Shown here piece by piece: positions 1 through 35,306 of a stretch of DNA of 35,306 nucleotides. The stretch comes from Chloroflexota bacterium (GTDB lineage: Bacteria; Chloroflexota; Limnocylindria; P2-11E). How positions within the stretch are numbered: the first letter of the stretch is position 1; every line of letters starts with the position of its first letter. Made by a program: the position numbers and the translations under genes. The notes beneath the pieces are model-generated. The model was not told the origin of the DNA and ran no database searches. It saw only the letters and a list, made by a program, of their open reading frames with translations. The stretch is from assembly GCA_016183435.1 (NCBI GenBank), contig JACPEQ010000046.1:1-35306 (forward strand), given 5' to 3'.

Positions 1-2
1 AC

Positions 3-128
3 GTGGACGACTCGAGGCGCCTCGCCACGCTGCTGCCGGAGAAAGGCGTGCCCGCCGAGCCCCATCTGTGGCAGGGCTGGGCGCACGACTGGCCCTACTG
101 GAAGGACATGGTGGACGTCTTCCTGTGA
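3..128 (+). CDS. Esterase / alpha-beta hydrolase family, C-terminal fragment (5' end outside window)
   Basis: Open frame from the window edge, ...PHLWQGWAHDWPYWKDMVDVFL*, resembling the C-terminal His motif (HDWPYW) of putative esterases. Its stop overlaps the GTG of the next CDS. Confidence 0.6.
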   Translation: MDDSRRLATLLPEKGVPAEPHLWQGWAHDWPYWKDMVDVFL

Positions 129-1087
129 GCGAGAAGGTCGTGGGGCTCCTGGTCGGACGGGAGGACACGTTCCCGAAGCCGTTCCTCGAGGTCGTGGACC
201 GCAAGGGCGGGCCCCACGGCGTCCGCGCCGAGATGGTCCTCTTCGGCGGCGCGAAGCTTGACGAGGAGCCGCGTTACAGCGTCATCGTCGACCGCATCAG
301 CCATGAGGTCCCGTACTACCGGGCGCATCTCAAGGGCGAGGTGCTCAAGGGGACCGTGGTCGTCAACGACCCGTTCTGGTGGGAGGCCGACGAGAAGTAC
401 TTCGAGTGCGTGCTGGCGCGCCGCCTCGGCGTCGCGGTCCCGAAGACCGTCGTGCTGCCGAACAAGTCGTACATCTCCGACATCAACGAGCTGTCGTTGC
501 GCAACCTGCGCTACCCGCTCGACTGGGACGGGATCATCGAGTACATCGGGCTGCCCGCGATCCTCAAGCCGAACACCGGTGGGGGATGGAAGGACGTCTT
601 CCGCGTGGACAGCAAAGAGGAGCTGCTCTGGGCGTATGACCAGACGGGCTCCGCGGCCTTCGGCTACCGGCCGAAGACCATGATCCTCCAGGAGTTCATC
701 AAGTGGCAGGACTACGTGCGCTGCATCTGCATCGGCCGCACGCACGTGTACCCGATGCGGTACGACCCGACGGCGCCGTTCCACGAACGCTACGTCATCG
801 ACCGGCCGATCGAGGGCGAGCTGCGCGAGCGCGCCGTCCATGACGCGACGGCGCTCGTGGACGCGCTCGGGTACGACATGGACACCGTCGAGTTCGCCGT
901 GCGGGATGGCACGCTGTACGCGATCGACTTCCTCAACCCGGCACCGGACTTCGACAGCTTCTCCATCAAGGACGAGGCCTTCGCGTGGGTCCTCGACCGC
1001 ATGAGCGACCTGGTCATCGACTACGCGCTCGGGCGCGCGCGACCGCCGTGGCGCGGGGAGCACCGCTGGTGGCGGTTCGCGCGATGA
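125..1087 (+). CDS. ATP-grasp (RimK/glutathione-synthase-like) amidoligase
   Basis: ORF 68..1087; start refined to GTG 125, overlapping the upstream TGA. Motifs LPAILKPNTGGGWKDVF, ILQEFIKWQDYVR and DTVEFAVRDGTLYAIDFLNPAPDFD are typical of ATP-grasp domains. Confidence 0.75.
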   Translation: MSEKVVGLLVGREDTFPKPFLEVVDRKGGPHGVRAEMVLFGGAKLDEEPRYSVIVDRISHEVPYYRAHLKGEVLKGTVVVNDPFWWEADEKYFECVLARRLGVAVPKTVVLPNKSYISDINELSLRNLRYPLDWDGIIEYIGLPAILKPNTGGGWKDVFRVDSKEELLWAYDQTGSAAFGYRPKTMILQEFIKWQDYVRCICIGRTHVYPMRYDPTAPFHERYVIDRPIEGELRERAVHDATALVDALGYDMDTVEFAVRDGTLYAIDFLNPAPDFDSFSIKDEAFAWVLDRMSDLVIDYALGRARPPWRGEHRWWRFAR

Positions 1088-1139
1088 TCACCCCGATCGG
1101 CCGAGCCTGCTGCCGCTGTCTCGGCCTCCGGGGGCCCCG

Positions 1140-2501
1140 ATGACGGCGCGGGCGCACGTCCGTTCCCGGCGCACGCCCGCCGACGAATACCACTCGCTGC
1201 TCGAGGACGTCGACGTCGCGGCCGCGAGCGCGACGGCGCTCGCCGCGGGGCAGCGTGAACGGCGCCTGGTGTTCGGCGAGCGCCCGCTGTGCGTCTCGCT
1301 GCGGCCGAACCTCGTCTCGAAGGGGACGTGGGAGAGCGTGCGCCGGGGTACCGAGACGCTCTACGGCGCGCTCAGTCGCCTCGAGCGCACGCTTCTCCAG
1401 GAGGAGGACCTTCGCCGCGAGCTCGATCTCGATCCGGAGGAGGAACGCCTCGCCCTCGCGGACCCCGGCTTCGACGCGTCGTCGCCGTCGGCGAGGTTCG
1501 ACGGCTTCATCGGGGACGGCGTCATCCGGTTCGTCGAGTACAACGCCGAGTCGCCCGCGGGCATGGCCTACAACGACGAGCTCGTCGCCGTGTTCGAGTC
1601 GCTACCCGTGATGGCGGCGTTCCGGCGGCGCTGGCGCATCCGCACGCTGCCCGCGCGCCGCCATCAGCTCGCGGTCATGCTGCGGGCGTACGGGAAGCGC
1701 GTCCCCGCTCGGCCGTGCATCGCGATCGTGGACTGGCGCGGGCTGCCCACCCTCACCGAGTTCGAGATGTTCCAGCGCTACTTCGAGGAACAGGGCCTCG
1801 CGTGCGTCATCTGCGCGCCCGAGGACCTGGAGCTGCGGCGCGACCGCCTCTATGCGAGGGGCGAGCGCGTCCACCTGGTGTACCGGCGCGTCCTCACGAG
1901 CGAGCTCCTCGCGCGGCGCGACGTCGCGAAGCCGCTCGTGGACGCGTACCTGAAGGGTGCGGTCATCGTCGTGAACAGCTTCCGCGCGAAGATCCTCCAC
2001 AAGAAGATGAGCCTCGCGCTGCTGTCGGACGACCGCTACGCGCGGCTGTACACGCCGGTGCAGCGCGTCGCGATCGCGCGGCACATCCCGTGGACTCGGA
2101 AGGTCCGCGAGGGGCACACCACGTACGGCGGCAGGGTCGTCGACCTGACGGAGTTCGTGTTGAAGGAGCGCGCGCGGCTCGTGCTGAAGCCGAACGACGA
2201 GTACGGCGGCAAGGGCGTCGTCCTCGGCTGGACCGTGGACGCGCGGGAGTGGGAGCAGGCGTTCCTCGCCGCGCTCACGAGCTCCTACGTCGTGCAGGAG
2301 CGCGTCGAGATCCCGCGCGAGCCGTTCCCTGTGCTCCTCGAGAACATGCACTTCCTCGACCTCGGCGCCGACCTCGATCCGTACCTCTTCTGGGGCAAGG
2401 CCCAGGGGAACCTGTGCCGGCTGTCCTCCAGCGCACTGCTGAACGTGACCGCGGGCGCCGGCAGCGTCGTCCCGACGTACGTCGTCGAGGGAAGAGCGTG
2501 A
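1140..2501 (+). CDS. Circularly permuted ATP-grasp family protein
   Basis: 453 aa; IRFVEYNAESPAGMAYND, LVLKPNDEYGGKGVVLGW and YVVQERVEIP motifs match circularly permuted ATP-grasp / glutathionylspermidine-synthase-like proteins. Confidence 0.75.
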   Translation: MTARAHVRSRRTPADEYHSLLEDVDVAAASATALAAGQRERRLVFGERPLCVSLRPNLVSKGTWESVRRGTETLYGALSRLERTLLQEEDLRRELDLDPEEERLALADPGFDASSPSARFDGFIGDGVIRFVEYNAESPAGMAYNDELVAVFESLPVMAAFRRRWRIRTLPARRHQLAVMLRAYGKRVPARPCIAIVDWRGLPTLTEFEMFQRYFEEQGLACVICAPEDLELRRDRLYARGERVHLVYRRVLTSELLARRDVAKPLVDAYLKGAVIVVNSFRAKILHKKMSLALLSDDRYARLYTPVQRVAIARHIPWTRKVREGHTTYGGRVVDLTEFVLKERARLVLKPNDEYGGKGVVLGWTVDAREWEQAFLAALTSSYVVQERVEIPREPFPVLLENMHFLDLGADLDPYLFWGKAQGNLCRLSSSALLNVTAGAGSVVPTYVVEGRA

Positions 2502-3640
2502 CCTCCAGGCGTGTCGACCCCGCGGACGTGCCGAAGCTGACGATCGGGATCGAGGAGGAGTTCCAGATCGTCGACGCCGACCGGCAGCTGAAGAGCCACA
2601 TCGACACGCTGCTGAAGGCGGCCGCCGGCCGTCTCGGGGATCAGATCAAGCCCGAGATGATGCAGTCCGTCGTCGAGATCGGGACGAAGATCTGCCGCGA
2701 CATCGCGGAGGCGCGCGCGGAGATCGTTCGGCTGCGGGGCACGCTCGCCGGGCTCCTGCGCCCGGCCGGACTTCGGCTCGCCTCCGCCGGCACCCATCCG
2801 TTCTCCCACTGGCAGGAGCAGGAGGTCACCGAACACGAGCGCTACAAGATCCTCGAGGCGGAGCTCCAGGACGTGATCCGCGAGCTCCTCATCTTCGGGC
2901 TGCACGTGCACGTCGGGATCGCCGATCGCGACCGGCGGATCGAGGTCATGAACGAAGCGCGTTACTTCCTGCCGCACCTGCTCGCGATCTCAACGTCGAG
3001 CCCGTTCTGGCTGGCGCGCAACACGGGCCTGCGGTCGTACCGCCAGGTCATCTGGAGCCGGTTCCCGCGCACCGGCATCCCGCCGGACTTCTCCTCGTGG
3101 GACGACTTCGAGAACTACGTCGAGCTCCTCGTGCGCACGGGCTCGATCGACGACGGGAAGAAGATCTGGTGGGACGTGCGGCCCCACGCCTTCTATCCCA
3201 CGCTCGAGTTCCGGATCTGCGACGCCGCGACGACCGTCGATGAGTCGCTGTGCGTCGCCGCCCTGACCCAGGCGATCTGCGCGAAGCTGCTCGTCCTGCG
3301 CGACCGCAATCTCGGCTTCCGCAAGTACATCCCCGCGCTCATCCAGGAGAACAAGTGGCGCGCGACGCGGGGCGGCATGGACGCGAAGCTCATCGATCTC
3401 GGCAAGCAGGCCGAGGTGCCGATGAAGGACCTCGCCGCGGAGATCTGCGAGTTCGTGGACGACGTCGTCGACGCGCTCGGCTCGCGCCGCGAGTGCGAAT
3501 ACATCCTGACGATCGCGCGTGAAGGCACGAGCGCCGACCGGCAGCTGCGCGTATGGCGCGAGACCGGCCATCTCCACGCGGTCGTCGATGCCGTCTGCGA
3601 GGAGACCGTCCGCGGCGTCCCCGAGGTGATCCTGGGCTAG
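2498..3640 (+). CDS. Carboxylate-amine ligase, YbdK / GCS2 family
   Basis: GTG 2498 overlaps the upstream TGA (GTGA). LTIGIEEEFQIVD, HVHVGIADRDRRIEVMNEARYFLPHLLAISTSSPFW and WWDVRPHAFYPTLEFRICDAATTVDES are hallmark GCS2 motifs. Confidence 0.9.
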   Translation: MTSRRVDPADVPKLTIGIEEEFQIVDADRQLKSHIDTLLKAAAGRLGDQIKPEMMQSVVEIGTKICRDIAEARAEIVRLRGTLAGLLRPAGLRLASAGTHPFSHWQEQEVTEHERYKILEAELQDVIRELLIFGLHVHVGIADRDRRIEVMNEARYFLPHLLAISTSSPFWLARNTGLRSYRQVIWSRFPRTGIPPDFSSWDDFENYVELLVRTGSIDDGKKIWWDVRPHAFYPTLEFRICDAATTVDESLCVAALTQAICAKLLVLRDRNLGFRKYIPALIQENKWRATRGGMDAKLIDLGKQAEVPMKDLAAEICEFVDDVVDALGSRRECEYILTIAREGTSADRQLRVWRETGHLHAVVDAVCEETVRGVPEVILG

Positions 3641-5187
3641 GGCCCCGCGGCCATCTCCAGCACGACGAGCGCGGCGACCCGGCCGATCGTCGTCAGGCGG
3701 TCGGCGGTGATCTTGTCGATGGTGTCGTCGGTCGAATGGATCGTTCCGATGTCCGACCAGTTCAGCAGCGTCCCCGGCACGCCGCGCCTGTTGAAGCTCT
3801 CCTGATCGCTCCCGCCCCGGCCACCACGGGCGAACGACAGGCCGAGGCGCTCCGCGGCGCGCTGGACGCGCTCGACCATCGCGTCGCTCTCCACCGACGC
3901 GGAGATCGTCGCGCCACAGCAGCCCACGACATCGAGGTTCACGTAGCCGATCAGGCTCTCGCGCCGCCCGGGGATCGCCGAGAAGCCCTCCACGAAGCGC
4001 TCCGATCCCAGCGCGCCCTGCTCCTCGCCGGCGAACGCGACGAAGATCACCGACGAGCGCAGCTCCGCCTTCCGCACGGCGAGCGCCCGCGCGAGCTCGA
4101 TCGTCACCGCGGGCCCCGAGGCGTTGTCGTTGGCCGCCTGGAAGACCGTTCCGTCGGGATCCGTCCCGACGCCGTCGAGATGCCCGCCGACGATCACCGC
4201 GCGCTTCGCCGCATCCGGGTCGCTGCCGCGCAGGAGGCCCACGACGTTCGTCGCCTGCACCTCGCGGACCGGTGTGAGCGGGACGCTCACGCGGACGCGC
4301 TCGCTCAGCTCGAAGGCCGGCGACGCCGGCGCGGGCGACGACCCGGTGCGGCCCCCCTGGGCCTGGACCTCCCGGATCAGGTCGCTCACGCGCTTGCCCG
4401 AAGGCGCGAGCAGCTCGTCCGCGACCGAGGTGGTCACGACGATCCCCGGGATGGTCGTGCCCTCGAACCGCGAGATGTAGGAGAACTTCAGCAGCGTGCC
4501 GCTCGAGACGTAGATGGCCGCAAGGGCGCCGCGGGCGGCGAGGTCGCGCGCGGGGTCCGCCCGCCCCCCGGTGATGACCATGGCGACCTTGCCGCGCACG
4601 TCCACCGCGTCGAAGTCGCTGGCCGGCCCGCTCGTGATGCCACTGCCGATGAACACGAGCGGTCCGTCCACGGTGCCGGAGCCGAACGTGCCGCCGACGC
4701 GCTCGGTGAAGTCCACACGGTGGCGGTAGCTCTTCGCGTCGGGGCCCGTGCGGGCCAGTACCGGCGTGGCGGCCAGGTCGACCAGCGGCATCCGGAAGCG
4801 CTGGAAGAACGTGCCGCTGTCGCCCCAGGGCTCGACGCCGATCTCCGCGAGACGGTCGGCCATGTACGTGGCGCTCCTGTCATAGCCGGCCGACGCCGTG
4901 TAGCGGCCGCCCTGCGCCGGCGCCGCGAAGAACGCGAGGTGGTCGAGGGCGCGCTTGCCGTCGACGTCGAGCACGTTCCCCGTCGGTGTGCCGGCCGGCG
5001 TGGTCGTCGGTCTGATCAGCGTGGGCGATGAGGTCACGGCTGATGTCTCGGGGGCGAAGGTCACGGGGTATGGCGGCGAGGGGGCGAGGATCGGTCCCGC
5101 CACGGCGCCCGCGACCACCGCCGCGAGCGCGAAGCCGACGACCGCCCCGAGCAGGAGGCGTGCCGCACGGAGACGGACCGGGGTCAT
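3637..5187 (-). CDS. M28-family zinc aminopeptidase with PA-type insert, N-terminal signal/anchor
   Basis: N-terminal hydrophobic segment; VIVGGHLDGVGTDPDGTVFQAANDNASGPAVTIELARAL and FVAFAGEEQGALGSERFVEG are M28 metal-site motifs. Confidence 0.9.
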   Translation of the reverse strand: MTPVRLRAARLLLGAVVGFALAAVVAGAVAGPILAPSPPYPVTFAPETSAVTSSPTLIRPTTTPAGTPTGNVLDVDGKRALDHLAFFAAPAQGGRYTASAGYDRSATYMADRLAEIGVEPWGDSGTFFQRFRMPLVDLAATPVLARTGPDAKSYRHRVDFTERVGGTFGSGTVDGPLVFIGSGITSGPASDFDAVDVRGKVAMVITGGRADPARDLAARGALAAIYVSSGTLLKFSYISRFEGTTIPGIVVTTSVADELLAPSGKRVSDLIREVQAQGGRTGSSPAPASPAFELSERVRVSVPLTPVREVQATNVVGLLRGSDPDAAKRAVIVGGHLDGVGTDPDGTVFQAANDNASGPAVTIELARALAVRKAELRSSVIFVAFAGEEQGALGSERFVEGFSAIPGRRESLIGYVNLDVVGCCGATISASVESDAMVERVQRAAERLGLSFARGGRGGSDQESFNRRGVPGTLLNWSDIGTIHSTDDTIDKITADRLTTIGRVAALVVLEMAAGP

Positions 5188-5232
5188 CGCCCTTGAGACG
5201 CTACGTCACTCGTCGCGCTTCCGTAAGATTCC

Positions 5233-6786
5233 GTGATGGCCAGGAAGTTCTACGTCACGACGGCGATCGATTACGTGAACGATCGCCCCGGGCTGCACCA
5301 CGCCTACGAGAAGACGGGCGCCGACGCGCTCGCGCGCTTCCACCGTCAGCGAGGCGACGACGTCTTCTTCCTGACCGGCACCGACGAGAACGCGACACGG
5401 AACGACCGTGCCGCGAAGGCCGCCGGGATCCCGACCCAGGAGCTCGTCGACAAGCACGCCGCCGAGTTCCAGCGCATGTGCGAGGCATGGCAGATCTCGT
5501 ACGACCGCTTCATCCGCACGTCGGTGGACGAGGATCACCGGCGCGGCGTGCAGGAGTTCGTGCGGCGCTGGATGGCGAACGACGACATCTACGTCAATGA
5601 GTACGAAGGGCTGTACTGCGTCGGATGTGAGGCGTTCTACGAGGAGACGGACCTCGTCAACGGGCAGTGTCCGATCCACCCGACCCGCCAGATCGAGCGG
5701 CTGAAGGAAGAGAACTACTTCTTCCGCTTGACGAAGTACGAGCAGCGCCTGAAGGACCTCTACCGCGAGCGGCCGGAGGTCTGCGTGCCCGAGATCCGGC
5801 GGAACGAGGTGCTCGGCTGGCTCCAGCGGGGCCTGAAGGACATCAGCGTCTCGCGCAGGAGCCTCACCTGGGGGATCCCGTTCCCGGACCATCCCGACCA
5901 CGTCGTCTACGTGTGGTTCGACGCGCTCATCAACTACGTCACGGGGGTCGGCTTCGGGAGCGACGAGGCGCGGTTCGCGAAGTGGTGGCCGGCGGACGTC
6001 CACGTGATCGGCAAGGACATCACCCGGTTCCACTGCATCTTCTGGCCGGCGATGCTCATGGCGGCCGGCGTGGACGTGCCGAACCAGGTCTACGCGCACG
6101 GCTTCCTCGAGTCCGCGGGCCAGGGCCGCCTATCCCGGTCGAGCGGGAACATGATCGATCCGATCGCCGCCGCGGAAGAGTGGGGATCCGATGCGGCGCG
6201 GTACCTCGTCCTGCGCGAGGCGCCGTTCGCGAAGGACTCGCCGATCTCGCCGGAGTCGTTCAATGCGCGCTTCAACGCCGATCTCGCCAACGGGCTCGGC
6301 AACCTGGTCTCGCGCACGACGGCGATGGTCGAGCGGTACTTCGGCGGCCGCGTGCCCGAGGCGTCGCCGATCGGCCCGTCCGAGGGGACGCTGCGTGAGG
6401 CCGCCGAGCGCGCGCTGCGCGACCACGACGCCGCCGCGGAGCGGCTCGACTTCGCGGACGCGCTCGCGGCCGCGTTCTCGCTGGTGGACGCGGCGAACAA
6501 GCACTACACGCGCACGCAGCCCTGGCAGCTCGCGCGGGAGCCCGCGCGCCGCGCGGAGCTCGGCGCCGCGCTGTACGCGGGATGCGAGTCGCTGCGGCTG
6601 CTGGCGTACCTGCTGTGGCCGTACGTGCCGACGACCGCCGAACGCATCGCCGAGCAGCTGAGCTCGCCGTCTCCGGCGACGTGCCGGTGGGACGAGGTCG
6701 CGAAGTGGGGGCTGCTGCGCGCGGGCACCGAGGTCCGTCCCGGACCCGCCCTGTTCCCGCGACTGGAGCCGCCGAAGGTCGCGTAG
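5233..6786 (+). CDS. metG: Methionyl-tRNA synthetase
   Basis: FYVTTAIDYVN, FFLTGTDENA, EGLYCVGCEAFY...CPIHP zinc knuckle, YVWFDALINYVTG and GNMIDP. Start GTG 5233 or ATG 5236. HIGH and KMSKS motifs are atypical (see findings). Confidence 0.93.
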   Translation: MMARKFYVTTAIDYVNDRPGLHHAYEKTGADALARFHRQRGDDVFFLTGTDENATRNDRAAKAAGIPTQELVDKHAAEFQRMCEAWQISYDRFIRTSVDEDHRRGVQEFVRRWMANDDIYVNEYEGLYCVGCEAFYEETDLVNGQCPIHPTRQIERLKEENYFFRLTKYEQRLKDLYRERPEVCVPEIRRNEVLGWLQRGLKDISVSRRSLTWGIPFPDHPDHVVYVWFDALINYVTGVGFGSDEARFAKWWPADVHVIGKDITRFHCIFWPAMLMAAGVDVPNQVYAHGFLESAGQGRLSRSSGNMIDPIAAAEEWGSDAARYLVLREAPFAKDSPISPESFNARFNADLANGLGNLVSRTTAMVERYFGGRVPEASPIGPSEGTLREAAERALRDHDAAAERLDFADALAAAFSLVDAANKHYTRTQPWQLAREPARRAELGAALYAGCESLRLLAYLLWPYVPTTAERIAEQLSSPSPATCRWDEVAKWGLLRAGTEVRPGPALFPRLEPPKVA

Positions 6787-6795
6787 CCGCACCTC

Positions 6796-7557
6796 GTGAT
6801 CGACGCGCACGCGCACCTGACCGACGCACGGTTCTCGAGCGACCTCGATGCCGTGCTCGACCGGGCGGCTTCTGCGGGCGTCGACCGCATCCTCGCGTGC
6901 GGCGAGGACGTCGTGTCGAGCGAGCGCGCCGTCACGCTCGCGGCGCGATCATCAGGCGTGCGCGTGGCGGTGGGGATCCACCCGCATCGCGCGCCGGCGG
7001 CCGATGCCCAGGCGCTCCGCCGGATCCGTGAGCTGGCCAGCGCGCCCAGCGTCGTCGCCGTCGGCGAGATCGGGATCGACCTGTCCGGCCGGAGCGCGCC
7101 GCGCCCCGACCAGGAGCGCGCGCTCCTCGCGCAGCTCGAGCTCGCCGCGGACGCGGACCTCCCGGTGTGCCTGCACGTCCGCGACTCCGGCCCGGTCGTG
7201 CGCGCGTTGGTCGATCGCGTCACGGGCGTGCGCGGGTACGTCCACTGCTACAGCGAAGGCCCAGCAGAGGTGGATGAGTGGGTCTCGCGCGGCTTCCTCA
7301 TGTCGCTCTCGGGCACCGTGACCTACCCGCGCAGCGAGCCTCTTCGCGCCGCGGCCGCGCTGATCCCCTCCGACCGGCTGCTCATCGAGACCGACGCGCC
7401 GTCGCTCGCGCCGCAGCCACGGCGCGGCCGGCGCAACGAGCCCGCCTTCGTTGCCTTCACGTACGAGGAGGTCGCGCGCATCCGGGGTGTGAGGCCCACT
7501 CGTCTGGCCGAGCTGGTGCGAGAGAATGCGGCATCGCTCTTCGGGGCCCGGTGGTGA
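6796..7557 (+). CDS. TatD-family metal-dependent DNase/hydrolase
   Basis: VIDAHAHLTDARF, VAVGEIGIDL, PVCLHVRDSGP, LLIETDAPSLAPQPRRGRRNEPAF; directly downstream of metG, a common gene order. Confidence 0.92.
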   Translation: MIDAHAHLTDARFSSDLDAVLDRAASAGVDRILACGEDVVSSERAVTLAARSSGVRVAVGIHPHRAPAADAQALRRIRELASAPSVVAVGEIGIDLSGRSAPRPDQERALLAQLELAADADLPVCLHVRDSGPVVRALVDRVTGVRGYVHCYSEGPAEVDEWVSRGFLMSLSGTVTYPRSEPLRAAAALIPSDRLLIETDAPSLAPQPRRGRRNEPAFVAFTYEEVARIRGVRPTRLAELVRENAASLFGARW

Positions 7558-8243
7558 GGCCGCTCGCGCTCGCCGTGCTCGCCGTCGCGGCGACGACCCT
7601 GGCCGCGTGCCAGAGCGCCGGCGACGCGACGTCTCGCCTGGCGAGCGCGCTCGAGCGCATGGAGGTCACATCCGCCCGGCTCGAGATGCAGGCCGTGGCC
7701 CAGGCGAAGGGGACCGCGGTGCTCGGCGGCGGCTTCGACCAGACCATCCGCGCGGTGGGGGAGCTCGTGCCGCCCGATCGCCTGCATCTGGTGCTCGACG
7801 GCGCCGGCCGCGCCCAGGAGCTGATCATCGTCGGCAGGCAGATGTGGATCGACGCGGGTGACGGCATGCGCCTCGCCGACAAGGTCCCGCTCGGACCGCT
7901 GTCTCGTCCGACGGCGCCGCTCGAGCTCATTCGTGGTCCGGGCCGCCCGGAGTTCGCCGGGTTCGGGCTCTCGCGGGGGATCCTCACGTATCGGGTCCGC
8001 ATCCAGCTCGACAGCCGCGAGCTCCAGGCGCGGATGCGCAGCGACCAGCCCGTCGACCCGGACAGCACCGGCGCCGTCGAGGTCGAGATCGGGCTCTTCG
8101 ACGGCCTCATCCGCCGGCAGACGTTCGAGGTGAAGGAGCCGGCCGACCCGTTCGGCGGGAGCGGCCTGCAGACCGTGCGGACCACCTACACCATCGAGTA
8201 CTGGGACCACGGGCGCCCCCTGGAGGTCCGGGAACCGAAGTAG
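7551..8243 (+). CDS. Putative lipoprotein (LppX/LprAFG-like)
   Basis: Start GTG 7551/7554 overlapping the tatD stop; LALAVLAVAATTLAAC lipobox; the remainder resembles LppX/LolA-type beta-rich lipoproteins. Confidence 0.65.
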   Translation: MVRPLALAVLAVAATTLAACQSAGDATSRLASALERMEVTSARLEMQAVAQAKGTAVLGGGFDQTIRAVGELVPPDRLHLVLDGAGRAQELIIVGRQMWIDAGDGMRLADKVPLGPLSRPTAPLELIRGPGRPEFAGFGLSRGILTYRVRIQLDSRELQARMRSDQPVDPDSTGAVEVEIGLFDGLIRRQTFEVKEPADPFGGSGLQTVRTTYTIEYWDHGRPLEVREPK

Positions 8244-8293
8244 CCGCGCGCTCGTCTGCTCCTCATCAGGCCACGACCACATGGAGGTGGACG

Positions 8294-9223
8294 ATGAAGA
8301 GCAAGCCGAGCCGACTGGCGCTCCTCGTTCTCCCCGCGATCCTCCTCGCCGCCTGCGCGACGGCGAGCGCCCCGACGGCCGCCCCGGCCGGCGGCCGGGA
8401 CGCGTCGCTTGTCGGCGGAGACCCAGGCTTCGCGGTCGGCGCGCCGAACGCGCTCCCGGAGGCGCAGCGCACCGACGTGAAGGCCGCGAGCGGCAACGGC
8501 GCACCCGCCCCGATCCCCGTCCCGCAGGCCTTCGACCCCGACCGCGCCTTGATCCTCACCGCGAACGTCTCGCTCAAGGCGAAGGACGCCTGGTCCGTCG
8601 CGGATCGCGTCCAGTCGATCGCGCTCGGGCTCGGCGGCGACGTGATGTCGCTGGCGCAGTCGGGCAGCGGTGAGCACCGCAGCGCGACGCTGACCGTCCG
8701 CGTGCCGCAGGCCCGCTTCAACGACGCCCTGCGCCAGGTCCGCGAGATCGCGGACATCGAGGTCCTGACCTCGAACGTCGACGGCAAGGACGTCACGGAC
8801 CAGTTCGTCGACCTCCAGGCGCGCCTCACGGCGAAGAAGGCCGAGGAGCAGCGCTACCTCGCGCTCCTGGCCCGTGCCGAGAAGATCGAGGACATCCTCA
8901 GGATCGACAGCGTGCTCTCTCAGGTCCGCACGCAGATCGAGCAGCTCACGGCGCAGGTGAACTCGATCAAGGCGCGGACGACCTACTCGACGATCGTGGT
9001 GCAGATCTCGCCGGTCGGGCCCCTGCCGGTGCCGACGCCCGACCCGAAGGCGTACGACCCGTCGAAGACGGTCGAGCGCGCGGTCACGGCGCTGGTGTCA
9101 CTCCTGCGCTACGCCACCGATGCGGCGATCTGGGCCCTCGTGTTCGGGTGGATCCCGCTGGTCCTCTTCGGCCTCGTCCTCCTCATGTCGCGCACGCGCG
9201 CGCGGATGGCCCCGACCTCATAG
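8294..9223 (+). CDS. DUF4349-type lipoprotein with C-terminal TM helix
   Basis: LVLPAILLAAC lipobox; ALILTANVSLKAKDAWSVADRVQSIALGLGGDVMS, TDQFVDLQARLTAKKAEEQRYLALL, SVLSQVRTQIEQL, then a hydrophobic C-terminus; typical DUF4349 architecture. Confidence 0.82.
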   Translation: MKSKPSRLALLVLPAILLAACATASAPTAAPAGGRDASLVGGDPGFAVGAPNALPEAQRTDVKAASGNGAPAPIPVPQAFDPDRALILTANVSLKAKDAWSVADRVQSIALGLGGDVMSLAQSGSGEHRSATLTVRVPQARFNDALRQVREIADIEVLTSNVDGKDVTDQFVDLQARLTAKKAEEQRYLALLARAEKIEDILRIDSVLSQVRTQIEQLTAQVNSIKARTTYSTIVVQISPVGPLPVPTPDPKAYDPSKTVERAVTALVSLLRYATDAAIWALVFGWIPLVLFGLVLLMSRTRARMAPTS

Positions 9224-9237
9224 GCCTCTTTCTCGTC

Positions 9238-9261
9238 GGCGGTCGCCCTTCGGGCGCCGCC
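9238..9261. terminator. Imperfect GC hairpin after the DUF4349 gene
   Basis: GGCGGTCGCCC / GGGCGCCGCC arms with one bulge around TTC; no strong T-tract. Confidence 0.4.
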
Positions 9262-9291
9262 TCAGGCCGCGGGCGCCTCCACCTCCCAGCG

Positions 9292-9319
9292 GACGGCCCG
9301 TGCTCGAGCACGGGCCGTC
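9292..9319. repeat. Perfect 28-bp palindrome (possible terminator or operator)
   Basis: GACGGCCCGTGCTCGAGCACGGGCCGTC equals its own reverse complement. Confidence 0.9.
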
Positions 9320-9344
9320 GGATCTTGTGGCAACCTTGGCCGCG

Positions 9345-9944
9345 ATGCTCCACGAGCAGCTCGCTCGGGCCTTCCCGGATCTTGCGCGGATAGAGGACAA
9401 GCGGCTGCGCGACGCCGTCGCGGACCAGTGGCGCTACGTCGGCGAATGCAACCCGATCCACACGGACCTCGAGCGCATCCCCGCGCACCCGTCCCTTCCC
9501 GTCGAGCGCTACGGCAGCCTCGCGGCCCACATCCGCGCGCAGCTGGCGCTCTCGCGGACGCTGGTGCCGACCTACGCGAAGGAGTGGAACATCCAGCTGT
9601 CCCTCGACCACTTCCTGGCGTGCGCGCTGGTCCACGACTCCGCCAAGGTGATCGAGTTCGTCGAGCAGGACGGCGCGCTCGTCGCGACGCCGGGCTTCGA
9701 CCACGCCTACGAGGGCGCGAAGATCGCGCTCCAGGTCGGGTTCCCGCGCGAGGTCGCGCACATGATCTCGGTGCACACGTACCTCGGGGCCAAGCGGCTG
9801 CCGCGGACCGCGGCCGCCCAGCTGTTCCAGTTCCTCGACCCGATCTGCCTCCCGGTCTTCCCGGAGCTGGGGAAGAGCGCCGTCGAGCGCCACCTCGAGG
9901 CGAACAAGTGGGTCGCGCCCCCGGCGCCGGAGGATCTGCCATGA
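9345..9944 (+). CDS. HD-domain-like phosphohydrolase
   Basis: ATG 9345 in the 9120..9944 frame; SLDHFLACALVHDSAKVIEFVEQDG (HD motif) and AHMISVHTY. Confidence 0.6.
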   Translation: MLHEQLARAFPDLARIEDKRLRDAVADQWRYVGECNPIHTDLERIPAHPSLPVERYGSLAAHIRAQLALSRTLVPTYAKEWNIQLSLDHFLACALVHDSAKVIEFVEQDGALVATPGFDHAYEGAKIALQVGFPREVAHMISVHTYLGAKRLPRTAAAQLFQFLDPICLPVFPELGKSAVERHLEANKWVAPPAPEDLP

Positions 9945-9957
9945 GCGAGGCGCTCCC

Positions 9958-10395
9958 GTGAGCGAGGTGCGGATAAGGGACCTCACCGAGCTGGACATCG
10001 ACGGCATCACCCGCGTCGACGAGCGCATCACCGGCAGGTACCGGCCGGAGGTCTGGGAGCAGCGGGTCGTGTACTACATCCGCCGCGACGCGGACGCGCC
10101 GAAGGTCGCCGAGCAGGACGGCACGGTCGTGGGGTTCATGCTCGGCGAGGTCCGCGGCGGGGAGTTCGGTCTCGACGAGCCGACGGGCTGGATCGAGTTC
10201 TTCGGCGTCGATCCCGGCGCGCGAGGCAGTGGCGTCGGCCGCCGGCTCACCGAAGCGCTGCTCGACCACTTCCGCTCGCGCGGGGCGCGGATCACGCGGA
10301 CGATGGTCGCGACCAGGGACCGCGAGATCGACGCGTTCCTGCGCGCGATGGGCTTCAAGCCCGCGCCCCTGACGGCGCTCGAGAAGCCACTTTGA
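9958..10395 (+). CDS. GNAT-family N-acetyltransferase
   Basis: VRIRDLTELDIDGITRVDERI, IEFFGVDPGARGSGVGRRLTEALLDHFRSRGA and FLRAMGFKP are canonical GNAT motifs; GTG start. Confidence 0.85.
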   Translation: MSEVRIRDLTELDIDGITRVDERITGRYRPEVWEQRVVYYIRRDADAPKVAEQDGTVVGFMLGEVRGGEFGLDEPTGWIEFFGVDPGARGSGVGRRLTEALLDHFRSRGARITRTMVATRDREIDAFLRAMGFKPAPLTALEKPL

Positions 10396-10421
10396 ATGGT
10401 CATACCATTCGCCGCTAACAT
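10392..10421 (+). promoter_or_regulatory. Putative sigma70-type promoter with FadR/GntR-like operator in the spacer (leaderless downstream gene)
   Basis: TTGAAT (10392-10397), 18-bp spacer, TAACAT (10416-10421). GAATGGT-CAT-ACCATTC inverted repeat at 10394-10410 contains TGGTCATACCA, which fits the FadR-type consensus TNGTNNNACNA. The ATG at 10428 falls at the expected +1. Confidence 0.6.
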
Positions 10422-10427
10422 CGAGCG

Positions 10428-11738
10428 ATGAGCGAGAAGCGGCTCGAGCTCCCGCGCGAGTACCACGAGGCCGTCCTGCACTGGCAGCGGCACAGCTTCC
10501 CCGACTACCCCAAGCTCGCGGAGGTCTGGGACAGGTACTTCCCGCGCGACGAGCCGTTCTGCCTGTGCGCCAAGGTCGCCGACGGCATGTCCGACGTCAT
10601 CGAGATCGGGGACCTCATCGGCGAGCCGAAGGCGACGAAGCCGGCGGACCTGCGGCCGGAGGCCGCGCGCATCCTGCTCGGCCAGATCCGCGCCCAGGCC
10701 TCCACCGAGTTCGGCTCGATCCAGCAGCACACCGGCACCTTCCAGCGCGCGAGCGACCCGCAGGACCAGGCGTGGGTGCTGCGCGTCATGGCCGAGGAGC
10801 TGCGCCACGGCTACCAGATGATCCACCTGCTCACCAGCACGGACTGGTCGCCGGTCACCGATACCACACCCGCCGACATGGTCGAAGAGATCCTGAGCAT
10901 GCAGACCGGCTCGCACGTGCTGGCGGCGTTCAATCTCGAGTTCGACAGCTTCACCGACAACGTCGTGTTCGCCGCGTTCATCGACCGCGTCGGCAAGTAC
11001 CAGCTGACGATGCAGAAGGTGTCGTCGTACGCGCCGTACGCGACGAGCATGCCGCCGATGCTGAAGGAGGAGGCATTCCACCTCGCCGCGGGCGTCGTGC
11101 CGCTGCGGCGCTGGGTGGAGGCCGCCGCGCGCGGCGACGCCCTGGTGGGCATGGACGCCATCCGGAAGGCCTGCACCAAGTGGTTCTGCCGGGGACTCGA
11201 GATGTTCGGTGACGACCGGCCGGACTCGCACGGTGGCGAGGACTCGGTCCGGCTCGGCCTGAAGGACATGACCAACCGCCAGGCGCAGGACGCATACATC
11301 GCCGAGGTCGGCCAGATGCTCGACGATCTCAACGAGCGCTACGTGCGCGCCAAGCGGCCCGACCTCTCACGGGACGACGCCGCTGCGCTGTACGAGCGCG
11401 TGAAGCAGGGTCGCAGCGGCGAGGGCGGGGTCGAGTGGACGGACCTGCTGCGCCTGCCGGACCGGCGCTTCTTCCGCCGCCGCGGCGACGGTGCGTTCCA
11501 GATGTGGGGCTTCGACGGCGAGCGGTTCGACGATCCCGAGAAGTGCATCGCGCACGTCGCGTCGCACCTGCCCGAGGCGTACCGCGCGTCCGTGGACGTG
11601 CGGCACTGGGCCGACATGCTGCGCAACGTCCACTCCGGCGAGGTCGCGCTCAAGGACGCCATCAAGAGCATGCCGCGCCTCGCGCGCGTCGGCGGCCCGT
11701 GCCCATGCTCACGGTCCGTTCGGTGGGTGAGCGTGTAA
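10428..11738 (+). CDS. PaaA/BoxB-like ferritin-fold diiron oxygenase family protein
   Basis: TEFGSIQQHTGTF, MAEELRHGYQM, LEFDSFTDNVVFAAFIDRVGKYQL and LKEEAFHLAAG give repeated E/ExxRH-type diiron ligands as in phenylacetyl-CoA/benzoyl-CoA epoxidase components. Confidence 0.65.
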   Translation: MSEKRLELPREYHEAVLHWQRHSFPDYPKLAEVWDRYFPRDEPFCLCAKVADGMSDVIEIGDLIGEPKATKPADLRPEAARILLGQIRAQASTEFGSIQQHTGTFQRASDPQDQAWVLRVMAEELRHGYQMIHLLTSTDWSPVTDTTPADMVEEILSMQTGSHVLAAFNLEFDSFTDNVVFAAFIDRVGKYQLTMQKVSSYAPYATSMPPMLKEEAFHLAAGVVPLRRWVEAAARGDALVGMDAIRKACTKWFCRGLEMFGDDRPDSHGGEDSVRLGLKDMTNRQAQDAYIAEVGQMLDDLNERYVRAKRPDLSRDDAAALYERVKQGRSGEGGVEWTDLLRLPDRRFFRRRGDGAFQMWGFDGERFDDPEKCIAHVASHLPEAYRASVDVRHWADMLRNVHSGEVALKDAIKSMPRLARVGGPCPCSRSVRWVSV

Positions 11739-12022
11739 GTCGAGGGCGGCAAGCCGGTCCGGTGTGGGGAACCGGGCCGGCGGAGGAGGGGAAGGCGCCG
11801 GAGGGGTCCCAAGCGACCCGCCGTCAGGGCCCTCAGGACGCGGGAAGCACCGTAAACGCCGATCTCTCCTGGCGACCAGAGCGTTGGGTCACATTCGGGG
11901 CGACCGAACGGCCGCCGAGGAGGTGCCATCAGCGATCCGCGGATGGACCGCACACGTCCACGAACACGAGCACCCCGTCCACCAGGGCGCGCCCGTCTGA
12001 GAAGGAGACCGACCAAGAAAGG

Positions 12023-12286
12023 CCCGAGCGATCTGTCGCCGCTCCGAGATGGTGTCTGACTTCGCATCTCGGTCGGTGGGACCGGCCCTTGATACCGTCT
12101 CCGGCCGTCTTTGATGCCGTCCCCAAGGCCGATCCTCGTTGATGGGATCTCCGTTCGACCGGCCTCTTGACAGACCCCTCGGGTCGGTGACCCACGCTAC
12201 GACGGGCTCGTTCGCTGTGGAAGGGTCGAACGTCCCCGCCGTGACCGACCTGATGCCGGGGATCGAAGCGGATCGTGGATAACTGC
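12023..12286 (+). repeat. Copy 1 of dispersed intergenic element (CCCGAGCGA ... TTGAT-box array ... CAGACCCCTCGGGTC ... CGTGGATAACTGC)
   Basis: CCCGAGCGA 12023-12031; TTGATACCGTCTC 12089-12101; TTGATGCCGTCCC 12111-12123; TTGATGGGATCTC 12139-12151; CAGACCCCTCGGGTC 12171-12185; CGTGGATAACTGC 12274-12286. The same blocks recur at 21524-21802. Confidence 0.8.
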
Positions 12287-12347
12287 TGCCGACCGACGCG
12301 GGAGGTTCGACCCTGTCCATCCTCGCGTGTCCGCATGAGACTCGCTG

Positions 12348-12563
12348 GTGCGCATGGCGAAGCGGCGATCCGAGCAGCCGCGCACGTTCACTGAGACGCC
12401 GTCGAAGCGTGCGCTGCGCGGGGCGCAGCAGGTCGCGCGGCACGACATGGAGCGCGGTGTGACGAGCCGCGCGCGCAAGAGCGTTCAGGGGCGCGAGACG
12501 ACGCCCGATCCGCGCCACGGAGGCCGGCCGGGTCAGCGCAGCTCGAAGTGGCAGCCGCCGTAG
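12348..12563 (+). CDS. Possible small basic hypothetical protein (low confidence)
   Basis: 71-aa ORF (MRMAKRRSEQPRTFTETPSKRALRGAQQVARHDMERGVTSRARK...); no recognisable domain and weak initiation signal. Confidence 0.25.
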   Translation: MRMAKRRSEQPRTFTETPSKRALRGAQQVARHDMERGVTSRARKSVQGRETTPDPRHGGRPGQRSSKWQPP

Positions 12564-12675
12564 ACGCGCGACGAGCAGATGGTCCGGCGCGATGACCTCC
12601 GTTCGATGCCGCGTCGCCAGATGGCACTTGAGGCCCGCCGGCCGGCGCGCCAACGTCGTGTCGTGGAGGTGTGCG

Positions 12676-13209
12676 GTGGAATGCAGCGAGCGGCTCCAGT
12701 CCTATCTACGTGAGAGCAACGTCCCATTCCAGCTGGTCGAGCATCCGGTCGCGTACACCGCCCAGGAGGTCGCCGCCTCCGAGCACGTGCCGGGTCGGAT
12801 GTTCGCGAAGGTCGTGATGGTGGTCGCCGATGGTCAGTTGACGATGCTCGTCCTCCCCGCGATGGAGAGGGTCCGCCTCAGCGAGGTGCAGAAGGCCCTC
12901 GGGGCGAAGGAGACCAGGCTCGCGAGCGAGGAAGAGTTCGGGTCGCGCTTTCCGGACTGCGACGTCGGCGCGATGCCCCCTTTCGGCTACCTCTACGGCG
13001 TGCCGATGATCGTCGACGAGTCGCTCGCGCGGAACGAGCGCATCGTCTTCCAGCCAGGAACGCACACGCAGACGATGAGCGTGCGGTACGCGGACTACGT
13101 CCGGCTCGTCCAGCCGCGCATCGCCGAGATCGGGACCGTCGCGGAGCGCGAGCCGGCGGGCAGCATGTTCACCGAAGAGCGGCTTCGGCCGAGCACCTCG
13201 GCCCGCTGA
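12676..13209 (+). CDS. YbaK/EbsC-type aminoacyl-tRNA deacylase domain protein
   Basis: GTG 12676: LVEHPVAYTAQEVAASEHVPGRMFAKVVMVVADGQLTMLVLPAMERV... typical YbaK/ProX fold sequence. Confidence 0.85.
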   Translation: MECSERLQSYLRESNVPFQLVEHPVAYTAQEVAASEHVPGRMFAKVVMVVADGQLTMLVLPAMERVRLSEVQKALGAKETRLASEEEFGSRFPDCDVGAMPPFGYLYGVPMIVDESLARNERIVFQPGTHTQTMSVRYADYVRLVQPRIAEIGTVAEREPAGSMFTEERLRPSTSAR

Positions 13210-13236
13210 GCGCGTCCAGCGCGCGGAGCTGGGGAC

Positions 13237-13647
13237 GTGGGCTATCGAACGACGGAACACACCGCCGACATCGGCATCGAGGCTTGGGGTGAGAGCCTCC
13301 CGCTCGCCTTCGAGGAAGCGGCGCGGGCGATGTTCTCGCTGATGGTGGACCTCGACACGGTCGCCGAGCGTGCGACCCGCACGCAGACGGTGCACGCGTT
13401 CGAGCGCGGCGACCTGCTCGTCGGATGGCTCAACGAGCTCATCGGCCTCGTTGATTCGGAGGGCCTCGTGTTCCGACGCTTCGTGGTCAGCTCGCTGACG
13501 GAGCGCGATCTCACCGCGCGCTCGTACGGCGAGCCGATCGACCCCGCGCGCCACTCGCCGCACCTCGCGGTCAAGGCGGCCACCTATCACCGGCTCGCGC
13601 TCGACGATGGTCCGCCTGCGCGCGTGCACGTCGTGCTGGACATCTAG
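13237..13647 (+). CDS. Archease (RtcB cofactor)
   Basis: GYRTTEHTADIGIEAWGESLPLAFEEAARAMFSLMVD, LLVGWLNELIGLVDSEG and HLAVKAATYHRL are archease signatures; adjacent to rtcB. Confidence 0.93.
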   Translation: MGYRTTEHTADIGIEAWGESLPLAFEEAARAMFSLMVDLDTVAERATRTQTVHAFERGDLLVGWLNELIGLVDSEGLVFRRFVVSSLTERDLTARSYGEPIDPARHSPHLAVKAATYHRLALDDGPPARVHVVLDI

Positions 13648-13649
13648 CG

Positions 13650-15107
13650 ATGACCGTGTCCGTCGCCGCGCGCCTCGAGCCGATCGACGGCTGCCGCTGG
13701 CGGCTGCCCCGAGGAAGCCGGCCCGGCATGCACGTCCCCGGGATCGTGTACGCGGACGCCGCCATGGCGGCGGAGCTCGAGCACGATCCGGCGCTCGACC
13801 AGGTGGCCAACGTCGCGACGTTGCCGGGGATCGTTCGGGCATCGCTCGCGATGCCCGACATCCACTGGGGATACGGGTTCGCGATCGGCGGCGTCGCCGC
13901 GTTCCGCCTGAGCGACGGCGTCGTCGCCGCGGGCGGGGTCGGCTACGACATCAACTGCGGGACACGGATCATCCGCACGACCCTGACGCGGTCGGATCTG
14001 GAGGCCGTGACCGATCGGCTCGCCGACGAGCTCGCCCAGCGGGTGCCGGCGGGCCTCGCGTCACAGGGTCCGACGGCGCGCGCCGGGTCCGAGCTCGACG
14101 CCATCCTCCGCGGTGGCGCGCGGTGGGCGGTGGAGCACGGGCTCGGCTGGCCGGACGACCTCGAGACCTGCGAAGAGCGAGGAGCGATGGACGGTGCGGA
14201 TCCCGGTCTCGTGTCCGCACGCGCCAAGGAGCGCGGCCGTGGACAGCTCGGGTCACTGGGCTCGGGGAACCACTTCGTCGAGGTCGAGGCCGTCGATGAG
14301 GTCTTCGACGACCGCGTCGCCGCGGCATTCGGCGTCAGCACGGGCCAGATCGTCGTCTTCCTGCATACCGGCTCACGCGGCCTCGGACACCAGGTCTGCA
14401 CGGACTTCCTGGGTGTGATGGGGGATGCGGCACGCCGGAGCGGCATCCAGCTGCCGGACCGCCAGCTGGCGTGCGCCTACATCCGCTCCAAAGAGGGCCA
14501 GGAGTACCTCGCGGCGATGCGCGCGGCGGCGAACTTCGCCTGGGCGAACCGCCAGGCCATCACGCACGCCGTGCGCGGGGCATTCACCGCGGTCTTCCGG
14601 CGAAGTGCGGACGCGCTCGGGATGTCGGTCCTCTACGACGTGGCGCACAACATCGCCAAGGTCGAGCGGCACGCCGACGACGGCGAGAGCGTCGAGGTGC
14701 TCGTCCACCGCAAGGGCGCGACGCGCGCCTTCCCCGCGCACCACCCCGACGTACCGGCGCGATATGCCGCCGCCGGCCAGCCGGTCCTCATCCCCGGCGA
14801 CATGGGCCGCTACTCCTTCCTCTGTGTGGGCGCGGACGGTGCCATGCGCGAGACGTTCGGCTCGACGTGCCACGGCGCCGGACGGCGGCAGAGCCGTCAC
14901 GCGGCGCTGCGCGAGCAGCGGGGGGTCGACCTGGTCAGCCTCCTGCGCGCGAAGGGCATCACGGTGCGCGTCACGGACCGGCGCCTCCTCGGGGAGGAGG
15001 CATCCTCGGCCTACAAGGACGTGGCCTCGGTCGTGGAGGTGTGCGACCGCGCGGGGATCGCCCGCAAGGTGGCGCGCCTGCGGCCGATCATCGTCGTCAA
15101 GGGGTAG
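13650..15107 (+). CDS. rtcB: RNA-splicing ligase RtcB
   Basis: MPDIHWGYGFAIGGVAAF, GGVGYDINCGTR, LGSGNHFVEVEAVD, HTGSRGLGHQV, GSTCHGAGRRQSR: Mn-binding and GMP-His motifs of RtcB. Confidence 0.96.
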   Translation: MTVSVAARLEPIDGCRWRLPRGSRPGMHVPGIVYADAAMAAELEHDPALDQVANVATLPGIVRASLAMPDIHWGYGFAIGGVAAFRLSDGVVAAGGVGYDINCGTRIIRTTLTRSDLEAVTDRLADELAQRVPAGLASQGPTARAGSELDAILRGGARWAVEHGLGWPDDLETCEERGAMDGADPGLVSARAKERGRGQLGSLGSGNHFVEVEAVDEVFDDRVAAAFGVSTGQIVVFLHTGSRGLGHQVCTDFLGVMGDAARRSGIQLPDRQLACAYIRSKEGQEYLAAMRAAANFAWANRQAITHAVRGAFTAVFRRSADALGMSVLYDVAHNIAKVERHADDGESVEVLVHRKGATRAFPAHHPDVPARYAAAGQPVLIPGDMGRYSFLCVGADGAMRETFGSTCHGAGRRQSRHAALREQRGVDLVSLLRAKGITVRVTDRRLLGEEASSAYKDVASVVEVCDRAGIARKVARLRPIIVVKG

Positions 15108-15156
15108 GGCGTCGCGCCGTCCGGGCGTGCTTGCGCGCTGACCTGGACGGGAGACT

Positions 15157-15633
15157 CTAGCGCCGCGTCGCGAGCGCCTTCACCACGGAGCGCACCGTCA
15201 GGAAGAACACGATCGCCACGAGCTGCCCCATGAAGATCGTGCGGTTCAGGTCCAGCGCCGGTTCCCAGCGCACACGACCCTCCCGGATGACGAAGGCGCC
15301 CGCCGGCTTCGCGCTCACGCCGAACCCCCCGCCCTGACCGCTCCCTCGCTGCCCGGCGCCCTCGCCGCCGCCGCTGCCGCCGCCCCCGCCGCCGCCCAGC
15401 GAGACCGCGGGGATGACCGTCACGCCGTCGCGTTCGACCGGCTCGCCGAACACACGCTTCACGGTGAGAACGTCCTGTGCGCGCTCGATGAACGCGAGCG
15501 GCCGCGCCGGACCCGCGCTGTCGCTCAGGTGACCCGCCTCGGGCACTCGCACGAGCTCGCCGCGGTGCCGGTCGTGCTTGCGCTCGTGCTCGTCGTCCTC
15601 GTCGCCGGTGTCACTCTCGTCGTCGTCGGACAT
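15157..15633 (-). CDS. GerW/YtfJ-family sporulation-type protein with C-terminal TM helix
   Basis: TVKRVFGEPVERDGVTVIPAVSLGGGGGGGSGGG...GGGFGVSAKPAGAFVIREGRVRWEPALD followed by a hydrophobic segment. Confidence 0.78.
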   Translation of the reverse strand: MSDDDESDTGDEDDEHERKHDRHRGELVRVPEAGHLSDSAGPARPLAFIERAQDVLTVKRVFGEPVERDGVTVIPAVSLGGGGGGGSGGGEGAGQRGSGQGGGFGVSAKPAGAFVIREGRVRWEPALDLNRTIFMGQLVAIVFFLTVRSVVKALATRR

Positions 15634-15677
15634 CTGCCGCCTCCCGCTCCGCTGCGAACGGCCGTCGATCGACGCCG

Positions 15678-16802
15678 CTACGTCAGCCGGTACTTCGCGA
15701 TCTTCTTCATGTCGAGGGCGAGACCCATGCCAGGCCGCTGCGGCAGGTCTACCACGCCCTTCGTCGCCTTCGGAATAGGCTCAGTGAAGATCTCGGCGAG
15801 CGGATTGTCGATGTACATCTCCTCGACCTTCCACAGATCGGGCACCGCCGCGGCGAGATGGATCGACGCCAGCTGCGCGACGCCGCATGAGAAACCGGTG
15901 TGCGGCGCGTACCGGACGTTGTGCGCGTGCACGAGCGCGCCCAGGCGCATGCCGCCGGTGAAGCCGCCGACGCGCGCGATGTCCGGCTGGACGATGTCCA
16001 CCGCGCGGCGGCGCAGGAGCTCGCGGAACCCGAAGATGCCGAACTCCGACTCGCCGCAGGCGAGCGCGATCGACGTGTGCCGGCGGATCTGCTCGTACCC
16101 GTCGATGTCATCGGGATAGACCGGCTCCTCGAGGAAGGTGATGTCGTACTTCTCGACCTGATCGCAGAAGCGGATCGCGGTCGCCGCGTCATACGCGCTG
16201 TTCACGTCGATGCCGATCTCGATCTCCGGCCCCGCGGCCTCGCGGACCGCGCGGACGCTCTCGATGTCCATGCGCAGCCCACCCAGCTCGGCCGTCCGGC
16301 CGACCTTCATCTTCAGCGTGGTGTGGCCCTTCTGGACCTGCTCGCGCGTCTCGCGCTGCATCGTGTCGAGGTCGGCGATGTAGACCGAGGACGCGGACAC
16401 CGGGACGCGGTCGCGGCCGGCGCCACCGAGCGCCTTGTAGAGCGGGATGCCCTGCGCCTTGGCGACGATGTCCCACAGCGCCTGGTCCACGCCGCTCATG
16501 GCCTCCTGGACGAACCCGCGATAGTGCCCCCAGCCGCGCAGCTGGCGGAACATGTCGTCCCAGATCCCGCCCGCGTCGCGGGGATCGCGCCGCTCCAGGA
16601 CCGGCCACAGGAGGTCGCGGACGACGACGTCGGTCACGCGCGGGGCTTTGCGGGCGATGCACTCGCCGATCCCGGTGATGCCGTCGTCGGTCGTGAGCTC
16701 GACCAGCGTGGCCGTGAACGCGCCGTAGGGGCCGATGCCGAACTGGATCGGCTTCTCGAGCCGGGCCTCCAGCACGTATGTCTGGAGCTTGGCGATGCGC
16801 AT
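15678..16802 (-). CDS. Enolase superfamily (mandelate racemase/muconate lactonizing) enzyme
   Basis: TLKMKVGRTAELGG, IGIDVNSAYD, FLEEPVYPDD, LACGESEFGIFGFRELLRRRAVDIVQPDIARVGGFT and APHTGFSCGVA. Confidence 0.92.
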   Translation of the reverse strand: MRIAKLQTYVLEARLEKPIQFGIGPYGAFTATLVELTTDDGITGIGECIARKAPRVTDVVVRDLLWPVLERRDPRDAGGIWDDMFRQLRGWGHYRGFVQEAMSGVDQALWDIVAKAQGIPLYKALGGAGRDRVPVSASSVYIADLDTMQRETREQVQKGHTTLKMKVGRTAELGGLRMDIESVRAVREAAGPEIEIGIDVNSAYDAATAIRFCDQVEKYDITFLEEPVYPDDIDGYEQIRRHTSIALACGESEFGIFGFRELLRRRAVDIVQPDIARVGGFTGGMRLGALVHAHNVRYAPHTGFSCGVAQLASIHLAAAVPDLWKVEEMYIDNPLAEIFTEPIPKATKGVVDLPQRPGMGLALDMKKIAKYRLT

Positions 16803-16855
16803 CCGGGCCGAGACTAGCCGGGAACGGACGCCGCCCGCTCGGGGGCAGGCCCGGC

Positions 16856-16884
16856 TTGACAGCCGCTGCGCGCCGCCATAACTT
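16856..16884 (+). promoter_or_regulatory. sigma70-type promoter of groESL
   Basis: TTGACA (16856-16861), 17-bp spacer, TAACTT (16879-16884), immediately upstream of CIRCE. Confidence 0.8.
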
Positions 16885-16887
16885 TCG

Positions 16888-16914
16888 TTAGCAGTCTCGT
16901 GGGGCGAGTGCTAA
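16888..16914 (+). promoter_or_regulatory. CIRCE element (HrcA operator)
   Basis: TTAGCAGTC-N9-GAGTGCTAA versus consensus TTAGCACTC-N9-GAGTGCTAA; one mismatch in the left arm. Confidence 0.93.
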
Positions 16915-16997
16915 CACCCCCTTCGGGCGACCGACCCGTGGGTGAGCCTGCCTCGCGACCAAACTCGGATGCAAGACACGTAGGAGGGAGCGCGTAC

Positions 16998-17336
16998 ATG
17001 GCAACAGCCGTCGCAGAAAAGGCGAAAGAGAAGGCCAAGACCACCACCAAGCTGAAGCCGCTGGGCGCCCGCGTGGTCATCAAGCCGCTACAGCGCGAGG
17101 AGATGACCAAAAGCGGGATCGTCCTGCCGGACACCGCCAAGGAGAAGCCGCAGGAGGGGATCATCGTCGCCGTCGGGCCCGGCGGGCTCGACAAGAACGG
17201 CAACAAGGTGGAGATGGTCCTGAAGGTCGGGGACAAGGTCCTCTACCAGAAGTACGCCGGGACCGAATTCAAGATCGATGACGAGGAGCACCTGGTCATG
17301 CACCAGGACGACGTCCTCGCCCTCGTCGAGGGCTAG
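16998..17336 (+). CDS. groES: Co-chaperonin GroES (with Lys/Ala-rich N-terminal extension)
   Basis: LKPLGARVVIKPLQREEMTKSGIVLPDTAKEKPQEGIIVAVGPG...; SD-like GGAGGGAG upstream of ATG 16998. Confidence 0.96.
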   Translation: MATAVAEKAKEKAKTTTKLKPLGARVVIKPLQREEMTKSGIVLPDTAKEKPQEGIIVAVGPGGLDKNGNKVEMVLKVGDKVLYQKYAGTEFKIDDEEHLVMHQDDVLALVEG

Positions 17337-18986
<1,650 letters not shown>

Positions 18987-19007
18987 GAACCCTCTCTCTC
19001 CGCGAGC

Positions 19008-19041
19008 GGAGGCCCGGCCCGATCGAAAGGGTCGGGCCTCC
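19008..19041 (+). terminator. Rho-independent-like terminator hairpin after groEL
   Basis: GGAGGCCCGGCCC-GATCGAAA-GGGTCGGGCCTCC: 13-bp stem with one G.U pair, followed by TGCTTCTTC. Confidence 0.8.
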
Positions 19042-19136
19042 TGCTTCTTCGGGACCGTTGCATGCTCGGCTGCCGGACCCCTTGTCAAACGGGCGCGTCG
19101 GTGGCAGAACACGCGCCGGAAAGGAGGGGAGACCAC

Positions 19137-19574
19137 TTGAACGCACTCCTCACCTCTGCGGGTTTCCTTCGCTTCGGCGGCATCGTGCTTCTTCTCGTCG
19201 GCGTCGCGGGTCTCGTCGGTATCCCAGGGCAGTCCTTCTGGGCCTTCACCGATGGTGAAGACATCGCGCATCTCGCGCTGGGCATCGTTGGCGTCGGCGC
19301 GGGCTTTGGCCTCAAGAACGCCGGTCTGCACAGGCTTCTCACGATCGTCGTGTTCGCGACCGCCATCGTCTTCGCGCTTTGGGGCCTGATCCTGCCGTCC
19401 GGCGGCGCCTTCACCGCGCCCGACAAGTTCGCCACCCCGAACTTCTACGGCCTCGCCAACCTCGAAAGCCCGATGGACAGCATCCTTCACCTCGTCGTCG
19501 CGGTCTGGTCCGGCCTCGCGCTCTGGATGGAGCGTCGCGCACCGGCGTTGGCAGCGGCACCACAGAGCCGCTAG
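19137..19574 (+). CDS. DUF4383-like four-TM membrane protein
   Basis: TTG 19137 preceded by AAGGAGGGG; FLRFGGIVLLLVGVAGLVG, HLALGIVGVGAGF, LLTIVVFATAIVFALWGLIL, DSILHLVVAVWSGLAL. Confidence 0.6.
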   Translation: MNALLTSAGFLRFGGIVLLLVGVAGLVGIPGQSFWAFTDGEDIAHLALGIVGVGAGFGLKNAGLHRLLTIVVFATAIVFALWGLILPSGGAFTAPDKFATPNFYGLANLESPMDSILHLVVAVWSGLALWMERRAPALAAAPQSR

Positions 19575-20152
19575 CTCTGACCCCCGCTCGGATCCAGAAG
19601 AGGGCCGGTCTCCGGCCCTCTTCCCGTTGAGAGCGTAGCGAGCCATTGCTCGGCGTCGGCGTTCGAGCGGAACCGCAACACGTTCAGGTGCGGATACCGA
19701 CCCGGCGCGAACTTCGCTTCCCAGCGTCGGCGGCGCCTGCGATACGTTCGCAGCGCGTAGAGCACAAGCGAGTCGCGTGAGAAGAACGCGTTGCGGACCG
19801 TCTCGCGGTTGCCGCTCCATAGCGCCTCGCCAAGGCGGATCCGCCGCAGCGTGCGCCGGACGATGCGCCAGAGCGCCACGCGCAGGGGCACGTCTAGCCA
19901 CACCACCGTGTCGGCTCGCTCGTAGATCAGCTCTCCCAGCTTGCCGTAGTTGCCGTCGATGACCCATCCGTCGGTGCCGAGTTCGGGCTCGACGCGGCCA
20001 CGGAAGGTGTCCGCGTCGAGCGGTGTCCACGCGGGACCCCAGTGGAGAGCATCGAGCTCGATGAAACGAAGGCCAAGCTGGGCGGCCAGGCGCCTCCCGA
20101 AGCTCGTCTTTCCCGCGCCTGGGCTGGACCCAATGACGGAGATACGCCGCAC
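19571..20152 (-). CDS. P-loop kinase-like protein (adenylate kinase/topology-modulation FlaR-like)
   Basis: ISVIGSSPGAGKTSFGRRLAAQLGLRFIELDALHWGPAW, WVIDGNYGKL and VWLDVPLRVALWRIVRRTLRR. Confidence 0.85.
   Translation of the reverse strand: MRRISVIGSSPGAGKTSFGRRLAAQLGLRFIELDALHWGPAWTPLDADTFRGRVEPELGTDGWVIDGNYGKLGELIYERADTVVWLDVPLRVALWRIVRRTLRRIRLGEALWSGNRETVRNAFFSRDSLVLYALRTYRRRRRRWEAKFAPGRYPHLNVLRFRSNADAEQWLATLSTGRGPETGPLLDPSGGQS
19598..19622. terminator. Perfect hairpin (candidate bidirectional terminator) inside the 3' end of the minus-strand kinase-like CDS
   Basis: AAGAGGGCCGG-TCT-CCGGCCCTCTT, 11-bp perfect stem with A- and T-flanked arms. Confidence 0.75.
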
Positions 20153-20177
20153 CCGGTGACGATACGGGCGCGCGAGG

Positions 20178-20906
20178 TCACTGCGAAGGCGGGGCGATCC
20201 TCGACTGCATGACGACGGGCCCCTCTCGCTTGCCGGTCGACGACGTCTCGACGGTCACCGCGCAGCGCTCGAATCCGGCGAGCTCCTGACCGATCTCGAC
20301 CATCTGGATGCGCTCGGCGTCGGGTCGGAAGCTCGCGCCGCGGACCCACTTGCCGTCGGGGGCGATGAGCCAGAGCGCGTAGAGCTGCCCCTGATCCAGC
20401 GGCCGCAGGTCGTGGAAGACCACGAAGGCGGGCTTGCCCGACGCCGGCTGCATGAGGTTGCCGCCCGAACCCTTCCACTGATCGACGCCGGCCATGTACC
20501 AGGTGCGTCCGCCGAGGGCGACGTTGGCCAGGCCGCGCTCGTACTCGTCCCGCTCCGCCTGGACCGCCTGGAGCCGCAGCGTCTGGTTCGCGTCGAACCC
20601 GAGCAGGAGCACGATCGCGGCGGCCATCGCGAGCATCCGCGGATCGAGCGGGATGCGCGGCAGGCGCACCGCCCGCCGCTGCCGGCGCACATCCTCCGCG
20701 GCCGCCGCGAGGATGCGGTCCTTCAGGTCGGCCGGAGGCTCGCGGAGCGGGACCGTATCGGCGAGGGCCGCGACGACCTCGGCGATCTCGCCCGCGGCCG
20801 CGCGGCACGAGGCGCAGCCCCGCAGGTGGGCGGCGACGGCGTCGCTCCGATCGGCGGGCAGCGCCCCGACCGCGTACAGCTCGAGGTCGTCGAGGACATG
20901 GGTCAT
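20178..20906 (-). CDS. Anti-sigma factor, RskA type with zinc-finger-like N-terminus
   Basis: HVLDDLELYAVGALPADRSDAVAAHLRGCASCRAA (HxxxCxxC), single TM, C-terminal RskA domain; overlaps the sigma gene by 4 nt. Confidence 0.88.
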   Translation of the reverse strand: MTHVLDDLELYAVGALPADRSDAVAAHLRGCASCRAAAGEIAEVVAALADTVPLREPPADLKDRILAAAAEDVRRQRRAVRLPRIPLDPRMLAMAAAIVLLLGFDANQTLRLQAVQAERDEYERGLANVALGGRTWYMAGVDQWKGSGGNLMQPASGKPAFVVFHDLRPLDQGQLYALWLIAPDGKWVRGASFRPDAERIQMVEIGQELAGFERCAVTVETSSTGKREGPVVMQSRIAPPSQ

Positions 20907-21451
20907 CGGACCGCTCCGAGGACGCGCCGCATCTTCTGCAGGCCGATGCGCATCCGGCCCTTCACCGTCCCGAGGGGCACTCCCATGAGCTCGGCCAGCT
21001 CGGACTGGGTGTACCCGCCGAAGTACGCGAGCTCGATGGTCCGGCGCTGGGCCTCGGGAAGGGTCTCGAGCGCCGCGCGGACGGAGCCGCGCTCGACGTT
21101 GCGGGCGGCCTCCTCCGCGGTGTCGAGCTCCGAGGCCGTGTGGTCGGCGGCTTCCAGCGGGGCCGGGCGGAAGGCGGTGCGCCGGCGCAGCACGTCGACC
21201 GCCCGGTGGTGGACGATCGACAGGAGCCAGCTCCGGACGTTGCCGCGCTCGCGCCGGAACGTCCCGGCGCCGCGCCAGGCGGCCAGGAACGCGTCCTGGA
21301 CGACGTCCTCGGCGGCCTCCGGCTCGCCGAGGATGCGGTAGGCGAGCGTGTACGACACGCGGCCGTAGCGGTCGTAGAGGCCGCTCAGCGCCGACAGATC
21401 ACGCGCAGCCAGCGCCTCGGCGAGGACGTTGTCGTCCCGCTCGACCGTCAT
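20903..21451 (-). CDS. ECF RNA polymerase sigma factor (SigK-like)
   Basis: LYDRYGRVSYTLAYRILGEPEAAEDVVQDAFLAAWR and LPEAQRRTIELAYFGGYTQSELAELMGVPLGTVKGRMRIGLQKMRR. Confidence 0.93.
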   Translation of the reverse strand: MTVERDDNVLAEALAARDLSALSGLYDRYGRVSYTLAYRILGEPEAAEDVVQDAFLAAWRGAGTFRRERGNVRSWLLSIVHHRAVDVLRRRTAFRPAPLEAADHTASELDTAEEAARNVERGSVRAALETLPEAQRRTIELAYFGGYTQSELAELMGVPLGTVKGRMRIGLQKMRRVLGAVR

Positions 21452-21523
21452 CTACGGAAGGGTACGGAGGGGGCCTTGCTCTGGATGAAAAAGGGGAGGG
21501 AAGGAGGTCGGAAAAAGAAGCGA

Positions 21524-21802
21524 CCCGAGCGACCTGCTTCCGGTCCCAGCCACTGCTTCGAAGACAGTGTCCGGGTCGTGGAGCCGGTCCTCGATACCCT
21601 CTCGGACCGCCTTTGATGCTATCTCCGGTTGCGCTCCCAGGACCTGGCCCTTGATAGGATCTCGGGCCCTGCCGATCCCTTTAGCAGACCCCTCGGGTCG
21701 CGCTGAAACATACGGTCCCACCCATGGCCCAACAAGCGCTTTTTCCACGATCTCGATCGGCGTGACGTCATCCGTGTCCACCGATCCCCGCAGTTATCCA
21801 CG
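21524..21802 (+). repeat. Copy 2 of dispersed intergenic element
   Basis: CCCGAGCGA 21524-21532; TCGATACCCTCTC 21591-21603; TTGATGCTATCTC 21613-21625; TTGATAGGATCTC 21651-21663; CAGACCCCTCGGGTC 21685-21699 (identical 15-mer to copy 1); GCAGTTATCCACG 21790-21802 (reverse complement of the 13-mer in copy 1). Confidence 0.8.
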
Positions 21803-21935
21803 CGGATCGAACAGCGCTGTGGACAGCAGTGTCTTTCGTCCCCACCGCGCGCAGACCGAGGCCCGCAGGACGAGGTCGAGCACGGTGTCGCGAGGAGGGC
21901 TTTGGCCCGACCGAGCGTCGGACAAAAGCAAACAT

Positions 21936-21992
21936 CCCGAGCGACGACCGACCGACGGATCACGCACCTTGAGGCGATCTCGGTAGCGCTCC
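21936..21992 (+). repeat. Partial third copy of the element
   Basis: CCCGAGCGA 21936-21944 and TTGAGGCGATCTCGGTAGCGCTCCC starting 21969, closely matching TTGATGCTATCTCCGGTTGCGCTCCC at 21613. Confidence 0.65.
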
Positions 21993-22136
21993 CCCGGGCG
22001 GCCCCCTCTCGGGACGGTCGCGAACTTTAGTCCCGCTCAACGGAAGGCCGCGAGCCGTTCATCCACGATCCGACGTGCCGGATATCCACCAGTTCGGCGA
22101 GTTATCCACCGAAGCCTGCGCCCCTACCATCGACGA

Positions 22137-24413
22137 GTGTCCGACCCGATCCTCGACGTCCTGAACGAAGAGCAGCGTCGGGCGGTCGCCCACGGCACGG
22201 GCCCCTTGCTCATCCTCGCCGGCGCAGGGTCGGGCAAGACCCGCGTCCTGACGCACCGGATCGCGTACTTGCTGCGCGACCTGAACGTCCCGCCGCGCGC
22301 GATCCTGGCCGTCACCTTCACGAACAAGGCCGCTCGCGAGATGCGCGAGCGGCTCGCGCGCCTGGTGCCTGCGGCCGCCCTGGCGGAGCTGACGGTCGGT
22401 ACCTTCCACGCCTTCTGCGCGCGCCTCCTTCGGCGGCACGCCCGGGCGGTCGGCATCGAGCCGAGCTTCGCCATCTACGACGAGGCGGACCAGCGCGCGC
22501 TGCTCCGCCGGGCGATGGAGGACGCCGGGCTCGGCGAGCGCCTCGTGCCGCCCGGCGCGATCTCAGCGACGATCTCGAACGCGAAGAACGAGCTGCGGGG
22601 CCCCGCCGACCTGGCCGGCGGCGCGCGCGGGCAGCTCGAGCGCGTGACGGCGATCGTCTGGCCGCGCTACGAGGCGCTGCTGCGCGAGAACAACGCCCTC
22701 GATTTCGACGATCTGCTGCTGTTCGCGGTGCGGCTCTTCGAGACCGACGACGACGCGCTGAACCTGTGGCAGGACCGCTTCGACCACATCCTCGTCGACG
22801 AATACCAGGACACGAACCGCGCTCAGTACGTGCTCCTCCGGTACCTCAGCGGCTGGAAGCAGAACCTCGCCGTGGTGGGCGACGACGATCAGTCGGTCTT
22901 CTCGTGGCGCGGCGCGGACCTGCGCAACATCCTCGACTTCGAGCGCGACTTCCCCAAGACCTCGGTCGTGAAGCTCGAGCAGAACTACCGCAGCACACAG
23001 CGCATCCTCGACGCGGCGCACTCGATCGTCCGGAACAACGCGTCCCGCACGGAGAAGCGCCTCTGGACCGATCGCAGCGGGGGTGAGGACGTCGTCATCA
23101 TCGAGGCGTACGACGAGCGCCACGAGGCCCAGCTCATCGCGCGCGAGATCGAGCAGCTGCGGCGCGAAGGCGAGGCCAAGGCGCCGCGCGACGTCGCGAT
23201 CCTCTATCGCACGAACGCGCAGTCACGGGCGATCGAGGACGCGTTCCGCGAGTTCGGTCTCGCCTACCAGGTGGTCGGCGGCGTCTCGTTCTACGAGCGG
23301 CGCGAGGTCAAGGACGTGCTCGCGTACCTCCGTCTCGTGCGGAACCCGCAGGACACCGTGGCGCTCGGCCGCGTCGTGAACGTGCCGCCGCGGGGGATCG
23401 GTCCGAAGACGCAGGCCGCGCTGCTGGCCGCTGCGCGCGAGCGCGGAGTGCCGGTGGCCGACGCGCTCCGCGACGCGGACGCGATCGCCACCGTCCCGCA
23501 GCGGCAGCGCTCCGCCCTCGCGTCGTTCGGCCGGATCGTCGCGGAGGTGCGCGCCGCGGTGGAGGAGCGCGACCTGCCGGAGATCGTCGACCTCCTCCTC
23601 GACCGCTCCGGGTACGCCGCGTACCTGCGCGACGGCACGCAGGAGGGAGAGGAGCGGTTCGCGAACGTGCTCGAGCTCCACAGCATCGCCGAGGAGTTCG
23701 TGCGGCTGCCGCGCGACGAGCAGCTCCCCGCGTTCCTCGAGGACGTCGCGCTCGTCTCCGACCAGGACCAGTACGAGGAGGCCAAGCCCGCGGCGACGCT
23801 CATCACGCTGCATGCGGTGAAGGGACTGGAGTTCCCGATCGTGTTCCTCACCGGCATGGAGGAAGGCGTCTTCCCGCACGTGCGGTCGCTCGAGGAGGAG
23901 GCCGAGCTCGAGGAGGAGCGGCGGCTCTGCTACGTCGGCGTCACCCGCGCGATGCACCGCTGCTATCTCACCTGGGCGCGGCAGCGGATGCTGTTCGGCC
24001 GCACGTCGTCGAACCCCCCGTCCCGGTTCCTGCGCGAGCTGCCGCACGAAGGCGTGGAGCGGCGCAGCAGCGGCGAGGCCGAGGAGCGCGACGTGTGGGC
24101 GGAGCTCGACGACGAGGCCGTGCGCGCGAGATACGAGGATCGGCGCGCGGCTCGCCGCCGGAGCGCGCTCGAGGGGCTGCCGTCCCGGTGGAGCGGCGAG
24201 CGGAGCGGCGACGGCCGCCGCGCCGCGGACGCGGTCCGCCCGGCGGAGGCTGCGCGCTTTCGCGCGGGGCAGAAAGTGCGGCACCCCACGTTCGGCGAAG
24301 GCATCGTCGTCTCGAGCGCGGTCCGCGCCGACGACGAGGAGGTGACCGTCGCGTTCCCGCGGAAGGGCGTGAAGAAGCTGATGGCCGCCTTCGCGGATCT
24401 CCGGCCCCTCTGA
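22137..24413 (+). CDS. UvrD/PcrA-family superfamily I DNA helicase
   Basis: LNEEQRRAV, LILAGAGSGKTRVLTHRIAYLL, VTFTNKAAREM, VDEYQDTN, VGDDDQSVFSWRGA, LEQNYRST, TLHAVKGLEF, CYVGVTRA, and the C-terminal VRHPTFGEGIV of PcrA. Confidence 0.96.
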   Translation: MSDPILDVLNEEQRRAVAHGTGPLLILAGAGSGKTRVLTHRIAYLLRDLNVPPRAILAVTFTNKAAREMRERLARLVPAAALAELTVGTFHAFCARLLRRHARAVGIEPSFAIYDEADQRALLRRAMEDAGLGERLVPPGAISATISNAKNELRGPADLAGGARGQLERVTAIVWPRYEALLRENNALDFDDLLLFAVRLFETDDDALNLWQDRFDHILVDEYQDTNRAQYVLLRYLSGWKQNLAVVGDDDQSVFSWRGADLRNILDFERDFPKTSVVKLEQNYRSTQRILDAAHSIVRNNASRTEKRLWTDRSGGEDVVIIEAYDERHEAQLIAREIEQLRREGEAKAPRDVAILYRTNAQSRAIEDAFREFGLAYQVVGGVSFYERREVKDVLAYLRLVRNPQDTVALGRVVNVPPRGIGPKTQAALLAAARERGVPVADALRDADAIATVPQRQRSALASFGRIVAEVRAAVEERDLPEIVDLLLDRSGYAAYLRDGTQEGEERFANVLELHSIAEEFVRLPRDEQLPAFLEDVALVSDQDQYEEAKPAATLITLHAVKGLEFPIVFLTGMEEGVFPHVRSLEEEAELEEERRLCYVGVTRAMHRCYLTWARQRMLFGRTSSNPPSRFLRELPHEGVERRSSGEAEERDVWAELDDEAVRARYEDRRAARRRSALEGLPSRWSGERSGDGRRAADAVRPAEAARFRAGQKVRHPTFGEGIVVSSAVRADDEEVTVAFPRKGVKKLMAAFADLRPL

Positions 24414-24522
24414 CATCTTCGCACGATGCGGTAAAGACGTGCTCGCTTGCACGTTCGTCGAACCGCTGAGGGCGATGTCTCGTATGTAGGGCAGCGGAGC
24501 CGTTCGGAACGGGGGAGGTCGC

Positions 24523-25551
24523 ATGAACGAGACGCAGCGCTATCTCGCCGTCGAGCACTACGAGGACTTCCAGGACGGGTTGATCGGCAGGCGCGAGCTG
24601 TTCCGCCGGCTGACGCTCATCCTCGGGACGAGCGCGGCCGCCTCCGCGTTCGTCGCGGCCTGCGGCGGCGCTCCGGCGGGCACCACCGCCACCGCGGCGG
24701 CGACGGCGCCGGCCACCGCGGCCGCGACGACAGCACCGACAGCGGCGCCGACCGCTGCGGCGACGACCGCCGCCAGCCCGGCCCCGGCCGTCGCGTACGC
24801 GACACCGCCGCCAGCGACGACGACCGATGGGATCACCGTGAAAACGGACGATCCGCGCATCACCGCGGGCCCGCAGACCATCAAGGCCGCGGACGGCGCG
24901 AACCTCATCGGGTACCTCTCGCGTCCGAAGGCCGACGGGAAGTACCCCGCGATCCTCGTCATGCACGAGAACCGCGGGCTGCTCGAGCACATCAAGGACG
25001 TGACGCGCCGCGCAGCGACGGCCGGTTTCGCCGCGGTCGCCATCGACGTGCTCTCGCGTGACGGCGGTGCCGACAAGCTGTCCGACCAGGCGGCGTACAA
25101 CGCGGCGCTCGGCAGGCGCGCGCCGGCGGACATGGTGAAGGATTTCGCCTCCGTCCTCGACTTCATGAAGACGCAGCCGTACGTGAACGGCACGAAGCTC
25201 GGCGCGACCGGGTTCTGCTTCGGTGGCGGCACCGTGTGGCATCTGCTGAATGGCGGGGTCGCCGTGCAGGCCGCCGCGCCGTTCTACGGTCCGGTGCCGC
25301 AGGACCCCTCAGGCATCGCCTCAACGAAGGCGGCGGTGCTCGGGGTGTTCGCCGAGACGGACAACAACGTGAACGCCGGAATGGCGCGCGTCGAGGAGGC
25401 GCTGAAGAAGGCCGCGACCACGTACAAGTTCAACACCTACCCCGGGACCATGCATGGGTTCCACAACGACACGGGCCAGCGCTACAACGCCGACCAGTCG
25501 CGGAAGGCCTGGGTCGACGCGATCGAGTGGTTCCGGAAGTATTTAGGGTGA
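24523..25551 (+). CDS. Exported dienelactone-hydrolase-family lipoprotein with Ala/Thr/Pro linker
   Basis: FRRLTLILGTSAAASAFVAAC lipobox-like leader, TATAAATAPATAAATTAPTA linker, GYLSRPKADGKYPAILVMHENRGL, GATGFCFGGGTVW and YPGTMHGFHND (Cys-His DLH signatures). Confidence 0.9.
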   Translation: MNETQRYLAVEHYEDFQDGLIGRRELFRRLTLILGTSAAASAFVAACGGAPAGTTATAAATAPATAAATTAPTAAPTAAATTAASPAPAVAYATPPPATTTDGITVKTDDPRITAGPQTIKAADGANLIGYLSRPKADGKYPAILVMHENRGLLEHIKDVTRRAATAGFAAVAIDVLSRDGGADKLSDQAAYNAALGRRAPADMVKDFASVLDFMKTQPYVNGTKLGATGFCFGGGTVWHLLNGGVAVQAAAPFYGPVPQDPSGIASTKAAVLGVFAETDNNVNAGMARVEEALKKAATTYKFNTYPGTMHGFHNDTGQRYNADQSRKAWVDAIEWFRKYLG

Positions 25552-28249
<2,698 letters not shown>

Positions 28250-28253
<4 letters not shown>

Positions 28254-29209
28254 GGCCGGAACGTCACGTCCTTCACGGCGGGCGCGCTCTGGATGTCGCC
28301 GATGCTCTTCGCCGCCTCCCAGGTCGTGGCGATCTGGGCCATGTCGGTGTCGGTCAGGGGACCGGCGGCGAGGTCGAGCACGGTGAAGACCCACTCGAGG
28401 AAGGCCTCGTCCACGCCGCGCTTCTGCGCGACGTCCTTGAAGACCTCGGCCTTGTTCGCCATGAGGTAGGCGCGCGAGGACGCGAGCATCCTCTGGAGCT
28501 CGCCGAGCGCGGCGCGCTTCGCCTCGGCCTTGTCGCGGTACGTGACGATGACGCTGTTCACCGGACGGTGCCCGGACAGGCGCGTGAACTCCTCGGTGAC
28601 GTTGACGAGCGTCCGGTGGTCCGCCGAGCCGCGCAGCCGGTAGAACGCGAGCTGCGCGAGGACGGCCGCGTCGAGCTTGCCGTCCCTGAGGAGCGTCGCC
28701 GTCGCCTCCGGTGGGGTCTCGCTGAACTTCACCTCGCCCGTGCGCAGGTCGGTGTTCAGGCCGTGCTGCTTCTGGAGGACGTACCGCGTCTCCAGGACGA
28801 ACGTGCCGCCGAGCGACGCGACACCGATGGTCTTCCCCTTCAGCTCCGCCGGCGAGCGGACGCCGTCCTTGCCGACCATGAGCGCCGTGCTCGAGATGTT
28901 CACCAGGCCGTTGGAGAGGATGAGGAAGCCCGGCTCCGCTCCCGGTGCGCGAGGGAGGGCCAACGGCGTCGCCTCGAGCGCGTCGTACTGCTTCGTGTTC
29001 GCGGCGGGGATGATCTGCGCCAGCGGAAGGAAGCTGACCTTCACGTCGACCGTCGGCGACGTCACCTTGCCGTTCACGATCCCCCAGAGCAGCGCGTGAC
29101 GGCTCGGGTCATCGGCGTACGCGATCTCGAGGGTCGTGCGCTGCGCGGGCTCCGCCGGCGCGGGTGTGCAGGCCGCGACGAGGATCGTGAGGACGGCGAG
29201 GAGCTTCAA
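28250..29209 (-). CDS. ABC transporter substrate-binding lipoprotein (NMT1/SsuA-like)
   Basis: TTG 29209 start; LLAVLTILVAAC lipobox; KGKTIGVASLGGTFVLETRYVLQKQHGL and KLDAAVLAQLAFYRL periplasmic-binding features. Confidence 0.85.
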
Positions 29210-30048
29210 CGGGGGACCTCCATCGCGAAAGTGGACGACGCAGTGTCCGCGCGGTGCCTCGTCACGAGCCGCTCGAGACGGGCGAACACGAGCCCGTCCG
29301 CGACGAAGACGAGGACGATGATGACGAGGATCGCGGCGTACAGCAGTGCCGTGTCGAAGACCGTGCGCGCGTACGCCATAAGGTACCCGAGCCCGCTCGT
29401 CACGCCGAAGATCTCGGCGACGATGCCGACCTTCCATCCGACGCCGTAGGAGAGCCGCAGCGAGCTCACCAGCTCCGGAAGGATCTGCGGCAGGACGATG
29501 AGGCGAAGGCGGCGCAGCCGGTCACGCGTGAACGACCGGCCCATCTCGTAGACGTCCTCGTCGATCGTGAGGAGTCCCGCCCAGACGTTGGCCATCGTGA
29601 ACGGCAGCAGGATCGCGACGATGACGAAGACGACGGCGACGTCGTTCACGCCGAACCAGAACACGGCGAGCAGCGCCCAGCCGACGGTCGGGAACGCGTT
29701 GAGGATCGGCAGGAGACGGTGCGCGACCAGGATCCGCGTCAGGCGGAGGAAGCGCGCGGCGATCATGAGGCCGGTCCCGGCGACGATCGCGACCGCGACC
29801 GCGACGACGACGCGGAACAGCGACACGTACGTGTGCTGCGCGAGCCCGGGATCGACGAACAGCTGGGCCGTCAGCGGGAGCACGCGCGCGGGGTCGGGCG
29901 CGATGTCGCTCGGCACACCCGCGGTGCTGGAGGCGATCCACGCGAGGAGCACGGCCGCCAGCGCGCCGTCCGCGACGATGCGTTGTGCGCGTAAGGAAGG
30001 CCGTCCCGGACCGACGGCCCAGGCTGGTGTGCCGCTCACCCCGTTCAT
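29206..30048 (-). CDS. ABC transporter permease (SsuC/TauC-like)
   Basis: LLPILNAFPTVGWALLAVFWFGVNDVAVVFVI and the EAA-loop-like VLPQILPELVSSLRLSYGVGWKVGIVAEIFG. Confidence 0.92.
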   Translation of the reverse strand: MNGVSGTPAWAVGPGRPSLRAQRIVADGALAAVLLAWIASSTAGVPSDIAPDPARVLPLTAQLFVDPGLAQHTYVSLFRVVVAVAVAIVAGTGLMIAARFLRLTRILVAHRLLPILNAFPTVGWALLAVFWFGVNDVAVVFVIVAILLPFTMANVWAGLLTIDEDVYEMGRSFTRDRLRRLRLIVLPQILPELVSSLRLSYGVGWKVGIVAEIFGVTSGLGYLMAYARTVFDTALLYAAILVIIVLVFVADGLVFARLERLVTRHRADTASSTFAMEVPR

Positions 30049-30059
30049 ACTCCCAGGTG

Positions 30060-31409
30060 ATGACGATCTCCCCGCCGCAGCAGGGGATAGCGGTCGGCCC
30101 GGCGCAGCCGGCCGGGATGCCCGGCATCCCCCTGCCGCCGGAGCCTCAGACGGTCGAGCAGACCGGCCTGCAGCTCGGCTTCCTCGCGGATCTCGCTCTG
30201 AAGACGCTCTACCTGCGCGGTCAGATGACGCTCGGCGAGATCGCGACCGCGCTCGGCCTCCCGATCACCAACGTCACAGAGAAGGTCATGGACTTCCTCA
30301 AGACGGAACGCCTGGTGGAGATCCGAGGCGGCTCCGGCCTGTCTGCGGCGACGTACCAGTTCGTCATCGTCGAGAAGGGCGCCGAGAAGGCGCAGGAAGC
30401 GCTCGCGCGCAGCCAGTACGTCGGCCGCGCGCCCGTCCCGCTCGCGACGTACGTCGCGGCGGTGCAACGCCAGAGCATCGCGAACGTCACCGTCACGCAG
30501 GAGGACATCGTCCGCGCGTTCTCGCATCTCGTGATCCCGCGCGAGACGCTCACGCAGCTCGGGCCCGCGATCAACTCCGGGAAGTCCATCTTCCTGTTCG
30601 GGCCACCCGGCAACGGGAAGACGACGATCGCCGAGGTCATGGTGGGCCTGCTGCGCGGCGAGGTCGTGCTGCCGTTCGCCGTCGAGATCGACGGGCAGGT
30701 CATCAAGGTGTTCGACCAGGTCTATCACCGCGTCGCCGTGGACATGGCGGTCCAGGAGCGCGCCCGCTTCGATCACCGTTGGCTCGTCTCGAAGCGGCCC
30801 ATCGTGATGACCGGCGGCGAGCTCACCCTCGAGACGCTCGACCTCATCTACGACGAGACCTCGAAGATGTACGAGGCGCCGTTCCAGATGAAGGCGAACG
30901 GCGGGATCTTCATGGTCGACGACTTCGGCCGCCAGCGCGTCTCGCCGCGCGACCTGTTGAACCGCTGGATCGTCCCGCTCGAGAAACGCGTCGACTACCT
31001 GACGCTGCACACCGGAAAGAAGATCGAGATCCCGTTCGACATGCTCATCGTCTTCTCGACGAACCTCGATCCGGCCGACCTCGTCGACGAGGCCTTCCTG
31101 CGGCGGATCCGCTACAAGATCGGCATCACCTCGCCAACGGTCGATCAGTACGAGGAGATCATGAAGCGCCTCTGCGCGCGCAAGCAGATCGAGTACCGCG
31201 CCGAGGCGCTGTCGCAGATCCTCGCGTTCTACCGCAAGAAGGGGCTCCAGCTGCGCTCGTGCCACCCCCGCGACATCCTCGACCAGATCATCGACACCGC
31301 GCGCTTCCTCCAGAAGCGGCCGGCGCTCGATCCGGACCTCGTCGACATGGCGTGCGAGTCGTACTTCGTCTCACTGAACGCGGAGGGCGTGCCAGCCTCG
31401 CACACCTGA
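30060..31409 (+). CDS. AAA+ ATPase with N-terminal winged-helix-like domain
   Basis: Helix-turn-helix-like MTLGEIATALGLPITNVTEKVMDFLKTERLVEI, Walker A FGPPGNGKTTIAE, Walker B GGIFMVDDFGR, sensor VFSTNLDP, Arg finger DEAFLRRIRYKI. Confidence 0.85.
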   Translation: MTISPPQQGIAVGPAQPAGMPGIPLPPEPQTVEQTGLQLGFLADLALKTLYLRGQMTLGEIATALGLPITNVTEKVMDFLKTERLVEIRGGSGLSAATYQFVIVEKGAEKAQEALARSQYVGRAPVPLATYVAAVQRQSIANVTVTQEDIVRAFSHLVIPRETLTQLGPAINSGKSIFLFGPPGNGKTTIAEVMVGLLRGEVVLPFAVEIDGQVIKVFDQVYHRVAVDMAVQERARFDHRWLVSKRPIVMTGGELTLETLDLIYDETSKMYEAPFQMKANGGIFMVDDFGRQRVSPRDLLNRWIVPLEKRVDYLTLHTGKKIEIPFDMLIVFSTNLDPADLVDEAFLRRIRYKIGITSPTVDQYEEIMKRLCARKQIEYRAEALSQILAFYRKKGLQLRSCHPRDILDQIIDTARFLQKRPALDPDLVDMACESYFVSLNAEGVPASHT

Positions 31410-31422
31410 CCGGCGAAGCCGG
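31410..31422 (+). terminator. Weak terminator-like hairpin
   Basis: CCGGC-GAA-GCCGG followed by CTCTTCTCTC. Confidence 0.35.
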
Positions 31423-31480
31423 CTCTTCTCTCGCAGCGGGCGCCCGCCCCTTTCCACCCCCCGGGTCGGCATCGCGTCGG

Positions 31481-32617
31481 TCAGCTCGACGGTGGCCAGG
31501 GCTGACCGAGGGCGCGCACGCGGTTCGCGATGGCCGGATGGCTGTAGAACCAGATCTGTTCCCAGCGCGGTGGCTCCGGGTCGACGAGGTTCTGGTCGGC
31601 AAGCCGCACGAGCGCGCGGGCCATCGACTCGCGTGAGGTGTGCCGCGCGCCGAACGAGTCGGCTGCGGACTCGCGCCAGCGCGTGAACGCCATGAGCCCC
31701 GGACGGCCGAGGAGGCCGATGACGCTGAGCGCCGCGGCCACCAGCGGATAGGACGCCGGGTCCGCGGCACCGTGCACCAGACCCTGCGACGTCACGGCAT
31801 CGACGAGCAGGCGCGTGAGGATCAGGGCGGCGCTGCCCGCGACCGCGAAGGCGACGACATAGCGCGGCGGGTCCCCGCTGACGTCATGCCCGACCTCATG
31901 CGCGACCACGGACTCGACCTCGTCCATCGGGAAGCTGGCGAGGAGCGTGTCGCCCAGCGCGATGCGCTTCGTCGGTCCGAGGCCGATGACCGCCGCGTTC
32001 GCCGCCGTCGTCTTGGCGCCGAGCCCCCAGCGGTACACGCCCGAGACGCGGACGCCCGCACGCTCGGCGACGGCGCGGACGCGCTCCGTCACCGCTTGGT
32101 CCGTGAGCGGCTCGAACCGGAAGAACAGCCACGTCAGCGCCGGACCGAGCAGCGTGCTGACGATCGCGAGGACGCCCGCGCCCGCGATGGTCCACAGCCA
32201 CCAGTCCGGACGCGGAAGGACGGCGTACCACGCCGTGAGCGGGATCCCGAGAAGGATGAGCGTGAGCACGAGCGTCTTGAGGCTGTCCGTGAAGGCGCCC
32301 GCGAGCGGCTGGACCACCAGCCCCTCGCGCCGGCCCCGCCGCCATGACAGGTACGAGAAGGGCAGGCGGACCACCCAGCCGATCACGGTGAACAGCGAGA
32401 TCACGAGGAAGATCGGCGCGGCGTCGATCGGCCTCGCGAACGGGAGCTCCATCGGGTTCGTCATGTATCGGGCGAAGACGCCGATCTCGAGGACGTGCAG
32501 CGCGACCAGCACGAGGACGCCGGTCGCGGTCGATGCGAGGCCGGTCCAGAGGCTGAACTTCCGGTACGCACGCGCGCGGCGCAGACGGTCGGGGTCGAGG
32601 CGCGGTGCGGCCATCAT
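31481..32617 (-). CDS. M48-family zinc metalloprotease (CAAX/HtpX-like), multi-TM
   Basis: ESVVAHEVGHDVSGD (HExxH) and SADSFGARH third-ligand region; several TM segments; ATG overlaps the upstream TGA. Confidence 0.9.
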   Translation of the reverse strand: MMAAPRLDPDRLRRARAYRKFSLWTGLASTATGVLVLVALHVLEIGVFARYMTNPMELPFARPIDAAPIFLVISLFTVIGWVVRLPFSYLSWRRGRREGLVVQPLAGAFTDSLKTLVLTLILLGIPLTAWYAVLPRPDWWLWTIAGAGVLAIVSTLLGPALTWLFFRFEPLTDQAVTERVRAVAERAGVRVSGVYRWGLGAKTTAANAAVIGLGPTKRIALGDTLLASFPMDEVESVVAHEVGHDVSGDPPRYVVAFAVAGSAALILTRLLVDAVTSQGLVHGAADPASYPLVAAALSVIGLLGRPGLMAFTRWRESAADSFGARHTSRESMARALVRLADQNLVDPEPPRWEQIWFYSHPAIANRVRALGQPWPPSS

Positions 32618-34188
32618 GCGAGACGCACCGCGAGCGCCGACAGCGCGACGAGGACGGCGACGGCCGTGAGCCACCGGAGCGCCGTCTCCGGCGCATCGAT
32701 GAGCCGCTCGCGGTCGATCGCGACCCGCCCGCCGTCCGCCATGCGCATTTCGCCGGTCACGCTCTCGGTCCGGCGCCGCAGCGTCCGCACCCACGTGCTC
32801 AGCACGCGCTGCGCGTAGCTGAGCGCGACCGCGTACGCCGCGCCGCCGAGCGCGGCGACCGTGACCGAGCCCCCGCTCGCGTACGCCCCCGTGAGGACCG
32901 GGAACACGCCCCAGCCAAGGGCGAACCAGAGGTCGCTGTGCAGCCGGCCGCGCGCGAGCTCGAGCGGATAGCCCAGCGCGAGCGCGATCCCCGCCGCGAC
33001 GAACGCGAGCAGGCCGGGACCGATGAGGCCCGTCGCGGCGATCCCGAGGCCGACGGCGCCGCCGAGCCCGAAGACCGCGAGCGCCGTGAGGACCCGGTCC
33101 GGGATGCGCGTGCGAAGCGGGCGCCCGTTCATCTCGTCGAGCGCGTGGACGCCCACGCCGAGCGCCAGGAAGAACGCGAGCAGCGTGCCGACGAGACGGT
33201 CGATCCGGACGTCGCTCGCGAGCGCCGCGCCGAGGACGACGTAGCTCAGATGCCAGAGCGTGTACGGCGGGTGCAGGAGCGTGACATAGTCGCGCCAACC
33301 TCCCGAGCTCAGCGCGTAGAAGGCGGGAGTCGGATGCTCGGACGGGCGACGTTGCCTCGGGTCGCGGCCAGGAGGCGTTTCGGAAGCCTCCGCACCTACC
33401 GATCCCTTCGAGTCCGATCCACTGATCCGCTGCTGCGCTTCACGGACCTCTACGCTCCCTCGCCAGAGAGGCGGCTCCCCTCGACCTCGCCCGTCCTCGC
33501 CTCCGACGGCTGCGCCATCACCTAACTCAGCCGAGACGACGACCGCTGCGCCCGATCCAAGTCGATCGGTGGTCACGTTCACAAGGCCGACCTCGCGCCA
33601 GATCCTCTCCATGTCATGTCGGTCGTAGAAGCGGTCGATCGACGGGCCCAGGAACGCTCCGACCGCGCGCCAGTCACGCGACACGAGGGTGCCGAGGACC
33701 GGCAAGGCGATCCGCGTGTAGAGCCACCACCCCAGCCGGAGCACGGGCGAGCGCGGGCGCGCGAACTCGAGCATCACGATGCGGCCGCCCGGGCGAACGA
33801 CGCGCGCGAGCTCGCGCAGCGTCGCGACCGGATCCTCGACGTAGCGGAGGAGGTACGTGAACGTGAGGCCGTCGAAGCGGCCGTCGGGGAAGGGGAGCCG
33901 CTCCGCCCGTCCCTGCACGTATCGGACGCCGTCCGCGCGGTCCGCCGCCGCGAGCATCCCGTGCGAGAGATCGACGCCGACGACGCGACAGCCCGCCGAC
34001 CGGCGCAGCTCGCGCGCGACGAGCCCCGTGCCGGTCGCGACGTCGAGGTAGAGGTCGCCGTCGCGCGGCGCGGCGCGCTCGATGAGGCGCCGTCGCCAGC
34101 CGCGCTCGAGGCCCAGGCTGAGGAGCGCACCCGCGCGCTCGTAGGTCGTGCCAAGCGGAGCGAAGAGGTGCCCAGGGTCGACCGTCAT
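32614..34188 (-). CDS. Fusion: UbiE/MenG-like SAM methyltransferase + UbiA-like membrane domain
   Basis: N-terminal YLDVATGTGLVARELRR, VVGVDLSHGMLAAADR, VRPGGRIVMLEFARP; about 60-aa low-complexity linker; C-terminal multi-TM region with ALDEMNGRPLRTRIPDRVL resembling UbiA prenyltransferases; single uninterrupted ORF. Confidence 0.75.
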   Translation of the reverse strand: MTVDPGHLFAPLGTTYERAGALLSLGLERGWRRRLIERAAPRDGDLYLDVATGTGLVARELRRSAGCRVVGVDLSHGMLAAADRADGVRYVQGRAERLPFPDGRFDGLTFTYLLRYVEDPVATLRELARVVRPGGRIVMLEFARPRSPVLRLGWWLYTRIALPVLGTLVSRDWRAVGAFLGPSIDRFYDRHDMERIWREVGLVNVTTDRLGSGAAVVVSAELGDGAAVGGEDGRGRGEPPLWRGSVEVREAQQRISGSDSKGSVGAEASETPPGRDPRQRRPSEHPTPAFYALSSGGWRDYVTLLHPPYTLWHLSYVVLGAALASDVRIDRLVGTLLAFFLALGVGVHALDEMNGRPLRTRIPDRVLTALAVFGLGGAVGLGIAATGLIGPGLLAFVAAGIALALGYPLELARGRLHSDLWFALGWGVFPVLTGAYASGGSVTVAALGGAAYAVALSYAQRVLSTWVRTLRRRTESVTGEMRMADGGRVAIDRERLIDAPETALRWLTAVAVLVALSALAVRLA

Positions 34189-34228
34189 CGCCGTGCGCGG
34201 ATGGTACGAGCGGAGTGCGGCCGCCGGA

Positions 34229-35152
34229 TCAGGCCGCGGGACGCAGCGCTCTGCGCACCTGCCACGTGTCGGCGTTCGGCGCGACGAAGAGCAAGAGCAT
34301 GATCCCATAGAGGGGGAGGTGGCCGAGGAGCTCCGGCCAGCCGAACACGAAGAGCGTCATCGTGAAGATGGCCGCTCCCGCCGCCATCACCGGGCGCGTG
34401 ATCTGCCCCGACACGATCACCAGGCCGATGGTCAGCTCGATCGCGCCCGCCAGCCAGATGAACGCCTCGTCGGGGAGACCGACCGGACGGTTGAGCGCGA
34501 TCTGCGGGTAGCGCTCGAGCAGCGACTTCGCCAGCGGCTCGTTCAGCAGCTTCTCGGTGAGCGCGGTGAACGCGATCCCGAACCCCATGAGGATCCGCAG
34601 GAAGCTCAGCGCGGCATCGGGGACGAGCTCCCCCCGGATGGGCGGCTTCACGCCGCGCAGGCGATCGAACGAGAGCGGTCCACGGCCGATGAGGAAGAGG
34701 AAGATCGCGATCCCGAGGAGCGGGACCTGCTCGAGGATGCTCTCGAAGGTGAACGGCTCCATGGCGACGACGCCGAGCACCGCGAGCACGACCGCGCCCG
34801 CGCGCGTCGCCAGGCCGAGGAGGATCGAGACGCCCGCGATCGCCTCCATGACGAGGATCACGCCGCCGATGGCGCCCTTGTCCTCGACGTGCAGGCTCGG
34901 CACGAAGAGCAGCCCCGCGAACGCGGCGACGACGAGCGCCACGCCGGTGTGCAGCCCGAGCGCGAGCGGGCCGTATCGGGCGAACCGCTCGAAGGCGCGC
35001 GCCGCGGAGGGCTCGGGGACGTTGTGCTGGATCCAGTAGGCGACGCCGACCGCGGCCACGGCCAGGCCGAACGCGAGCGCGACGGGCCAGCTGAGCAGCC
35101 GCTCGTACTGCGTCGGGAACGGGTCCGTGAACCACTTCACGTGCTCGAGCAC
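34229..35152 (-). CDS. DoxX-like membrane protein
   Basis: GTG 35152; LSFLRILMGFGIAFTALTEKLLNEPLA, IELTIGLVIVSGQITRPVMAAGAAIFTMTLFVFGW; multiple TM segments. Confidence 0.75.
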   Translation of the reverse strand: MLEHVKWFTDPFPTQYERLLSWPVALAFGLAVAAVGVAYWIQHNVPEPSAARAFERFARYGPLALGLHTGVALVVAAFAGLLFVPSLHVEDKGAIGGVILVMEAIAGVSILLGLATRAGAVVLAVLGVVAMEPFTFESILEQVPLLGIAIFLFLIGRGPLSFDRLRGVKPPIRGELVPDAALSFLRILMGFGIAFTALTEKLLNEPLAKSLLERYPQIALNRPVGLPDEAFIWLAGAIELTIGLVIVSGQITRPVMAAGAAIFTMTLFVFGWPELLGHLPLYGIMLLLFVAPNADTWQVRRALRPAA

Positions 35153-35159
35153 GACGGCC

Positions 35160-35306
35160 TCAGATCCTCGGGACGATCCCCAGCTGCTGCATCTGACCGA
35201 GCATGTCGTACGACGCGTGGATCTCGACGACCTTGCCATCCACGACGCGGAACGTGTCGATGCCTCGCACGCTGAACCGTTCTCCGTTGGGGAGCAGACC
35301 CATGAG
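35160..35306 (-). CDS. Ester cyclase / SnoaL-like protein, C-terminal fragment (5' end outside window)
   Basis: LMGLLPNGERFSVRGIDTFRVVDGKVVEIHASYDMLGQMQQLGIVPRI*, typical SnoaL-like C-terminus. Confidence 0.75.
   Translation of the reverse strand, partial: LMGLLPNGERFSVRGIDTFRVVDGKVVEIHASYDMLGQMQQLGIVPRI

Follow-up and report, generated by a model that had tools for sequence, protein, structure and literature searches.

A new structured small-RNA family in one class of Chloroflexota, many members of which are preceded by DnaA-type boxes

What kind of element fills the long gene-free gaps of this Chloroflexota contig, and on which strand is it to be read? In the window, i.e. the whole stretch of 35,306 nucleotides analysed here (from a host genome of 2.22 Mb in 198 contigs), a sequence-only reading had placed at 11739–12286 one of two copies of a dispersed non-coding element whose conservation seemed confined to short motifs, described four boxes at 12089, 12111, 12139 and 12167, spaced 22, 28 and 28 bp apart, and suggested protein-binding iterons, a regulatory array or a degraded mobile element. 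The box positions proved to be exact, and the likeness between the two gaps is not a matter of chance. The gaps align with each other, and a blastn search of the whole genome with the copy from the second gap (copy 2) returns the copy from the first (copy 1). Independently, an nhmmer profile that contained neither window copy and was derived from 24 other genomes matched 21510–21700 (E = 9e-54) and 12009–12186 (E = 1.2e-17) on the minus strand, the next best E-value being 0.33, and another profile, made from paralogs of the copy 1 type in other genomes, found copy 1 at E = 1.7e-32. That the element is dispersed and non-coding and that conservation resides in short motifs is thereby upheld, although its conserved part covers only 12009–12186 of the extent first proposed, and the two gaps hold three members rather than two, the third (copy 3) being located at 21920–22016. 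The check suggested along with the original description (a profile search, intergenic bias, compensatory changes) was run and gave a positive outcome.

Compensatory changes were examined in two alignments. The first (A3) comprises 26 sequences, namely 25 copy 2 orthologs, that of the window included, and copy 1. In it, 97.4% of paired cells are standard pairs, a value that falls to about 40% when the partner is slid by one column; compensatory changes occur at 15 of the 49 pairs, and 51 double-change cells were counted compared to 13.5 in shuffles, none of 500 shuffles being as high. The second (A5), which is the basis of covariance model R3, consists of 27 short members from other families without any sequence from the family of the window; its 18 pairs are 94.4% paired, and again none of 500 shuffles scores as high. 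Ratios of G-U to A-C pairs are 135:9 and 46:3 in the minus-strand sense. Such a large excess of G-U over A-C indicates that the transcribed strand is the minus strand and argues against a DNA structure. Folding of single copies was uninformative alone (z-scores from –1.7 to –2.6, only mildly better than shuffles). A peptide-coding long form was rejected, since each frame is interrupted in at least one member and length differences do not preserve the frame; short-form members are not long enough for a coding-potential test to inform. Judging by this comparative evidence, we are almost certainly dealing with a real, structured, class-wide RNA family, and its promoter and conservation suggest that it is expressed.

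An array of protein-binding iterons or other regulatory sites acting as DNA would be in line with the short repeated motifs, their variable spacers and the DnaA-type boxes close by. Yet neither compensatory changes in long-range pairs nor a 15-fold G-U over A-C excess in one strand sense is expected of double-stranded DNA sites; the DNA-element reading is largely refuted, and we consider it highly improbable. Covariation and the G-U asymmetry identify the boxes instead as RNA hairpin loops of the other strand: the first three, read before on the plus strand, are reverse complements of minus-strand loops, and the fourth, TTGACAGACCCCTCGGGTC, is not a loop at all but the complement of the closing stem 5′ arm. 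Iterated DNA sites of the protein-binding type do occur, in the form of the GTGGAYAA boxes that precede the RNA (see below).

Copy 1 (12009–12186, minus strand, about 178 nt) is built of a closing stem, three GAGANNNYAUCAA-type hairpins, an apical hairpin CCGAGATG...CATCTCGG and a T-rich 3′ tail, whose complement is the A-rich leader seen on the plus strand. Fold and covariation place the 5′ arm of the closing stem, CGACCCGAGGGGTCTGTC, at 12169–12186 of the minus strand; CCCGAGCGA is the complement of the 3′ arm, and read from both ends of the minus strand the stem is GACCCGAGGGGTCTGT ... ACAGATCGCTCGGGCC. The minus-strand loops are GAGATCCCATCAA (12139–12151, plus-strand box TTGATGGGATCTC), GGGACGGCATCAA (12111–12123, box TTGATGCCGTCCC) and GAGACGGTATCAA (12089–12101, box TTGATACCGTCTC). 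Covariance model R1, which itself includes copy 1, scores it at 107 bits (E = 2e-28). Copy 2 (21510–21700, minus strand, about 191 nt) has three GAGANNNYAUCRA hairpins, the loop GAGATAGCATCAA (21613–21625, minus strand) lying within an ultraconserved core, and its closing stem reads GACCCGAGGGGTCTGC ... GCAGGTCGCTCGGGTC from both ends of the same strand. Just upstream of it, copy 3 (21920–22016, minus strand, about 97 nt) contains a single hairpin with the loop GAGATCGCCTCAA and a closing stem as in the other copies. R3, made without window-family sequences, matched 21936–22013 of copy 3 in its own genome at E = 0.001, and copy 3 orthologs were found in four genomes (G001, G002, G004 and G009).

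All members have in common the stem P1 (CCCGAAGG... / ...CTTCGGG) and one to four hairpins CC-GAGANNNYAUCAA-GG, the TTGAT..CTC of the plus strand being the complement of the loop. Extra arms bring the length from 75–90 nt, which is typical of most members, to more than 200 nt. Most members carry one loop, copies 1 and 2 three, L202 at least three, and L113 four. Two long members (L205 and L206, about 190 nt) combine one GAGATCACATCAA loop with a large extra arm, and a reading frame resembling inorganic pyrophosphatase is located just downstream of both. Three candidate loci were discarded: L142 (G032:C2:144660) has the look of an ordinary terminator hairpin, and L199 and L203 are stray loop matches.

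We next consider how widely the RNA is distributed. Of 27 further genomes of the family examined by blastn, 24 have an ortholog of copy 2, as does a single genome of a sister family, at 75–90% identity; in one of these orthologs (L054, G013:C79) the 3′ half is replaced in the blastn match, possibly by an insertion or a misassembly, while the model match (126 bits) has a longer span. With R1, smaller relatives emerged throughout the class; R3, which was based on them, revealed members in 140 of the 177 class genomes and 42 of the 46 genera. Nine more class genomes were matched by R1 only, giving about 149 of 177 in total; covariance E-values are rough, and R3 under-counts members with unusual arms. 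In a phylum sample of 399 genomes all 44 positives belonged to the same class, and no member turned up with the covariance models in the other Chloroflexota classes, of which about 344 genomes were sampled. Within the class, no clear match was obtained in G026, G007, G010 and four genomes of genus g10 (G029, G039, G085 and G086), due to either assembly gaps or diverged members. In family f5, which has 1.1-Mb genomes, R3 found none and R1 one marginal match, the RNA apparently having been lost or having diverged along with genome reduction. The class carrying the RNA is probably Ca. Limnocylindria, whose families include P2-11E, QHBO01, CSP1-4 and the genome-reduced Limnocylindraceae (PMC13212565).

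One to several copies per genome, and the inversion of copy 1 relative to YbaK when the window is compared with G001 and G004, could be taken as traces of a degraded or non-autonomous mobile element. Against this, the gene neighbourhood is fixed within each family and the neighbours examined by Pfam are housekeeping genes; 75–90% identity is maintained over 200 nt between genera, together with the ultraconserved core; and viral contigs contain no real copies, the six pattern matches found there being isolated, without a closing stem, and located in AT-richer phage DNA. We regard a mobile origin as extremely improbable. With its place beside the same genes kept across genera, the element is not a recently copied mobile one, as the sequence-only reading had rightly held, nor is its suggestion of a degraded one supported. 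A transposon guide RNA (omegaRNA, HEARO) was likewise rejected, as TnpB/IscB and variable sites would be expected in place of housekeeping neighbours and a conserved position.

The RNA does not correspond to a known one, as the sequence-only reading had also judged. Rfam 15 gave no match at the gathering cut-off for the window and eight relatives, and permissive E-values returned chance matches only. No description of this RNA was found in the open-access literature, although motifs catalogued outside Rfam could escape such a search. Chloroflexi-1 RNA (RF01698) is also a candidate structured RNA of Chloroflexota origin, but it was described from Chloroflexus aggregans (PMC2864571), and our family has no Rfam match. 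A further question is posed by 6S RNA (RF00013): the family could be 6S-like, a stable hairpin that would bind RNA polymerase in place of canonical 6S in this class. Like 6S RNA, it stands alone, has paired ends and measures about 190 nt in the family of the window, and the two distributions are the reverse of each other, since the 6S covariance model is positive in 43 of 201 sampled Chloroflexota, none of them from this class, and in 0 of 61 genomes of the window's own family and class (controls positive). However, 6S is undetected in most other Chloroflexota as well, so its absence says little. Moreover, most members, with their single hairpin, are only 75–90 nt long, there is no large central bubble, and the family gets no score against the 6S model. 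We therefore think a 6S-like role quite unlikely.

In the family of the window, copies 3 and 2 are flanked by a divergent uvrD (25 of 25 loci) on one side and by an ECF sigma/anti-sigma pair on the other. In the window itself, the genes for an ECF sigma factor and an RskA-type anti-sigma factor (20181–21451, minus strand) lie directly downstream of copy 2. A same-strand ECF sigma gene follows copy 2 by 36–90 nt in 20 of 25 window-family loci, and a purine nucleoside phosphorylase gene follows the RNA in family f3. Such an arrangement might be expected of a cis-acting 5′ leader, i.e. a riboswitch or attenuator of the downstream gene. Several observations speak against it. At two loci (L034 and L035) the RNA is intact with no sigma gene within reach, and in family f2 the gap is 497 nt. 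A motif CATCC...CGTAC, conserved in the family, lies between the RNA and the sigma gene; it resembles an autoregulated ECF promoter, and it is absent from the two loci with no sigma gene within reach. Neighbours in f3 are MoaA and purine nucleoside phosphorylase and in f4 uracil phosphoribosyltransferase and a low-molecular-weight phosphatase; some f3 and f4 members face a convergent gene, and copy 1 faces a PaaA/PaaC-like gene. A leader with one constant downstream gene is thus rejected, different or convergent genes being found in different families, and we find a cis-acting leader in general very unlikely. Instead, the constancy of the RNA while its neighbours change from family to family points to an action in trans. 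Copy 1 adjoins YbaK in three genomes of the genus. Beside it, at 12679–15107 (plus strand), there are a YbaK-like tRNA-editing gene, an archease gene and an RtcB-like gene (named by reading of the sequence), which may constitute an RNA ligase neighbourhood.

The region upstream of copy 2 contains a –10-like TATGTT (21708–21713, minus strand; TA[TG][GA]TT in most orthologs, below the consensus cut-off of the scanner) and, 17 bp away, a –35-like TTGTTG (21731–21736, minus strand), the TTG of which is almost invariant among orthologs. A GTGGAAAA box stands beside the –35 element (21742–21749, minus strand; GTGGATAA in most orthologs), followed further upstream on the same strand by GTGGACAC (21774–21781) and GTGGATAA (21794–21801). 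Another minus-strand GTGGATAA box is located upstream of copy 3 (22102–22109), within the spacer that separates this copy from the divergent uvrD. The GTGGATAA upstream of copy 1 (12275–12282), a DnaA-box core included in the CGTGGATAACTGC that lies beyond the element, is on the plus strand, opposite to the usual orientation in the family. These three GTGGATAA sites are the only ones in the 35 kb window, all within the two RNA gaps, with 0.08 expected. A sigma-70/terminator scanner returned no matches in the window, its thresholds being too strict for these GC-rich promoters.

The same layout recurs in other families. Among 54 f3 and f4 loci, TTG-N17/18-TANNNT with a start at the stem is found in 44 (compared to 0.3% of shuffles), and 51 have GTGGAYA upstream, usually no more than one or two bases away from –83 and –51. 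The density of boxes upstream, on both strands, is 14 per kb, versus 0.15 per kb elsewhere in the same loci. The promoters in the window's family are alike, with the almost invariant TTG, TA[TG][GA]TT and several GTGGAYAA boxes. Copy 1 has a poor promoter of its own, and together with its paralogs L151–L156 lacks the family layout; it is probably a paralog under different control.

The core of the boxes at the RNA promoters is identical to the core of the DnaA box TTATCCACA (PMC8203912). The dnaA-dnaN spacer of one genome (G036) contains GGTGGATAAG, CGTGGATATC, TGTGGACAAT and CGTGGACAAC. The shared core and these similar boxes make it likely that DnaA binds the RNA promoters. In another genome (G032), the dnaA-dnaN spacer carries GTGGAGAA variants, which we count against DnaA as the reader of GTGGAYAA, and this reader may be a protein other than DnaA. 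G032 also harbours a locus (L209, G032:C7 near 415256–415296) with two inverted GTGGATAA boxes 33 bp apart and promoter-like TTG and TACGCT elements; there is no family RNA downstream, and it may represent another DnaA-type promoter or a different RNA. DnaA-regulated units such as dnaA likewise have boxes on the flanks of their promoter that share the core of TTATCCACA (box consensus from PMC8203912), but here the product is a structured RNA. In Bacillus subtilis, production of ArrA, a cis antisense RNA of dnaA, is affected by DnaA (PMC12112137); a link between small RNA production and DnaA would be common to both cases, but our family is unlinked to dnaA and highly structured. The literature examined describes no class-wide small RNA with two fixed DnaA-type boxes. 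We know of no such family either.

What might the constant loops do? In 16 genomes the pattern GAGATNNCATCAA (11 fixed bases) is nearly confined, on either strand, to the family RNAs, while a reversed control pattern gave 0 matches. It occurs twice in the genome of the window, both times at these RNAs, and one to eight times in each of the 15 others, nearly always in family members. Loops that are conserved and exposed, in RNAs with multiple paralogs per genome, could serve as base-pairing seeds for mRNA targets. But with nearly all GAGATNNCATCAA copies inside the RNAs, no mRNA has an 11-base complement, which argues against long antisense pairing via the loop; a shorter seed may yet serve, and overall we judge an antisense function unlikely. 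The constant, nearly genome-unique loops would most likely be binding sites for a putative protein. CsrB/RsmZ-type RNAs may be comparable, being independently transcribed and carrying repeated hairpins with one constant loop motif in variable number; in our family such repetition is seen in copies 1 and 2, L202 and L113, most members having one loop. CsrA sites have an ANGGA loop motif. The family differs in its loop consensus GAGANNNYAUCAA, which does not qualify as a CsrA-type loop, in having only one to four loops, and in its long closing stem.

Taken together, we favour an independently transcribed, trans-acting small RNA with protein-binding repeated loops and DnaA-coupled synthesis, a combination to which we attach an even degree of belief. 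Established by the comparison are the strand, the closing stem with its one to four hairpins, and a core promoter of the sigma-70 type abutting the 5′ end of the RNA, with boxes at about –51 and –83 in most of the class. The RNA would act in trans, and the putative protein would be sequestered or activated by it, the number of hairpins setting the number of molecules held. RNA synthesis would probably be coupled to DNA replication through DnaA. Against this explanation we count the T-run after the stem, which is clear in the window's family only; in addition, the single loop of most members makes a sponge fit less well than for CsrB-like arrays. A bolder version, in which DnaA directly activates the multicopy, class-wide RNA, the loops capture an RNA-binding protein and replication thereby throws a global switch replacing 6S, seems to us rather doubtful.

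As far as Rfam and the open-access literature go, this family of structured small RNAs is new. Uncultured Chloroflexota have so far yielded few described regulatory RNAs, and the new RNA is present in nearly all genomes of one class. Its loop motif, almost unique in the genome, provides a clean bait for a new RNA-binding protein, and the pair of DnaA-type boxes at fixed positions before a structured RNA suggests that initiation of replication and RNA-based regulation may be linked, an idea open to testing.
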